This document shows positions 1 to 64,000 of a DNA stretch of 64,000 nt, one piece after another (the first letter of the stretch is position 1; each line of letters opens with the position of its first letter). This stretch comes from Caulobacter sp. CCUG 60055. Lineage in GTDB: Bacteria; Pseudomonadota; Alphaproteobacteria; Caulobacterales; Caulobacteraceae. A model generated the notes under the pieces. It ran no database searches, was not told where the DNA came from, and saw nothing but the letters and a program-made list of their open reading frames with translations. The stretch is taken from assembly GCF_022750545.1 (NCBI RefSeq), contig NZ_PUIC01000008.1:62001-126000 (forward strand), in the 5' to 3' direction. A program made the position numbers and the translations under genes.

Positions 1-1565
1 AGCGCCGCTTGGACCTGGGCCTCGCTCTCGGTGTCGAGGGCGCTGGTCGCCTCGTCGAGCAGCAGGATCGGCGCGTCCTTGAGGAAGGCGCGGGCGATGG
101 AGATGCGCTGGCGCTGGCCGCCCGACAGCCGCGCGCCGGCCTCGCCGACCACGGTGTCGTAGCCGTCGGGCAGGGCGGTGATGAAATCGTGCGCCGCCGC
201 CGCCCGCGCCGCCGCCTCGACCGCCTCCTGGCCGGCGTCCGGCCTGGCGTAGGCGATGTTGGCGCGGACGGTGTCGTCGAACAGGAAGGGCTCCTGCGTC
301 ACCAGGGCGATGCGGTCGCGCAGCGAGGCCATGGTCACGGCCCGGATGTCGACGCCGTCGATGGTCACCGCGCCGGCGGTCACGTCGTAGAAGCGGGGGA
401 TCAGGTTGAGAATGGTGCTCTTGCCGCCGCCCGACGGGCCGACGAGGGCGACGGTCTCGCCGCGCAGGGCCTCCAGCGACACGCCGTCGAGCGCCGGAGC
501 GCCGTCGTGATAGGAGAACGAGACGTTCTCGAAGCGGATGGCCGCGTCGGTCAGGACCAGCGGCCGGGCGCCGGCGGCGTCGCGGATCTCGGGCTCGACG
601 TCGAGCGCGCCGAACAGCCGCCGCGCGGCGGTCAGGCCCTCGGCCATGACCGTCTGCAGGTTGGCCACCTGGCGCAGGGACTGCGAGGCCGCGCCGAGCG
701 CGGTGATGAAGGTGAAGAACGCCGCCGAACCCATGCGGCCGCTCCAGCCGACATAGGCGAAGACCAGGGCCAGCACGAACATCATCAGGGTCTCGGTGGC
801 GGGCGCGGCCTGGGCGCGGGCGTTCGAGCCCTTGATCAGGTGCTGCTGGCGGCGCTCGACCACGGCGGCGACGCGGGCCTCCTCGTCGGCCTCGCGGTTC
901 TCGATCTTGACGATCTTGATGCCGTCCAGGCTCTCCATGATCGCGGTCGACAGGGCCGAGGTCTCGACCATCGCCCCCTTGGCGGCCTTGGTGGTGCGCT
1001 TGGAGAAGCGCCGCATCACCAGGCTGGCGATCGGGCCGATCAGCAGGATGGCCAGCGCCAGCCAGGGGTCGAGGCGGAACATCACCCAGAGGGCCCCGAC
1101 GACGGTGAGGAACTCGCGGGTGTAGTTGATGACGCCGGTGGTGGCAGCCTCGCGGATCAGGCCGGCGTCGTAGAGCACCGACGAGACATAGGCCCCCGAG
1201 TGCGCGCCGCGCAGCCGCGCCAGGTCGGCCCGCACCAGCCGGCCGAACAGCTGCACCTGGACGTCGCCGACCACGCCGTTGCCGATGCGGTTGATGAAGT
1301 TGGCCTGGATGACCTGGAACAGGCCCCGCGCCAGGGCCAGGCCGGCGATGGTCAGCGGAATGACCACCAGCGCGCCCGGCTTGTGGCGGTTCAGGATGTC
1401 GTCGACCGCCGGCTGGATGATGCCGATCAGCCGGGTGGTCAGGATGGCGATGATCACCGCCGAGACGACCGCGACCGCGAAGCCCTTCCACCGCGGCGCC
1501 AGATAGGTCCTGGCGATGCGGCCGATCAGGGCGCGGTTGGTCATGGAGGGCGTGTCGTCGCTCAT
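1..1565 (-). CDS. ABC exporter, fused permease/ATPase (MsbA-like), 3' end outside window
   Basis: A half-transporter ABC exporter of the lipid/multidrug (MsbA-like) class, expected in the inner membrane as a homodimer. The protein begins MSDDTPSMTNRALIGRI and has a six-helix permease domain over about residues 25-320. The nucleotide-binding domain follows: Walker A GPSGGGKST near residue 377, signature LSGGQRQR near 480 and Walker B ILLLDEATSALD near 500. The reading frame is open to base 1, so roughly the last 60-80 residues, including the H-loop, lie outside the window. The ATG at 1565 faces a divergent phosphatase gene about 110 bp away. The substrate cannot be read from sequence; lipid A or another envelope lipid is an inference from family and neighbour. 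Confidence 0.93.
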   Translation of the reverse strand, partial: MSDDTPSMTNRALIGRIARTYLAPRWKGFAVAVVSAVIIAILTTRLIGIIQPAVDDILNRHKPGALVVIPLTIAGLALARGLFQVIQANFINRIGNGVVGDVQVQLFGRLVRADLARLRGAHSGAYVSSVLYDAGLIREAATTGVINYTREFLTVVGALWVMFRLDPWLALAILLIGPIASLVMRRFSKRTTKAAKGAMVETSALSTAIMESLDGIKIVKIENREADEEARVAAVVERRQQHLIKGSNARAQAAPATETLMMFVLALVFAYVGWSGRMGSAAFFTFITALGAASQSLRQVANLQTVMAEGLTAARRLFGALDVEPEIRDAAGARPLVLTDAAIRFENVSFSYHDGAPALDGVSLEALRGETVALVGPSGGGKSTILNLIPRFYDVTAGAVTIDGVDIRAVTMASLRDRIALVTQEPFLFDDTVRANIAYARPDAGQEAVEAAARAAAAHDFITALPDGYDTVVGEAGARLSGGQRQRISIARAFLKDAPILLLDEATSALDTESEAQVQAA

Positions 1566-1674
1566 GCGGGGATCGGTCGGCTGATACGGCCAGGGTGTCA
1601 AGACGGCCCGGGATAGGGCGGTTGTGGTCTCGGGCTCGTCGCCCTACTTAGGGCCGTTCTGCAAGGATCGCCAT

Positions 1675-2340
1675 TTGTCCCGTTTCGACCTCTCGACCGC
1701 CTGGGGCCGCTTCCGCACGAAGTGGAACTATTTCTGGGCCGACCACGCCTTCCTGCGGATCGGCTTCCAGAACGCCCACTGGGTCAGCCCCGAGCTGCTG
1801 CGCACCAACCAGCCCTGGCCGTTCCAGCTGGCCTGGTGGAAGAAGCAGGGGATCAAGACGGTCATCAACCTGCGCGGCGGTTTCGACGCCAGCTTCTACG
1901 CCCTTGAGAAGGACGCCTGCGAGCGCCTGGGGCTGAAGATGGTCGACTTCACCATCACCTCGCGCGAGGTCCCCAGCCGCGCCCGGGTGCTGGGCGCCCG
2001 CGACCTGTTCGAGAGCATCGAGTATCCCGCCCTGATGCACTGCAAGTCCGGAGCCGACCGGGCCGGCATCATGAGCGTGTTCTACATGCATTTCCGCCAG
2101 GGCAAGCCGATCCGCGAGGCGATGGCCGAGCTGTCGCTGCGCTATCTGCACGTCAAGCAGGGCAAGACCGGCGTGCTCGACTACGTGTTCGAACGCTACC
2201 TGGAGGAGGGCGAGCCGGCCGGCCAGTCCTTCGTCGAATGGGTCGAGAGCGACGCCTACGACCCCGCCAAGATCAAGGCGGACTTCCGCGCCCAGTGGAT
2301 CGGCTCTTTGCTTACCGAGAAGCTGCTGCGGCGCGAATAG
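1675..2340 (+). CDS. Cysteine-dependent tyrosine/dual-specificity phosphatase family protein
   Basis: A PTP-superfamily protein of 221 residues with the P-loop HCKSGADRAG (C-x5-R, catalytic Cys about residue 123). The domain starts around VINLRGG, as in DSP-like bacterial phosphatases. I chose the TTG at 1675 because AAGGA at 1663-1667 sits 7 nt upstream; a GTG at 1624 in the same frame has no ribosome binding site and would add a featureless 17-residue tail. No signal peptide is seen. Caulobacter encodes an essential PTP homologue, CtpA, linked to lipid A and envelope integrity. Divergence from an MsbA-like exporter makes a related role plausible here, but orthology is not shown. Confidence 0.85.
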   Translation: MSRFDLSTAWGRFRTKWNYFWADHAFLRIGFQNAHWVSPELLRTNQPWPFQLAWWKKQGIKTVINLRGGFDASFYALEKDACERLGLKMVDFTITSREVPSRARVLGARDLFESIEYPALMHCKSGADRAGIMSVFYMHFRQGKPIREAMAELSLRYLHVKQGKTGVLDYVFERYLEEGEPAGQSFVEWVESDAYDPAKIKADFRAQWIGSLLTEKLLRRE

Positions 2341-2422
2341 ATGGGGGCGGGCGCGACGTTTTCCCCAATCGCGGGGACCCAGAATCGGACGACAACACCT
2401 CGTCGCATTCAGACGGTGTTCC

Positions 2423-3106
2423 ATGGCTTCCCGGTCCTTCGTACCAGACGCTGACGCAAGCTTGAGTTTCAGCGCCGAGGCGTTTGAAATTCAGCGCCTG
2501 TTCGCCACGCCCTTCCTGGTCGCGCCGGTCAACGAATACGAGGCGCTGAACGAGGCCCTGACCCGGACCATCCTGCGCCGTTCGGCGGTGTCGCCGGGCG
2601 TGGTGCGCAGCAACGCCGGCGGCTGGCAGTCATCGGACGATTTCCAGGACTGGGGCGGCGCCGAGGGCGCGGCTCTGCTCGAGGCCGGGCGGCGGCTGGC
2701 CGACAGCGTGACGGCGGTGGACACCGACAAGGGGCTGGCGGGCGGCGGCCCGGCCTGGAAGATCAACGCCTGGGCCAACCTCAACCTCAACGGCCACGCC
2801 AACCACGCCCACCATCATCCGGCGGCGTTCTGGTCGGGCGTCTACTGGGTCGACGCCGGCGACGACCCCGACATCGACCAGTGCGGGGGCGAATTCGAGA
2901 TGCACGATCCGCGCGGCATCCTGCCGGCCTTCTATGCGCCGCAGCTGCGCTACGCGATCCCCGGATGCCTGAGCGCCGGCCAGGCCGACTTCTTCTTTCC
3001 GCGCACGGGCGTGATGGTGCTGTTCCCGTCGTGGCTCGTACACGCCGTCCGCCCCTACGTCGGCGGCCGTCGCCGGATATCCATCGCCTTCAATCTGTCG
3101 GTGTGA
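2423..3106 (+). CDS. Putative 2OG-Fe(II) oxygenase, TIGR02466-type
   Basis: This 227-residue protein resembles the TIGR02466 group of putative 2-oxoglutarate/Fe(II)-dependent oxygenases. Typical features are the segment NLNLNGHANHAHHHPAAFWSGVYWV, given here only as landmarks HANHAHHHP then SGVYWV (around residues 125-142), a downstream FPSWLVHAV with the distal histidine, and a final R-R-x-SIAFN strand where the 2OG-binding arginine is expected. The substrate is unknown; members are usually annotated as hypothetical. The ATG at 2423 has only a weak ribosome binding site. It stands 82 bp after the phosphatase gene on the same strand and could be cotranscribed. Confidence 0.8.
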   Translation: MASRSFVPDADASLSFSAEAFEIQRLFATPFLVAPVNEYEALNEALTRTILRRSAVSPGVVRSNAGGWQSSDDFQDWGGAEGAALLEAGRRLADSVTAVDTDKGLAGGGPAWKINAWANLNLNGHANHAHHHPAAFWSGVYWVDAGDDPDIDQCGGEFEMHDPRGILPAFYAPQLRYAIPGCLSAGQADFFFPRTGVMVLFPSWLVHAVRPYVGGRRRISIAFNLSV

Positions 3107-3122
3107 ACGGCGGACGAACCGC

Positions 3123-3178
3123 TTGCCAAGTCGGTCGGCGAGCCTAAAGTGCGAATGACTCGCAATATTATGTGCGAG
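3123..3178 (+). promoter_or_regulatory. Candidate promoter with Fur-like inverted repeat
   Basis: A 15-bp interrupted palindrome, TGCGAATGACTCGCA, lies at 3150-3164. A second overlapping inverted repeat, CTCGCA-N8-TGCGAG, lies at 3159-3178, so the half-site occurs three times in alternating orientation. It overlaps the end of a weak sigma70-like pair, TTGCCA (3123-3128) and TAAAGT (3145-3150), spaced 16 bp apart. The symmetry and the AAT-n-A core resemble Fur-family boxes. Placement over the -10/start region would fit repression of the gene starting at 3205. Which regulator binds is inference. Confidence 0.45.
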
Positions 3179-3204
3179 CCGATCCAGCACGAAAGGCGCA
3201 GCCC

Positions 3205-3729
3205 ATGTCCCTCGCCAGGCCCGACGCTCCCGCCGACATCCGCGAACTGACCTTCGGCGCGCACTTCGTCGTCTGGGCGTTCAGAGCCCTCGCCCTGGGG
3301 CGCAACGACAATCCGGTGGTGGCCAGGACGTTCGAGGACGCCTGTTCGCCGGTGGCCGAGGAGAGCCGCAACGCCTTCATCGTCTTCGTCCGGGAGCTTC
3401 AGCGCCTGGGCCGCCGCCGCGTGCGGCTGGCGCCGCCGGGCTGCCTGACCTTGACCCGCGACGAGCAATTGATCGTGGCGGTGTTCTCGGCGGCGCAGGA
3501 GGGGGCCCACGACCGGCTGGAGGCGCACCTGACCTGGCTGATGGGCGGCGCGCCGCGTCCGCCGCTGGCCGCCGCCGCCGCGGTGGTGGCTCAGGCCCTG
3601 GAGTTCAACGGCCACATAATTCCGGCGCCGCTGGTCGAGCCGCCGCGACGACAGGACGAGAGCAACGAAAAAACCGCGCCCGACTGGGCGCGGTCTTCGG
3701 CGGGCGAGGCCGCGGGCGGCGTGGGCTAG
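3205..3729 (+). CDS. Conserved hypothetical protein behind a Fur-like box
   Basis: A soluble protein of 174 residues that I do not recognise. It starts MSLARPDAPADIRELTF; the ATG at 3205 is preceded by GAAAGG at 3191. The region LTRDEQLIVAVFSAAQEG followed by an AHLTWLMGG segment (about residues 85-120) looks helical. The N-terminal part FGAHFVVWAFRALALGRND is the most distinctive stretch. No membrane segment or signal peptide is present. The last 20 or so codons run through a perfect terminator hairpin that serves the opposite strand, so the C-terminal tail is probably poorly conserved. An upstream Fur-like repeat suggests iron-responsive expression. Confidence 0.7.
   Translation: MSLARPDAPADIRELTFGAHFVVWAFRALALGRNDNPVVARTFEDACSPVAEESRNAFIVFVRELQRLGRRRVRLAPPGCLTLTRDEQLIVAVFSAAQEGAHDRLEAHLTWLMGGAPRPPLAAAAAVVAQALEFNGHIIPAPLVEPPRRQDESNEKTAPDWARSSAGEAAGGVG
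3668..3694 (-). terminator. Rho-independent terminator of the pmbA-IMPase-DUF4170 operon
   Basis: A perfect 9-bp stem (ACCGCGCCC at 3673-3681, GGGCGCGGT at 3686-3694) has a 4-nt loop. On the minus strand it is followed directly by six T residues (A-run 3668-3673 on the plus strand). It lies just downstream of the DUF4170 stop codon at 3743 and also inside the 3' end of the convergent plus-strand gene. Confidence 0.85.
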
Positions 3730-3742
3730 GAAACCCGGCGCG

Positions 3743-3967
3743 TCAGTCGGCGCTGGGGTCCATCAGCTTGTGCGCGTGGATGATGAAGTAACGCATGTGG
3801 GCGTTGTCGACCGTGGCCTGGGCCTTGGCCTTCCAGGCCCTGTGGGCGTCGTCGTAGCTCGGATAGGCGCCGACGAGGTCGACCTTGTCGAGATCGCGGA
3901 ACTCGGAGCCGGAGACGTCTTTCAATTCGCCGCCGATGACGAGGTGAAGGAGTTGTTTGTCGGACAT
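3743..3967 (-). CDS. DUF4170 family small protein
   Basis: A 74-residue protein (MSDKQLLHLVIGGELKDV...) of the DUF4170 family, found in alphaproteobacteria, commonly beside an inositol monophosphatase-like gene as here. The central VGAYPSYDDAHRAWKAKA segment followed by RYFIIHAHKLMDP is characteristic. No catalytic motif is visible and the function is unknown. It is the last gene of the minus-strand operon and is followed by a strong terminator at 3668-3694. The start at 3967 lies about 35 nt after the upstream stop. Confidence 0.88.
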   Translation of the reverse strand: MSDKQLLHLVIGGELKDVSGSEFRDLDKVDLVGAYPSYDDAHRAWKAKAQATVDNAHMRYFIIHAHKLMDPSAD

Positions 3968-4002
3968 TGGGGGTTCGCCTGGGAGGTTTTCGCCGGAAAA
4001 GG

Positions 4003-4797
4003 TCAGTTCGGCAGCTCGATATGCCTGACACGCTCCAGGATCAATGGGGCTAGCGCCGGCGCGGCGCAAACCACGCTGGGCGCGCGCGGAACCGGCCGGT
4101 TGTAGCCGAACGGCCGGCCAAGGTGGTCGACCGCCGTCGCCCCCGCCTCGCGGCAGATCAGGTCGGCGGCGGCGAGGTCCCATTCGTTCTTGGGCGACAG
4201 CGCCAGCGCCGCGTCGAAGACCCCTGCGGCGACCAGGGCCATGCGGTAGGCCACCGAGTTGCGGCTCTCGACCCGCATGGCGGGCCAGGGGCGCGGCCAG
4301 GCCGGATGGACGAACATCTTGGCGTCGCCCAGCATCGCGCAGTCCTCCAGGACCTCGGCCCGGCTGGGCGCAATGGCCGAACCGTTCATCCGGGCCCCGC
4401 CGCCGGCCGCCGCCTCGAACATCTCGTCGAGGGCGGGGGCGTAGAGCGCGCCCGCGACCGGCCGGCCGTTCTCGACCACGGCGATGGACACCGCGAACCA
4501 AGGGCGGCCCTTGAGATAGGCGGCCGTCCCGTCGATCGGGTCGACGACGAACAGCCGGCTCTTGCCCAGCCGGGCCGGATCGTCGGCGGTCTCTTCCGAC
4601 AGCCAGCCGTAGTCAGGGCGGGCCGAGCCGAGGCGGGCCTTCAGCATGGCGTCGACGGCGAGATCGGCGTCGGTGACGGGCGAGCCGCCGTCCTTGGACC
4701 AGATCTTGAGGCCGGCGTCGCGCATGGCGAGGCTGAGCGCGCCCGCCTCGCGGGCGGCCTCGCGGATCAGGGCCAGATCGTCGCCGGCGTCGCTCAT
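4003..4797 (-). CDS. Inositol monophosphatase / CysQ-like phosphatase
   Basis: A 264-residue member of the Mg-dependent, Li-sensitive phosphatase superfamily. Visible motifs are SEETADDP (metal-binding Glu), the signature VVDPIDGTAAYLKG (about residues 87-100), and NEWDLAAADLICREAGATAVD near the C-terminus (second metal Asp). Either myo-inositol-1-phosphate or 3'-phosphoadenosine-5'-phosphate could be the substrate; sequence alone does not decide. The ATG at 4797 overlaps the pmbA stop by four bases (ATGA), so the two are translationally coupled. Confidence 0.9.
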   Translation of the reverse strand: MSDAGDDLALIREAAREAGALSLAMRDAGLKIWSKDGGSPVTDADLAVDAMLKARLGSARPDYGWLSEETADDPARLGKSRLFVVDPIDGTAAYLKGRPWFAVSIAVVENGRPVAGALYAPALDEMFEAAAGGGARMNGSAIAPSRAEVLEDCAMLGDAKMFVHPAWPRPWPAMRVESRNSVAYRMALVAAGVFDAALALSPKNEWDLAAADLICREAGATAVDHLGRPFGYNRPVPRAPSVVCAAPALAPLILERVRHIELPN

Positions 4798-6125
4798 TTT
4801 CCGGCGATCGCCAGGCCGTCGACCAGCAGCGACGGCGCGTTGGCGGCTCCACGCAGTTCGAGATCCGATCCAGGGATCAGGCGGGCGTAGATGTCGATCA
4901 GGTTGCCGGCGACGGTGATTTCGGCGACCGGATAGGCCGCCTCGCCGTTCTCGAACCATACGCCCGAGCAGCCCACCGACCAGTCGCCGGTGTTGCCGTT
5001 GAGCGAGGGGCCGAACATCGAGGTGACCAGGAGGCCCTGGCCGGCGTCGCGCATCAGGGCGGCGAGGTCGCGCTCGCCCGGCCGCACCGTGAGGTTGGAC
5101 GGGCTGACGCCGGGCGGGCCGGCCAGCCCGCGCGAGGCGTGGCCGGTGGTCTCCAGCCCGAGCTGGCGGGCCGAGGCGCTGTTCAGCAGCCAGGTGGTCA
5201 GCACGCCGTCGTCGATCAGGGCCCGGGCCTGGTTGGCCACGCCTTCGTCGTCGAACGGGGCCGAGCCGAGGCCGCGCGGGCGGTGGGGTTCGTCGACGAT
5301 GCGCACGCCGCTGGCGAACACCGCCTGGCCCAGCTTGTCCTTCAGGAAAGAGGTGCCGCGGGCGATGGCCGGTCCGCTGATCGCCCCGATCAGCGGACCG
5401 ATCAGCGAGGTGGCCAGCCGGTTTTCGAAGATCACCGGCGCGACGGTCGAGGCGATCTTGCGCGCGCCGAGGCGGCCCACCGCCCGGCGGCCGGCTTCGG
5501 CGCCGACGGCTTCGGCGGTCGGCAGGTCGTCGCGCCAGCGCGTCGAGCGGCCTTCGCCGCCGCGCTCCATCGCCGAGCCCTCGCCGGCGATGGCCGAGGC
5601 CGACAGGGAGAAGCCCGAGGCGCGGTGCGGCCCGTCGAAGCCGGTGCTGGTCGCCAGCCGCCAGGACGAGGCGCCCCAGGTGGCTGAGCCGCCGTCGCTG
5701 TTGGTCACGCCGGGCACGGCGCGGGCGGCGGCCTCGGCCAGCCGCGCGGCGGCCTCCAGGTCGTCGGCGGACGGTTCGGCCGGATCGTAGAGATCGAGGT
5801 CGGGGCCCGGCCCGCGGGCGAGCCGTTCCTCGGGCGCCAAGCCGGCGTAGGGGTCTTCCGGCGCCAGGCGGGCCATGGCCACGGCCCGCTCGATCAGGCG
5901 CGCCCGCGCCGGGGCCGAGATGTCCGAGCCCGAGACGCTGGCCTGCCGCCGCCCGACGAACACCCGCAGGCCCAGGTCGCGGGATTCCTCGCGCTCGACC
6001 TCTTCCAGCGCGCCCATGCGCACGGTGACGGACAGCGACTGGCGTTCGGCGGCCACGGCCTCGGCGGCGTCGGCGCCGGCCTTCAGAGCGGCGGCGACGA
6101 CATCGTGCAGAAGGTTTTGATCCAT
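4794..6125 (-). CDS. pmbA: PmbA/TldE metalloprotease-complex subunit
   Basis: A 443-residue TldD/PmbA-family protein of the PmbA (TldE) type. It lacks the HExxxH zinc motif of TldD, as expected for this subunit. The C-terminal half contains the family landmark GNTGDWSVGCSGVWFENGE and a conserved PSNLTVRPGE segment. With TldD it forms a heteromeric cytoplasmic protease that removes leader peptides (microcin B17, PQQ-like systems) and acts on CcdA in E. coli. The partner tldD is at 35772-37202, about 30 kb away. No RiPP precursor gene is recognisable next to it. It is co-operonic with the IMPase and DUF4170 genes. Confidence 0.93.
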   Translation of the reverse strand: MDQNLLHDVVAAALKAGADAAEAVAAERQSLSVTVRMGALEEVEREESRDLGLRVFVGRRQASVSGSDISAPARARLIERAVAMARLAPEDPYAGLAPEERLARGPGPDLDLYDPAEPSADDLEAAARLAEAAARAVPGVTNSDGGSATWGASSWRLATSTGFDGPHRASGFSLSASAIAGEGSAMERGGEGRSTRWRDDLPTAEAVGAEAGRRAVGRLGARKIASTVAPVIFENRLATSLIGPLIGAISGPAIARGTSFLKDKLGQAVFASGVRIVDEPHRPRGLGSAPFDDEGVANQARALIDDGVLTTWLLNSASARQLGLETTGHASRGLAGPPGVSPSNLTVRPGERDLAALMRDAGQGLLVTSMFGPSLNGNTGDWSVGCSGVWFENGEAAYPVAEITVAGNLIDIYARLIPGSDLELRGAANAPSLLVDGLAIAGK

Positions 6126-6189
6126 GGGCCCTTATGGCCGAAGGCGCGGGCCGGGGGCAACCCGCCGCCGCGCCCATTTCCGAACCGGA

Positions 6190-6594
6190 TCAGCCGATGG
6201 CGTAGAACAACAGCGCCGCGCCGGCGAAGACGAAGGCCAGCCAGGTCAGCAGCATGCCGATCGAGCGGCCGAAGGTCGGCCCTGCGCTGCCGCTCAGGCT
6301 GGCGGCGTGGGCGACCCGGCCGAGGAACAGCAGGCCGCCGACCAGATGGATGGCCAGGAGCGGCGCGTTGACCACGGCCAGGGTGGCCAGGGCGGCCATG
6401 CCGGGGGTGGCGTATTCGACGGCGTTGCCGAAGGCGCGGCTGGCCTGGACCAGTTCGGGCACGCCGCCGTCGCCGATCATCACCTTGTGCCGCCGCCGCT
6501 GCCGCACGACCAGTCCCGACAGGACCACCAGCAGGATCAGCAGCAGGCCGACCCACAGGGCGGCCGCGCGGCCGGAAGTGATGACTGGGTCCAT
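6190..6594 (-). CDS. MAPEG family membrane protein
   Basis: A 134-residue protein with four predicted transmembrane helices (about residues 10-30, 60-80, 82-98, 112-132). It carries the MAPEG landmark RAFGNAVEYATPGMAALA, where the N and E residues belong to the glutathione-interacting surface in characterised members. MAPEG proteins are membrane-bound glutathione transferases/peroxidases or eicosanoid enzymes; bacterial substrates are mostly unknown. It lies between the NTF2-like gene and pmbA, 64 bp upstream of the latter on the same strand. Confidence 0.87.
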   Translation of the reverse strand: MDPVITSGRAAALWVGLLLILLVVLSGLVVRQRRRHKVMIGDGGVPELVQASRAFGNAVEYATPGMAALATLAVVNAPLLAIHLVGGLLFLGRVAHAASLSGSAGPTFGRSIGMLLTWLAFVFAGAALLFYAIG

Positions 6595-6679
6595 GCGGGC
6601 GTCCTCTCGACGGGCGGGCGAAGGCGCGGATTAGCGCGCGCTTCGCGGTCGAGGGCAAGTCCGCCGGCTGCGAGGCCGT

Positions 6680-7111
6680 TCAGGCGGCGTGGCCCTCGCC
6701 GAAGATCATCCGATGGCCCTTGGCGGTGTCCATGTATTCGCGCACGCGACGGATCAGGCCGTTCTCCAGCTCGAAGACGAAGCAGTAGTCGTTGTCGTAG
6801 CGGCCGCCGTCGGCCAGGGTCGCGCGCATGCGCTCCTCGACGACCACCATGTCGCCGGCGGCGTGGACGCCCTTGAACTCGATTGACACCTCGCTGGCGA
6901 ACAGCTTGCCGAACTCGACGGCGATGAACCGGGCGATCTCGGCCTTGCCGATCATGTGGTTGGTGAAGTTCGTCGCCAGGGCGGTGGCGTTGCCCTCGGG
7001 AGCCAGCCATTCGGCGTCGTCGGTGAAGGCGGCGGCGATCCGGCCCGCGTCACGGCTGGCGAAAGCCTGCCAGGCGGCGATCACGGCGTTCCGGTTGGCG
7101 TCCGAAGTCAT
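6680..7111 (-). CDS. NTF2-like / SnoaL-type protein
   Basis: A 143-residue single-domain protein with the NTF2-like fold pattern: N-terminal helices (NAVIAAWQAFASRDAGRIAAAF), then TDDAEWLAPEG and the terminal strands YDNDYCFVFELENGLIRRVREYMD with TAKGHRMIF. Such proteins are small hydrolases, isomerases or ligand binders, and the specific activity here is unknown. Its ATG at 7111 overlaps the ogt stop (ATGA, 7108-7111), so it is translated in coupling with ogt and probably shares any alkylation-linked regulation. Confidence 0.85.
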   Translation of the reverse strand: MTSDANRNAVIAAWQAFASRDAGRIAAAFTDDAEWLAPEGNATALATNFTNHMIGKAEIARFIAVEFGKLFASEVSIEFKGVHAAGDMVVVEERMRATLADGGRYDNDYCFVFELENGLIRRVREYMDTAKGHRMIFGEGHAA

Positions 7112-7689
7112 GGACGGGCCTCCAGTTCGAGCTGGGTGAAGCCGGCGACGCCCTCGTGGGCCAGCAGCCAGCGCTTGCGGTCGAGGCCGCCGCCATAGCC
7201 GGTGAGCGAGGCGTCGGCGCCGATCACCCGGTGGCAGGGGACGATGATGGCGATCGGGTTCGAGCCGTTGGCCAGCCCGACGGCGCGCACCGCCTTGGGA
7301 TGGTCGATGGTGTTCGCCAGGGCCCCGTAGGTGGTGGCGCCGCCGACCGGGATGTCCCTGAGCGCGCGCCAGACCCGGCGCTGGAACGCGGTGCCGTTGT
7401 CGGCGGTCTCGACCGCGTCGACGGCGGAAAGATCGCCGGCGAAATAGGCCTCCAGAGCCAGCCGCGCGCGGGAGGGACGGGCCGGCGGCCCTGACAGCCG
7501 CACCTCGCCGGCGCCATAGCGGCGGTGGAACAGGGCGTGCATGCGGTGCTCGTAGTCCTCCCAGTCGACGGCGCGGACGCGGTCTTCGCCGTCGCTGGCG
7601 ATCAGCATCGGGCCGGTGGGGGTGTCGAGGCGTTCCAGGTGGAAGTCGGGCATGGGCGATAGGCTCGATTGCGGTTCGTCGATCGACAT
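7108..7689 (-). CDS. ogt: Methylated-DNA--protein-cysteine S-methyltransferase
   Basis: A 193-residue suicide enzyme that repairs O6-methylguanine by transferring the alkyl group to its own cysteine. The active-site PCHRV motif is at about 151-155 (acceptor Cys152). The wHTH region (FQRRVWRALRDIPVGGATTYG) precedes it and KRWLLAHE follows it. I kept the ATG at 7689, although GGGGA lies very close to it; an internal ATG at 7653 (MPDFHLERL) would also give a complete domain. It is divergent from an Ada-AlkA fusion gene and both face a shared inverted repeat. Confidence 0.93.
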   Translation of the reverse strand: MSIDEPQSSLSPMPDFHLERLDTPTGPMLIASDGEDRVRAVDWEDYEHRMHALFHRRYGAGEVRLSGPPARPSRARLALEAYFAGDLSAVDAVETADNGTAFQRRVWRALRDIPVGGATTYGALANTIDHPKAVRAVGLANGSNPIAIIVPCHRVIGADASLTGYGGGLDRKRWLLAHEGVAGFTQLELEARP

Positions 7690-7711
7690 TTCCCCGCGTC
7701 GTCGATCCGGG

Positions 7712-7776
7712 CTGGCGGTTTTCGGACCTGTTCAACGCGGCGTCGCGTCCGGAGGACGATGTCCGAAAACCGCTAG
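7712..7776. promoter_or_regulatory. Inverted pair of identical regulatory elements between ogt and ada-alkA
   Basis: GTCCGAAAACCGCTAG occurs on the plus strand at 7761-7776. GTCCGAAAACCGCCAG occurs on the minus strand at 7727-7712. They match at 15 of 16 positions, 13 of them forming a perfect inverted repeat with a 33-bp spacer. Each gene therefore has the same element in the same orientation, 33 bp (Ada-AlkA, ATG 7810) or 22 bp (ogt, ATG 7689) before its start codon. The Ada-type activator encoded next door is the obvious candidate binder; this is inference. Confidence 0.7.
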
Positions 7777-7809
7777 ACGGCCGCCCGGTTCGGGTCGAGC
7801 CTTGACGAC

Positions 7810-9258
7810 ATGGACCTCGATCACGACGCCTGCTATCGCGCCATCAGCCTGCGCGACGCCCGCTTCGACGGGCGGCTGTTCACCGCGGTGAAGACCACGG
7901 GGATCTATTGCCGGCCGATCTGTCCGGCGCGCACGCCCCGGTCCGAGAACGTCGTGTTCTATCCCAGCGCCGCCGCCGCCCAGGAGGCGGGGTTCCGGCC
8001 GTGCCTGCGCTGCCGGCCGGAGACCGCGCCCGACCTCGGGGCGTGGCGCGGCACGTCCAACACCGTCTCGCGCGCCCTGGCCCTGATCGAGCTGGGGGCG
8101 CTGGACGAGGGCGACGTCGACGCCCTGGCCGGCCGCCTCGGCGTCGGCGAGCGGCAATTGCGCCGCCTGTTCCATCAGCATCTCGGCGCCTCGCCGGTGG
8201 CGGTGGCCCAGACCCGCCGGGTGCTGCTGGCCAAGCAGCTGATCCACGAGACCCGCCTGCCGATGACCGAGGTGGCCTTCGCCGCCGGCTTCGGCAGCGT
8301 CCGCCGCTTCAACGAAACCTTCCAGGCCCTGTTCGGCCGCGCGCCGGGCGACCTGCGGCGGGGCAGGGCGGAGGAGACGCCGGCCGGCCCGCGCGGCGAG
8401 ATCGTCGTGCGGCTGCGCTACCTGCCGCCCTACGACTGGCCGGCCATGCTGGCCTTTCTGGAGAGGCGCGCCATTCCCGGCGTCGAGCGGGTGGAGGCCG
8501 GCCGCTACGCCCGCGCCATCCAGATCGACGGCGTGCAGGGAACGGTCAGCGTCGAGCCGGCCGACGGCGCCGCCTTGCGCGCCGTGGTCCGCTTTCCGAA
8601 GCTTTCAGCCCTGCCGGCGATCATCGCCCGGCTGCGGCGGGTCTTCGACCTTGCCGCCGATCCGCTGGCCATAGCCGAGCATCTGGCCGGCGATCCGGTC
8701 CTGGCCCCGCTGGTCGCCGCCCGTCCGGGGCTGCGCGTGCCCGGAGGCTGGGACGGCTTCGAGCTGGCCGTCCGTGCGGTGCTGGGCCAGCAGATCACCG
8801 TCTCGGCCGCCATCGCCCTGGCGGGGAAGCTGGCCGCCGCCTATGGCGATCCCTTGCCCGCGCCGGACGGAGCCTTGGTCCGAACCTTCCCGAGGCCCGA
8901 GCGGCTGGCCGGCGCCGACCTGTCGATCCTGGGCATGCCGCGCAGCCGGGCCGCCGCCCTGTCGGCCGTCGCCGAGGCGGTGCTGGCCGACCCGGACCTG
9001 TTCAGCGCCAATCGCGACCTCGACGAGGCGATCCGCCGGCTCAAGGCCATACGCGGGGTCGGCGAATGGACGGCGCAATACATCGCCCTGCGCCAGATGC
9101 GTGAGCCCGACGCCTTTCCAGCCGCCGATGTCGGCCTGATGCGGGCGCTGGAGACGGCTGAAGGGGGCCGGCCGGACGCCGGCGAACTGCTCGCCCGGTC
9201 GGAGCGCTGGCGGCCGTGGCGGGCCTACGCCGCCCAGCACCTGTGGGCGGCGGCCTGA
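7810..9258 (+). CDS. Ada-AlkA fusion: adaptive-response regulator and 3-methyladenine glycosylase
   Basis: A 482-residue fusion of three parts. Residues 1-75 are an Ada zinc/methyl-acceptor domain with four cysteines (Cys34, Cys38, Cys65, Cys68; Cys34 corresponds to the phosphotriester acceptor). Residues about 85-180 form an AraC-type HTH (VGERQLRRLFHQHLGASP). Residues about 195-480 are an AlkA-type glycosylase with the HhH segment IRGVGEWTAQYIALR and catalytic Asp near 440 (AADVGLMRAL). It lacks the Ada C-terminal O6-methylguanine domain, which is supplied by the divergent ogt. It is predicted to sense methylphosphotriesters, activate repair genes and excise alkylated bases. Confidence 0.93.
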   Translation: MDLDHDACYRAISLRDARFDGRLFTAVKTTGIYCRPICPARTPRSENVVFYPSAAAAQEAGFRPCLRCRPETAPDLGAWRGTSNTVSRALALIELGALDEGDVDALAGRLGVGERQLRRLFHQHLGASPVAVAQTRRVLLAKQLIHETRLPMTEVAFAAGFGSVRRFNETFQALFGRAPGDLRRGRAEETPAGPRGEIVVRLRYLPPYDWPAMLAFLERRAIPGVERVEAGRYARAIQIDGVQGTVSVEPADGAALRAVVRFPKLSALPAIIARLRRVFDLAADPLAIAEHLAGDPVLAPLVAARPGLRVPGGWDGFELAVRAVLGQQITVSAAIALAGKLAAAYGDPLPAPDGALVRTFPRPERLAGADLSILGMPRSRAAALSAVAEAVLADPDLFSANRDLDEAIRRLKAIRGVGEWTAQYIALRQMREPDAFPAADVGLMRALETAEGGRPDAGELLARSERWRPWRAYAAQHLWAAA

Positions 9259-9259
9259 C

Positions 9260-10789
9260 CTATTTCCAGATCGGCTTGCCGTCGCCGGGCAGGCCCAGGC
9301 TGGCCCACTTCTCGCTGACGGCCTCGACCACGGCCTTGTCCATGCCGAGCAGTTCGCCCCACTCGCGCTTGGTCTCGGGCGGCCACTTGTTGGTGGCGTC
9401 GAGGCCGATCTTGGAGCCAAGGCCCGACTCCGGCGAGGCGAAGTCGAGATAGTCGATCGGGGTGTTCTCGATGATGGTGATGTCGCGGGCCGGGTCCATG
9501 CGGGTCGAGACCGCCCACATCACGTCCTTCCAGTCACGAGCGTTGATCTCGTCGTCCACGACGATGACCCACTTGGTGTACATGAACTGGCGCAGATAGC
9601 TCCAGACGCCCAGCATCACCCGCTTGGCGTGGCCGGGATAGGCCTTCTTCATCGACACCACGGCGATGCGGTAGCTGCAGCCTTCCGGCGGCAGCCAGAA
9701 GTCGACGATCTCGGGGAACTGCTGGCGGATCAGCGGGATGAACACCTCGTTCAGCGCTTCGCCCAGGACGCTGGGCTCGTCCGGCGGCCGGCCGGTGAAG
9801 GTGGTCAGGTAGATCGGGTCCTTGCGCATGGTGACGCACGTCGCCTGGAACACCGGGAAGGTCTCGACCGAGTTGTAATAGCCGGTGTGGTCGCCGTAGG
9901 GCCCCTCGTCGGCGTGCTCGTCGAGCAGGACGTGGCCCTCGATGACGATCTCGGCCTCGGCCGGCACCATCAGCGGCACGGTCTTGGCCGGGACCAGCTC
10001 GGCCTTGGCCCCGCGCATCAGCCCGGCGAACTGGTATTCCGACAGGGTGTCGGGCACCGGCGTCACCGCCGCCAGGATGGTGCCCGGATCGGCGCCCAGC
10101 ACGACGCAGGCGGGCAGGGGCTCGCGCTTGCCGGCCTTCTTGTGGCGGGCGTAGTGCTGGGCCCCGCCGCGATGGGCCAGCCAGCGCATGATCGCCCGGT
10201 TCTTGCCCAGCACCTGCATGCGGTAGATGCCGAGGTTGAAGTCGTCCTCCTTGGAGTCCGACGGGCCCTTGGTCACCACCAGCGGCCAGGTGATCAGCGG
10301 CGCCGGCTCGCCCGGCCAGCAGGTCTGGATCGGCAGCTTGGAGAAGTCGATCTGGTCGCCGGTCAGCACCACTTCCTGCACCGGGGCCTTGCTGACGGTC
10401 TTGGGCCGCATGCCCATCACCGTGCGGGCGATCGGCAGCATCTCCATGGCGTCCTTGAAGCCGCGCGGCGGCTCCGGCTGGCGCAGGAAGGCCAGCAGTT
10501 CGCCGACCTCGCGCAGGTCTTGCGCCGTCGTCCGCGCCTTGCCTTCCAGCGTCACGCCCATGGCCACGCGCTTGACCGTGCCGAACAGGTTGGCCAGGCA
10601 CGGGATGTCGGAAATCTCGCCGTCGGCGCGGATCGGCTTTTCGAACAGCACCGCCGGGCCGCCGGTCGCCAGCAGCCGCGTGCAGATCTCGGTCATCTCC
10701 AGCACGGTGGAGACCGGCTCGGCGACCCGCACCAGCTCGCCCTCGGCCTCCAGCTTGGCGATGAAGTCTCTCAGCGACCGATAGGCCAT
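9260..10789 (-). CDS. ubiD: UbiD family 4-hydroxy-3-polyprenylbenzoate decarboxylase
   Basis: A 509-residue prenylated-FMN-dependent decarboxylase of ubiquinone biosynthesis, acting on the UbiA product. Family landmarks include [17 protein letters not shown] near the N-terminus, the prFMN/metal region [11 protein letters not shown]...[12 protein letters not shown], and the catalytic-site strand [26 protein letters not shown], cited by its parts EIVIEGHV and [10 protein letters not shown]. Length is normal for UbiD. The cofactor supplier ubiX is not in this window; ubiA is at 17840-18784. The ATG at 10789 begins [10 protein letters not shown]. Confidence 0.95.
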
Positions 10790-10850
10790 GGCGCGCTCCC
10801 GTTGCGGCGCGGAACCTAGTGCGCGCCGCGTCCGGGTGGAAGCCGCTAGA

Positions 10851-11813
10851 TCATCGCTTCACCGGCGGCAGGGCCCACAGCAGGCCGTGGGTGATGGTGA
10901 TGGCGTTGACGGTCATGTGGTCCTCGCCCTCGATCACCTCGGTCTGCAGCCTGAGGCCGGGATAGCCGCGCGCCTTGAGCTGGGCGGCGAAGGCGGCGTT
11001 GTCGCCGACCAGGTCGTTGTTCTTGTGATAGCGCGGGTCGGTCGAGCCGGGCTTGACCGTCTCGTAGCCGCCCACGGCCAGATAGACCTTGGCCGGCAGG
11101 TCCTTGTGGGCGGCGGCGTAGTCGCGCTCGCGCTGGAACATGACCTTGTGGTCGTACCACAGCGACGGGCTGCTCAGGATGTAGCTGTCGAACATCGTCG
11201 GGTCGGCCAGCAGCATCTGGGCGCCGAGCAGGCCGCCGAAGGAATGGCCGGCGAAGATCTTGCGGTTCATGTCGACGCGATAGTCGGCGGCGACGACGGG
11301 GAACACCTCCTCCTTGATGAACCGACGATAGGCGTCGCCCTCGCCGAAGGCCGGCGCGCGGCCGGGCATGTCGGAGATCTTGCCGTCCAGTCCGCCGGCG
11401 GCGGTCGGCGTGTAGTCGCGGTTGCGGCTGTAAACCGGCGTGTCGCCCTTGGCGTAGGACAGGCCGACCAGGACGAACTCGTCCAGGCCGGCGCCGTGAT
11501 CGCCGACCCGGCGGCCGATGCTGCGGGTCAGGGGGAAGGCGTAGTCGGCGTCGGTGACGAACAGCACCGGATAGCGGTGTTCGGGCCGCTGGCCATAGGA
11601 CGGCGGCAGGGCGACGAAGATCTGATAGTCGCGATTGAGGATGGCGGAGTGGACGTCCCGGACCTCGGTGTCCTTGAGCGTGTAGGGCTGCGGCGCGCCG
11701 GCCGGCTGGGTTGCGATGGCCTGGGCCGACGCGACCTGGGCCGACTTGGCGTCGGAGCAGGCGGCGGCCAGGCCGCAGAACAGGACGGCCAGGGTTAGGC
11801 GCGCGTTCGACAT
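10851..11813 (-). CDS. Lipoprotein alpha/beta-hydrolase (IroE/Fes-like putative esterase)
   Basis: A 320-residue putative esterase with a lipoprotein signal (LAAAC, lipidated Cys19). The fold resembles the Fes/IroE esterase group: [13 protein letters not shown]..., VLFVTDADY, nucleophile GHSFGG (Ser about 191), and a late [12 protein letters not shown] supplying the histidine. The ATG at 11813 is preferred over a GTG at 11831 because CCGGAG lies 6-7 nt upstream of it. Substrates of this family range from siderophore esters to acyl esters; none is implied by the neighbours. It is expected in the periplasm, membrane-anchored. Confidence 0.85.
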
Positions 11814-11852
11814 CGGATACTCCGGACTCACTAGGAAAGGTGGTTGCGGCGG

Positions 11853-12194
11853 TCAGGCCTTCTGGTCGAAGGCCTTGACCAGGGTCTTGGGCGCGACCTC
11901 GCGCCAGCGGCGCAGCAGCAGCGCCGCGATGGCGGCGGGATCGGCCTGGGACAGGCGGGCCAGGACGGTCGGCCAGTCCTTGTAATGCGGCGTCAGGTAA
12001 TAGACCTCGGGCGCGGCCTCGATCAGCATCTCGCGTTCGTCGAAGCCGATCCCGGTCAGCACCAGGGTGTCGCCGTCCTCGCGCAGGCGGGTCAGGAACT
12101 TGCCCTTCACCTTCAAGGACGGCGTGCCGTACGAGGTCCCGTCTTCGACGCCGGGCCAGGCCAGGGCGATCTTGCGCACGTCCTCGAAGGTCAT
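11853..12194 (-). CDS. MmcQ/YjbR family protein
   Basis: A 113-residue protein of the MmcQ/YjbR (CyaY-like fold) family. The pattern WPGVEDGTSYGTPSLKV, KGKFLTRLRED and YLTPHYKDWPTVLARL is typical. Family members are described as DNA-binding-fold proteins without an assigned biochemical role. It lies between the gamma-glutamyltransferase gene (12 bp gap upstream) and the esterase gene, on the same strand. Confidence 0.88.
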   Translation of the reverse strand: MTFEDVRKIALAWPGVEDGTSYGTPSLKVKGKFLTRLREDGDTLVLTGIGFDEREMLIEAAPEVYYLTPHYKDWPTVLARLSQADPAAIAALLLRRWREVAPKTLVKAFDQKA

Positions 12195-12206
12195 GGCGTC
12201 TCTCCG

Positions 12207-13979
12207 TCAGTAGGCGAGGGCGGCGCCATCCTTGCGCATTTCGGTGGCCGCCGCATAGCGTCCCGGCCAGCGCTGGATGCATTCGTAGCCGCCGAAGCCG
12301 CCGTCCGAGGGGCCGAACTGCCAGCCCAGCGCCGCCAGCCCCTGCCTGGTCGCCTCCGGGACGCCGGTCTCCAGCCGCAGCGTGCCGACGCCTTGCTGCG
12401 GCTCGCCGGTGGGCTCGGACGAGCCCTCGTGGTGCCAGCGCGGGCTGTCGCCGGCGGCCTGGATGTCGAGGTCGTAGTCGACGAGGTTGGCGATGATCTG
12501 CGCCTGTCCCTGCGGCTGCATGTCGCCGCCCATGACGCCGAAGGCCAGCCAGGGCTCGCCGCCGCGGGTGGCGAAGCCCGGGATGATGGTCTGGAACGGC
12601 CGCTTGCCGGGGGCGTAGATGTTCGGGTGGCCGTCCTCCAGCGCGAACAGCTCGCCCCGGTCCTGGAACATGAAGCCCAGGCCGTCGGCGACCAGGCCGG
12701 AGCCCATGCCGCGATAGTTGGACTGGATGATCGACACCATCATGCCTTCGTTGTCGGCGGTGCAGAAATAGGTGGTGTCGCCGTGGCTGGGCGCCTGGCC
12801 GGGATGCACCGGCGTCAGGATGCGGTCGGGGCGGATCAGCTTGGCCCGCTCGGCGGCGTAGGCCTTGGAGATCAGCCACTCGGCCGGGATCTTGGCGAAG
12901 TCGGGATCGGCGTAGTAGCGGGCGCGATCCTCGAAGGCGAGGCGCTTGGCCTCGATCTGGCGGTGCAGGCTGGCGGTCGACTGGAAGCCCATCGCGCGCA
13001 GGTCGAAGGTCTCCATTATGTTGAGCATCTGCAGGGTGACCAGGCCCTGGCTGTTGGGCGGCAGGCCCCAGACGTCGACGCCGCGATAATTGACCGTCAG
13101 CGGCTGCACCCACTCGCTGTGGTGGGCGGCGAGGTCGGCCTTGCTGAGCCAGCCGCCGATGCGCTTGAAGTAGCGGTCGATGGTTTCGGCGGTCTCGCCG
13201 CCATAGAAGCCTTCGCGCCCGCCCTCGGCGATGCGGCGATAGGTGCGGGCGAGGTCGGGGTTCTTGAAGATTTCGCCCTCGGCCGGGGTGCGGCCGGACG
13301 CCGCCCAGGTCTTCTTGAAGTTCTCGACCTCCTCGATGCCGGCGCCCGGCTTGGTGAAGGCGCGGTGGCTGGAGGCCAGGTAGTAGGCGATGGTCTGGGC
13401 TGTCGGCACGCCCTGTTCGGCCATGTCGATCGCCGGCGCCATCAGCTCGGCCCAGTTCAGCTTGCCGTAGCGCTGGTGCAGGCTCCACCAGGCGTCGACC
13501 GCGCCGGGGGTGCTGACCGAGACCGCGCCGTGGCTGGCGATGTGGCCGTTCCTGGCGCGGGCGCGCTGGGTCTCCAGGCTGAGCGCGCGCGGCGAGCGGC
13601 CCGAGCCGTTGAGGCCGACGACCTTGCGGGTCTTCGGGTCCCACAGCATCACGAAGCAGTCGCCGCCGACGCCGCTCGACACCGGCTCCAGGAAGCCCAG
13701 CGCCGCATTGGCCGCGATGGCCGCATCTACGGCCGAGCCGCCTTTGCGCAGGATGTCGATGGCGGTCATGGTCGCCAGCGGATGGGCGGTCGCCGCCGCG
13801 CCGTGGACGCCCCAGGCGGCCGAGCGCGAGGCGTAGCTGGCCCCGGCGATGCGGTCGCCGCCGTGGATGTCGGCCCGCTTCAGATTGGGATTGGACGGCG
13901 CCGCGCCGGTTTGGGCGCGGGCCAGCGCGGGCGCTGCGGCGGCGGCGGGAAGGATGGACAGAAACGTGCGGCGACGCAT
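12207..13979 (-). CDS. Gamma-glutamyltransferase family protein
   Basis: A 590-residue Ntn-hydrolase of the gamma-glutamyltranspeptidase family with an N-terminal signal peptide (MRRRTFLSILPAAAAAPALARA), so it is exported to the periplasm. The proenzyme is expected to self-cleave before the threonine of GDTTYFCT; the two candidate threonines are residues 402 and 403. The substrate-binding motif region is GSGLVADGLGFMFQDRGELF. It could degrade glutathione or cleave gamma-glutamyl peptides. The downstream YjbR-type and esterase genes follow at 12 and 39 bp. Confidence 0.92.
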   Translation of the reverse strand: MRRRTFLSILPAAAAAPALARAQTGAAPSNPNLKRADIHGGDRIAGASYASRSAAWGVHGAAATAHPLATMTAIDILRKGGSAVDAAIAANAALGFLEPVSSGVGGDCFVMLWDPKTRKVVGLNGSGRSPRALSLETQRARARNGHIASHGAVSVSTPGAVDAWWSLHQRYGKLNWAELMAPAIDMAEQGVPTAQTIAYYLASSHRAFTKPGAGIEEVENFKKTWAASGRTPAEGEIFKNPDLARTYRRIAEGGREGFYGGETAETIDRYFKRIGGWLSKADLAAHHSEWVQPLTVNYRGVDVWGLPPNSQGLVTLQMLNIMETFDLRAMGFQSTASLHRQIEAKRLAFEDRARYYADPDFAKIPAEWLISKAYAAERAKLIRPDRILTPVHPGQAPSHGDTTYFCTADNEGMMVSIIQSNYRGMGSGLVADGLGFMFQDRGELFALEDGHPNIYAPGKRPFQTIIPGFATRGGEPWLAFGVMGGDMQPQGQAQIIANLVDYDLDIQAAGDSPRWHHEGSSEPTGEPQQGVGTLRLETGVPEATRQGLAALGWQFGPSDGGFGGYECIQRWPGRYAAATEMRKDGAALAY

Positions 13980-14110
13980 GGACGCGAACTCCCCCTGGCG
14001 ACGAGGCACTATAGGCCGTCGGCCGGGGCTGGCGAGGGGGCGTGCGACAGCGATATGTCGTCGCCTCGCCGTCTCGAAACTGTCGGCGGGGTTGTGCATC
14101 ATGGCGGGGC

Positions 14111-14983
14111 ATGACTCGCGCGACGCTTTCCTCCCCGGTCCTGGTGCTCGGCGCCACCAGCCTGATCGGCCGTTTCCTGACGCCCCGGCTCGAACGGGCG
14201 GGGGTGGAGGCGGCCGCGCTCAGCCGATGCGCGGGCGGCGGCGGGGCGATCCGCTGGGTCGAGGCCGATCTGGCCGCGCCCGGTCTGGCCGACCGGCTGC
14301 CGCCGGCCGCGACGGTGCTCAGCCTGTCGCCGATCTGGCTGCTGACCGCGCCGGTCCTGGCGGCGCTCAAGGCGGCGGGGATGACCCGCCTCGTCGCCTT
14401 CTCGTCGACCAGCCGCTTCACCAAGCCGGCCTCGCCCGTGGCCGCCGAGCGCGAGGTCGCGCGGCGGCTGGCGGAAGCCGAGGACGCGGTGGCCGCCTTC
14501 TGCGCCGGGAACGGCGTCGGCTGGACCATCCTGCGGCCGACCCTGATCTACGCCGAGGGCCAGGACCGCAACGTCAGCCGGTTGGCGGCGCTGATCCGGC
14601 GGCTGGGCTTCCTGCCCCTGGCCGGCGACGGCGGCGGCCGGCGCCAGCCCGTCCATGCCGACGATCTGGCCGGAGCCTGCCTCGACGCGGCCGTCTCGCC
14701 GGCGGCGCTGGACCGGGCCTACGACCTGCCGGGCGGCGAGACCCTGACCTATCGGGCCATGGTCGAGCGGGTGTTCGAGGGGCTCGGGCGCGCGCCGAGG
14801 ATCGTTTCGGCGCCGCCCGCGCTATGGCGGTTCGGCCTGATGCTGGCCTCGCCCCTGCTGCCGGGCGCGACGGCCGGCATGGGCGCGCGCATGAGCGAGG
14901 ACCTGACGTTCGACGGCGGCCCGGCCGCCCGCGATTTCGACTGGACCCCGCGCGGCTTTCGCCCCCGCTTCACGCCTCGGTGA
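14111..14983 (+). CDS. NAD(P)-binding Rossmann-fold epimerase/reductase-like protein
   Basis: A 290-residue atypical short-chain dehydrogenase. The dinucleotide-binding loop is VLVLGATSLIGRFL near the N-terminus. The usual YxxxK pair is not evident; the central region reads FSSTSRFTKPASPVAAEREVARRLAEAE. A C-terminal segment RQPVHADDLAGACLDA resembles NAD-dependent epimerase and NmrA-like proteins. The ATG at 14111 was chosen; an in-frame GTG at 14042 adds an arginine-rich tail with no support. Its last 14 bp overlap the convergent VOC gene. Function unassigned. Confidence 0.82.
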   Translation: MTRATLSSPVLVLGATSLIGRFLTPRLERAGVEAAALSRCAGGGGAIRWVEADLAAPGLADRLPPAATVLSLSPIWLLTAPVLAALKAAGMTRLVAFSSTSRFTKPASPVAAEREVARRLAEAEDAVAAFCAGNGVGWTILRPTLIYAEGQDRNVSRLAALIRRLGFLPLAGDGGGRRQPVHADDLAGACLDAAVSPAALDRAYDLPGGETLTYRAMVERVFEGLGRAPRIVSAPPALWRFGLMLASPLLPGATAGMGARMSEDLTFDGGPAARDFDWTPRGFRPRFTPR

Positions 14984-15320
14984 AGACGGCCAGCTCGTTG
15001 CCGGACGGGTCGCGGAAATGGAACCGCCGGCCGCCGGGGAAGCTGAAGATCGGCACGGTGATGGTCCCTCCGGCGGCCCGCACCTTGGCCTCCATCGCCT
15101 CCAGGTCCTCGGCGTACAGCACCACCAGCGGCGCCTTGGGGTGCGACGCGGCGGCCGCGTCGGCGTCGAAGCCGCCGTCCAGCCCGGCGTCCTCGAACGC
15201 GGCGTAGGCCGGCCCATAGTCGACGAACCGCCAGCCGAAGGCCTGAGCATAAAAGGTCTTGGTCGCCGGCAGGTCGCCCGCCGGCAGCTCCACATAGTCG
15301 ATCTTGCCGTCCTGGCGCAT
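14970..15320 (-). CDS. VOC family (glyoxalase-like) protein
   Basis: A 116-residue vicinal-oxygen-chelate domain protein. It shows the two beta-alpha-beta-beta-beta modules: DYVELPAGDLPATKTFYAQAFGW, then VLYAEDLEAMEAKVRAAGG with FPGGRRFHFRDPSGNELAVF. Such proteins include glyoxalases and small antibiotic-binding or isomerase enzymes. The ATG at 15320 is supported by GGAGGTGACG directly upstream; a further upstream in-frame ATG at 15353 lacks this. It is the last gene of the minus-strand run from ubiA. Confidence 0.88.
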   Translation of the reverse strand: MRQDGKIDYVELPAGDLPATKTFYAQAFGWRFVDYGPAYAAFEDAGLDGGFDADAAAASHPKAPLVVLYAEDLEAMEAKVRAAGGTITVPIFSFPGGRRFHFRDPSGNELAVFTEA

Positions 15321-15368
15321 CGTCACCTCCGTTTTGTTCTTTATTTGTTCCATCCTCGCGGGTCGGCG

Positions 15369-16118
15369 TCAATCCGCTTCGCGCACCGTACGACAACCGG
15401 GCCCGCCCTCGAACCGGTAGCGCCCTTGGCAGGTGAACGCGGCGGCCGGGCGCCCGGTGTCGCGGAAGATGCGGTCGCCTTCTGCGAGGTCCGACCAGAA
15501 GCCGGCCCATCGGCCGGCGGGCGCTTCGTTCGCTCCGCCGTCGAAGCGGAAGGGAAGAGCGTCGACGGCGATCTCGCTTTGACCACCGGCGAAAGCGCCT
15601 TCCATCAGCGTGAAGATCTCGTCGATGGCCGGGTCGGTCATGGCGTAGCATCCGACCGAGACGCAGGCGCCATGGACCATCAAGGCCGAGCCCGTCCGGC
15701 CGAGGGCCTGATCGTAGGCGTTGGGGAAGCCGAGATTGAACGCCCGATGATACTTGGAGGCCGCGTTCATCTGGGCCGGGCGCACGGCGTAGAACCCCTC
15801 CGGCGCCTGACCGTCTCCCTCTTTGATCTTGGGCCCCGCCGTTCCGGACCATCGGCAGATCGGATAGGTCTCGAACAGGCCATAGCGTCCGCCGTCCGAC
15901 AGCCAGAGCTCCAGCCGGTTCTCGGCCTTGAATATACGGATGTGTACGCGGGCGCCGGTCTTGAAGCCCTTGGCCGCCAGCCGCCGCTCCAACGGCGCCC
16001 GCGCCGCATTGGCGGCCTCCGCGCCCTGCGGATCGCCCCCGCCGAAACCCAGCCGCCCGCAGCCCGCCGTCAGCAGCACCGCGCCGAGGGCGGCCATGGC
16101 GGCCCGCGTCTTCCTCAT
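15369..16118 (-). CDS. YafK-type L,D-transpeptidase-like lipoprotein
   Basis: A 249-residue lipoprotein (LTAGC, Cys20) with a YkuD/YafK-like L,D-transpeptidase domain. The catalytic motif is HGACVSVGCYAM, with His149 and nucleophile Cys157. The substrate-side motif YHRAFNLGFPNAYDQALGRTGSALMVHG is cited by its parts FNLGFPNAYD and GSALMVHG. Family members cross-link peptidoglycan or release Braun-type lipoproteins from it. The ATG at 16118 overlaps the upstream methyltransferase stop by one base (TGATG), indicating coupled translation. It acts in the periplasm. Confidence 0.9.
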   Translation of the reverse strand: MRKTRAAMAALGAVLLTAGCGRLGFGGGDPQGAEAANAARAPLERRLAAKGFKTGARVHIRIFKAENRLELWLSDGGRYGLFETYPICRWSGTAGPKIKEGDGQAPEGFYAVRPAQMNAASKYHRAFNLGFPNAYDQALGRTGSALMVHGACVSVGCYAMTDPAIDEIFTLMEGAFAGGQSEIAVDALPFRFDGGANEAPAGRWAGFWSDLAEGDRIFRDTGRPAAAFTCQGRYRFEGGPGCRTVREAD

Positions 16119-16765
16119 CAAGGCAACGCCCAGACGCCGGTCTTCTTGACGGCCATGTCCTCGAGCTCCCGCGTGGTCGGCACCTGATACTCCGCCAGGA
16201 ACTCCAGGCCTTCCTTGGGGAAATAGCTGCGGCCCGGATCGCCGATCAGCACGCGGGTTCCCTGGTCGCGCGCCGTCTTCAGCCAGGCCAGGACCCGTTC
16301 GGCCAGGGGCTTTTCGTAGCAGATGTCGCCGGCGGTGATCACCTCGACCTCGGGAGGCGGGGCGTCGAGCAGATCGACGCCGGTGAAGGCGACGGCGACG
16401 CCGTTGGCCTCGGCGTTCACGGCGACGGCGGCTTCGCAGAAGACGTCGATGTCGGCGGCCAGGGCGCTGGCCGCGCCGGCCTTCATGGCGGCGATTGCCA
16501 CCAGGCCCGAGCCGCTGGCGAAATCGACGACGCGCTTGCCGGCGACCTCGTGCGGATTGTCGATCAGCCAGCGGGCCAGCGCCTGGCCGCCGGCCCAGGC
16601 GAAGGCCCAGAACGGGGGCGGCAGGCCCATGGCCCCCAGTTCGTCTTCGGTCATCCGCCAGATCGGGGTGATCTCGTCGGCCAGATGCAGCGACAGCTCC
16701 GGCGTGTGCGGCGGCCGTTGCAGGCGGGTGTTGGCGAGGATGAAGGCGCGGCGGTCGCTGATCAT
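16118..16765 (-). CDS. Class I SAM methyltransferase, ETF-beta lysine methyltransferase-like
   Basis: A 215-residue Rossmann methyltransferase. Motif I is VVDFASGSGLVAIAAMKAGA (cited as DFASGSGLVAIAA, about residue 77). The post-motif acidic loop LAADID and GDICYEKPLAERVLAWL follow. The N-terminal landmark PPPFWAFAWAGGQALARWL is typical of the group often labelled ribosomal L11 methyltransferase-like, of which alphaproteobacterial and mitochondrial members methylate the beta subunit of electron-transfer flavoprotein. That substrate is inference. It follows the desaturase gene by 38 bp. Confidence 0.85.
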   Translation of the reverse strand: MISDRRAFILANTRLQRPPHTPELSLHLADEITPIWRMTEDELGAMGLPPPFWAFAWAGGQALARWLIDNPHEVAGKRVVDFASGSGLVAIAAMKAGAASALAADIDVFCEAAVAVNAEANGVAVAFTGVDLLDAPPPEVEVITAGDICYEKPLAERVLAWLKTARDQGTRVLIGDPGRSYFPKEGLEFLAEYQVPTTRELEDMAVKKTGVWALP

Positions 16766-16803
16766 GCCGTCCGATAGCCGGACCGGCCGGCGGCGGCCAG
16801 CCC

Positions 16804-17826
16804 TCAGGCCGCGACGGCCGGCTTGGCGGAGGCGGCCTTCAACACCGACAGGTAGCCGGGCGCGACCAACATCCCCTCGGCGACGCCCTTGCGGACCAGC
16901 AGCCGGTGCGCCCTGGGCAGGCTCCAGCAGGGCAGGTGCATGAACATGTGATGTTCGCAGTGATAGTTGACGTAGTAGGGAGCCAGGAACAGCCGCTCGA
17001 CCGGGTTGGCCCGGGTGGTGCGGGCGTGACGCAGCGGATCGGGCTCGTCCTTGGCGACCAGGGCGTGCTCGGCGATGTTGCGCAGCCGCGTGACCAGCGG
17101 ATACCAGGTCGCCATCGGGACCAGCCACAGCACCGGCCAGGCCCACCAGACGCCGGCCGCCGAGGCGGCGACAAGGATCCCGAGGTTCCACAACAGGAAG
17201 GCGCGCTGGCGCCCCGCCTCGCCGGCGATCACGGCCCAGGCCGACTGGCCGGTTCGACCGCGCGCCTTGAGCTTGCCGGCCAGCGGACCGAAGCGCTGCT
17301 TGACGAAGGTCTGGCCGGTCAGGTCGCGGACGATCTTGCGCCGCAGCGAGGCGCGCGTGGTCGGGAAGGGCGCCGACAGGATCAGGTCGGGGTCTTCGGC
17401 CTGCTGGGCGAACTTGTGGTGGCTGAGATGATAGTCGCGGTACTTGAGCAGCCCGGCGCCTGTCGGCGCGCCGCACAGCCATTGGCCGACCCAGTCGTTG
17501 ACCTTGAGGTCCGGATGCAGGCATCCGTGGGCGGCGTCGTGCATCAGGATGGCGAGGCCGAGCTGGCGCGCGCCGATGATCATGATCGCCAGCAGGATGG
17601 TCAGCGGGTTCGGCCAGATCACCGCCACGGCGGCGGCGGCGGCGATGGTCGCCCAGCAGTGGGCGACCAGGGCCAGCCCTTTCCAGGACGAGCGCGCCGA
17701 CAAAGGAGCCCACTCCTCGGGGGTGAAGAACTGACCGGGTCTGACACGGGCGGCGACGGCCACGGCTGGCGTTTCCCGATTGCTTGGCGTCGCCGTCAGG
17801 ATGCGCTTTCGCCTGGGCGGGCGCAA
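16804..17826 (-). CDS. Fatty acid desaturase family protein
   Basis: An integral-membrane di-iron desaturase/hydroxylase with the three histidine boxes HDAAHG, HLSHH and HCEHH in the expected order, with hydrophobic helices between them. Length is about 320-340 residues. The start is uncertain: a TTG at 17826 lies 13 nt after the ubiA stop and gives a basic N-terminus, while a GTG at 17763 (then AVAARVRPGQFFTPEEW) gives 319 residues; neither has a strong ribosome binding site. The substrate could be fatty acyl, carotenoid or sphingolipid chains. Co-operonic with ubiA upstream. Confidence 0.88.
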   Translation of the reverse strand: MRPPRRKRILTATPSNRETPAVAVAARVRPGQFFTPEEWAPLSARSSWKGLALVAHCWATIAAAAAVAVIWPNPLTILLAIMIIGARQLGLAILMHDAAHGCLHPDLKVNDWVGQWLCGAPTGAGLLKYRDYHLSHHKFAQQAEDPDLILSAPFPTTRASLRRKIVRDLTGQTFVKQRFGPLAGKLKARGRTGQSAWAVIAGEAGRQRAFLLWNLGILVAASAAGVWWAWPVLWLVPMATWYPLVTRLRNIAEHALVAKDEPDPLRHARTTRANPVERLFLAPYYVNYHCEHHMFMHLPCWSLPRAHRLLVRKGVAEGMLVAPGYLSVLKAASAKPAVAA

Positions 17827-17839
17827 CGCTGACCCAGCG

Positions 17840-18784
17840 TCAGCCGAAGCCGGGGAACAGGGTGTGGTGTCTCCACAGGCCGGCGGCGAGGGCGGCGAAC
17901 AGCAGCAGGCCGGCGTCGCGGTTGGAGCGGAACAGCCTCAGCGCCAGCGGGCCGTCGTCCATGCGCACCGCCGCCGCCTGCCTGGAAAGGTGGACGCCGA
18001 ACAGCACCGCCGGGGGGATGAACAGCGGGCCCAGGCCGCCGGCGAAGGCGGCGGTCAGGGCCAGGACGAAGCTGAGCACATAGAAGACCAGCACGCCCTT
18101 GGGGGTGTTGTCGCCGAGCCGGCGGGTCGAGGACTTGATCCCAGCCAGGGCGTCGTCCTCGATATCCTGGATGGCGTAGATGGTGTCGTAGCCCAGGGTC
18201 CAGAAAATGCCCGAGGCGTAGAGCAGCATCGCCGGCCAGGCGATCTCGCCGGTGGCGGCGGCGTAGCCCAGAAGGGCGCCCCAGTTGAAGGTCAGGCCCA
18301 GCCAGGCCTGCGGCCACCAGGTGATGCGCTTCATGAACGGATAGGCGGCGACCAGCAGCAGCGAGGCGACGCCCAGGGCGATGGCCACGGGGCCCAGCGT
18401 CACCAGGATCAGGAAGCTGACCAGGCTGCAGCCGACCAGGAAGGCCCAGGCCTGCTTGAGGCTGATCTGGCCGGACGGGATCGGCCGGCTGGCGGTGCGG
18501 GCGACCTTGGCGTCGAAGTCGCGGTCGACGATGTCGTTGAAGGCGCAGCCCGCCGCCCGCATCAGGGCCGAGCCGACGGCGAACAGGACCAGCAGCCTCA
18601 GGTCCGGCCATTGGCCGCGCATGGCCCCGGCCAGGGCGATGCCCTGCCACCCCGGCAGCAGCAGCAGCCAGATGCCGGCCGGCCGGTCGAAGCGGCCCAG
18701 CTTCAGCCACGGCCGCAGCGCGGCGGGGGCGTAGCGGTCCACCCAGTTGGTCGGGGCGGCGTCGGGAAGCGGGGCGGTGGTCAT
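17840..18784 (-). CDS. ubiA: 4-hydroxybenzoate polyprenyltransferase
   Basis: A 314-residue inner-membrane prenyltransferase of ubiquinone biosynthesis. The first aspartate-rich motif is NDIVDRDFD (Asn83, Asp84, Asp87, Asp91) followed by SRPIPSG. The second is DTIYAIQDIEDDALAG. About eight transmembrane helices fill the rest. It attaches the polyprenyl chain to 4-hydroxybenzoate, producing the UbiD substrate. The ATG at 18784 is divergent from the catalase gene and shares the 128-bp intergenic region that holds an OxyR-type site. Confidence 0.95.
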   Translation of the reverse strand: MTTAPLPDAAPTNWVDRYAPAALRPWLKLGRFDRPAGIWLLLLPGWQGIALAGAMRGQWPDLRLLVLFAVGSALMRAAGCAFNDIVDRDFDAKVARTASRPIPSGQISLKQAWAFLVGCSLVSFLILVTLGPVAIALGVASLLLVAAYPFMKRITWWPQAWLGLTFNWGALLGYAAATGEIAWPAMLLYASGIFWTLGYDTIYAIQDIEDDALAGIKSSTRRLGDNTPKGVLVFYVLSFVLALTAAFAGGLGPLFIPPAVLFGVHLSRQAAAVRMDDGPLALRLFRSNRDAGLLLFAALAAGLWRHHTLFPGFG

Positions 18785-18819
18785 GGCGCAGGCTTAGCAA
18801 GTCGCGCGCTTCGCCCAAT

Positions 18820-18856
18820 ATAGAAATTCACTATCGACTGGATCAAAACTAACAAT
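18820..18856 (+). promoter_or_regulatory. OxyR-type operator upstream of catalase
   Basis: The sequence reads ATAG-N7-CTAT-N7-ATCA-N7-CAAT at 18820-18856. Fourteen of the 16 fixed positions of the OxyR consensus ATAG-N7-CTAT-N7-ATAG-N7-CTAT match, with exact 7-bp spacing. It sits in the most AT-rich stretch of the region, 56 bp before the catalase ATG. OxyR is the standard hydrogen-peroxide regulator of catalase genes in alphaproteobacteria; no oxyR gene is in this window. Confidence 0.85.
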
Positions 18857-18912
18857 TGGATTTATGGAGCCGGCGGCGCGACCGTCCGTTCATGACGCAT
18901 GAGGAGGCGGCC

Positions 18913-20367
18913 ATGAGCGACAGACCGATCTTGACGACCACCGGCGGCGCGCCGGTCCCCGACAATCAGAACTCGATCTCGGCCGGTCCGCGCGGGCCGC
19001 TGCTGCTCGAGGACTACCAGCTGATCGAGAAGCTGGCGCACCAGAACCGCGAGCGCATCCCCGAGCGCGTGGTCCACGCCAAGGGCTCCGCCGCCTACGG
19101 GACCTTGACCGTCACCCAGGACGTCAGCCGCTACACCAAGGCCAAGGCGCTGCAGAAGGGCGCCAAGAGCGAGGTGCTGCTGCGCTTCTCCACCGTGGCC
19201 GGCGAACGCGGCGCGGCCGACGCCGAGCGCGACGTGCGCGGCTTCGCGCTCAAGGTCTACACCGAAGACGGCAACTGGGACCTGGTCGGCAACAACACGC
19301 CGGTGTTCTTCGTCCGCGACCCGCTGAAGTTCCCCGACTTCATCCATACGCAGAAGCGGCACCCGGTGACCAACCTCCGCTCGCCGACGGCGATGTGGGA
19401 TTTCTGGTCGCTGTCGCCCGAGAGCCTGCATCAGGTGACGATCCTGTTCTCGGATCGCGGCCTGCCCGACGGCTATCGCCACATCCACGGCTTCGGCTCG
19501 CACACCTACAGCTTCATCAACGCGGCCGGCGAGCGGGTGTGGGTCAAGTTCCATTTCAAGTCGATGCAGGGCATCCAGAACTGGACCAACCGCCATGCCG
19601 AGGGCGTGGTGGCGACCGACCGTGAAAGCGCCCAGCGCGACCTGTTCGAGGCCATCGAGAAGGGCGACTATCCCCGCTGGCGCTTCTGCATCCAGGTGAT
19701 GACGGAGGCCGAGGCCGAGAAGACCGCCTACAACCCCTTCGACCTGACCAAGGTCTGGCCGCACGGCGACTTCCCGCTGATCGAGGTCGGCGTCCTGGAA
19801 CTGAACCGCAACCCGGACAACTATTTCGCCGAGGTCGAGCAGGCCAGCTTCAGCCCTTCGAACATCGTGCCGGGGGTCGGCTTCTCGCCGGACAAGATGC
19901 TGCAGGCGCGGATCTTCTCCTACGCCGACGCCCACCGCTACCGGATCGGCACGCACTACGAGCAGCTGCCGGTGAACCAGCCGAAGTCGAAGGTGAACAC
20001 CTACCACCTCGACGGCTCGATGCGGTTCGACAAGCCCGGCCGCACCGACGCCTATTACGAGCCCAACTCGTTCGGCGGCCCGGTGCAGCAGGACCGGTTC
20101 AACGAGCCGCCCCTGCCGCTGCACGGCGACGCGGCCCGCTACGACCATCGCGAGGGCAACGACGACTACAGCCAGCCCGGGGCCTTGTTCCGCCTGATGA
20201 GCGACGACCAGAAGCGGCAGTTGATGGACAATATCGCCGAGGCGATGACCGGCGTGCCGGAGGACATCCAGCGTCGCCAGATCGGCCACTTCGCCAAGGC
20301 CGACCCGGCCTATGGCGCGGGGGTCGCCGAACGCCTGGGCCTGACGGCGGCGCGGGCCGCCGAATAG
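18913..20367 (+). CDS. Small-subunit heme catalase (KatA-type)
   Basis: A 484-residue monofunctional heme catalase of the small-subunit clade. The distal His55 lies in [18 protein letters not shown] (cited as [12 protein letters not shown]). An asparagine-containing [14 protein letters not shown] supports NADPH/heme placement, and the proximal heme ligand is Tyr337 in [12 protein letters not shown]. The ATG at 18913 has GAGGAGG at 18901-18907. There is no export signal, so it is cytoplasmic. It detoxifies hydrogen peroxide, and an OxyR-type operator lies upstream. A DUF454-like gene follows after a hairpin. Confidence 0.95.
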
Positions 20368-20420
20368 CGCTCGATCCCCCGCGGCCGGCGCCCGCCGCCG
20401 GCCCGGCCGGACCGAAGGCG

Positions 20421-20452
20421 CCGCTTCTCCCACCGCCCAGCGGGAGAAGCGG
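20421..20452. terminator. Intergenic stem-loop after catalase
   Basis: A perfect 11-bp inverted repeat, CCGCTTCTCCC (20421-20431) and GGGAGAAGCGG (20442-20452), has a 10-nt loop. No T-run follows, so it is either a weak terminator, an mRNA-stabilising hairpin, or a copy of a small dispersed intergenic repeat. Confidence 0.5.
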
Positions 20453-20488
20453 TCGCTTCCGGCCGCCTGAATTCCGGAGTTTCCGACC

Positions 20489-20914
20489 ATGACCGTTATC
20501 GCCGCCGATCGTTCCACCGCTCCCGCCGCCGCGCCGGCCTGGCGCCTGGCCGGATGGGCCTTGCTCGTCGGCGGCGGCCTGGGCGCGGCGATCCCGCTCG
20601 CCCCGACCACGCCGCTGTGGACCGCCGCCGCCCGGGCTTTCCAGCGCGCCGGCGACAGGGCGATGGCCGAACGGCTGCAGGGCCTGCCCAAGTTCGGCGC
20701 CCGCATTCGCCGCCGCCTGCGGGGCCTCGCGCCCAGCCGGGCCGAGCGGGCCGAGGCGGCGCTGAAGGCCGCCGTGGCCGCCGCCCTCGGCGCGCTGTGG
20801 CTGAGCCGCGACCTGCTGGGCGGGCCGTGGCAGGCGGGCGCGGCCTTCGCCGCCGCGCTGGCCCTTTGGGCGGCGGCCGCGCAACGCGGCGTCGCGGTCC
20901 CTTGCGAGGCCTGA
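20489..20914 (+). CDS. DUF454 (YbaN)-like membrane protein
   Basis: A 141-residue protein resembling DUF454/YbaN. The N-terminal hydrophobic helix runs into the family-like GGGLGAAIPLAPTTPLWTAAARAFQRAG (key pattern P-L-x-P-T-T-P, then F-x-R). After an Arg-rich linker come two more hydrophobic segments (about residues 92-110 and 113-133). Function of the family is unknown. The ATG at 20489 follows CCGGAG. It is placed just after catalase but separated by a strong hairpin, so co-regulation is uncertain. Confidence 0.65.
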   Translation: MTVIAADRSTAPAAAPAWRLAGWALLVGGGLGAAIPLAPTTPLWTAAARAFQRAGDRAMAERLQGLPKFGARIRRRLRGLAPSRAERAEAALKAAVAAALGALWLSRDLLGGPWQAGAAFAAALALWAAAAQRGVAVPCEA

Positions 20915-20985
20915 GCGACACTGTCCGTCGCCAATCTTCGCGATAGCCCTTAGCCCGTCTCGCAAGGCCAAAGGGGAGCCCCTAT

Positions 20986-22785
20986 GTGGGCGCGATGAGC
21001 GACGAGTATTTCGACGAGGACGAGGGCGACATCCGCAAGCGGGTGTTGTCCAACGGACAGGTGACGGCGTTCATCGCCGGCTTCTGGCTGCGCAGGCGCG
21101 GGCTGCTGGCCGGCGCGGCGGGCCTGATGCTGCTGGCGGTGCTGTGCGACCTGGCGCTGCCCTGGGCGGCGGGCCGTCTGGTCGACGCCGTCAGCGGCGC
21201 CCATCCCGTGGCCGAGGCCTGGAAGGGCTGGGCGCTGTTCGTCGGCGTCTACGTCGCCTTCGTGATCATCCGCAACGGGGCCTTCCGGTTCTGGAACCCG
21301 TTGGCGGCCCGCAACATGGAGGAGATGACCAACGAGGCGTTCTCGCGGGTGCAGTCCTTCTCGGCCGACTGGCACGCCGACACCTTCGCCGGATCGACCG
21401 TGCGCAAGGTCAGCCGCGCCATGTGGGGTTATGACAGCGCCTCGGACGCATTGGTGCTCTGGCTCGGCCCGTCGCTGCTGGTGCTGGTGGGCCTCAGCGT
21501 GTCGATGGCCATACGCTGGCCGGCGGTGGGCCTGTTCTCGCTGGCGGTGGTGATCGCCGACGTCTGCCTGAACCTTTGGACGGTCAAGGCCTATGTGCGG
21601 CCGGCCAACCTGAAGTCCAACGCCCTCGACAGTCAGATCGGCGGCGCCCTGGCCGACGCCATCACCGCCAACCCGACCGTCAAGAGCTTCGGCGCCGAGG
21701 CGCGCGAGGAGAGGCGGCTCGGCGAGGTCACCGCGTCCTGGCGGACGGCGGTCCAGAAGACCTGGAACCGCTTCATGGACGTCTGGGCCATGCAGAACGT
21801 CCTGATGATCATCCTGCAGGCCGGTCTTTCCGGCATGCTGGTCTGGCTGTGGAGCCAGGGCCGCGCCAGCCCGGGCGACGTCGCCTTCGCCATCACCTCG
21901 TTCATGCTGATGAGCGGCTATCTGCGCAATCTCGGCGAGAACGTGCGCATGCTGCAAAAGGGCCTGGACGACGTCGAGGACGTCGCTGGCTACATGCGCC
22001 AGACGCCGGAGGTGTCCGATCGCCCGGACGCGCCGGTCTTCCGCGCGCAGCGCGGCGAGATCGTCTTCGACCGGGTGACCTTCCGCTACAAGAACAAGGC
22101 CACGCCGCTCTACGAACGCTTCACCCTGGCCATAGCGCCGGGCGAACGGGTGGCGCTGGTCGGGCCGACCGGCTCGGGCAAGTCGACCTTCGTCAAGCTG
22201 ATCCAACGGCTTTACGACCTCGACGGCGGCCAGATCCGCATCGACGGCCAGGACATCGCCGGCGTCGCTCAGGGCAGCCTGCGCCGCGCCATCGCCGTGG
22301 TGCCGCAGGACCCGGCGTTGTTCCACCGCTCGATCGCCGAGAACATCGCCTACGCCCGGCCGGACGCCAGCATGGACGAGATCCACGCCGCGGCCCGCCG
22401 CGCTCGCGCCCACGACTTCATCATGACGCTGCCGGACGGCTACGACACCCTGGTCGGCGAGCGGGGGATCAAGCTGTCGGGCGGCGAGCGCCAGCGGGTG
22501 GCCATCGCCCGGGCGTTCCTGGCCGACGCCCCCATCCTGGTGCTCGACGAGGCCACCTCGTCCCTCGACGTCGAGACCGAACGCGACGTGCAGATGGCCA
22601 CCGACGCCCTGATGGCCGGACGCACCACCATCGTCATCGCCCACCGCCTGTCGACCATCCGTCACGCCGACCGCATCCTGGTGTTCCAGAGCGGCCGGGT
22701 GATCGAGGAGGGGCGTCATGGCGAACTGGTCGCCTTGGGCGGCGCCTATGCGCGCCTGCACGCGGTGGCCCAGGGCGTCGCCTGA
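20986..22785 (+). CDS. ABC exporter, fused permease/ATPase
   Basis: A 599-residue half-transporter with a permease domain (about residues 30-330) and an ATPase domain: Walker [11 protein letters not shown] from residue 392, signature LSGGERQR near 497, Walker [11 protein letters not shown] near 517 and the H-loop in IAHRLST. It is complete, unlike the exporter at the left edge. I prefer the GTG at 20986 because AGGGGAG at 20972-20978 is 7 nt upstream; an in-frame ATG at 20995 is too far from it. The acidic N-terminus [11 protein letters not shown] is unusual. Substrate unknown. Confidence 0.92.
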
Positions 22786-22903
22786 CCGGCGGCGCCCTGC
22801 GACTTCGCGTCACAGGGGAATTTTTCCCTCTAGGGTAGAGTGATAAGGTCGCGCCCGCTCGGACGTCCCGTCCGAAGCGTCCTCCAGCGTGAAAGGCGAG
22901 ACC

Positions 22904-23131
22904 ATGGCCAATTCCCTGGTGCTCAACAGCAAGAAGTACGCGATCTACGTGCGGGTGATCGCCGGCGAAGGCGACGGTCCGCTGATCTGGATCGACGCCA
23001 GCGGCCATATCCATGTCGGCCCCGGCGATCCCTCGCCCCAGGTCGCCAAGGAGATCCAGGCCGGCGTCGCCCAGATCCAGGCCGGTGTCGAACACGCCCT
23101 GCGTGCGGCGGGCCAGCAGGTTCACGCCTGA
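22904..23131 (+). CDS. Small conserved-looking hypothetical protein
   Basis: A 75-residue protein starting MANSLVLNSKKYAIYVRV. I do not recognise it. The middle ends in WIDASGHIHVGPGDPSP, followed by a C-terminal amphipathic repeat in which EIQAGVAQIQAGVEHAL contains two copies of IQAGV. The ATG at 22904 follows GGCGAG; an upstream in-frame GTG at 22889 is less likely. A short 7-bp hairpin (22859-22875) lies in its leader. It stands alone between an ABC exporter and the S10 peptidase pair, all on the plus strand. Confidence 0.65.
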   Translation: MANSLVLNSKKYAIYVRVIAGEGDGPLIWIDASGHIHVGPGDPSPQVAKEIQAGVAQIQAGVEHALRAAGQQVHA

Positions 23132-23237
23132 CGGGCGTGGCTGGTTTTTGCATGAATTTTTCGTAACCCCCCGCCGCATTGTGGGCGGGACGCGCCTCGT
23201 CTAGCAATTCCGCCCAAGAATTGTCTGGGGGCGTGGA

Positions 23238-24761
23238 ATGCGTAGGAACGGGAGGGGCGGGACCATCGCCCTGGCGGTGGTCCTGGCCGTCGGAGCAGCG
23301 GCTCCTGCATGGGCCAAGGCGGCGGACAAGCCGCCCGTGGAGGCCAAGAAGGAAGAGGCCGACAAGGCCATCGGCGACCTGCCGCCGTTCCCCAAGGACG
23401 CCAGCGTCAAGCAGGTGACGCACGTCGCCGGCAAGACCCTGAACTACACCGCCACCGTCGGCTCGCTGCCGGTGCGCGACGACAAGGGCAAGAAGATCGC
23501 CGAGGTGGTGTTCACCGCCTACGTCCTGGACGGGCCGCGCGATCCCAGCCGGCCGATCACCTTCGCCTTCAACGGCGGCCCTGGCGCGGCGTCGGTCTAT
23601 CTGAACCTCGGGGCCATAGGTCCCAAGCGCATCCAGTTCGGGGCCCAGGGCGACAGCCCGTCCGATCCGGTGCGGCTGGTCGACAACCCCGGCACCTGGC
23701 TCGACTTCACCGACATGGTGTTCATCGACCCGGTCGGCACCGGCTATTCGCGCTCGCTGACCTCGGAGGAGGAGACCAAGAAGCGCTTCTACGCCGTCAA
23801 GCCGGACATCGCCTACCTGTCGCGGGTGGTGTTCGACTGGCTGGTCAAGAACGACCGACTGGCCTCGCCCAAGTTCGTGGTCGGCGAAAGCTACGGCGGA
23901 TTCCGCGGCCCGCGCATCACCCACTACCTGCAGACCCAGCTCGGCGTCGGCGTCAACGGCGTGGTGCTGGTCTCGCCGCTGCTCGACGGCGTCACCCGCC
24001 AGGGCGGCGAGATGTCGCCGCTGCCGTGGATGGTCAACCTGCCGTCGATGGCCGCCGCCAACCTCGAGCGCCAGGGCAAGCTGACGCCCCAGGCCATGGC
24101 CGAGGTCGAGGCCTATGTCCGGACCGACTATCCCCTCGACCTGATCAAGGGGCGCTCCGACCCGGCCGCCGTCGACCGCATCACCGCCAAGGTGACCAGC
24201 CTGACCGGTCTCGACGCCGGCTTCGTCAAGCGGCTGGGCGGGCGGATCGAGACCCAGGCCTTCCTGCGCGAGGTGTTCCGCGACGAGGGCAAGCTGGGCA
24301 GCCGTTACGACTCCAACGTCACCGCCTTCGATCCCTTCCCGTTCGCGCCCGAGCAGGAGACCAACGACCCGATCCTGGATTCGATCATCGCCCCGACCAC
24401 CAGCGCCATGGTCGACTTCACCACCCGCATCGTCGGCTGGAAGGTCGAGGGCCGCTACAACGCCCTCAGCAACGAGGTGAACCGGCTGTGGGACCGCGGC
24501 CGGGGCAAGGACACCGAGTCCGTCACCGACCTGCGCCAGGCCGCCGCCGTCGATCCGAAGATGAAGGTGCTGATCGTGCACGGCTACAACGACCTGTCGT
24601 GCCCGTACTTCGCCTCGCGGCTGATCATCGACCAGATGCCGGTGATGGGCGATGCGAACCGGGTCCAGCTCAAGGTCTATCCGGGCGGCCATATGTTCTA
24701 CAGCCGTCCCGACAGCCAGGCGGCCCTGCGCCGCGACGTGATGGCGGCCTACGGCCGGTGA
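23238..24761 (+). CDS. Exported S10 serine carboxypeptidase-like protein, copy 1
   Basis: A 507-residue alpha/beta-hydrolase of peptidase family S10 with an N-terminal signal peptide ending AAPAWA. The nucleophile is Ser218 in VVGESYGG. The aspartate is in IVHGYNDLSCPYF and the histidine in YPGGHMFYSRP. The oxyanion region is FNGGPGAASVYLNLG. Bacterial members are periplasmic or secreted peptidases of unknown specificity. The next gene is a tandem paralogue. A 390-bp stretch (23370-23759) is about 98% identical between the two, well above the rest of the genes. Confidence 0.92.
   Translation: MRRNGRGGTIALAVVLAVGAAAPAWAKAADKPPVEAKKEEADKAIGDLPPFPKDASVKQVTHVAGKTLNYTATVGSLPVRDDKGKKIAEVVFTAYVLDGPRDPSRPITFAFNGGPGAASVYLNLGAIGPKRIQFGAQGDSPSDPVRLVDNPGTWLDFTDMVFIDPVGTGYSRSLTSEEETKKRFYAVKPDIAYLSRVVFDWLVKNDRLASPKFVVGESYGGFRGPRITHYLQTQLGVGVNGVVLVSPLLDGVTRQGGEMSPLPWMVNLPSMAAANLERQGKLTPQAMAEVEAYVRTDYPLDLIKGRSDPAAVDRITAKVTSLTGLDAGFVKRLGGRIETQAFLREVFRDEGKLGSRYDSNVTAFDPFPFAPEQETNDPILDSIIAPTTSAMVDFTTRIVGWKVEGRYNALSNEVNRLWDRGRGKDTESVTDLRQAAAVDPKMKVLIVHGYNDLSCPYFASRLIIDQMPVMGDANRVQLKVYPGGHMFYSRPDSQAALRRDVMAAYGR
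23370..23759 (+). repeat. Gene-conversion tract, copy 1
   Basis: These 390 bp, within the first S10 gene, differ at about seven positions from the equal-length tract at 24953-25342. Almost all changes are silent; one gives Val versus Ala. Flanking sequences on both sides diverge clearly, as expected for recent gene conversion between tandem paralogues. Confidence 0.8.
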
Positions 24762-24799
24762 CCGTGGCCTGCAACGACAGATCGAGGAAGGAAGCGCCG

Positions 24800-26350
24800 A
24801 TGGGCTCCAAGTGGAAGATCCTGGCCGCCGCCTGCGCGGTCGCCCTGCTGGCGGGCTCCGCCGCCGCGCCCGCCTGGGCCGACGACGACGCCAAGCCCGC
24901 CGCCGACGCCAAGAAGGACGAGGGCAAGAAGGGCGAGGGGGCCGACAAGTTCATCGGCGACCTGCCGCCGTTCCCCAAGGACGCCAGCGTCAAACAGGTG
25001 ACGCACGTCGCCGGCAAGACCCTGAACTACACCGCCACCGTCGGCTCGCTGCCGGTGCGCGACGACAAGGGCAAGAAGATCGCCGAGGTGGTGTTCACCG
25101 CCTACGTCCTGGACGGGCCGCGCGATCCCAGCCGGCCGATCACCTTCGCCTTCAACGGCGGCCCCGGCGCGGCCTCGGTCTATCTGAACCTCGGGGCCAT
25201 AGGGCCCAAGCGCATCCAGTTCGGGGCCCAGGGCGACAGCCCCTCCGATCCGGCGCGGCTGGTCGACAACCCCGGCACCTGGCTCGACTTCACCGACATG
25301 GTGTTCATCGATCCGGTCGGCACCGGCTATTCGCGCTCGCTGGTCAACGACGAGGAGAGCAAGAAGCAGTTCTTCACGGTCAAGTCCGACATCGCCTACC
25401 TGTCGCGGGTGGTGTTCGACTGGCTGGTCAAGAACGAGCGCATGGCTTCGCCCAAGTTCGTGGTCGGCGAAAGCTACGGCGGTTTCCGCACCCCGCGCAT
25501 CGCCCACTATCTGCAGACCGACCTCGGCGTCGGCCCCAGCGGCGTGGTGATGGTCTCGCCGTTCCTCGACGCCCAGTCCGAGCAGGGCGGCAACTTCTCG
25601 CCGATGTCGTGGATCGGCACGCTGCCGTCGATGGCCGCCGCCAATTACGAGCGCCAGGGCAAGCCGCTGACGCCCGAGACCATGGCCGCCGTCGAGGCCT
25701 ACGCCCGTTCCGAGTTCGCCGTCGACCTGCTGAAAGGCCGTTCCGACCAGGCCGCCGTCGATCGCATCGTCCACAAGGTGACCGAGTTCACCGGCCTCAA
25801 TCCCACATTCGTCAAGCGTTCGGGCGGTCGCATCGAAAGCCGCGCCTTCCTGCGCGAGCTCTATCGCGACCAGGGCAAGGTCGGCTCGTGGTACGATTCC
25901 AACGTCACCGCCTACGACCCCTTCCCGTGGTCGCCCGACGCGCCGGACGGCGATCCGATCCTCAACCAGATCATCGCCCCGACCACCAGCGCCATGGTCG
26001 ACTTCACCAACCGCACCGTCGGCTGGAAGCTGTCGGCTCGCTACAACGCCCTCAGCAACGACGTCGGCGAGAAGTGGGAGAAGGGCTGGTGGGCGACCGC
26101 CGAGTCGGTGACGGACTTCCGCCAGGCGGTGGCGACGGACCCGAAGATGAAGGTGCTGATCGTCCACGGCTACGACGACCTGTCGTGCCCGTACTTCGTC
26201 TCCAAGCTGATCGTCGACCAGATGCCGACGATGGGCGAGGCGGGCCGGGTGCAGATCAAGGTCTATCCGGGCGGGCACATGTTCTACAGCCGTCCCGACA
26301 GCCAGGCGGCCCTGCGCCGCGACGTGATGGGCGTCTACGCCGCGCGGTGA
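24800..26350 (+). CDS. Exported S10 serine carboxypeptidase-like protein, copy 2
   Basis: A 516-residue paralogue of the preceding gene, 38 bp downstream and probably cotranscribed. It has its own signal peptide (cleavage near AAPAWA) followed by a charged Asp/Lys-rich linker. Nucleophile Ser225 is in VVGESYGG, with the acid in IVHGYDDLSCPYF and the base in YPGGHMFYSRP. A well-placed GAAGGAAG precedes the ATG at 24800. The central region (about residues 185-420) differs from copy 1 at many positions, consistent with distinct substrate preferences. Confidence 0.92.
   Translation: MGSKWKILAAACAVALLAGSAAAPAWADDDAKPAADAKKDEGKKGEGADKFIGDLPPFPKDASVKQVTHVAGKTLNYTATVGSLPVRDDKGKKIAEVVFTAYVLDGPRDPSRPITFAFNGGPGAASVYLNLGAIGPKRIQFGAQGDSPSDPARLVDNPGTWLDFTDMVFIDPVGTGYSRSLVNDEESKKQFFTVKSDIAYLSRVVFDWLVKNERMASPKFVVGESYGGFRTPRIAHYLQTDLGVGPSGVVMVSPFLDAQSEQGGNFSPMSWIGTLPSMAAANYERQGKPLTPETMAAVEAYARSEFAVDLLKGRSDQAAVDRIVHKVTEFTGLNPTFVKRSGGRIESRAFLRELYRDQGKVGSWYDSNVTAYDPFPWSPDAPDGDPILNQIIAPTTSAMVDFTNRTVGWKLSARYNALSNDVGEKWEKGWWATAESVTDFRQAVATDPKMKVLIVHGYDDLSCPYFVSKLIVDQMPTMGEAGRVQIKVYPGGHMFYSRPDSQAALRRDVMGVYAAR
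24953..25342 (+). repeat. Gene-conversion tract, copy 2
   Basis: The partner of the tract at 23370-23759: equal length, about 98% nucleotide identity. It encodes the segment from IGDLPPFPKDAS to the GTGYSRSL motif. Confidence 0.8.
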
Positions 26351-26358
26351 CCTGATTT

Positions 26359-26381
26359 CCCTCCCCCATCGAGGGGGAGGG
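26359..26381. terminator. Stem-loop between convergent S10 and ycaQ genes
   Basis: A perfect 9-bp inverted repeat CCCTCCCCC/GGGGGAGGG with a 5-nt loop lies 8 bp after the S10 stop and overlaps the stop of ycaQ by a single base pair at its right edge. It lacks a clear T-run but is positioned as a shared convergent terminator. Confidence 0.5.
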
Positions 26382-27581
26382 CTATCGGATTTGCGCCGCC
26401 AGCGCCCTCGCCAGGTCGCCGCGGCCGTTCACCTGTACGCCGTCCAGACCCAGCCAGCCGGCCATCAGCCGCAGTTCGGCGGCCAGGGCCTCGGCCGTCT
26501 CGGCCTCCGGCGCGCCGGGCTCCAGATGGGCGGCCTGGACGCGCAGCACGCCGGCCTGGCGGTCGGCCTTGAGGTCGACGCGGGCGGTGATCGCCTGTCC
26601 CTGCAGGAACGGCAGCACGTAGTAGCCGTGCTCGCGCTTGTGCGCCGGGGTGTAGATCTCCAACCGGATGCGGGCGCCGAACAGCCGCTCGGTGCGCTCG
26701 CGCCGCCAGATCAGCGAATCGAACGGCGAGAGCAGGGCGCCGGGCGCGCCCTTGCGGCCGATCTTCGCCTCGGGATCGAGATAGGCCTGCTGGCGCCAGC
26801 CCTCGACCTGGACCGGGACCAGCTGGCCGGCCTCGACCAGCTCGGCGACGCGGGCCCTCGTCTCGGCGGCCGGCATGCGGAAATAGTCGCGCAGGTCGCC
26901 CTCGGTGGCCACGCCCATGGTCCGCGCCGCGATGCGCAGCAGGGCGCGGTGGGCGTCCGCCTCGTCGGGCGTCGGCGCGTCGACGATCGCCCGCGGCAGC
27001 ACCCGCTCGGTCAGGTCGTAGATGCGCTCGAAGCCCCGCCGGGTCCTGGTGGTGATGAAGCCGGCCCAGAACAGCCATTCCAGCGCCCGCTTGCCGTCGC
27101 TCCATTCCCACCAGCCGCCGGCGCGCTTTTCCCCGGTGGCGAAGTCCGCCCCGCTGACCGGGCCGCGCTTTTCGATCTCGGCCAGGATGTTGTCGATATA
27201 GTCGCGCCGCTCGCGGCCCATGCGGGCTATGCCGCCCCACACCCCGTCGCCAGCCTCGGCGCGGGCCATCCGCCAGCGCATCAGCGGTTGCAGCGCCAGG
27301 GGCATCAGCGAGGCCTCGTGGCCCCAGTACTCGAACAGGCTGCGCTTGGCGCCGTAGGCCTCGCGTTCGAGCAGGGCCGCGTCATAGGCTCCCAGGCGGG
27401 AGAAGCCCGGCAGGTAGTGCGAGCGGACCAGGACGTTGACGCTGTCGATCTGGATCAGCCCGACGCGGTCGACCATGGTCCGGAAACGACGGCCGTCGAC
27501 GGCGACAGGACGTCCGTCGACCAGGCCCTGGGCGGCCAGGGCGATGCGCCGGGCCTCGCCGGCGGTGAGCTTGTCCTTCAT
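26382..27581 (-). CDS. ycaQ: YcaQ/AlkX-family crosslink-repair DNA glycosylase
   Basis: A 399-residue winged-helix DNA glycosylase of the HTH_42 (YcaQ/AlkZ) superfamily. The catalytic-site QxD motif is QIDSVNVL (Gln44-Ile-Asp46). Further landmarks are LFEYWGHEASLMP and, near the C-terminus, LLSPFDSLIWRRERTERLFG. E. coli YcaQ removes bases in interstrand crosslinks and N7-alkylated guanine, fitting the other alkylation-repair genes in this window. It follows ppk2 by 22 bp on the same strand. Confidence 0.92.
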   Translation of the reverse strand: MKDKLTAGEARRIALAAQGLVDGRPVAVDGRRFRTMVDRVGLIQIDSVNVLVRSHYLPGFSRLGAYDAALLEREAYGAKRSLFEYWGHEASLMPLALQPLMRWRMARAEAGDGVWGGIARMGRERRDYIDNILAEIEKRGPVSGADFATGEKRAGGWWEWSDGKRALEWLFWAGFITTRTRRGFERIYDLTERVLPRAIVDAPTPDEADAHRALLRIAARTMGVATEGDLRDYFRMPAAETRARVAELVEAGQLVPVQVEGWRQQAYLDPEAKIGRKGAPGALLSPFDSLIWRRERTERLFGARIRLEIYTPAHKREHGYYVLPFLQGQAITARVDLKADRQAGVLRVQAAHLEPGAPEAETAEALAAELRLMAGWLGLDGVQVNGRGDLARALAAQIR

Positions 27582-27603
27582 CGCCGGGCGCCGGCTTCTA
27601 CTT

Positions 27604-28365
27604 CTACTTCTCCAGGCGGCCGTCGCCGAGCGCCGCCGTCTCGAAGGGGAAGACGACTTCGGGATCGGGCCGCTCGACGCATTCGGTGACGTGGGCCGGG
27701 GCGACCGCGTGCAGCAGGTGGCGGATGGTGTTCAGCCGGGCGGTCTTCTTGTGGTCGGTGTGGACGATGATCCAGGGCGCGAAGGCGGTGTGGCTGCGCG
27801 TCAGCATGGCGTCGCGCGCCTTGGAATAGTCCTTCCACTTCTCCTGGGCCACGGCGTCCAGTGAGCTGACCTTGAGGACCTTGAGCGGATCGGTGCGCCG
27901 GGCCTCCAGACGCAGGGCCTGCTCCTTCTTGGAGATGTCGAGCCAGAACTTGACGATGCGGATGCCGCTCTCGACCAGCATGCGCTCGAAGGCGGGCGTG
28001 TCGCGGATGAAATCCTCCTGCTCCTTGGAGGAGGAAAAGCCCATCACCACCTCGACGCCGGCGCGGTTGTACCAGGAGCGGTTGAAGAACACGATCTCGC
28101 CGGCGGCCGGCAGGTGGCGGGCGTAGCGCTGGAACCACCACTCGGAGCGTTCGCGGTCCGAGGGCTTGGGCAGGGCGACCACGCGGGTGTTCCGGGCGGC
28201 CAGGTGTTCGGTGATGCGCTTGATCGCGCCGTCCTTGCCGGCGCCGTCGCGGCCCTCGAAAATGACGAGGATCTTCTCGTCCTTCTCGATCGCCCACTGC
28301 TGCATGCGGACCAGTTCGATCTGCAGCTTGACCAAAGCGTCTTCGTAGTCATCCGATTTGCTCAT
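27604..28365 (-). CDS. ppk2: Polyphosphate kinase 2
   Basis: A 253-residue class I-type PPK2 that transfers phosphate between polyphosphate and nucleoside diphosphates. Walker A is EGRDGAGKDG (residues 37-46), with IVFFNRSWYNRAGVEVVMGF around residue 91 as the Walker B/lid region (cited as FFNRSWYNR). The ATG at 28365 (MSKSDDYEDAL) is preferred because GAGG lies 8 nt upstream; the in-frame ATG at 28395 has no such signal. Direction of the reaction and GDP versus ADP preference cannot be read here. Confidence 0.93.
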   Translation of the reverse strand: MSKSDDYEDALVKLQIELVRMQQWAIEKDEKILVIFEGRDGAGKDGAIKRITEHLAARNTRVVALPKPSDRERSEWWFQRYARHLPAAGEIVFFNRSWYNRAGVEVVMGFSSSKEQEDFIRDTPAFERMLVESGIRIVKFWLDISKKEQALRLEARRTDPLKVLKVSSLDAVAQEKWKDYSKARDAMLTRSHTAFAPWIIVHTDHKKTARLNTIRHLLHAVAPAHVTECVERPDPEVVFPFETAALGDGRLEK

Positions 28366-28424
28366 GGGCGCAGCCTCGGCATTCTTGCGCGCCATGGCAA
28401 GATCACATCGCGAGGGAGGCCGTC

Positions 28425-28718
28425 CTGTACGTCGTCGTTTGGGAATATCTGGCGCACCCGGAGCGGGTCGACGCCTTTGTCGAGGCCTATGGGGCGATGG
28501 GAGCCTGGGCGCGCCTGTTTCGCCGGGGCGACGGCTTCCTCGGCGTGCAGCTCCTGCGCGACCTGGAGGAGCCGACCCGCTTCGTGACCATAGATCGATG
28601 GCGCTCCCGCGACGCCTTCACCGCCTTCATGACCCAGCATCGGGCCCTCTACGTGGCGCTCGACGAGAAGCTGGCCGACTTGACGCTGACGGAGATGCGG
28701 CTAGGCGACTGTGAATGA
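28425..28718 (+). CDS. Antibiotic biosynthesis monooxygenase (ABM)-domain protein with CTG start
   Basis: A 97-residue ferredoxin-like-fold ABM domain protein. The first strand YVVVWEYLAHPERVDAFVEAYG lies upstream of the first in-frame ATG at 28497. The only near-cognate start that keeps it is CTG at 28425, with GGAGG at 28415-28419 five nt before. Later landmarks are GFLGVQLLRDLEEPTRFVTIDRW and FTAFMTQHRALYVALDE. Activity unknown; members include small oxidases and heme-degrading enzymes. Its stop overlaps the rsmE start (ATGA), so the two are coupled. Confidence 0.8.
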   Translation: MYVVVWEYLAHPERVDAFVEAYGAMGAWARLFRRGDGFLGVQLLRDLEEPTRFVTIDRWRSRDAFTAFMTQHRALYVALDEKLADLTLTEMRLGDCE

Positions 28719-29476
28719 TCCGCCTCCACGTTCCCGATCCGCTCGCCGCCGGCGCCGTCGTCGTCCCTTCCGCCGACCAGGCGCGCTATCTGGTCGGCGT
28801 CATGCGCCAGGGCCTCGGCGACAGCGTGCTGCTGTTCAACGGCCGCGACGGCGAATGGCGGGCGCAGCTGGTCGAGGTCTCCAAGAAGGGATGCCGGCTG
28901 GCGGCGGTCGAGCGGGTCCGCGAGCAGACGTCGCCGCCGGACCTCGACCTGATCGTCGCCCTGGTCAAGCGCGGCCCGCTGGAGACCATCGTCGAGAAGG
29001 CGGTCGAGCTGGGGGCGCGGCGCATACGCCTGGCCCTGACCCGGCGCACCAACGCCGACCACACCAACGTCGCGCGCCTCCAGGCCATCGCGACCGAGGC
29101 CGCCGAGCAGACCGGCCGGCTGGAGACGCCGCAGGTGGTCGCGCCCGAGAAGCTCGACCGCATCCTCGACGCCTGGCCCGACGGGCGGCGGCTGATGTTC
29201 TGCGACGAGGCGGGCGACGATCCCGCCGCCGAGTGGGGCGGCCGGGCAGGGCGGGCGCGCTCGGCGCTCGCCGCCCTGGCCGAGGCCGGGGGCGGGCCCT
29301 GGGCGGTGCTGATCGGGCCCGAGGGCGGTTTCGCGCCGGAGGAGCGGGCGCGTCTGCGCGAGGCGGCCTTCGTCGCGCCGGTGACGCTGGGTCCCAGGAT
29401 CCTGCGGGCCGACACCGCCGCCATCGCCGCCCTGGCGCTGTGGCAGGCGGCGCGCGGCGATTGGACGGAAAACTGA
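28715..29476 (+). CDS. rsmE: 16S rRNA m3U1498 methyltransferase
   Basis: A 253-residue SPOUT-class methyltransferase that methylates N3 of U1498 in 16S rRNA. The N-terminal PUA-like part includes HYLVGVMRQGLGD-like sequence (here ARYLVGVMRQGLGDSV). The C-terminal trefoil-knot motifs are LIGPEGGFAPEE and LGPRILRADTAAIAAL. The ATG at 28715 overlaps the preceding ABM gene by four bases. The next gene, gshA, begins 119 bp downstream. Confidence 0.95.
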   Translation: MIRLHVPDPLAAGAVVVPSADQARYLVGVMRQGLGDSVLLFNGRDGEWRAQLVEVSKKGCRLAAVERVREQTSPPDLDLIVALVKRGPLETIVEKAVELGARRIRLALTRRTNADHTNVARLQAIATEAAEQTGRLETPQVVAPEKLDRILDAWPDGRRLMFCDEAGDDPAAEWGGRAGRARSALAALAEAGGGPWAVLIGPEGGFAPEERARLREAAFVAPVTLGPRILRADTAAIAALALWQAARGDWTEN

Positions 29477-29595
29477 GTTCTCTTCGCGCCTCTTGAGCGG
29501 CGCCATATTGGCGCCCACTTGCTGAACGGCGTAAAGATCGCCGCGACCGGGGCCGCGCCGCCGGTGTTGCAGGTGCGTTCCTTGGGAGATGCTGA

Positions 29596-30978
29596 ATGGC
29601 CGATGTCATGACGGACCAACGTCCGCTGGTTCTTGAGGACCTGGCCGAATACCTGGCCGAAGGCTGCAAACCGGCGAGCGAGTTCCGCATCGGCGCCGAG
29701 CATGAGAAGTTCGGCTTCCGGCTGCACAGCTACGAGCCGGTCCCCTACGAAGCCGACGGCCAGGGCCGGGGCGGCATTCACGCCATGCTGGTGGGTTTGC
29801 GCCGGTTCGGCTGGACCGACGTGCTGGAGAGCGGCCCGCGCGGCGACACCCTGATCGGCCTGGAGCGGGGCGGCGCCAGCGTCAGCCTGGAGCCGGGCGG
29901 CCAGTTCGAGCTGTCCGGCGCGGCCCTGCCCGACATCCACGCCATCTGCGCCGAGACCGGCCGCCACCTGGAGGAGGTCAAGGCCGTCGCCGACGAGCTG
30001 GGCCTGGGCTTCATCGGCCTGGGCTTCAGCCCGACCCTGCGCCGCGACCAGGTTCCGGTGATGCCCAAGGGGCGCTACGACGTCATGCGCGCCTACATGC
30101 CCAAGGTCGGCTCGCTCGGCCTCGACATGATGCTGCGCACCTGCACCGTGCAGTCGAACCTCGACTTCTCGTCCGAGGCCGACATGGTCGCCAAGTTCCG
30201 CATGAGCCTGGCCCTGCAGCCGATCGCCACGGCCCTGTTCGCCAACTCGCCGTTCACCGAGGGCAAGCCCAACGGCTTCCTGTCGGCCCGCGCCAACGTC
30301 TGGACCGACACCGACGCCGACCGCACCGGCCTGCTCGACTTCGTGTTCCAGGACGGCTTCGGCTTCGAGACCTACGCCCGCTACGCCATGGACGTGCCGA
30401 TGTATTTCGCCAAGCGCGACGGCCGCTATGTCGACCTGTCGGGGCAGTCGTTCCGCGCCTTCATGGCCGGCGAGCTGGCGGCGCTGCCGGGCGAGCGGGC
30501 GACGATGAAGGACTGGGGCGACCACATCACCACCATCTTCCCCGAGGTGCGGCTGAAGAAGTACCTGGAGATGCGCGGCGCCGACGGCGGCCCGTGGAGC
30601 AGCATCTGCGCCCTGCAGGCCCTGTGGACGGGCGTGTTCTACGACGGCGCGGCCCTGGCCGCCGCCTGGGACCTGTGCAAGCACTGGACGAGCGAGGACC
30701 GGGCCAGGCTGCGCGGCGACGCCGCCCGCACCGGGCTCAAGGGAACGGTGGCCGGCCGGCCCGTGCGGGACGTGGCCAGGGATTTCGTCGCCATCGCCAA
30801 GGAGGGGCTCAAGCGCCGCGCCCGCCTGGACGCCAGCTTCCTCGACGAGACCGTCTATCTGCGCGAGCTGGAGGAGATCGCCGACAGCGGCGTCACGCCG
30901 GCCGAGCAACTGCTCGACCTCTATCACGGCCGCTGGCAGGGCGACGTGACCCGGGTCTTCGAGGAATTCGCCTACTAA
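29596..30978 (+). CDS. gshA: Glutamate--cysteine ligase, plant/proteobacterial type
   Basis: A 460-residue glutamate-cysteine ligase of the alphaproteobacterial/plant type (GCS2 fold), the first step of glutathione synthesis. Landmarks include FRIGAEHEKFGF (metal/glutamate site), SLEPGGQFELSGA and FIGLGFSPTLRRDQVPVMPKGRY, cited by its ends GLGFSPT and MPKGRY. Length matches the plant-type family rather than the E. coli enzyme. The MAPEG and gamma-glutamyltransferase genes elsewhere in the window could use its product. Confidence 0.93.
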   Translation: MADVMTDQRPLVLEDLAEYLAEGCKPASEFRIGAEHEKFGFRLHSYEPVPYEADGQGRGGIHAMLVGLRRFGWTDVLESGPRGDTLIGLERGGASVSLEPGGQFELSGAALPDIHAICAETGRHLEEVKAVADELGLGFIGLGFSPTLRRDQVPVMPKGRYDVMRAYMPKVGSLGLDMMLRTCTVQSNLDFSSEADMVAKFRMSLALQPIATALFANSPFTEGKPNGFLSARANVWTDTDADRTGLLDFVFQDGFGFETYARYAMDVPMYFAKRDGRYVDLSGQSFRAFMAGELAALPGERATMKDWGDHITTIFPEVRLKKYLEMRGADGGPWSSICALQALWTGVFYDGAALAAAWDLCKHWTSEDRARLRGDAARTGLKGTVAGRPVRDVARDFVAIAKEGLKRRARLDASFLDETVYLRELEEIADSGVTPAEQLLDLYHGRWQGDVTRVFEEFAY

Positions 30979-31002
30979 AGGGCGGGGCGGCGCGCCGGCG
31001 GC

Positions 31003-31515
31003 CTAGCTGGAGCGGATGTCGTCGGAATCCTCGTACTCGCCGGCCTCCTCGCCGGGCATGTCGACATTGGCCGCCCAGTGGTCGAGCTGGCTGGAGCCGG
31101 CTCCGGAATCGGTGTGTTCGACCGCCGCGCGCACGTCGTCGGCCGTGCGGCCTTCGTCGATCTCGTGGATTTCGACCTGATCGGGATAGAAGGCCAGCAG
31201 GCCGCGTATAGCCTCGACGGCGGGGTAGGGGGCCTCGTAGCTCCACACGGCGTCCTCGGCGAACCGGCCGTCGCGGAAGATCCGGTAGTACGACGCCTCG
31301 CCCTTGTAGGGGCAATGGGTGCGGCGGTCGGTCTTGGCCAGCACCTCCATCTCGACGTCCTCGCGGGGGATGTACTGCACGGGCTTGTAGCCGGCCTCCT
31401 TGAGGGTCAGCGCGTTGGCGGTGTCGGCGAGGATGTGGCCGGCGTAGAGCACGCGCACGCGCTTCGGGTTCCAGGCGATGGTGATGGGGTGGTCGGGACC
31501 GGGGGTCTTCATCAT
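31003..31515 (-). CDS. DUF427 domain protein
   Basis: A 170-residue DUF427 protein. The core reads ITIAWNPKRVRVLYAGHILADTANALTLKEAGYKPVQYIPREDV, cited by VRVLYAGHILADT and YIPREDVEM, then THCPYKGEASYYRIFRDG. The C-terminus ends in an acidic tail (GEEAGEYEDSDD). The family adopts a beta-rich fold and has no proven function. It starts with two adjacent ATG codons (31515 and 31512) after GGAGA. It faces the POT transporter gene across 195 bp. Confidence 0.9.
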   Translation of the reverse strand: MMKTPGPDHPITIAWNPKRVRVLYAGHILADTANALTLKEAGYKPVQYIPREDVEMEVLAKTDRRTHCPYKGEASYYRIFRDGRFAEDAVWSYEAPYPAVEAIRGLLAFYPDQVEIHEIDEGRTADDVRAAVEHTDSGAGSSQLDHWAANVDMPGEEAGEYEDSDDIRSS

Positions 31516-31652
31516 CGGATATCTCCGTCGGCGCCTGGAGAACGCGCGAAGCCCGCGCCTGGGTTCCGTGGGCGGCGTCCGGCGACGCCATGCTTGTGAA
31601 ACATTCTATCGCATGGTTCTCTGCCCCCAAACGCGGGGGTTAGGGGCGTTTT

Positions 31653-31664
31653 GATCTTAAGATC
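31653..31664. promoter_or_regulatory. 12-bp palindrome upstream of the POT transporter
   Basis: GATCTTAAGATC is a perfect palindrome located 47 bp before the POT start codon in a short AT-richer stretch. A CCCCC-AAACGC-GGGGG stem lies just before it (31624-31639). It could be an operator; no regulator gene is adjacent. Confidence 0.3.
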
Positions 31665-31710
31665 GCGCCGGCCCACCGTCGAAACGCATCAGAATTAGGG
31701 CCTTCCAAAT

Positions 31711-33537
31711 ATGAATTGGGTAATGATGCTGGGGATCGCGGTCACGGTGGTGACAGCAATCCCGGTGGTGCTCCAATTGCGATCACATCCGCGCGGTCTC
31801 GTCGTGCTTTTCTTCGCCGAGATGTGGGAGCGGTTTTCCTACTACGGCATGCGCGGGCTGCTGATCTTCTACCTGACGCAGCAATTCCTGTTCGACGACA
31901 AATTCAGCCAGGGGCAGTACGGCGCCTACACCGCGCTGGTCTATCTGACGCCGCTGGTCGGCGGTTTCGTCGCCGACCGGTTCCTGGGCACCCGCAAGGC
32001 CATCGTTTTCGGGGCGCTGCTGCTCGTCGTCGGCCACATGACCATGGGCATCGAGGGCAAGCCGGCCACCCAGGTCCTGCACTATGGCGAGCGCCAGTAC
32101 GTGTTCAACGTCGAAGGGCGCGGCGATTCGCGGCACGTTCGCCTGAAGGTCGACGACAAGCTCTACGACTACGCCCCCGCGGCCGATGGCGGCCTGCAGA
32201 TCAAAGACCTGCCCGCGGCCTCGCCGCTGCCCTCCGTCCTGCCCAAGGGCTCCTACAGCCTGAGCGTCCAGGAACGCGACCCGCTCTATGTCAACATCTT
32301 CTATCTGGCCCTGTCGCTGATCGTGCTGGGCGTCGGCTTCCTCAAGCCGAACATCTCGGCCATCGTCGGCCAGCTCTACCCCGAGCGCGACCCGCGCCGG
32401 GACCCCGGCTTCACCCTGTTCTACTACGGCATCAATCTCGGCTCGTTCTGGGCGGGCCTGCTCTGCGGGCTGCTCGGCGAGAAGGTCGGCTGGTGGGCGG
32501 GCTTCGGCATGGCCGGGGTCGGCATGCTGGCCGGCTTCGTGGTCTTCGTGCTGGGCAAGCCGCTGCTGATGGGCAAGGGCGAGCCGCCGGACCCGGTCAA
32601 GCTGGCCAAGCCGGTGGCGGGGCCGATCAACCTCGAATGGTCGATCTACCTGCTCAGCCTTCTCGGCCTGGCGGTGGTGTTCTTCCTGGTCCAGCGCAAC
32701 GCCGTGGTCGGCTACATCCTGCTGGCCGGTTCGGCCGCCACCCTGGCCTATCTGGGCTGGTTCATGACGATGAAATGCACCAAGGTCGAGCGCGAGCGGC
32801 TGATGCTCGCCCTGACCCTCATCCTGGGTTCGGTGGTGTTCTGGGCCCTGTTCGAGCAGGCCGGCTCGTCGCTGAACCAGTTCGCCCAGCGCAACACCCA
32901 ACTAGCCATCTCGGCCACGCAGAACCTGGCGGCGGCCCAGACCCAGGCGTTCAACCCGTTCTTCATCCTGCTGTTCGCGCCGGTGTTCTCGGCGCTATGG
33001 GCCTTCCTGGGCCGGCGCGGGGCCGATCCCAACCCGGTGGTGAAGTTCGGCCTGGCGCTGCTGCAGGTCGGCCTGGGCTTCTTCGTGCTGGTCTGGGGTT
33101 CGAGCTTCGCCGACGCCGACCACCGGGTGCCGCTGATGTTCCTGCTGCTGGCCTATCTGCTGCACACCACGGGCGAGCTGTGCCTGTCGCCGGTCGGCCT
33201 GTCGTGGATGACCAAGCTGTCGCCTGCGGCGGTTGTGGCCACGATCATGGCCACCTGGTTCCTGGGCACTTCGGGCGGCCAGATGGTGGCGGGCCTCGTC
33301 GCCCAGCTCACCGCCGCCGAGACCGTCGCCGGCGTGGTGCTCGATCCGGCCAAGGCGCTGGAGACCTATGTCGGCGTCTTCCGGATGATCGGCTTCTGGG
33401 GCGTCGGCCTGGGCGCCCTGCTGCTGCTGCTCAGCCCGGTGCTCAAGCGCTGGGCGCACGGCGTCGACAAGAACCGCACGGCCGAGGAGATCGAGGCCGC
33501 CGGCCTCGAGCCCGCGCCGTCCAAGCCCGGCGCCTGA
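31711..33537 (+). CDS. POT/PTR-family proton-dependent oligopeptide transporter
   Basis: A 608-residue MFS transporter of the POT family for di/tripeptides or related compounds. The signature ExxERFxYYG appears as EMWERFSYYGMRGLL. It begins with an extra hydrophobic helix (MNWVMMLGIAVTVVTAIPVVL) before the usual first helix. Between helix 3 and helix 4 it carries an insert of about 75 residues (113-190) with a beta-rich look, expected in the periplasm. A later conserved PTR2 motif is FTLFYYGINLGSFWAGLLCG. A strong terminator follows at 33555-33583. Confidence 0.92.
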   Translation: MNWVMMLGIAVTVVTAIPVVLQLRSHPRGLVVLFFAEMWERFSYYGMRGLLIFYLTQQFLFDDKFSQGQYGAYTALVYLTPLVGGFVADRFLGTRKAIVFGALLLVVGHMTMGIEGKPATQVLHYGERQYVFNVEGRGDSRHVRLKVDDKLYDYAPAADGGLQIKDLPAASPLPSVLPKGSYSLSVQERDPLYVNIFYLALSLIVLGVGFLKPNISAIVGQLYPERDPRRDPGFTLFYYGINLGSFWAGLLCGLLGEKVGWWAGFGMAGVGMLAGFVVFVLGKPLLMGKGEPPDPVKLAKPVAGPINLEWSIYLLSLLGLAVVFFLVQRNAVVGYILLAGSAATLAYLGWFMTMKCTKVERERLMLALTLILGSVVFWALFEQAGSSLNQFAQRNTQLAISATQNLAAAQTQAFNPFFILLFAPVFSALWAFLGRRGADPNPVVKFGLALLQVGLGFFVLVWGSSFADADHRVPLMFLLLAYLLHTTGELCLSPVGLSWMTKLSPAAVVATIMATWFLGTSGGQMVAGLVAQLTAAETVAGVVLDPAKALETYVGVFRMIGFWGVGLGALLLLLSPVLKRWAHGVDKNRTAEEIEAAGLEPAPSKPGA

Positions 33538-33554
33538 CGGGCCGCGGAACGACC

Positions 33555-33583
33555 AGGGGCCCCGGAGCGATCCGGGGCCCTTT
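33555..33583 (+). terminator. Terminator of the POT transporter gene
   Basis: A 10-bp perfect stem GGGCCCCGGA (33557-33566) / TCCGGGGCCC (33571-33580), extended by one G-T pair, has a GCGA tetraloop and is followed by TTT. It lies 18 bp after the POT stop and 34 bp before the convergent TonB receptor stop. Confidence 0.75.
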
Positions 33584-33616
33584 CCGCATCCGCCGCCGAC
33601 ATTTGCGGCCTGGACG

Positions 33617-35662
33617 TCAGCCGAAGGTCTTGCGCACCCGCAGATAGATCTCCGGGCCGAACTTGAGTTCGCGGGTGTCGGTGCTGACCAGCGGATTGGA
33701 GCCGCGCGGGCCGGCGTATTCCTGGAGGATGCGCTCGTAGCCGCGAGAGAACAGGTTGTCGATCTCGGCCCGCAACGACAGGTCCCGCCGGGGGCGCACC
33801 TCGGCGTAGAGCACCACCCAGGTGCGCAGCTTGTCGTCCTCGATTTCGGTCAGCCGATAATAGGTCTGCCGCCAGGCGCTGAACGCGTCGAGCCCCCAGG
33901 TCGCCTTCCAGCGCGGCAGGTCCTGGCTGAAATGGCCTTCCCATTCCAGCGGCTTGAGCTTGGTGATCTCGCGCGTGCGGCCGGTGGCCGGGTCGGTCAC
34001 CTCGGACCAGCGCCAGGTGCCCTGGCCGCGCAGCAGGCCGTTCTTCACGCCGAACCGCGACAGCGGCAGGGTGAGGTTGAGCATCAGCTCGTCCTTGGTC
34101 CCCTCGCCGATGTTGCCCGGGGCGTCGTAGACCGCGCCCGAGGGATCGTAGATCGGCGCCCGGTCGACGACGTTGGTCAGGTCCGAGTGGCGGATGGTGA
34201 CGGTGGCCGCCCCGCTGCCCCAGAACCGCCGCTCGTAGGCGGCCTCGTAGACCCAGGCCTCCTGCGGATCGAGGTTGGGGTTGCCGGCCCGCACCGCGCC
34301 GGTGTTGAGCGACTGCGAGGCGACGAAGTCGTTGAAGTCGAGCTGGCTGACCTCGCGCTCGATCCGCGCCCGGAACTGGTTGCGGTCGTTCGGCGACCAG
34401 GTCACCGCCAGGCGGGGCTTGGCGAAATAGAGGCTCTTCTCCAGCACGACGTCGCCGCTGGAGGCGATGGTCGAGAACTCGAACCGCATGCCCGCCTCGA
34501 CGTTCAGGCTGGGCGTCGCGCTCCAGGTCGCCTGGCCGAAGACCTCGCCCCGCTTTTCGGTGACCTCGACATTGGCGGCCGGCAAGGGGACGGGGACGCC
34601 GTTGACGGCGTAGCGAGTGTCGCTGTCGAGCCAGTTGTAGGCGAACTCGCCGCCGGTCTTGAAGGTCAGCTTGCCGTTGGCGCGGTAGGTCAGGACGGCG
34701 CGGGCGATGCTCTCGCCGTTGGTGTGATGTTCGTTGAACAGCGCCGCGGAGCCGGGCTCTTCGAAGTCGGAACGATAGCGTTCCTCCTGCAGCTGCTGGA
34801 TGAATAGCGCCTCGATCGAGGCGCGCGCGGTCAGGGCCCGGCTGTAGCGGGCGCCGAACTCGGCCTGGTCCTTGGGTTGGCGGTCGTGTTCGACCGAGCC
34901 GCCCGGCGGGCCGTGGTCGTCGACGATCTCGTCATAGGTGAAGCGGTCGTGGAACAGCTGGCCGTTGATGCGCAGGGAGCCGCCCATCAGCGGCGTCTCG
35001 TAGGCCGCCGTGGCGATGATCTGCTGGCCGTTGCCCTCGGTGTTGACGTGGGAGACGAGGGTGGGCGGTCCGCCTCCGGGGACACGTTGCACGCGCCGGC
35101 CGTCGCCGTCGCTGTCGTCGATATAGCCGCTCACCGTCAGCGAGGCCTCCAGAGCGCGGGGGCCGTCGCGCCGCGTCGTCTCCAGCCGCAGGGTCGGGAT
35201 GTGGCGCCCGTCGTTGACCACGAGGTTGTCGGCGATGTGGATCAGGCCGGTGACCGACGAGCCGGTCTTGCGCACGACGTTGGCCACGACCGTCTTGCCT
35301 TGCATGTCGATGCCCGCCGCGCCGCCGCGGATGACGTCGATGCGCTCGACCTGGCTGGCCGGCACCCGTCGCAGGATCGAGTCGAGGTCGTCGTTCTTGC
35401 TGGTCGGGCGGGCGCCGTCGATCAGCACGTTGCCGGCCGCGCCGGCGAAGCCGCGCACGCTGTCGCCGTCGTCGAAGACGAAGCCCGGCAGCCGGCCGAT
35501 CATGTCGCGCGCCGTGTTGGCCTGGGCGGCGGCGAAGAACGAGGCCGGATAGCTGATGACCGCCTGGCCGGCCTCGGCCGCCGGCGCAGGGGGCTGGGCC
35601 GGCGCGTCGGCGGCGGCCGGCGTGGCGGCGGCCAGCGCCCCTAGAAAGATAGCCAATGTCAT
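33617..35662 (-). CDS. TonB-dependent outer-membrane receptor
   Basis: A 681-residue TonB-dependent receptor with a signal peptide (MTLAIFLGALAAATPAAADA). The plug domain reads DMIGRLPGFVFDDGDSVRGFAGAAGNVLIDGARPTSK (cited as RLPGFVFDDGDSVRGF and GNVLIDGARP), with VERIDVIRGGAAGIDMQGKTVVANVV. The rest is a beta-barrel ending in the outer-membrane signal YLRVRKTFG. No siderophore- or sugar-specific gene is beside it, so the ligand is unknown. Two inverted repeats (35661-35709 and 35708-35726) lie in its leader region. Confidence 0.9.
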   Translation of the reverse strand: MTLAIFLGALAAATPAAADAPAQPPAPAAEAGQAVISYPASFFAAAQANTARDMIGRLPGFVFDDGDSVRGFAGAAGNVLIDGARPTSKNDDLDSILRRVPASQVERIDVIRGGAAGIDMQGKTVVANVVRKTGSSVTGLIHIADNLVVNDGRHIPTLRLETTRRDGPRALEASLTVSGYIDDSDGDGRRVQRVPGGGPPTLVSHVNTEGNGQQIIATAAYETPLMGGSLRINGQLFHDRFTYDEIVDDHGPPGGSVEHDRQPKDQAEFGARYSRALTARASIEALFIQQLQEERYRSDFEEPGSAALFNEHHTNGESIARAVLTYRANGKLTFKTGGEFAYNWLDSDTRYAVNGVPVPLPAANVEVTEKRGEVFGQATWSATPSLNVEAGMRFEFSTIASSGDVVLEKSLYFAKPRLAVTWSPNDRNQFRARIEREVSQLDFNDFVASQSLNTGAVRAGNPNLDPQEAWVYEAAYERRFWGSGAATVTIRHSDLTNVVDRAPIYDPSGAVYDAPGNIGEGTKDELMLNLTLPLSRFGVKNGLLRGQGTWRWSEVTDPATGRTREITKLKPLEWEGHFSQDLPRWKATWGLDAFSAWRQTYYRLTEIEDDKLRTWVVLYAEVRPRRDLSLRAEIDNLFSRGYERILQEYAGPRGSNPLVSTDTRELKFGPEIYLRVRKTFG

Positions 35663-35707
35663 GCCCGTGTTCCCCTCCAGGTCGTTTCTGGAAGGAAGCC
35701 TCGGGCA

Positions 35708-35726
35708 TGGCGCCGGTTCGGCGCCA
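35708..35726. other. Perfect 8-bp stem-loop between tldD and the TonB receptor gene
   Basis: TGGCGCCG (35708-35715) and CGGCGCCA (35719-35726) are separated by GTT. A second inverted repeat, CATGCCCG (35661-35668) with CGGGCATG (35702-35709), flanks the leader of the receptor gene and overlaps its start codon. It may be a tldD terminator without T-run, or a leader structure affecting receptor translation. Confidence 0.4.
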
Positions 35727-35771
35727 GTTACAGAACCGAAATGTGGGTTAAATCTTCGACAGGTCCGCCGC

Positions 35772-37202
35772 TCAGACCCCGGTGCCGCCGACCGTCAGCC
35801 CTGTGATCTTCAGGCTCGGCTGGCCGACGCCGACCGGCACGCCCTGACCGGACTTGCCGCACACCCCGACGCCGGGGTCGAAGCAGAAGTCGTCGCCGAT
35901 CATGGTCACCCGCGTCAGGGCCGAGGGGCCGTCGCCGATCAGGGTGGCCCCCTTCACCGGCGTGGTGATCACGCCGTCCTCGACCAGATAGGCCTCGGTG
36001 CACTGGAAGACGAACTTGCCGTTGGTGATGTCGACCTGACCGCCGCCGAAGTTGGCGCAATAGAGGCCGCGCTTCATCGAGGCGATCATCTCCTCGCGCG
36101 TGTGGTCGCCGGCCAGCATGCCGGTGTTGGTCATGCGCGGCATCGGCATGTGGGCGTAGGACTGGCGGCGGCCGTTGCCGGTCGGCTTCATGCCCATCAG
36201 GCGTGCGCTCATCCTGTCGTGCATGTAGCCGACCAGGACGCCGTCCTCGATCAGGATGGTGCGTTCGGTGGGCGTGCCCTCGTCGTCGATGGTCAGCGAG
36301 CCGCGCCGGCCGAGGATCGAGCCGTCGTCGAAGACGGTGACGCCGGGGGCGGCCACCCGCTCGCCGATTCGGCCCGAGAACGCCGAGACGCCCTTGCGGT
36401 TGAAGTCGCCTTCCAGGCCGTGGCCGACGGCTTCGTGCAGCAGCACGCCGTTCCAGCCCGGCCCCAGCACCACGTCCATCTCGCCGGCCGGGCAGGGGGC
36501 GGCCTCCAGGTTGACCAGGGCCTGGCGCAGGGCCTCGTCGACCTGGCCCCGCCACTTGTCCGGCGAAATCCAGGCCTCGAAGCCGGCGCGGCCGCCGGCG
36601 CCGGCCGAGCCGGTCTCGCGCCGGCCGTCCTTCTCCACCGTCACCTGGACGTTGACCCGCACCAGCGGGCGCACGTCGCGCAGCAGGCGGCCGTCGGCGC
36701 GCAGGATCTCGACCGTGCGCCGCTCGCCGGCCAGGCTGGCCATCACCTGGACCACGCGCGGATCGCGGGCGCGGGCGAAGGCGTCGATCTCCTGGAGCAG
36801 GGCGACCTTGTCCGAGAAGGCCGGCGAGGCGAGGGGATCGTCCTCGCCATAAAGCTTGGCGTTGGTGGCGCGCGGCCCCTCGGCCGACACGCCGGCGTGG
36901 CCGCGCTTGGCCAGGGCGGCGGAACCCGCCGCGCGCTTCAGGGCGGCCTCGGAGATCTCGGCGGCGTGGGCGTAGCCGGCGGTCTCGCCCGCGACCACCC
37001 GCAGGCCGAAGCCTTCGCCGGAATCGTAGGCGGCCGATTTCAGGCGCCCGTCGTCGAACAGGAACGATTCGCTTTCGGAGCGCTCGACGAACAACTCGCC
37101 GTCGTCGGCGCCGGCCAGGGCCTGCGACAGGATTTCGCGGGCGCGCTCGGCCGGCACGCCGGAGGCTTCAAGGACGGACGGGGCGGAACTGTGCATGGTC
37201 AT
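35772..37202 (-). CDS. tldD: TldD zinc metalloprotease subunit
   Basis: A 476-residue TldD protein, the catalytic subunit of the TldD/TldE (PmbA) protease. The zinc motif HEAVGHGLEGDF (HExxxH) is clear. The GTERTILIEDGVLVGYMHDR region and a FGGGQVDITNGKFVFQC segment also match the family. The complex threads unfolded peptides and processes RiPP leaders in some hosts. Its partner PmbA is encoded at 4794-6125. The ATG at 37202 begins MTMHSSAPS; an alternative ATG at 37196 is possible. Confidence 0.95.
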   Translation of the reverse strand: MTMHSSAPSVLEASGVPAERAREILSQALAGADDGELFVERSESESFLFDDGRLKSAAYDSGEGFGLRVVAGETAGYAHAAEISEAALKRAAGSAALAKRGHAGVSAEGPRATNAKLYGEDDPLASPAFSDKVALLQEIDAFARARDPRVVQVMASLAGERRTVEILRADGRLLRDVRPLVRVNVQVTVEKDGRRETGSAGAGGRAGFEAWISPDKWRGQVDEALRQALVNLEAAPCPAGEMDVVLGPGWNGVLLHEAVGHGLEGDFNRKGVSAFSGRIGERVAAPGVTVFDDGSILGRRGSLTIDDEGTPTERTILIEDGVLVGYMHDRMSARLMGMKPTGNGRRQSYAHMPMPRMTNTGMLAGDHTREEMIASMKRGLYCANFGGGQVDITNGKFVFQCTEAYLVEDGVITTPVKGATLIGDGPSALTRVTMIGDDFCFDPGVGVCGKSGQGVPVGVGQPSLKITGLTVGGTGV

Positions 37203-37601
37203 GGGCTCAATATCGGACGATCGCGGGGCGGGCGTCCAGGCCGGACGCCCGTATCCGGCGCGTCTTCTTAGATCGTGGGGGGCCTCGCCGACGGCAAGGC
37301 GGGCGGCGAGGCGTCGTCGCGGCCCGCCCCCCGAGGCCGGGACCGGCGGGGATTTCGGCCCCGGCGGCCGCCAAACGGCGATCGCCGAAACATGTCCGGC
37401 CGATGGCGGCGCAACCGCTTGGCAAGCCTGGGGAGAGCGCGTATTGACCGCCGCAGTCGTAGATCAACGGGAGGGCTCCGGGATTCTGCGCGGGTTTCGG
37501 CGTGCAAATTGACGCTGGAGTCGGCGGGATTTCTGGGTCATGTCGGTCGATGAGGCGGGAGTCGCCCGCGCCAGTCGGCCGCAGATTGAGCCGTGAGGGA
37601 C
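37203..37601. other. 399-bp intergenic region between tldD and ctaC
   Basis: This is the divergent control region of tldD (minus) and the cytochrome oxidase operon (plus). I see a stem-loop GGGCGTCC-N5-GGACGCCC near 37231-37251 close to tldD, and otherwise GC-rich sequence without a convincing promoter pair. A short open frame at 37195-37512 has no protein-like features. The oxidase promoter must lie here, but I cannot place it. Confidence 0.6.
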
Positions 37602-40255
<2,654 letters not shown>

Positions 40256-40277
40256 GTTAGGCTATAGTACGACGCGG

Positions 40278-40315
40278 GGGCGCGGGACCGGGGGCCATCC
40301 TCCAGTCCCGCGCCC
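40278..40315. terminator. Long hairpin between ctaD and ctaB (partial terminator or mRNA barrier)
   Basis: GGGCGCGGGAC (40278-40288) pairs perfectly with GTCCCGCGCCC (40305-40315). An inner set of five more pairs leaves a CCAT loop after one mismatch, making a stem of about 16 pairs. It is followed by TTCGCTC without a real T-run. It sits 23 bp after ctaD and may lower expression of the assembly genes relative to the subunits. Confidence 0.55.
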
Positions 40316-40357
40316 TTCGCTCATGTGACAGAGACCTCAAGGCCGATTTTGCGAAAG

Positions 40358-41347
40358 ATGACCGACACCGCCGTCCCATCCGCCGAGCCGCAAGGCCGGG
40401 CGACGCCGGCGCGCTGGCAGGACTACGTGGCGCTGCTCAAGCCGCGGGTGATGTCGCTGGTGGTGTTCACCGGCCTGACGGGCCTGATCTGCGCCGGCCG
40501 GCCGATGCACCCGGTGCTGGCGGCGGTGGCCATCCTGTGCATCGCGGTGGGGGCGGGGGCCTCGGCGTCCCTCAACATGTGGTACGACGCCGACATCGAC
40601 GCGCGCATGCGCCGTACGCGCGGCCGTCCGGTGCCCGCCGGCCGCGTCCAGGGCGCCGACGCCCTGGCCCTGGGGATCACGCTCAGCATCCTGTCGGTCG
40701 GCACGATGATCCTGGCGATCAACCTGCTGGCCGCGGCCCTGCTGGCCTTCACCATCTTCTTCTACGCCGTGGTCTATACGATGTGGCTCAAGCGCTCGAC
40801 GGCGCAGAACATCGTCATCGGCGGCCTCGCCGGGGCCCTGCCGCCGGTGATCGGCTGGGCCGCCGCCGCCGGGACCGCGCCGCTGAACGCCTGGCTGCTG
40901 TGCGCTATCATCTTCATGTGGACGCCGCCGCATTTCTGGGCGCTGTCGCTCTACACCAGCGAGGACTACGCCAAGGTCGGCGTGCCGATGATGCCGGTGG
41001 TCAAGGGCGCGCGCTCCACCCGCCTGCAGATCCTGATCTACAGCCTGCTGCTGATCCCGATCTGCGTCGCGCCGGCCTTCACCGGCCTGGGCGGGGCGCT
41101 CTACCTGGCGGTGGCTGGGCTTGGCGGCCTGCTGTTCCTGGTCCTGGCCTGGCGGCTGTTCCGCAGCCGGGCGGGGGAGGCGGCCGATCCGCGCAACCGC
41201 GAGGGCGCGCAGGGCGCGCTCTACGACGTCAAGGCGGCGGCCAAGGACGCCCGCAACCTGTTCGCCTTCTCCATCCTGTATCTCTTCGTGCTGTTCGCGG
41301 CCCTGCTCGTCGAGCACGTGTTCGGTTTAGGGAGCCTGCGCCCATGA
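40358..41347 (+). CDS. ctaB: Protoheme IX farnesyltransferase (heme O synthase)
   Basis: A 329-residue UbiA-superfamily membrane prenyltransferase that makes heme O, precursor of the heme A used by the oxidase. The first Asp-rich motif is NMWYDADIDARMRRTRGRPVPAG. The second region, YTSEDYAKVGVPMMPVVKGA, is typical of CtaB/CyoE. I chose the ATG at 40358; an in-frame GTG at 40325 would extend it by 11 residues. Its stop overlaps the next small gene (ATGA, 41344-41347). Confidence 0.93.
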   Translation: MTDTAVPSAEPQGRATPARWQDYVALLKPRVMSLVVFTGLTGLICAGRPMHPVLAAVAILCIAVGAGASASLNMWYDADIDARMRRTRGRPVPAGRVQGADALALGITLSILSVGTMILAINLLAAALLAFTIFFYAVVYTMWLKRSTAQNIVIGGLAGALPPVIGWAAAAGTAPLNAWLLCAIIFMWTPPHFWALSLYTSEDYAKVGVPMMPVVKGARSTRLQILIYSLLLIPICVAPAFTGLGGALYLAVAGLGGLLFLVLAWRLFRSRAGEAADPRNREGAQGALYDVKAAAKDARNLFAFSILYLFVLFAALLVEHVFGLGSLRP

Positions 41348-41496
41348 CCCACCCCGCGCCCGAGAGCGACGAGGCCGCCAAGGCCCGCGGTCGCCGCAAC
41401 GTCGTGCTGGCCCTGGGCCTCGTCGCCTTCGTGGTGCTGGTCTTCGTGATCACCGTCGTCAGGCTCGGCGCCAATGCCGCCCACCAGCCCCTCTGA
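41344..41496 (+). CDS. Small single-pass CoxF-like protein
   Basis: A 50-residue protein with an N-terminal charged stretch (MTHPAPESDEAAKARGRRN) and one transmembrane helix (VVLALGLVAFVVLVFVITVV). Position between ctaB and ctaG, with overlaps at both ends (4 nt with ctaB, 23 nt with ctaG), matches the small CoxF-type genes annotated in alphaproteobacterial oxidase operons. Its role is unknown; a part in oxidase assembly is inferred from context. Confidence 0.78.
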   Translation: MTHPAPESDEAAKARGRRNVVLALGLVAFVVLVFVITVVRLGANAAHQPL

Positions 41497-42115
41497 TCGG
41501 CGTCCGCCCGTCGCGGGGCGGCGCAACCTCCGCATCGCCGTCGTCTGCGGCGTGGTGTTCTTCGGCATGATCGGCGCAGCCTACGCCGCCGTGCCGCTGT
41601 ACCGGATGTTCTGCCAGGTCACCGGCTTCAACGGCGCCGTGCGCAAGGCAGAGGCCGCGCCGCAGCAGGTTCTGGACAAGACGGTCGAGATTCGATTCGA
41701 CGCCAACGTCCGCAAGCTGCCCTGGAAGTTCGAGGCCGAGCAGACCAGCCAGGTCGTCAAGATCGGCGCCACCAACCTCGCCTTCTACCGGGTGACCAAC
41801 ACCGGGACCGCGCCGATGACCGCGCGCGCCGCCTACAACGTCGTGCCCGAGCAGGCCGGCGCCTACTTCCAGAAGCTCGAATGCTTCTGCTTCAAGGACC
41901 AGACGGTCCAGCCGGGCCAGACGGTCGAGTTTCCCGTCGTCTATTTCGTCGATCCCCGCTTCGCGTCGGACCGCGAAACCCGCGATGCGACCACGATCAC
42001 GCTGTCCTACACCTTCTTCCCGGCCGCCGACGCGCCGCCGCAGGAAAGGGTGGCCCGATCCGACCCGCCCGGGGCTGCAAACGCCCTTGGCGGATCACGG
42101 AAGGCGGGGCTATAG
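41474..42115 (+). CDS. ctaG: Cytochrome c oxidase assembly protein CtaG (Cox11 family)
   Basis: A 213-residue copper chaperone for the CuB site of subunit I. One N-terminal transmembrane helix (about 20-42) is followed by a periplasmic immunoglobulin-like domain. The copper-binding motif is ECFCFKDQ (CFCF). VPLYRMFCQVTGFNG just after the helix is also conserved. It overlaps the CoxF-like gene by 23 bp. The C-terminal tail after PPQERVAR appears extended and low in complexity. Confidence 0.95.
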   Translation: MPPTSPSDRRPPVAGRRNLRIAVVCGVVFFGMIGAAYAAVPLYRMFCQVTGFNGAVRKAEAAPQQVLDKTVEIRFDANVRKLPWKFEAEQTSQVVKIGATNLAFYRVTNTGTAPMTARAAYNVVPEQAGAYFQKLECFCFKDQTVQPGQTVEFPVVYFVDPRFASDRETRDATTITLSYTFFPAADAPPQERVARSDPPGAANALGGSRKAGL

Positions 42116-42189
42116 GCTAACCACGAAACCTGTGCGGCCGACGTCTTGAGGGGGGCGGCTGCTGATTGACTGAGGGGCTTGAGGCCGAC

Positions 42190-43062
42190 ATGGCGCACGG
42201 AGCTGTCAAACACGACTACCACCTGGTCAACCCGAGCCCGTGGCCGCTGAGCGGCTCGTTCTTCGCTCTGGTGATGGCCATCGGCGGCGTGATCTGGATG
42301 AAGGGCCTGTTCGGCCTCGAAAAGCACAATCCGGCGGTGTTCCTGATCGGCCTGGCCGGCGTGCTCTACACCATGTTCGGCTGGTGGCGCGACGTGGTGA
42401 AGGAAGCCAACGAGGGCGACCACACCCCGGTCGTCTCGATCGGCCTGCGCTACGGCATGATCCTGTTCATCGCCTCGGAAGTGATGTTCTTCGTCGCCTG
42501 GTTCTGGGTGTTCTTCGAGATGGCGCTGTTCCACGGCGCCCGCACCGGCGGCCATGAAGCGCTGGAGGACGTCCGCACCGCCTGGGCCACCTGGCCGCCC
42601 AAGGGCGTCGAGACGGTGTCGCCCTGGCACCTGCCGCTGGTCAACACCCTGACCCTGCTGCTGTCGGGCACCACGGTCACCTGGGCCCACCACGCCCTGC
42701 AGACCGGCGACCGCAAGGGCGCCAAGACCGGCCTGATCCTCACGGTCGTGCTCGGCGTGCTGTTCACCGCCATCCAGGCCTACGAATACCACCACATCCT
42801 GACCGAGAAGCTGTTCTACTCGGAAGAGGCCGCCAACGCCGGCCTGTACGGCTCGGCCTTCTTCATGGCCACCGGCTTCCACGGCTTCCACGTCATCGTC
42901 GGCACCATCTTCCTGGCGGTCTGCCTGATCCGCCTGATGAACGGCGCCTTCACGCCCAAGCAGCACTTCGGCTTCGAGGCGGCCGCCTGGTACTGGCACT
43001 TCGTCGACGTGGTGTGGCTGTTCCTGTTCGCCTTCATCTACGTCATCTTCGGCCGGGGCTGA
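42190..43062 (+). CDS. ctaE: Cytochrome c oxidase subunit III
   Basis: Subunit III of the aa3 oxidase, 290 residues, seven transmembrane helices. Landmarks are [31 protein letters not shown], and the C-terminal [13 protein letters not shown] with [14 protein letters not shown]. It stabilises subunit I and proton uptake. The ATG at 42190 follows GAGG. The DUF983 gene starts 7 bp after its stop. Confidence 0.96.
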
Positions 43063-43069
43063 TTTCGAC

Positions 43070-43432
43070 ATGGCAGGTGTGAACCCGGTCCTGGCCGGCC
43101 TCGCCTGCCGCTGCCCCAACTGCGGCGAAGGCCACCTGTTCGAGGGCTTCCTCAAGGTGGCCGATCGTTGCGAGGCCTGTGGCTACGACCTGCGCGCCGC
43201 CGACTCGGGAGACGGGCCGGCGGTGTTCATCATTCTGATCGTCGGCGTCATCGTCGGGTTCGGCGCGCTGATCACCGAGGTGGTCGCCCATCCGCCAGTA
43301 TGGCTGCACCTTCTGGTGTGGCTGCCGTTGACGGCGGTGCTGGTGCTGGCCCTCCTGCGACCGTTCAAGGGCGTGATGCTGGCCATGCAGTTCCATCACA
43401 GGGCTTCGGAAGCCGGCCGCGATGACGTCTAG
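43070..43432 (+). CDS. DUF983 zinc-ribbon membrane protein
   Basis: A 120-residue DUF983 protein. An N-terminal zinc-ribbon (CRCPNCGEGHLFEGFL, then CEACGYDL; CxxC pairs) is followed by two transmembrane helices (about 50-70 and 76-95). DUF983 genes regularly sit between ctaE and surf1 in alphaproteobacteria, suggesting an oxidase-assembly role that has not been defined. It overlaps the SURF1 gene by 11 bp. Confidence 0.9.
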   Translation: MAGVNPVLAGLACRCPNCGEGHLFEGFLKVADRCEACGYDLRAADSGDGPAVFIILIVGVIVGFGALITEVVAHPPVWLHLLVWLPLTAVLVLALLRPFKGVMLAMQFHHRASEAGRDDV

Positions 43433-44156
43433 CGAGGCGGCCGCGGCCCGGCGCTTTCCCGTCGGCCTGACGGCGGCCGCGGTCTGCGCCCTGGCGGTGC
43501 TGGTCGGGCTGGGCGCCTGGCAGTTGCACCGCCTGCAATGGAAGGCCGCGCTGCTGGCCAGGATCGCCGCCCTGCAGGCCGCGCCGCCGGAGCCGCTGGG
43601 TCCGGTCCTGCGCCGGGCGCGCGATCATCTCGATCTCGATTTCGTCCGGGTCCAGGCCGACTGCCCCGACATCGAGCGCACGCCCTTCCTCAAGCTGTTC
43701 TCGGTGCGCGACGGCGAGGCCGGCTATCGCGTCATCACCGCCTGCCGGCTGCAGGGGGCCGACTTCGCCGCGATTCTCGTCGACCGGGGGTTCGTCGCCC
43801 AGGAGGTGGCCGGCCGGTTGACCACGGCCGACGCGCCCCGGCTGGCGGGACCGGTCGTCGGCGTGCTGCGGACCGGCGACAAGCGCAACTTCGTCACGCC
43901 CGACAATCCCCAGGGGGCCGGGGTCTGGTACTGGCGCGACGTCGCGGCCATGAGCAGGGCGCTGGGCGCGGGCGCCGCGCCGCCGGTGTTCCTGATGCTG
44001 GAGCGGCCCGCGCCAGCCGGTTTCGGCCCGACGCCGGCGCCGCTGCCGGCCGACATCCCCAATCGACATCTCGAATACGCCCTGACCTGGTTCGGCCTTG
44101 CCGGGGCGATGCTCGCCGTCTATGCGGCCATGCTCTGGCGTAGGTTCAGGACCTGA
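43422..44156 (+). CDS. SURF1 family oxidase assembly protein
   Basis: A 244-residue SURF1 protein with the usual hairpin topology: a transmembrane helix at each end (about 15-33 and 218-238) around a periplasmic domain. Landmarks are GLGAWQLHRLQWK near the N-terminus, AILVDRGFVAQE, and NRHLEYALTWFGLA at the C-terminus. SURF1 delivers or stabilises heme a in subunit I. Its stop overlaps the thrC start by one base (TGATG). Confidence 0.93.
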   Translation: MTSSEAAAARRFPVGLTAAAVCALAVLVGLGAWQLHRLQWKAALLARIAALQAAPPEPLGPVLRRARDHLDLDFVRVQADCPDIERTPFLKLFSVRDGEAGYRVITACRLQGADFAAILVDRGFVAQEVAGRLTTADAPRLAGPVVGVLRTGDKRNFVTPDNPQGAGVWYWRDVAAMSRALGAGAAPPVFLMLERPAPAGFGPTPAPLPADIPNRHLEYALTWFGLAGAMLAVYAAMLWRRFRT

Positions 44157-45568
44157 TGCGTTACATCTCCACCCGATCCGGCTCGGCGGGGGCGCAGACC
44201 CCGGCCATCGGCTTCCTCGACGCGGTGCTGGCGGGGCTGGCCCCGGACGGCGGCCTCTATGTCCCCGAACAATGGCCGAGCTTCACCCGCGAGGAGATCG
44301 CCGCCTTCGCCGGGCGGCCCTACGCCGAGGTGGCCGCCGCCGTGATCGGCAAGTTCGCCGGCGACGCGCTGGACCGCGACGACGTCGCCCGCATGTGCGC
44401 CGAGGCCTATGCGACCTTCACCCATCCGGCCGTGACGCCGCTGCGCGAGCTGCATCCGAACCTCTGGCTGCTGGAGCTGTTCCACGGCCCGACCCTGGCG
44501 TTCAAGGACGTGGCGATGCAACTGCTCGCCCGGCTCTACGAGAAGGCCCTGGCGGCGCAGCGGCGGACCATGACCATCGTCTGCGCCACCTCCGGCGACA
44601 CCGGCGGGGCGGCGGTCGAGGCCTTCCGCGGTCGCGCCAACGTGCGCATCGTCGCCCTGTTCCCGGACGGCCGCATCAGCGAGGTCCAGCGCCGGTTCAT
44701 GACCACGGCCGCCGACGCCAACGTCCGCACCGTGGCCGTGCAGGGCTCGTTCGACGACTGCCAGGCCATGGTCAAGTCCATGTTCCTGGACGACCAGTTC
44801 CGCCGGGCGGTGGACCTGTCGGGGGTCAATTCGATCAACTGGGCCCGCATCGCCGCCCAGGCCGTCTATTACTTCACCGCCGGCGTCGCCCTGGGCGCGC
44901 CGCACCGGCCGGTCAGCTTCGCCGTGCCCACCGGCAATTTCGGCGACGCCTTCGCCGGCTATGTGGCGCACAAGATGGGCCTGCCGATCGAACGCATCGT
45001 CATCGCCACCAACGGCAACGACATCCTGGCCCGCGCCATCGAGGACGGTCGCTACGCCCGGGGCGTGGTGATGGCCACCCAAAGCCCGGCCATGGACATC
45101 CAGATCGCGTCGAACTTCGAGCGGCTCTATTTCGAGGCGGTCCGGCGCGACGGCGTCGAGACGGGCCGCGCCTTCCGCGCCTTCGCCGAGACCGGCTCCA
45201 TCGAGATTCCCCCGGCGGCCCTGGCTTCGATGCGCGAACTGTTCCGGGGCGCGTCGGTCGACGAGCACGACACCGCGCGCACCATCCTGGCCACGTTCAA
45301 CGAGACCGGCGAACTGATCGACCCGCACACCGCCGTCGGTCTGGCCGGGGCCCAGCGCTTCGCCCTGGCCAGCGGCGCGACGCCGCTGGTGGTGCTGTCC
45401 ACCGCCCATCCGGCCAAGTTCCCCGAGGCGGTCGAGGCGGCGGCCGGCGTGGTTCCGCCCCTGCCGCGCGCCGGCGGCGGCCTGGCCGACAAGCCCGAAC
45501 GGTTCGACCGGCTGCCCGCCGACGTCGATGCGGCGAAAGCCTACGTCCGGGCCTTTGTGGGGGCCTAG
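44156..45568 (+). CDS. thrC: Threonine synthase
   Basis: A 470-residue PLP enzyme that converts O-phosphohomoserine to threonine. The PLP lysine is Lys117 in LAFKDVAMQLL. The phosphate-binding and glycine-rich regions are CATSGDTGGAAVEAF and VPTGNFGDAFAG. The N-terminal MRYISTRSG and length fit the fungal/proteobacterial class. It is translationally coupled to SURF1 and followed by an M16 peptidase gene, an arrangement I associate with Caulobacterales. Confidence 0.96.
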   Translation: MRYISTRSGSAGAQTPAIGFLDAVLAGLAPDGGLYVPEQWPSFTREEIAAFAGRPYAEVAAAVIGKFAGDALDRDDVARMCAEAYATFTHPAVTPLRELHPNLWLLELFHGPTLAFKDVAMQLLARLYEKALAAQRRTMTIVCATSGDTGGAAVEAFRGRANVRIVALFPDGRISEVQRRFMTTAADANVRTVAVQGSFDDCQAMVKSMFLDDQFRRAVDLSGVNSINWARIAAQAVYYFTAGVALGAPHRPVSFAVPTGNFGDAFAGYVAHKMGLPIERIVIATNGNDILARAIEDGRYARGVVMATQSPAMDIQIASNFERLYFEAVRRDGVETGRAFRAFAETGSIEIPPAALASMRELFRGASVDEHDTARTILATFNETGELIDPHTAVGLAGAQRFALASGATPLVVLSTAHPAKFPEAVEAAAGVVPPLPRAGGGLADKPERFDRLPADVDAAKAYVRAFVGA

Positions 45569-45572
45569 ACCC

Positions 45573-46838
45573 TTGGCGCGACTTCACACCCTGGCCAACG
45601 GCGTGCGGATCGTCAGCGATCCGGTCGGCGGGCTGGAGACCTTGGCGTTGTCGGTGGTGATCGGCCGCGGCGCGCGCTGGGAGACGGCGGCGACCTCGGG
45701 CTGGTCGCACCTGCTGGAGCACATGGTGTTCAAGGGGGCGGGCGAGCGCTCGGCCCGCGACATCGTCGAGGCGATCGAGGCCGAGGGCGGCCAGATCAAC
45801 GCCGCCACCGGCTATGAACGCACCAGCTTCCAGATCCGGGCGCTGAAGGGCGGCCTGCCGCTGGCCATGGCGGTCACCGCCGATCTGCTGCTGCGGCCGA
45901 CCCTGGACGCCGGGGACCTGGAACGCGAGAAGGACGTCATCGCCCAGGAGATCGCCGAGGCGGCCGACACGCCCGACGACCTGGTGTTCGACATCGCCCA
46001 GACCGCCGCCTTTGGCGACACCTCGCTGGGCCGGCCGATCCTGGGCACGCGCAAGAGCATCGGCGTGGCCGCGCCGGACAGCCTGGCCGCTTTCCGCGCC
46101 GGCCTTTATGCGCCCGACCGGATCGTGGTCAGCGCCTCGGGCGCGGTGGACGAGGACGAGCTGCTGGCCCTGACCGAGCGCTGGTTCGGCGGGGCGGAGG
46201 CGGCGAGCGGGCCCCTGGCCGAACCCGAGGCGGCAGTCTTCGTCGGCGGCCGCGCGCCCAAGAGCCGCAGCCTGGAGCAGGCGCATCTGGTGCTGGCCCT
46301 GCCGGCGCCCGGCGCGCGCGACGACGCCTATTTCGCCCTGCGCCTGTTCGCCGAGGCGCTGGGCGGGGGGATGTCCTCGCGCCTGTTCCAGGAGGCGCGC
46401 GAGAAACGCGGCCTCGCCTACAACATCGACGCCTACGCCGACACCTACGCCGACGGCGGCGTGCTCGGCGTCTACGCCGGCGCCGAGGCCGCCAACGCCG
46501 CCGAGGCCGCCACGGTCGCGGCCCACGAGATCCGCGCCCTGGCGACCGGGATCGGCGAGGCCGAGCTGGCTCGGGCCAAGGCCCAGCTCAAGGCCCACCT
46601 GTTCATGGCGCGGGAATCGTCGCTGGCCCGGGCGGAGCAGGGCGCCGGCCAGACCTTGCTGTTCGACCGCCTGTTCGCCACCGCCGAGATCGCCGAGGCG
46701 ATCGACGGCGTGACGCGGGCCGACATGGCCGCCCTGGGCGAGCGCCTGCTGGCGCCCGCGCTGTCGGCTGCGGCGGTGCTGGGGCCCAAGCGGGCCGGCG
46801 CGGCGGTCGAGGCCTTCGAGCGCGGCCTGTTCGGCTAG
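45573..46838 (+). CDS. M16 family zinc metallopeptidase (processing-peptidase-like)
   Basis: A 421-residue insulinase/processing-peptidase family protein. The inverted zinc motif is HLLEH (residues 46-50) and the distal glutamate is in EREKDVIAQEIAEAAD. The C-terminal domain shows REKRGLAYNIDAYADTYAD (the arginine/tyrosine substrate-site motif). The TTG at 45573 gives MARLHTLANGVRIVSD and lies 4 bp after the thrC stop, with a G-rich tract upstream. No signal peptide is seen. It is close to the mitochondrial MPP-beta type; the natural substrate is unknown. Confidence 0.9.
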   Translation: MARLHTLANGVRIVSDPVGGLETLALSVVIGRGARWETAATSGWSHLLEHMVFKGAGERSARDIVEAIEAEGGQINAATGYERTSFQIRALKGGLPLAMAVTADLLLRPTLDAGDLEREKDVIAQEIAEAADTPDDLVFDIAQTAAFGDTSLGRPILGTRKSIGVAAPDSLAAFRAGLYAPDRIVVSASGAVDEDELLALTERWFGGAEAASGPLAEPEAAVFVGGRAPKSRSLEQAHLVLALPAPGARDDAYFALRLFAEALGGGMSSRLFQEAREKRGLAYNIDAYADTYADGGVLGVYAGAEAANAAEAATVAAHEIRALATGIGEAELARAKAQLKAHLFMARESSLARAEQGAGQTLLFDRLFATAEIAEAIDGVTRADMAALGERLLAPALSAAAVLGPKRAGAAVEAFERGLFG

Positions 46839-46885
46839 ACGGGAAGGGCGGCGACGATGGCGGGACTCATCGCTAAGCTGACCGC

Positions 46886-48001
46886 ATGAGCGCATCGTTC
46901 GATTTCGACGCCGTGGTGGTGGGGGCGGGCGCCGTGGGCCTGGCCAGCGGCTACGCCCTGGCGCGGCGCGGCCTGTCGGTGCTGGTGCTCGAAAAGGGCC
47001 CGACCATTGGCCAGGGTGTCTCGTCGCGCAATTCCGAGGTCGTCCACGCCGGCCTCTACTATTCGACCGGCTCGCTGAAGGCGCGGCTGTGCGTCGAGGG
47101 GCGGCGGCGGCTCTACGCCTTCCTCGACGACCACCATGTCGCCTACGACAAGTGCGGCAAGCTGGTGGTGGCCACCAACGACGATCAGGTCGCCGCGGTC
47201 GAGGCCATCGGCGAACAGGCGGCGGTCAACGGCGTCGAGAACATGCGGCGGCTGACCGGGGCCGAGGCGCGGGCGCTGGAGCCGCAGGTGCGGGCGGTCA
47301 TGGCCCTGCTGTCGCCTGAGAGCGGCGTCTTCGACAGCCACGGCTACATGCTGGCCCTGCAGGGCGAGATCGAGGATCGCGGCGGCTCGGTCGTGGTGGG
47401 AACGCCGTTCCTGGGCGCGACGCCCCTGGCCGCCGGCGGCTTTTCGGTGCGGGCCGGCGGGGCGGAGGAGACCAGCCTGACTTGCCGCCTGCTGGTCACG
47501 GCCCCCGGCCTCCAGGCCCAGGAGGTCGCCGCGACCATCGAGGGCTTCCCCCCGGCCGACATCCCCGCCCGCCATCTAGGCAAGGGCGTGTACTTCGCCC
47601 TGCGCGGCAAGGCGCCGTTCTCTCGCCTGATCTACCCGCCGCCGATCGCCGGCGCGCTCGGCGTCCACTATCGCCGCGACCTGGGCGGCCAGGCCCGGTT
47701 CGGCCCCGACCTCGCCTATGTCGAGACCGAGGACTACACGGTCGATTCCGGCCGCGCCCAAGGCTTCTACGACTATGTCCGCCATTTCTGGCCGGGCCTG
47801 CCGGACGGGGCGCTTGTCCCCGACTACGCCGGCATTCGCCCCAAGCTGCACGGCCCCGGCGAGCCGCAGCTCGACTTCCGCATCGACGGCGTCGAGGCGC
47901 ACGGCCTGCCGGGCCTGATCGCCCTGTTCGGGATCGAGAGCCCCGGCCTGACCAGTTCGCTGGCCCTCGGCGAGGAGGTCGCGCGCCGCCTGGCCGGGTG
48001 A
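46886..48001 (+). CDS. FAD-dependent oxidoreductase, L-2-hydroxyglutarate oxidase-like
   Basis: A 371-residue flavoprotein of the DAO/LhgO type. The FAD-binding motif VVVGAGAVGLASGYALARRG is near residue 10 and the E-containing second strand LVLEKG near 38. The segment SSRNSEVVHAGLYYSTGSLKARLCVEG, cited as SSRNSEVVHAGLYY, is characteristic of L-2-hydroxyglutarate dehydrogenase/oxidase proteins. It would oxidise L-2-hydroxyglutarate to 2-oxoglutarate. It is the last gene of the long plus-strand run, 47 bp after the M16 gene. Confidence 0.87.
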   Translation: MSASFDFDAVVVGAGAVGLASGYALARRGLSVLVLEKGPTIGQGVSSRNSEVVHAGLYYSTGSLKARLCVEGRRRLYAFLDDHHVAYDKCGKLVVATNDDQVAAVEAIGEQAAVNGVENMRRLTGAEARALEPQVRAVMALLSPESGVFDSHGYMLALQGEIEDRGGSVVVGTPFLGATPLAAGGFSVRAGGAEETSLTCRLLVTAPGLQAQEVAATIEGFPPADIPARHLGKGVYFALRGKAPFSRLIYPPPIAGALGVHYRRDLGGQARFGPDLAYVETEDYTVDSGRAQGFYDYVRHFWPGLPDGALVPDYAGIRPKLHGPGEPQLDFRIDGVEAHGLPGLIALFGIESPGLTSSLALGEEVARRLAG

Positions 48002-48011
48002 GCGCGCCGCG

Positions 48012-48662
48012 TCAGGGCTTCGACTTGGCCTTCGGCTTGGCCATGTCCTCGATCATCGATTTGACGTCGGCGGCGGCCTTGTCCGAGGCGGCGTCGGCGT
48101 GGCTCGCGGCCTCGAGGAACTCAGCCTTCGACACCGGGCCGTAATTGCAGCCGACGAACAGCGTCTTGGCCTGCTCGCGCGGGGCCTTCGGCGCGAACAG
48201 GGCGAGGAGGGCGTCGTTGCTTAGCTCGAAGACGCCCATCATCGGCCCGTGGTCGTCGTCGACGAAACGGTAGTACTGCTCGCCGATCCTGATCGGCAGC
48301 CGCTCCATGGCCTGGGCCTTGACCACGGCCAGGGCTTCGTCGCGCGGCAGTTCGATCACCACCCAGTTGGTCAGGAAGCCGACGTGGTCGACCGGCCGGC
48401 CGAAGACGGTCAGCGGCGCCTCGACGCGGTATTCCATATAGCCCAGCGGCTGGCCGGGCCGGTCGGACGACTTCAGCCACTTGGGCTGCTGCGGGCTCCA
48501 GATGCTTTCGCCGATGGCGCGGTAGGCGTCGCCGTCCTTGCATTCGACGGCGCGGGCGAGGGCCTCGGGGCTGAGGTCGGCGGCGGCTTCGGCCTGGGCC
48601 GTGGTCGCGGCGGCGAGGGCGAGGACGGCGATCGCGCCGCGGGTCAGGGATCGGATAAGCAC
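48012..48662 (-). CDS. Exported hypothetical protein
   Basis: A 216-residue protein with a signal peptide (MLIRSLTRGAIAVLALAAATTAQA). I do not recognise the mature part. It contains VVIELPRDEALAVVKAQ, GEQYYRFVDDDHGPMMGVFEL and a single Cys pair (one in VECKDGDAY, one in FVGCNYGP) that could form a disulfide. The C-terminus is Lys-rich. It lies 22 bp after the PQQ-type dehydrogenase gene, so probably cotranscribed, and is expected in the periplasm. Confidence 0.78.
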   Translation of the reverse strand: MLIRSLTRGAIAVLALAAATTAQAEAAADLSPEALARAVECKDGDAYRAIGESIWSPQQPKWLKSSDRPGQPLGYMEYRVEAPLTVFGRPVDHVGFLTNWVVIELPRDEALAVVKAQAMERLPIRIGEQYYRFVDDDHGPMMGVFELSNDALLALFAPKAPREQAKTLFVGCNYGPVSKAEFLEAASHADAASDKAAADVKSMIEDMAKPKAKSKP

Positions 48663-48684
48663 GGGAACTCCAGCGGACGGGAAA

Positions 48685-49911
48685 TCAGGCCTTGGGCGCC
48701 AGGCGCAGGATGCGGCCCTTGGGGTTGTCGGTGAGGAGGTAGATCAGGCCGTCCGGCCCGACGCGGACATCGCGGATGCGCTCGCCCAGATCGACCAGCA
48801 GCCGCTCCTCGCCGACCACCCGGTCGCCGTTCAAGGTCAGGCGGGCGAGATGACGGCCCCGCAGCGAACCGACGAACAGGCTGCCCTTCCAGGCCGGGAA
48901 CTTCTCGCCCTCGTAGAAGGCCATGCCGGACGGTGCGATCACCGGGTCCCAGTAGTAGGCCGGCTGTTCCATGCCGGGTTTTTGCGTGCCTTCGCCGATC
49001 GGGGCGCCGGAATAGTCGACGCCGTAGGTGATCACCGGCCAGCCATAGTTCTTGCCGCCCTGCGGGATGTTCAACTCGTCGCCGCCCTTGGCCCCGTGCT
49101 CGATCACCCACAGCCGGTCGGTCTTGGGGTTGATGGCCGCCGCTTCCGGGTTGCGATGGCCATAGGACCAGATCTCCGGCCGCGCTCCCGGCCTGTTGAC
49201 GAACGGGTTGGCCGGCGGCACGCCGCCCTCCGGAGTGATGCGCACCACCTTGCCCAGGTCGTTGTCCAGGGTCTGGGCCTTGTCGCGGGTCTTGAAGCGG
49301 TCGCCGATGGTGACGAACAGGTTGCCGTCCGGCGCGAACACCAGGCGCGAGCCGACGTTCTTGTCGTCCTCGACGCCGGGCTCGGCCCGGAAGATCACCT
49401 TCACCGCCTCCAGTCGCGGCTTGCCGCCGGCCTGGATCAGCTTGCCGCGAGCGACGGCTATCCCCGAGCCCTTGGGGCGCGGTTCAAGATAGGTGAAATA
49501 GATCAGGTGGTTGCGGTCGAAAGCTGGATCGAGCGCCAGGTCCAGAAGGCCGCCTTGTTCCTTGGCCTCGACGGCGGGCAGGCCCTCGACCGGCGGCGAC
49601 AGCGCGCCGCCCTTCTCGACGAGCCGCAGGCGGCCCGGCCGTTCGGTGACCAGCAGCCGGCCGTCCGACAGGAAGGCCAGGCCCCAGGGATTCTCGAGGC
49701 CCGAGGCGACGGTCTGGACCTCGAAGGCCGTCTTGGTGGTGCGTAGCGGGGCGCGGGTCTGGCCGGGAAAGGCCGGCGACTGGCCCTTGCCGTTCGGAGG
49801 CTGGGTCTCGACCGGTCCGCCGGGCGGCGGCGCGGTCTTGGCCGAGGAAGAGTCGTGCTGGCCGCAGGCGGCCAAGGCCAGAGACAGCGCGAATACCGCA
49901 ACGGCGCGCAT
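48685..49911 (-). CDS. PQQ-dependent sugar dehydrogenase-like lipoprotein
   Basis: A 408-residue beta-propeller protein of the soluble aldose sugar dehydrogenase (Asd/YliI) family, anchored as a lipoprotein (LALAACGQ). Blades show [38 protein letters not shown], and [31 protein letters not shown], cited by the landmark motifs NPWGLAFL and [12 protein letters not shown]. It probably oxidises aldoses using PQQ and calcium in the periplasm. No PQQ biosynthesis genes are in the window. It is downstream of asnB by 41 bp. Confidence 0.9.
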
Positions 49912-49952
49912 GTGAAATCCTTCCGACTCCCCGACATCGATCCCGGCGAGTC

Positions 49953-51683
49953 TCACACGGTTCCCGCGATCTCCGCCAGGGCTTCCTCGGGAGAAGCGCC
50001 GCCGATGTGGATCGAATGCCACAGGGCGAAGAACAGCAACGGCCAGCGCCGCGCCGGGCTCCGGTCGTCGATGAAGGCGGCCCTGACCGCGTCGCGGTCG
50101 CACAGGGCGGCGATCCCGGCGTTGTCGGCGACGCGGGAGGCCATGTCGGCCGCGCGCGGGGCGATCCAGGCCGCGACGGGCACGGTGAAGCCCTTCTTGC
50201 GGGCCCAGGGTTCGGCGGCCGGGCAGGCCCGCTCAAGCCAGCGGCGCAACAGGTGCTTGCCGAAGCGGCCGCGCACCTTGAAGCGGTCGGGCAGGTCGAA
50301 GGCGAAGGCCGCCACCTCCGGGTCGAGGAACGGCGTGCGCCCCTCCAGGCCGTGGGCCATAAGGCAACGGTCGAGCTTGAGCAGCAGGTCGTTGGGCAGC
50401 CATGTGGCGACGTCGGCCGCCTGGGCCGCCTGCAGGCGGGTGCGGCCCGGAAGCGCGGCTTCCGCCGCCGCCCGCCGCCAGCGGGCCAGGGCGCCGGCGC
50501 CGCCGTCCTTGAGGAAACCTGCGTCGACCTGGGGCTCGGCCGCCCGGCCGCCCAGCCAGGCCGGCCGCAGGGCCCGGCGGTAGCGGCCATAGCCGGCGAA
50601 CAGCTCGTCGCCGCCCTCGCCGCTGAGCACCACGGTCAAGGTTCCCTTGGCGGCCTCGGCCAGCTTGAAGGTCGGCAGCGTGGCGTAGTCGCAGGTCGGG
50701 TCGTCGAACGCCCAGGCCACCTGGGGCAGAATGCGCCAGAAGTCCTGTTCGTCGAAGGTGGTCTCGCGCCAGTCCAGGCCCAGCGCCGTCGCCACCCGTT
50801 CGGCCTGGGCCCGCTCGTCGCGCGCGCCCGGAGCGTCGAAACCGCAGGTATAGGCCGTCACCGGCCGTTCGTTGAGGCGGGCCATCACCGTGGCGATGGT
50901 GGCGCTGTCCACGCCGCCGGACAGGAACAGGCCGTAGGGCACGTCCGAACGCTGGTGAACCATGACGCTGTCCTCGAGCACGGCGTCGAGGGCGGCCAGG
51001 GCCTCGGCCTCGTCGTCGGCGCGCGGCCGGCCCGGGGGCGGCAGGGCCGGGCGGGCCGGGCGGGGCGCGATCCGGCCGTCGACGACCTCGACGATCTCGC
51101 CCGGCGTCAACCGGCGGACACCCTCGAAGATGGTCGCGCCGTCGCCCAGCGCATAGTTGAGGCTGAGCACCTCCTCGGCCCGCTCGGCCGCCGTCGCGCG
51201 CCGGCCGTAGCCGGCGGCGAGCAGGGCGCGCGGCTCGGAGGCGAAGGCCAGGCCGGCGCCCGCCTCGGCGTAGTACAGCGGCTTGATGCCGAACGGATCG
51301 CGCACCAGCCAGGTGCGGCCGTCGTGGCCGACCAGGCAGAAGGCGTACATGCCGCGAAGCCGCTGGAACGCCTTTTCCCCTTCCAGGGCGTAGAGATGCA
51401 GCAGCGGCTCGAAGTCCGAGCCGGTGGCCAGGCGGTCCTTGAGGCCGAAGGTCTCGGCCAGCTCCAGATAGTTGTAGATCTCGCCGTTGCCGATGATCGT
51501 CGAGCCGGCCGCGTGCAGGGGCTGCCAGCCGCCCTCCAGGTCGATGACCGACAGGCGGGCGTGGCCGATCGACCAGTCCGGGCCGGCCTCGACCCTGACG
51601 CCGTCGGGGCCGCGATGGGTCAGGGTCTCGATCAGCGGCCGGGCGGAGGCCGATCCGTGCAGGACGCCGGCGATGCCGCACAT
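49953..51683 (-). CDS. asnB: Asparagine synthase (glutamine-hydrolysing)
   Basis: A 576-residue class II glutamine amidotransferase fused to an asparagine-synthetase domain. Cys2 (MCGIAG) is the glutaminase nucleophile. The ATP-binding PP-loop is [10 protein letters not shown], and [17 protein letters not shown] is also present. Such genes next to glycosyltransferases often amidate sugars or peptides in surface polysaccharide rather than supply free asparagine. Its ATG overlaps the glycosyltransferase stop by one base (TGATG). Confidence 0.93.
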
Positions 51684-52711
51684 CAGAGGGCTCCGTATCG
51701 GTTGAACAGGTCGCACCATTCGGCGACCACGGCGGCTTCGGAGAACTCGCCCTCTACGCGGTCGAAGCCCTTCTGGATCAGGCGGATGCGCAGCATGGGA
51801 TCGTCGAGCAGCCGCCGCGTCGCGGCCGCCAGGGCGTCGGGGGCGTCGACCGGGACCAGGAGGCCGTCGTCCTCGTCCCGGATCAGGGCCGACGGCCCCT
51901 GCGACGCGGCGGCGACCACCGGCAGGCCGTGCGCCCAGCACTGGATCACCACATTGCCCAGCGGCTCGTAGCGCGAGGGGAACAGGCAGACGTCGGCGGC
52001 GGCGTAGAGGCGCGAGGCGTCCTCGCGCCAGCCGAGGAAGCGGACGCGGCCTTCGACCCCCAGCGTCCTGGCCAGCGCCTTCAGCTCGCCTTCCAGCGGC
52101 CCGGCCCCGGCGATCCACAGATAGGCCTCGGGCAACTGGGCCAGGGCGCGCAGGCTGACGTCGTGGGCCTTGACCGCGTGCAGCCGGCCCATGGCCAGCA
52201 GTAGCGGCGCGTTCTCGGGCGTGTCGGCCTCGGCGCGGAGCAGGGGCTCGACGTCCTCGGCCGGCGCGGCGAAGTTCGGGATGTAGCGCACCCGGTCGGC
52301 GGGCCAGCCCTGGGCCTCGATCCAGGCGACGATGTCGCGGGTGTTGCCCACCAGCATGTCGAAGCCGCGATAGTATTTGAGGTCGTAATAGCCGCCGAGC
52401 CGGCCGATCCTGGCCCAGGGGCCGCGGGGCGCCTTGCCGCCGGCGCGATTCATCCAGGCGACCAGGGCCTTGGCGCGGCGTTCGCGGGCGTAGGCGGCGA
52501 TGCGCGGGGTCGTCAGCAGGTCGAGCGGGCCGCCGAACCGGAACGGCCGCACAGGAACGCCGGCCGTCTCCAGCGCGCGCAGGCGGCCCTCATGCCGGCG
52601 CACGGCGCAGGCCTGATCCACGCCCCCGCGCGCCAAGGCGCCCACCAGGCTCGTAAAATAGGTTTCGGCCCCGCCGTCGGCGGGCGAGCCCAGAAGATGA
52701 AGCACGCTCAT
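51683..52711 (-). CDS. Glycosyltransferase family 4 protein
   Basis: A 342-residue GT-B glycosyltransferase (GT4-like). The N-terminal loop LGSPADGGAETYFTSL binds the acceptor side. The C-terminal nucleotide-sugar site is SRYEPLGNVVIQCWAHGLPVVA; the second glutamate of the usual E-x7-E pair is a glutamine here. Translationally coupled with asnB. The pair suggests surface-glycan modification, but the donor and acceptor are unknown. Confidence 0.9.
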   Translation of the reverse strand: MSVLHLLGSPADGGAETYFTSLVGALARGGVDQACAVRRHEGRLRALETAGVPVRPFRFGGPLDLLTTPRIAAYARERRAKALVAWMNRAGGKAPRGPWARIGRLGGYYDLKYYRGFDMLVGNTRDIVAWIEAQGWPADRVRYIPNFAAPAEDVEPLLRAEADTPENAPLLLAMGRLHAVKAHDVSLRALAQLPEAYLWIAGAGPLEGELKALARTLGVEGRVRFLGWREDASRLYAAADVCLFPSRYEPLGNVVIQCWAHGLPVVAAASQGPSALIRDEDDGLLVPVDAPDALAAATRRLLDDPMLRIRLIQKGFDRVEGEFSEAAVVAEWCDLFNRYGAL

Positions 52712-52843
52712 TGCGCCGGAACCTAGCCTGCTTTCCCCGCGAGGGGGAGCGCCCGCCGTCGCGGACCGGTCAGGGTTCCGAACCTACGGAAGGCGATCGG
52801 TGACGAAGTTGGCGATGGCGGTCGCCGCCGGCGGGTCGGCGGC

Positions 52844-53377
52844 TTAGGGGCGGAGCAGCGCGCCCTTGATCGGCCGGCCGGTGGCCGGATCGAAGAGGAA
52901 GCGCCGGCCCTCGGCGGTTTCGAGCACATAGCGGCCGGCGGCGTCGAAGCCGTAGGCGTTGGCCCACAGGCGGTTCGATTCCGTGCGCGGCAGGGCCTCC
53001 GGCCGGGCGATCACCTGATCGAGCCTGACCGTCGCCGGGGCGCGGTCGGCATGGTGGAAGGTCAGCACGACGGCGCTGGGGCCGGCCCGCGCGTCGAGAA
53101 GGTTGCTCCCCGGATAGAGCTCGACCAGGGTGCGGCCGTCGTCGCTGACCTGGACGTTGACCGGAAGGACGCCCGCCCGCCAGAGCGTCGCCCGGCCGCC
53201 GCGCGGCAGGCGCCGCCAGACCACGGTCGAGCGCGACGCCGGCTCCCGCGTGGCGCACACCTCGCCGCTCAGCGAACACACGGTTGCGGCCGGCGCGGCC
53301 GGCGGGGCGTCCGCCCAGGCGGGCGCCGAGGCCATGGCGCAGGCCAGGGCCGCGAGCGCGCCGCCGCCGGGCCTCAA
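52844..53377 (-). CDS. Exported hypothetical protein with TTG start, partner of zincin-like gene
   Basis: A 177-residue exported protein. Only the TTG at 53377 gives a full signal peptide (MRPGGGALAALACAMASAPAWA); the first ATG, 18 codons later, would destroy it. The TTG overlaps the stop of the upstream zincin-like gene (TTGA), so translation is coupled. The mature part holds a Cys pair (VCSLSGEVCATREP) followed by VVLTFHHADRAPATVRL and FDAAGRYVLETAEGRRFLFDPATGRPI, cited as YVLETAEGRRFLFDP. I do not recognise the family. Confidence 0.72.
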   Translation of the reverse strand: MRPGGGALAALACAMASAPAWADAPPAAPAATVCSLSGEVCATREPASRSTVVWRRLPRGGRATLWRAGVLPVNVQVSDDGRTLVELYPGSNLLDARAGPSAVVLTFHHADRAPATVRLDQVIARPEALPRTESNRLWANAYGFDAAGRYVLETAEGRRFLFDPATGRPIKGALLRP

Positions 53378-54003
53378 GCGCTGAACTCGAGCTTGGGGAC
53401 CAGGGCGTTGAGGGCGTCGACCAGCAGGTGAAGGTGCCGCGCGCGCACCTCGCGCCCGATGTTCACCAGGCTGGCGCTGTCCGCCAGGAACGGACTGCCG
53501 GTGTTGTATTCGTCCGGATTGTCCATGGTGTGCGCGAACTCGTGCGGCGGCGTGACGAAATGCGGGTTCCACGCCCCCGCCTGGTTGCCCGCCGATCGGA
53601 ACCGCAGGTCGGCGGTGTTCAGCTCGATCCTCTGCTGCGACGGCATGACGAACGAGCGATGGAGCGTCGGCCCGGCGCCGGGCGGCATCTTCCACACCGT
53701 CACCGCCCAGTCGCCCTTGTGCAGCGTCCAGCGCACGTCGAAATTGACCGGCGCGCGCACGCCGAAACGGGGCGGGGGGCCGGTTCTCGATCGCACGTTC
53801 AGCGCCAGGCGGTTGCTCCAGATCGCCCAGACCGAGCGGTCGATCAGCGAATGCGCCGTCCGCTTCTCGCGATAGGTCCAGGCCTTGGCCGCGCCGGGCC
53901 ACAGCTTCCAGCTATAGAGCCAGTCCTCCCGCACGAAGATGCGGCCGGTGTCGCTGTCGAAGTCGATAGTGCCCCAGGTCTGCTTGCTGACGAGATGCGG
54001 CAT
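53374..54003 (-). CDS. Zincin-like protein with HEFAH motif
   Basis: A 209-residue protein with the motif HEFAHTMDNPDEY at residues 154-166 (zinc ligands His154, His158; catalytic Glu155). It is followed by SLVNIGREVRARHLHLL, which resembles the conserved S-x-M-N-x-G-x-x-V-R-x-R-H block of small bacterial zincins with an HEFGH-x5-DEY motif. No signal peptide is visible. The N-terminal half (TWGTIDFDSDTGRIFVREDWLYSW) is unfamiliar. It is the first gene of a coupled two-gene unit with an exported protein. Proteolytic activity is predicted, not shown. Confidence 0.75.
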   Translation of the reverse strand: MPHLVSKQTWGTIDFDSDTGRIFVREDWLYSWKLWPGAAKAWTYREKRTAHSLIDRSVWAIWSNRLALNVRSRTGPPPRFGVRAPVNFDVRWTLHKGDWAVTVWKMPPGAGPTLHRSFVMPSQQRIELNTADLRFRSAGNQAGAWNPHFVTPPHEFAHTMDNPDEYNTGSPFLADSASLVNIGREVRARHLHLLVDALNALVPKLEFSA

Positions 54004-54183
54004 GGCGGTTCCCGAAGCTGAGCGACATGAACAAAAGCGGCGGCGCGCGGGAGAGCCGGCCTCTCAGGGCCGGTCGGCCGTCGCCCGGGCAACCTCCGAT
54101 AGGCGACAATCATGGCGCTCGCCGGGCGAGTCAATGGCGGTCGCCGCCGCCTGGTCGCAAGGGGGAAGAAGGCCGCGCCGCCA

Positions 54184-54199
54184 GGTCTTCATGAAGACC
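54184..54199. other. 16-bp perfect palindrome downstream of tRNA-Met
   Basis: GGTCTTCATGAAGACC is a perfect palindrome 27 bp beyond the tRNA 3' end, in the 223-bp gap before the zincin gene start. It could form a 6-bp stem with a CATG loop in the tRNA transcript, or be an operator for the zincin gene. No T-run follows. Confidence 0.45.
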
Positions 54200-54226
54200 G
54201 CGCCTGGACGGTGATGTCCGGCGCGG

Positions 54227-54303
54227 TGGTAGCTGGGGGCGGGATCGAACCGCCGACCTGTGGGTTATGAATCCACCGCTCTAACCATCTGAGCTACCCA
54301 GCC
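54227..54303 (-). tRNA. tRNA-Met (anticodon CAT)
   Basis: A 77-nt elongator-type tRNA. The acceptor stem is GGCTGGG/CCCAGCT with a G-U first pair. The D arm is GCTC...GAGC, the anticodon loop TTCATAA and the T arm GGCGG-TTCGATC-CCGCC; CCA is encoded. Position 31/39 is an A-C mismatch at the base of the anticodon loop. The absence of initiator features (unpaired first base, GGG/CCC anticodon stem) argues for elongator Met; tRNA-Ile with lysidine-modified CAT is less likely but not excluded. Confidence 0.93.
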
Positions 54304-54329
54304 CCAACAGCAGCGTTTGGGAGCGCCGG

Positions 54330-54358
54330 GTTATAGGGGGTGATTCCCGTCGCTTCAA
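54330..54358 (-). promoter_or_regulatory. Sigma70-type promoter of tRNA-Met
   Basis: On the minus strand, TTGAAG (54358-54353) and TATAAC (54335-54330) are separated by exactly 17 bp. The -10 region CCTATAAC matches the Caulobacter housekeeping consensus closely. Transcription would begin about 20 bp before the tRNA 5' end. Confidence 0.75.
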
Positions 54359-54365
54359 GCCGCTT

Positions 54366-54380
54366 GCGGATTGAATCCGC
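54366..54380. terminator. Short stem-loop after the efflux operon
   Basis: GCGGATTGAATCCGC is a 15-bp palindrome lying 11 bp beyond the stop of the outer-membrane efflux gene and just upstream of the tRNA promoter. It lacks a T-run, so termination is only possible. Confidence 0.35.
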
Positions 54381-54391
54381 GTGTCTTTGGT

Positions 54392-55855
54392 TCAGCCCTT
54401 TCCCGCGCCGCGCCAGTCGGCGCCCGAGGCTGCGAACAGCCGGACGAGGTCGGCCAGCCTCTGGCCCTGCAGGCGCATGCGCGCGGCCTGGGCCTGGTTG
54501 AGCTGACGCTGGGCGTCGAGGACGTCGATCATCGTGCCGCCGCCCTTGTCGAAGGCAATCTTGGCCAGCCGCAGCGACTCCGCCGCCTGGGCCTCGGCGC
54601 GGGTCTGGGCGGCGATGGCCTCGCCGTCGTCGGCCAGGGCCTGCAGGGCGTCGCCCACCTGGACGAAGGCGGTCAGCACCGTCTGACGATAGCGCGCGTC
54701 GGCGGCCCGGGCCGCCTCGACCGCCTGCCGCCGCCGGGCCTGGAGCTCGCCGCCGTGGAAGATCGGCGCGGTCAGGCCGGCGCCCAGGTTCCAGGCGCTG
54801 GAATCGTAGGAGAAGATGTCGCCGGGCGAGATGGCGCCCTGGGTGAGCGACGCCGTCAGCTTGATGTCGGGATAGAGGTCGGCCGTGGCCGCGCCGACGT
54901 CGGCGGTGGCGGCGTGCAGTTCGGCCTCGGCCGCCAGGATGTCGGGACGCTTGCGCACCAGCTGCGAGGGCAGGCTGACGGGGACGGCGGCGTCCAGGTC
55001 GAACTCGGCGAGGTCGAACTCGGGGGCGGTCCAGTCGGCGGGCGCGCGGCCGACCAGCAGCGCCAGGGCGTGGCGGGCCGCGCCCAGCTGGCTGCGCAGG
55101 CCGGGCAGCTGGGTGCGGTCGGATTCCAGCTGGGTCTGCGCGGCGACCTTGGCCGTGCTGGCGGCCCCGCCCAGGGCGTTGGCCCGCCGCGCCAGTTCGA
55201 GGTTCTGCTCGTCGGCGGCGACCATCCGCTCGACGGCGGCGATCTGGGCGCGCAGGGCGGCGATGGTCGCCGCCTGCAAGGCGACATTGCCGGTGAGGGT
55301 CAGATAGGCCGCGTCGGCGCGGCGGGCCTGGGCCTCGGCCTGGGCGGCGGCGCTTTCGACCCGGCGGCGACGGCCGCCGAACAGGTCGAGGTCGTAGCCG
55401 ACGCTTCCCCCGAGCGAATAGAGGCTGAAGGTCGGGTTGCTGAGCGCCACGCCGCCGAAGCCGCCGGAGAAGCCGAAGGCCTGGAGGTTGGCGCGCTCGC
55501 GGTTGGCGCCGGCCGTGAGGTCGACCTGGGGAGCGAGGCCGCCGCGCGCCGCCGCCAGGGCCGCCTGGGCCTGGCCGAGCGTGGCGTCGGCCTCGGCCAG
55601 GGTCGGGCTGTCGCTCAGGGCCTGACGCACCGTGCGGTCGAGAGCGGGCGAGCCGAGCGCGGTCCACCAGGGGCCGGCCGCCGCCGCGCCGTCGAGGCGC
55701 GCCTGGGCGGGGGCGGCGTCGCCGGCCATGGCGTAGCCGGCGGTCTTGGGAGGCTGCGGCGCGGCGAAGTCGGGCCCGACGGCGGCGCAGGCCCCCAGGA
55801 GGCCGGTCGCGGCGAGCGCCAGGGCGAGGCGGGAGGCGTTAGTCGACGGCGACAT
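54392..55855 (-). CDS. NodT-type outer-membrane efflux lipoprotein
   Basis: A 487-residue outer-membrane factor of the NodT/TolC family with a lipoprotein signal (LLGACAAVG). Landmarks are PWWTALGSPALDRTVRQAL and two structurally repeated coiled-coil/barrel segments, including LRAQIAAVERMVAADEQNLEL and, late, YRQTVLTAFVQVGDALQAL. It forms the exit duct of the tripartite pump encoded upstream. Its start overlaps the EmrB-like gene by 17 bp. Confidence 0.93.
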   Translation of the reverse strand: MSPSTNASRLALALAATGLLGACAAVGPDFAAPQPPKTAGYAMAGDAAPAQARLDGAAAAGPWWTALGSPALDRTVRQALSDSPTLAEADATLGQAQAALAAARGGLAPQVDLTAGANRERANLQAFGFSGGFGGVALSNPTFSLYSLGGSVGYDLDLFGGRRRRVESAAAQAEAQARRADAAYLTLTGNVALQAATIAALRAQIAAVERMVAADEQNLELARRANALGGAASTAKVAAQTQLESDRTQLPGLRSQLGAARHALALLVGRAPADWTAPEFDLAEFDLDAAVPVSLPSQLVRKRPDILAAEAELHAATADVGAATADLYPDIKLTASLTQGAISPGDIFSYDSSAWNLGAGLTAPIFHGGELQARRRQAVEAARAADARYRQTVLTAFVQVGDALQALADDGEAIAAQTRAEAQAAESLRLAKIAFDKGGGTMIDVLDAQRQLNQAQAARMRLQGQRLADLVRLFAASGADWRGAGKG

Positions 55856-57383
55856 GGAGATCCTCTCCCCCGGTCTTCTTCTTCGGGGTTCGCATAAGGA
55901 GGAGCAGGGGCGCGCACAGCACGGTGATCACCAGCATCAGCCGGAAGTCGTCGACATAGGACAGCATCGACGCCTGGCGGGTGATCATGCCGTTCAGCGC
56001 GGCGAGGCCGGCCTGGGTGTCGAAGCCCAGGGGCGCGCCCAGATAGGCCTGATAGAGCGGGTTGTCGGGACGGGCGTGCTCGACCATGGCCGAGTGGTGG
56101 ATCTCCACCCCGTCGACGAAGCGGGCCTGCATGATCGAGATGCCGGCGCTCGACCCGATGTTGCGGATGAGGGTGAACAGGCCCGCGCCCTGGGTGCGGT
56201 ATTCCGGCTTGACCGTGGCGAAGGCGATGGTGCTCAGCGGCACGAAGATCAGGCCGGTGCCGATCCCCGACAGGAAGCCCGACATGATGATCAGCCGGGT
56301 GTCCATGCCCAGGCTGAACTGGCTCATCTGCCAGGTCGCCACGGCGCTGGCGGTCAGGCCGACCAGCAGGATCAGCTTGGTGTTGACCCTGCCGATCAGC
56401 TGTCCGACCAGGAACATGGCGATGAACGACCCCACGCCGCGGGGCATGGTGACGATGCCGGTGAAGGCGACGGGATAGCCGAGCAGGGTCTGCATCATCG
56501 GCGGCAGCAGAGCCAGGGTGCTGAACAGCAGGATGCCGATGAAGAACCCGAAGATCGAACAGGTCAGGAAGTTGGGGTCGGCCAGCAGGCCGCGCTCGAC
56601 GAAGGGGCGCGCCGCCGTCGCGGTCTGCACGCAAAGGACCCAGAGGGAGATCACGCAGACGATGAGGTAGGTCCAGACCTCGGGCGAGGCGAACCAGTCC
56701 TGGCTCGGGCCGCGGTCGAGCAGCATCTGGAAGGCGCCGATGGCCAGGGCCAGGCTGGCGAAGCCGAGGAAGTCGAAACGCTTCTGGTCGGCCGCCCGCT
56801 TCTCGGACAGGAAGAACATCACGCCGGCGAAGGCCAGGACGCCGATCGGCAGGTTGATGAAGAACACCCAGCGCCAGTTGAGGTTGTCGGTCAGCCAGCC
56901 GCCGAGGGCCGGGCCGAGTATGGGGCCCAGCACCGCGCCGGCGCCCCAGACGGCCATGGCCTGGCCGTGCTTCTCGGGCGGGTTGATGTCGAGCAGGACG
57001 GCCTGGGACAACGGGATCAGCGCCGCGCCGAACACGCCCTGCAACAGGCGGAACAGCACGATCTCGACCAGGCTGTTGGCGACGCCGCACAGCACCGAGG
57101 CGGCGGTGAAGCCGGCGATCGAGATCAGGAACACCATCTTGCGGCCGATCTTGTCGGCCAGGAAACCGGTCAGCGGCGTCATGATCGCCGCCGAGACGAT
57201 ATACGAGGTCAGCACCCAGGTGATCTGCTCGGCCGAGGCCGAGACGCTGCCCTGGATGTGGGGCAGGGCGACGTTGGCGATGGTGGTGTCGAGCGAGTTC
57301 ATCACCGTCGCCAGCATGATGGAGACGGTGATCGCCGCCCGGTTCGACCCGTCGCCGGTGGCCCTGCGCGCCGCCGCGATCAT
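55839..57383 (-). CDS. DHA2 family MFS efflux transporter (EmrB-like)
   Basis: A 514-residue drug/proton antiporter with 14 transmembrane helices. Family landmarks: MLATVMNSLDTTIANVALPHIQG in helix 1 (LDTTIANVALP is the DHA2 motif D1), the loop motif FLADKIGRKMVFL, and WGAGAVLGPILGPALGGWL (motif C). It exports hydrophobic drugs together with the HlyD-like adaptor and outer-membrane factor. Its ATG overlaps the adaptor stop by four bases (ATGA). Confidence 0.95.
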   Translation of the reverse strand: MIAAARRATGDGSNRAAITVSIMLATVMNSLDTTIANVALPHIQGSVSASAEQITWVLTSYIVSAAIMTPLTGFLADKIGRKMVFLISIAGFTAASVLCGVANSLVEIVLFRLLQGVFGAALIPLSQAVLLDINPPEKHGQAMAVWGAGAVLGPILGPALGGWLTDNLNWRWVFFINLPIGVLAFAGVMFFLSEKRAADQKRFDFLGFASLALAIGAFQMLLDRGPSQDWFASPEVWTYLIVCVISLWVLCVQTATAARPFVERGLLADPNFLTCSIFGFFIGILLFSTLALLPPMMQTLLGYPVAFTGIVTMPRGVGSFIAMFLVGQLIGRVNTKLILLVGLTASAVATWQMSQFSLGMDTRLIIMSGFLSGIGTGLIFVPLSTIAFATVKPEYRTQGAGLFTLIRNIGSSAGISIMQARFVDGVEIHHSAMVEHARPDNPLYQAYLGAPLGFDTQAGLAALNGMITRQASMLSYVDDFRLMLVITVLCAPLLLLMRTPKKKTGGEDLHVAVD

Positions 57384-58480
57384 CGGCCGGCGGCCTTGTC
57401 GGTCTTCGCGCCCTGCGGCGGGCGGGTGTCGACCTTGACCTTGGCGCTGAGGCCGGCGCTGAGGCCGGGGGCGGCCTCGTCGAGCGCCAGGCGCACGGGC
57501 AGGCGCTGCACCACCTTGACCCAGTTGCCGGTGGCGTTCTCGGGCGGCAGCAGGGCGAAGCTCGACCCGGTGCCGGGGCTGAAGCTGGCGATGTGGGCGT
57601 TCAAGGCGTGGTCGTAGGCGTCGATGGTGATGCGCGCCGACTGGCCGACCCGCATCTTGGCCAGCTGGTTCTCCTTGAAATTGGCCTCGATCCAGGGCTG
57701 GCCGGACACCAGCCAGAACAGGGTCTGGGAGGCGGCCACGCGGTTGCCGACCTGAAGCTGCTCGACCTTGGTCACCACGCCGTCGACCGGGGCGACCACC
57801 ACGGCGTAGCCGAGGTTGAGGCGGGCGCGGTCGAGATCGGCCCTGGCCTGCAGCACGCGCGGGTGCTGGTCGGCGGGGGCGCCGGCCCGGCCGCCGAGGT
57901 CGGCCAGGGCGGTGGTCGCCTGCTGCTGGGCGACGGCGAGTTGGCGGCGGGCCTGCTCGGCGGCGTGGGCGGCCTGGTCGGCCTGGGCGCGGGAGCTGAC
58001 GCCGGCGGCGGCGAGGTCCTGCTGACGGCGGGCCTCGCGCGCCGTATAGCCGACGGTTTCCTGGGCGGCGGCGATGTCGGCCTGCCGCTGGGCGTAGACC
58101 GACTGCAGGCCCTGGGCCTGGTAGCGGGCCGCGGCGAGGGCCGCCTCAGCCTGCTCGACCGCGACCTGATAGTCGGCGGGGTCGAGCTTGAACAGCACCT
58201 GTCCCTTGCGGACCGCCTGGTTCTCCTTGACCTCGATCTCGACCACCCGGCCGGGGATGCTGGCGCTGACGCCGGCGCGGGCCGACTGGACATAGGCGTC
58301 GTCGGTGGTCTGGTAGCGGCCGCCGGTCAGGATCACGAACGCCACGACGCCCAGGATGATCAGCGGGACGCCGATCATCAGCGGCCAGCGCAGCCGGGCG
58401 CCCAGCGTGCGGCGGCCGGGACGGCGCGCGCCTTCGGCCTCGGCGTCGCCGATGGCCTGATATCCTTCTGCGTCGCTCAC
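57380..58480 (-). CDS. HlyD/EmrA-family periplasmic adaptor
   Basis: A 366-residue membrane-fusion protein. One N-terminal transmembrane helix (about 30-52) is followed by a lipoyl-type half (RVVEIEVKENQAVRKGQVLFKLDPADY), a long coiled coil (about 95-195), and the matching half (VVVAPVDGVVTKVEQLQVGNRV). It links the EmrB-like pump to the outer-membrane factor. First gene of the operon; divergent from a LysR-type regulator across 162 bp. Confidence 0.93.
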   Translation of the reverse strand: MSDAEGYQAIGDAEAEGARRPGRRTLGARLRWPLMIGVPLIILGVVAFVILTGGRYQTTDDAYVQSARAGVSASIPGRVVEIEVKENQAVRKGQVLFKLDPADYQVAVEQAEAALAAARYQAQGLQSVYAQRQADIAAAQETVGYTAREARRQQDLAAAGVSSRAQADQAAHAAEQARRQLAVAQQQATTALADLGGRAGAPADQHPRVLQARADLDRARLNLGYAVVVAPVDGVVTKVEQLQVGNRVAASQTLFWLVSGQPWIEANFKENQLAKMRVGQSARITIDAYDHALNAHIASFSPGTGSSFALLPPENATGNWVKVVQRLPVRLALDEAAPGLSAGLSAKVKVDTRPPQGAKTDKAAGR

Positions 58481-58642
58481 GCGCCGTGCTCCACGTTCCG
58501 CGCGATCGGGCGGGGCGGGCTCGGCGATCGCAGCCAGGTTTCGGACATTAGAGAATCGATCGCGTCGCCATGCGACGGCGCGGTGACGACGGAGATAGGC
58601 CTCGCACTTTCATGAGCCAAATGATATTCCGTCACAGCCATC

Positions 58643-59602
58643 ATGAACGACCCTCATTTTCGCAATCTTGACCTCAATCTCCTGCGCGTGTTCGAGGCGC
58701 TGCTGGTCGAAGGCAGCGCCACGCGCGCCGGCGCGCGGCTGGGGTTGAGCCAGTCGGCGATCAGCCACTCCCTCGGCCGGCTGCGCCGGTCGCTGGACGA
58801 CGACCTGTTCGTGCGAGGGCCGGCCGGGCTGCAGCCGACCTCGCGGGCGCTGGACCTGGCGCCGGCCGTGCAGAAGGCGCTGAAGCTCCTGGAGGCGGCG
58901 GTGTCGGCTCCCCGGTTCGATCCGGCCGTCACCGAGCGCCGGTTCGACGTCTGCGCCACGGCCTATATCTGCGCGGTGTTGATGCCCCGGCTGGTCCGGC
59001 GGTTCTTCGAGGCCGCGCCCAGGGCCAAGCTGCGCATACACGGACAGGACGCCGCCTTCGCCGACGACCTCAGCCGCGGCCGGGTCGACGCGGTGGTCGG
59101 CGGCTTCGAGCAGGTGCCGGATGGGATGACCTACACCCACCTGTTCGAGGAGACCGGCGTCTGGGCGGTCCGCGCCGGCCATCCCGCCATCGCCGACGGC
59201 GCCGCGCTCGCCAAGCTGGCGGGCCTGCATCAGGTCATGGTGCGGCACTCGGACGAGATGGAGCCGGAGCGGCGGGGGCAGCGGCCGAACCTCGGCCTCA
59301 AGCGGCTGTCGACCTGGAGCGAAGACTATATCTTCGACGGCCATACGCGGGCGGACGCCATCTCGCTGTCGGTGCCGGATTCCTTCTCGACCCTGGCCAT
59401 CGTCAGCCAGACCGATATGGTCGCCCTGCTGCCGCGCCGGTTGGCCGAGAGCGCGTCGGCCAAGCGCAAGCTGGCGCTGATCGATCCGCCGAATCCGCCG
59501 CCGCCGGCCAAGGTCGGGGTTGTCACCCGCGCCAGCGAGAGCGACCACGGGCCGGTGGCGTGGCTGGTCGGGCTGATGCAGGCCGCCGCCGCCGAGCTCT
59601 AG
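58643..59602 (+). CDS. LysR-type transcriptional regulator
   Basis: A 319-residue LysR-family regulator. The N-terminal winged HTH reads LRVFEALLVEGSATRAGARLGLSQSAISHSLGRLR, cited as GLSQSAISHSLGRLR, followed by a PBP2-like effector domain (about 90-300). It resembles the NodD/PcpR-like subgroup with FDVCATAYICAVLMPRLV. Divergent placement from the emrAB-type operon marks it as the likely local regulator, sensing a pump substrate. I could not single out a T-N11-A operator in the 162-bp gap. Confidence 0.92.
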   Translation: MNDPHFRNLDLNLLRVFEALLVEGSATRAGARLGLSQSAISHSLGRLRRSLDDDLFVRGPAGLQPTSRALDLAPAVQKALKLLEAAVSAPRFDPAVTERRFDVCATAYICAVLMPRLVRRFFEAAPRAKLRIHGQDAAFADDLSRGRVDAVVGGFEQVPDGMTYTHLFEETGVWAVRAGHPAIADGAALAKLAGLHQVMVRHSDEMEPERRGQRPNLGLKRLSTWSEDYIFDGHTRADAISLSVPDSFSTLAIVSQTDMVALLPRRLAESASAKRKLALIDPPNPPPPAKVGVVTRASESDHGPVAWLVGLMQAAAAEL

Positions 59603-59615
59603 CGGCCTGGGGCGA

Positions 59616-59855
59616 TCACGCGGCCGCGACCGTGTCGGCCGCCGCGTCCGTCGGCAGCAGTTCGGTCATGGCCGCGAGCAACCGCTCGGGCTTGATCGGC
59701 TTTTCCACCACCGCGTTCATGCCGGCCGCCAGGTAGATCGCGGCGTCGTCGGGATCGGCGTTGGCGGTGAGGGCGATGATCGGGGTGCCGCCGACCGCTC
59801 CCCCCAGGCTGCGGATGGCGCGGGTGGCCTCGACGCCGTCCATGCGCGGCATCTG
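59616..59855 (-). pseudogene. Detached 3' part of receiver domain of the hybrid kinase
   Basis: Out of frame with the upstream kinase but clearly its continuation: QMPRMDGVEATRAIRSLGG, then TPIIALTANADPDDA and VVEKPIKPERLLAAMTEL (conserved Lys of receiver domains). Inserting one C in the coding strand at about position 59855 (GACATC-AGATG to GACATCC-AGATG) restores DLILMDIQMPRMDG. It is either a real frameshift mutation or a single-base sequence error. Confidence 0.85.
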
Positions 59856-61114
59856 ATGTCCATCAGGATCAGGTCGAAGCGTCCGGTGCGGGCGGCCTCC
59901 AGGGCCTCCACGCCGTCTTCGGCGCACTCCGACGTGCAGTCGAACATCTCGCACAGCGCCTCGGCGACCATGCGGTTGGTGGCGTTGTCGTCGACGACCA
60001 GCACGTGGGCGCTGCGGCCGCCGTCGCCGATATGGGGCGCTGGCTCTGCGCCGGCGGCGGCGGGCGCGGCCTCTTCGGCCATCAGGTCGAAGGTGATGGT
60101 CGCGCCGGCGCCGGTGTTGCTCTCGGCGCGGATCGAGCCCTGCATGGCGTCAATGATGCGGCGGCACAGCGGCAGGGCCAGGCCCGCGCCGCCGGGTTCG
60201 GTGGGAATCTCGAAGATGCGGGCCAGCCGCTCGGGGGAATAGCCGGCCCCGGTGTCGCGGACGCGGCCTTCGATCAGCACGCCGCCGTCGACACGGCGGG
60301 CGTAGAGCGCGGCCTCGACGGCCCCGTGGCGGGTCAGGCGGACGGCCTGTTCGATCAGCAGGCCGAACACCTGCCGCAGGCGCTCGGCGTCGATGCGCGC
60401 CGTCAGGTCGTCGCCGTCGTAGGAGACCAGCAGGTTGACGCTGTCGCCGCCGCGGCCGCGCCAGGCGGCCTGGACGTCGTCCATCAGCTCGCGCAGGGGC
60501 GTCGGACGCGGGGTCATGTCCAGCCGGCCGGCCACGCCGCGCGACAGGTCGACCGCGTCGGCCAGGACGCCGAGCAGGCTCTTGCTGGAATCGACGAGGG
60601 TGTTGGCGTAGGTGCGCGCGTCGGCGGACAGGGGCTGGCGTTGCAGCAGTTCGGCCATGGCCAGCACCCCGTTGAGAGCGGTGCGGATCTCGTGGCTGAT
60701 GACGTCGAGGAACTGGTCGCGGCTGGGCGGCGCGACGCGCTGTTCCTCGCCGGCGGCCCGCAGCAGGGCGGCGAGCGGGCAGACGCCGAAATAGCGGCCC
60801 TGCGAGACGACGACGACGCCGGCCACGCCGGGGGTGTCGACCAGCCGGGCCCGTACGACGGCGGGCTCTTCGGCGATGTCGGCCAGGAACGGCTCGGGGT
60901 CCATCACGGCGGCGACGGTCAGGCCGGCGAGGCGGTCGTGCGGCAGGCTGCGCGCGCTGGAGCGCGGAAACAGGCCGACCGGTCGGTCATGATCGACCAC
61001 GGCGACGAAATCCAGCGCCGGCTCTTGAACGAAGCGAGCGATCAGTTCAGCCGCCGACCCATGCAGGTCCGCCGGGGCCACACGTTCGGCGAGGGCTAGA
61101 AAGCTGTTCATCAT
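59717..61114 (-). CDS. CBS-like hybrid histidine kinase, frameshifted in the receiver domain
   Basis: The readable frame encodes 465 residues. Residues 1-120 look like a paired CBS-type sensory module. The HisKA H-box is VISHEIRTALNG (His141). The ATPase domain has a degenerate N-box (LLIEQAVRLT, Gln for Asn), G1 DTGAGYSPE and G2 GGAGLAL. The receiver starts HVLVVDDNATNRMVAEAL and keeps phospho-acceptor Asp419 in DLILMDI; the frame then breaks and reads about 45 unrelated residues. With one base restored the protein would be about 500 residues. Cytoplasmic; no membrane helix. Confidence 0.85.
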   Translation of the reverse strand: MMNSFLALAERVAPADLHGSAAELIARFVQEPALDFVAVVDHDRPVGLFPRSSARSLPHDRLAGLTVAAVMDPEPFLADIAEEPAVVRARLVDTPGVAGVVVVSQGRYFGVCPLAALLRAAGEEQRVAPPSRDQFLDVISHEIRTALNGVLAMAELLQRQPLSADARTYANTLVDSSKSLLGVLADAVDLSRGVAGRLDMTPRPTPLRELMDDVQAAWRGRGGDSVNLLVSYDGDDLTARIDAERLRQVFGLLIEQAVRLTRHGAVEAALYARRVDGGVLIEGRVRDTGAGYSPERLARIFEIPTEPGGAGLALPLCRRIIDAMQGSIRAESNTGAGATITFDLMAEEAAPAAAGAEPAPHIGDGGRSAHVLVVDDNATNRMVAEALCEMFDCTSECAEDGVEALEAARTGRFDLILMDIRCRAWTASRPPAPSAAWGERSAAPRSSPSPPTPIPTTPRSTWRPA

Positions 61115-61204
61115 ACACGACGCGCCGCTGTTTCAGGCGAGCACATTAGCGCCTCACGCTTGCGGAGTAGTTAAGTCGATAAGTTCATTCTCGATGTCGG
61201 TCAG

Positions 61205-61230
61205 AAAAGCGGCGGGGCTTTCGCCCCGCC
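61205..61230 (-). terminator. Rho-independent terminator of the TonB receptor gene
   Basis: The minus strand has GGCGGGGC-GAAA-GCCCCGCC followed by GCTTTTCTG. The 8-bp stem has a GAAA tetraloop (61211-61230) and a short T-run (A-run at 61205-61208 on the plus strand). It lies 27 bp after the receptor stop. Confidence 0.8.
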
Positions 61231-61257
61231 TTCAGGATTTCAGCGTTCTGCGAGCGG

Positions 61258-64000
61258 TTAGAAAGTCTTGGTCACCGCGACGCCGTAGGTGCGCGGATCG
61301 GTATAGAAGGCGTTGCGGAACAGGCCGGACGAGTCGTCGGTCAGATAGGTGTCGGTGATCACCGTCTCGTTGGTCAGGTTCTTGCCGTACAGCTCGAACG
61401 TCCAGCCGTTGCCAGGATTGGCGATGGTCAGGGTGGCGTTGAGGTTGGTCCAGCTGTCCAGCCGGTCGGCCGCAGTATTGTAGATCCGGGCGTACGACTT
61501 GTCCTGCCAGTAGAAGTCGCTGCGCAGGACCATGTTCCAGCCCTGGGGCAGGTCCCAGGTGTACTGGCCGCCGATCGAGGTGGTCCAGTGCGGCGAGTTG
61601 GGCAGTTCGTTGCCCTTCAGGTTCATCTCGACGCCGTCCGAAACCAGGCCGCCGAAGGCGTTGGTGCCCACCGCCACTGCGCCGGGCGCCAGCAGCGTTC
61701 CGGCCCCGGCCGCGCTGACCGGGGTGCAGGCCCCCAGCAGGTTGAAGGGGTTGGTGGCGTTGGCGATGCCCAGGGCCGTCTGGGCGGCGGTCATGGTGAC
61801 CACGCAGTTGGAGGCCTCGCTCGACTTCATCACCACCAGGTTGGGGTTGCCGCCCGTGCGGTTGAAGGTGTCGACCGAGGCGCCGTTGCTGATCTCGGTG
61901 TGCAGATAGCCGATGTTGGCGTTCAGGCGTAGGTTGCGGATCGGCGACCACACGGTTTCAAACTCCACACCGTAGATCTTGGCGTCGATGTTCTCGTTGA
62001 CCGAGGTGCGGTTGACGATCTTGGAGACCTGATAGCCGTTGTAGTCGTAGTAGAAGCCCGTGAGGTTCAGCAGCAGCGAGCCGTTCATCAGGGTGTTCTT
62101 GGTGCCGAGCTCGTAGGCGTTGACGAACTCCGGCGCGAACGAGGCTGGCGGACAGCCGACGCCGAGGCTGCAGGCCGGGTTCAGGCCGCCGGCCTTGTAG
62201 CCGCGCGAGAAGAACGCATAGATGAGCGTGTCGTTGGTGAAGCTCAGATGCGGCTTCCAGTCGAAGCCGAAGCGGCCGGTGGTCTCGCGGAAGCGGACCT
62301 GGTTGATCGGCAGCTGACCGGCGGGCGGGCCGGCCGAGCCGCTGCCGGGCAGGCCGAGGGCCACCGCCAGGTTCTGCTGCAGTTTGTTGTCGTCGGTGTA
62401 GCGCAGGCCGATGGTCCATTTGAAGTCCGGCGTCATCTGATAATAGACCTCGCCGAAGGCCGCGCGGGACTTCAGGTGATAGGCGCCGGTGTTGTCGTAA
62501 TAGTTATGCCCCTGGCCGGTCGGCGTCTGGTTGGGGTCGATATAGATGCAGTTGGCGTTGCCGGCGGGGCAGGGATAGGGCACCGCTCCGCCTGTCGCCG
62601 CCGAAGTCAGGTAGTTTTTCAGAGAATAGTACGCGCCCGCGGTGTTGAACATCACGAAGTAGTCTTGCGGGTTGGACTTGAAGTCCAGATAGATGCCGCC
62701 GATGTTGAAATTGATCGGCCCGTCGAAATTGGACTGAAGGCGAAGCTCCTGGGTCCATTGCTTGGACTTGGCCGACGAGATGTCCGAGGTGCGGAAGAGG
62801 TTCGAGGCGCCGTTCTGCGGGTCGTTGACCACGCCTCCAGGGAACAGGCTGCCGTACAGCGCCGCATAGCCCGGAACCGCCGCGAAGGCGTTGACCGGAT
62901 TGGGCGTGGTGTTGAACGGCGTGTTGGGGATGTAGCGGGTGTAGTCCTGCCGGGTGAACAGGTCGTAGCTGGTGTACGAGGTCAGCGACGTGAACTTGAG
63001 CTGATCGGTCAGGTCCCAATCGATGTTGAATTCGACGATGTCGGTGTTGGTCCGGTAGATCGGATCGAACGACGACTGGATGTTGCGGATGTTGGGGTCC
63101 TGCATCTGGCCGGCGAAGGCGTCGCCGGTCTGCAGCCCGGTCAGGGCGGCGTAGAGGCCGCCGAGCGTCGCCTGCGAATTGATGGTGCCCAGCACGCCGG
63201 GCGAATTCACTGGCGTCGCCTGACAGCCTTGGCTGAAGAAGCCGCGCTCCACCTGCGCCACCAGCGGATTGGCCGAATAGGGCGCGCCGCCGACATTGGC
63301 GGGGCCTGGGTCCTTGGTGCAGAGCTGCTTGCCGATCCGCGAGCGGTTATCGTCCTCGTGGAAGGTGTCGTACATCAAGGTGGCGCGGAAACTGTCGGTC
63401 GGCGCGAACTTCAAGGTGGCGCGCCAGGCGTAGAGGTCGCGGTCGTCGGCGTCGTTGCCGGTGGCGATGTTCTTGCCGAAGCCGTCGCGCTTCAGATAGG
63501 TGCCGGCCACCCGCAGGTCGAGCTTGTCGCCATAGATCGGCACGTTGATCATGCCGCGGACCTTGATGGAATTGTAGTTGCCGTACTCGGCGCGGAGGTT
63601 GGCGCCGAAGTCGTCCGTCGGCTTGGCGGTGATGACGTTGACCACGCCGCCGGTGGCGTTGCGGCCGTAGAGCGTGCCCTGCGGTCCGCGCAGCACTTCC
63701 ACCCGCTCGACGTCATAGAAATCGGATTCGAACAGGTTGTTCGAGGTCAGGGGCGCGTTGTTCAGGTGCACGCCCACGCCGGAATCGCCCGACGCCGCCA
63801 CCAGCTTGGCCCCGACGCCGCGAATCTGGAAGTTGTAGCCGGTGAAGTTGCCCTTGGAGAAGTTGACGTTGGGGATCGAGGTGACGAGGTTGGGGCCGCC
63901 GTCGATCTTCTGCTTCTGCAGCATGTCCTGCGAGAAGGCCGAGACGGCGATCGGCACGTCCTGCAGCGCCTCCTCCTTCTTCTGGGCGGTGACGACCAGT
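61258..64000 (-). CDS. TonB-dependent receptor, 5' end outside window
   Basis: A large TonB-dependent receptor of which more than 910 residues are visible; the signal peptide lies beyond base 64000. The visible N-terminus LVVTAQKKEEALQDVPIAVSAF is the TonB-box/plug entry typical of Caulobacter-Sphingomonas receptors. Plug landmark: VEVLRGPQGTLYGRNATGGVVNVI. The beta-barrel ends in RTYGVAVTKTF, a standard C-terminal outer-membrane signal. The ligand is unknown; this type commonly handles plant-derived or aromatic compounds and sugars. A terminator follows. Confidence 0.94.
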   Translation of the reverse strand, partial: LVVTAQKKEEALQDVPIAVSAFSQDMLQKQKIDGGPNLVTSIPNVNFSKGNFTGYNFQIRGVGAKLVAASGDSGVGVHLNNAPLTSNNLFESDFYDVERVEVLRGPQGTLYGRNATGGVVNVITAKPTDDFGANLRAEYGNYNSIKVRGMINVPIYGDKLDLRVAGTYLKRDGFGKNIATGNDADDRDLYAWRATLKFAPTDSFRATLMYDTFHEDDNRSRIGKQLCTKDPGPANVGGAPYSANPLVAQVERGFFSQGCQATPVNSPGVLGTINSQATLGGLYAALTGLQTGDAFAGQMQDPNIRNIQSSFDPIYRTNTDIVEFNIDWDLTDQLKFTSLTSYTSYDLFTRQDYTRYIPNTPFNTTPNPVNAFAAVPGYAALYGSLFPGGVVNDPQNGASNLFRTSDISSAKSKQWTQELRLQSNFDGPINFNIGGIYLDFKSNPQDYFVMFNTAGAYYSLKNYLTSAATGGAVPYPCPAGNANCIYIDPNQTPTGQGHNYYDNTGAYHLKSRAAFGEVYYQMTPDFKWTIGLRYTDDNKLQQNLAVALGLPGSGSAGPPAGQLPINQVRFRETTGRFGFDWKPHLSFTNDTLIYAFFSRGYKAGGLNPACSLGVGCPPASFAPEFVNAYELGTKNTLMNGSLLLNLTGFYYDYNGYQVSKIVNRTSVNENIDAKIYGVEFETVWSPIRNLRLNANIGYLHTEISNGASVDTFNRTGGNPNLVVMKSSEASNCVVTMTAAQTALGIANATNPFNLLGACTPVSAAGAGTLLAPGAVAVGTNAFGGLVSDGVEMNLKGNELPNSPHWTTSIGGQYTWDLPQGWNMVLRSDFYWQDKSYARIYNTAADRLDSWTNLNATLTIANPGNGWTFELYGKNLTNETVITDTYLTDDSSGLFRNAFYTDPRTYGVAVTKTF

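Follow-up and report, generated by a model that had tools for sequence, protein, structure and literature searches.

Near-identity of a 391-bp tract in two tandem S10 peptidase genes of Caulobacter sp. CCUG 60055 points to interlocus gene conversion

Introduction

How do two neighbouring genes that differ over most of their length come to be almost identical over one stretch? The question is raised by a tandem pair of genes in the window, the 64,000-nucleotide stretch of the Caulobacter sp. CCUG 60055 genome analysed here. The original prediction, made from the letters alone, was a recent homogenisation of the N-terminal catalytic region of two S10 peptidases with diversification of the remainder. 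The comparison of the pair with related genes of the family argues strongly for interlocus (intragenomic) gene conversion between old tandem S10 paralogues, and this is very probably the correct explanation.

Results

Gene A (23238 to 24761, + strand, 507 amino acids), the probable recipient, and its tandem paralogue gene B (24800 to 26350, + strand, 516 amino acids), the probable donor, lie on the same strand with an intergenic gap of 38 bp. Both score above the Pfam PF00450 (Peptidase_S10) cut-off of 21.9 bits, with 70.0 bits for A and 68.7 bits for B, and their N termini look signal-peptide-like when judged by eye. Neither matched a model of NCBIfam; against the PDB, remote S10 matches were obtained with E-values of 5e-4 to 5e-3 over ∼100 to 140 residues. 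The NGGPG and FID-P-GTG segments of the window proteins align with those of yeast KEX1, and carboxypeptidase Y was also matched. In a 15-row alignment S218, D452 and H485 of A are invariant, and the GESYGG motif and the C-terminal His are present. The codons of these probable catalytic residues occupy 23889 to 23891 (Ser218, in GESYGG), 24591 to 24593 (Asp452) and 24690 to 24692 (His485), all on the + strand, and we take them to be the putative catalytic triad of S10 peptidases. Judged from their sequences, A and B are probably S10 peptidases with a predicted carboxypeptidase activity. A structure model from 15 sequences (mean pLDDT 51.4) was too poor for placing the tract or checking the triad. 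The one paper that a literature search on S10 peptidases in Caulobacter gave is unrelated, judging by its title and opening lines.

Codon alignment of A with B delimits a tract of 391 bp in A (23369 to 23759, + strand, codons 44–174), matching 24952 to 25342 (+ strand) of B. The tract carries 7 mismatches (98.2% DNA identity), six of them silent and one a V/A difference at 23671 of A (25254 of B), in agreement with the predicted 390 bp of about 98% identity and some seven mostly silent mismatches. The sites in A are 23411, 23582, 23591, 23621, 23660, 23671 and 23729; the longest exact run, starting at 23412, is 170 bp. Direct repeats in the 64-kb window (seed 16, length at least 60) were found solely within the A/B pair. 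The tract contains the NGGPG and DPVGTG motifs and is presumably the N-terminal core with an oxyanion and carboxylate-binding motif, with a role as in carboxypeptidase Y. The probable Ser218, Asp452 and His485 of A all lie outside it, and its description as the catalytic region has to be given up.

On the 5′ side identity drops, as foreseen, to 80% and 62% in 40-codon windows, and the linker holds an 18-bp A/B indel. On the 3′ side the divergence, predicted to be strong, is real and amounts to 80.7% DNA and 71.2% protein identity. The protein edge is abrupt at codon 174/175, with 8 codons differing in amino acid within 175–189. Sharp boundaries at both ends therefore hold for the 5′ edge and the 3′ protein edge, but not for the silent sites on the 3′ side, which remain similar to about codon 292.

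Homologues at E ≤ 1e-120 were found in 92 of 390 genomes of the family, the window genome counted in, which is the sole representative of its genus among the compared genomes. Tandem pairs occur in 5 of the 92 (the window genome, G249, G276, G321 and G332) and two copies lying far apart in G178, counts that may miss weaker second copies since at most three candidates were scored per genome. The window genome itself has a third, distant S10 homologue (G000:C7:58493-59989, − strand, L003) with 34% identity to A. The remaining five pairs within single genomes, four in tandem and one dispersed, display 81–85% DNA identity in the tract and differ at 0.13–0.43 of fourfold sites, as compared to 0.05 for A/B, and a comparable tract is absent from all five. 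Equal similarity of orthologous pairs by descent, with saturated silent sites, is thus not what was observed.

Phylogenetic trees were built from 68 genes out of ∼62 genomes, separately for the tract (390 columns) and the post-tract part (999 columns). In the tract tree A and B are sisters with 100/100 support, given with a tool warning that the bootstrap had not settled. In the post-tract tree A groups with the first gene of G249 and genes of genus g14 (the A clade; 100/98), and B pairs with the second gene of G249 (L047_8725; 97/90). Constraining A and B as sisters in the post-tract part costs 113 log units and is rejected (AU p=1.7e-6). When the gene was divided into blocks, the sister arrangement was the best tree for codons 45–174 and was rejected for codons 235–300 (p=0.049), 301–370 (p=0.004) and 371–440 (p=0.013); for codons 175–234 and 441–506 the p values were 0.50 and 0.39. 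Codons 293–440 of A (24114 to 24557, + strand), which span the last two rejecting blocks, are without a conversion signal. Gene A is therefore a mosaic, and the conflict between its two parts, together with the deficit of silent differences described below, bears out a recent homogenisation of the A/B tract.

G321 (L049) and G332 (L050), both of genus g20, hold a common tandem S10 pair with the same nearest relatives in both trees. Since the nearest relatives of these copies do not change from tract to post-tract part, the two pairs serve as unconverted controls.

Two further genes change position between the trees: L072:5976-7487 (G273) and L047:8725-10173 (G249) join A-clade genes in the tract tree, in a group of ten rows (98/93), and lie outside the A clade in the post-tract tree. 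An older A-to-B conversion, or a deletion fusion of an A 5′ part to a B 3′ part, is possible for these genes. For G249 the older A-to-B conversion was set aside, as the AU test fits the tract without it (A genes without those two, p=0.243) and the mean tract distances do not discriminate (0.195 to the A clade and 0.193 to B types).

The gene order ABC transporter–S10–PPK2–RsmE recurs in several genomes of the family. Its S10 content is an A-clade gene only in L078, L080 and L081, a non-A gene only in L058, L061 and L072, and both in L047. The conserved order with varying S10 content suggests that the tandem pair is ancient and has probably lost members in different ways from lineage to lineage. 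In some genomes a YcaQ-like gene is also present at this locus, of which L027 covers a part. At E ≤ 1e-15, the loci retrieved from other genomes gave no match for an 80-amino-acid ORF just upstream of A (22889 to 23131, + strand), which may be lineage-specific or too short to pass such a threshold.

The variation in locus content among related genomes (A only, non-A only, A and B), and the adjacency of the copies on one strand, would also suit a chimera formed by reciprocal exchange, either by two crossovers or by unequal crossing-over in a former three-copy array. Such an origin is improbable, as A and B are both whole and the downstream part of A retains its A identity; two crossovers within 400 bp would moreover give a sequence identical to that left by conversion, so that this explanation differs in mechanism only. 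Still less likely is an assembly artefact in which reads from one copy were used for the other. The assembly is in 27 contigs and the longest exact repeat measures 170 bp, but this repeat is short, the contig runs on for 290 kb and the assembly is estimated as 99.99% complete with 0 contamination; a collapse would yield identity rather than 7 scattered mismatches.

The silent sites further support conversion. The ratio of tract to post-tract divergence is 0.093 for A/B, the lowest of 2278 pairs (all pairs of the 68 genes, mutually non-independent), followed by 0.394, with a median of 0.72. Among the codons of 45–173 that encode the same residue in A and B, 6 of 126 differ, whereas the median over the pairs is 0.286 and the 5% quantile 0.189. 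With codon frequencies taken from 40 selected ORFs of the window, the A/B pair left out, 44–47 silent differences were predicted for these codons and 6 were seen. The same control gave 13 against 31–38 expected for the G249 pair and 11 against 29–37 for the G276 pair; between-species pairs also fall below the expectation, to a smaller degree. An explanation without exchange, in which strong purifying selection on the N-terminal half and codon bias keep the silent sites alike, can draw on the greater conservation of the tract across the family (the median ratio given above) and on a strongly biased codon usage, but was rejected as hardly credible, the least likely of the alternatives, in view of the other pairs, the observed and predicted silent differences and the conflict between the tract and remainder trees.

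Polymorphic silent sites were permuted in a GENECONV-like test (custom script, 5000 permutations, two mismatch penalties), of the kind originally proposed, which gave codons 41–292 as the best A/B fragment under the stricter penalty, with 11 mismatches in 203 sites and p=0.0002, the floor for 5000 permutations; the milder penalty gave codons 41–505 (p=0.0006). The G249 and G276 pairs show weaker silent-site runs within the same half as the A/B tract, with p=0.0018 (codons 79–234) and 0.0022 (codons 36–227) under the stricter and 0.0010 and 0.024 under the milder penalty, respectively. The corresponding stricter and milder values were 0.48 and 0.0048 for G321, 0.099 and 0.30 for G332, and 0.15 and 0.084 for the dispersed G178 pair. 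Four between-genome controls gave p=0.047–0.36 (stricter) and 0.0048–0.21 (milder); as such controls reach low values, the weaker permutation results deserve little trust.

Codons 175–292 of A (23760 to 24113, + strand) possess silent sites that are B-like and residues that are largely those of the A clade, and may represent an older, patchy conversion. Here 5 of 82 same-residue codons differ between A and B, the lowest of the 2278 pairs, as compared to 23 of 93 in codons 293–440 and 5 of 50 in codons 441–506. Within codons 235–292 there is one silent A/B difference against 10.6–15.4 predicted from codon usage, and most residues match the A clade in A and the B type in B. Once the tract is removed, the silent similarity of this stretch, which was picked from the data, has a scan-corrected p of 0.145 and by itself is not significant. 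Rare bases exclusive to A and B were of little help as a marker of a longer tract: there are five in the tract (as many in 32 of 2278 pairs), three in codons 175–234 (as many in 44 of 2278 pairs) and none in codons 235–292, 293–440 or 441–506. These sequence patterns hint at an older, patchy conversion in which selection would have kept paralogue-specific residues. Positive selection after conversion in codons 235–292 (dN 0.245, dS 0.095) was considered and set aside. The differences there look old, because many of these codons encode the A-clade residue in A and a B-type residue in B. As to the predicted diversification of the remainder, the remainder has indeed diverged, but much of this is an old A-versus-B difference that was kept, rather than one shown to be new.

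Discussion

Interlocus conversion between A and B would have proceeded as a non-reciprocal homologous exchange, presumably of the RecA type and in a single event, in which ∼391 bp of A were overwritten by the matching stretch of B. The exchange would be bounded on the 5′ side by the linker with its 18-bp indel, and its 3′ end would lie around or past codon 174. The overwritten half is better conserved than the rest of the protein, which is probably why the exchange was tolerated. About six silent changes and the one V/A change would have followed, with the larger share in the A copy.

The direction of copying is suggested by comparison with hand-chosen sets of 17 B-type and 9 A-clade rows. The tract of A has a mean divergence of 0.144 to the B-type rows and 0.195 to the A-clade rows, as compared to 0.251 and 0.216, respectively, for the remainder of A; B is nearer to the B-type rows in both parts. 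In AU tests on the tract, placing A without B in an eight-row A clade was rejected (p=0.0011, and 0.048 with B dropped from the data); p was 0.133 for A and B together with a wider A clade and 0.181 for A alone, B dropped, in that wider clade. The resemblance of the A tract to B-type genes favours copying from B to A, which is probably the direction. The A bases at 23582, 23591 and 23671 are absent from all nine A-clade rows and thus look like new changes in A, not leftovers; those at 23621, 23660 and 23729 are shared with part of the A-clade rows, and the rare base at 23411 belongs to B, not A.

In the tract dS between A and B is 0.062, as compared to 0.27–0.39 when A or B is set against genes of other species (six comparisons), indicating that the event is probably younger than the split from every sampled relative, yet not brand new. 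In that sample the genus is represented by the window genome alone.

A wider reading is that tandem S10 pairs of the family have swapped N-terminal halves again and again, recently in the window genome and, judging by older traces, in G249 and G276, while residues specific to each paralogue are maintained by selection in the part that follows. This reading is tentative and would more probably prove wrong than right. If true, the two genes would be two specificities with a common core that evolves in concert, and the similarity of codons 175–292 at silent sites alone would be what is left of conversion against which selection had acted. Whole-gene trees of the S10 peptidase family can mix two histories.

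As proteins, A and B resemble the S10 carboxypeptidases KEX1 (1ac5) and carboxypeptidase Y (1wpx/1cpy) in matching Pfam Peptidase_S10, but the similarity is remote. As to the process, it is established that duplicated genes undergo interlocus conversion over a few hundred bp, and yeast tracts average ∼200–500 bp (PMC3924818). The A/B case is like those described there in that one paralogue is overwritten non-reciprocally over a similar length, and unlike them in that donor and recipient are bacterial protein genes of long-standing and strong divergence. PMC8022953 reports measurements of gene conversion between rRNA operons of E. coli; these likewise involve intragenomic bacterial recombination making one copy match another, but the rRNA copies are near-identical throughout, whereas A and B are homogenised in one stretch only. 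Gene conversion in M. tuberculosis is the subject of a 2026 paper (PMC13061034).

The gibbon L/M opsin genes, in which gene conversion is reported to occur with purifying selection (PMC3213168), would parallel A/B codons 175–292 in silent homogenisation with paralogue-specific residues retained; in A/B this pattern is no more than suggestive (the scan-corrected p given above). Should the extension at silent sites alone prove genuine, A/B would illustrate in a bacterium how conversion is countered by selection for residues specific to each paralogue. The process itself is well known, and A/B is a new, well-supported instance of it: a clean and unusually clear case of intragenomic conversion between strongly diverged bacterial protein genes.
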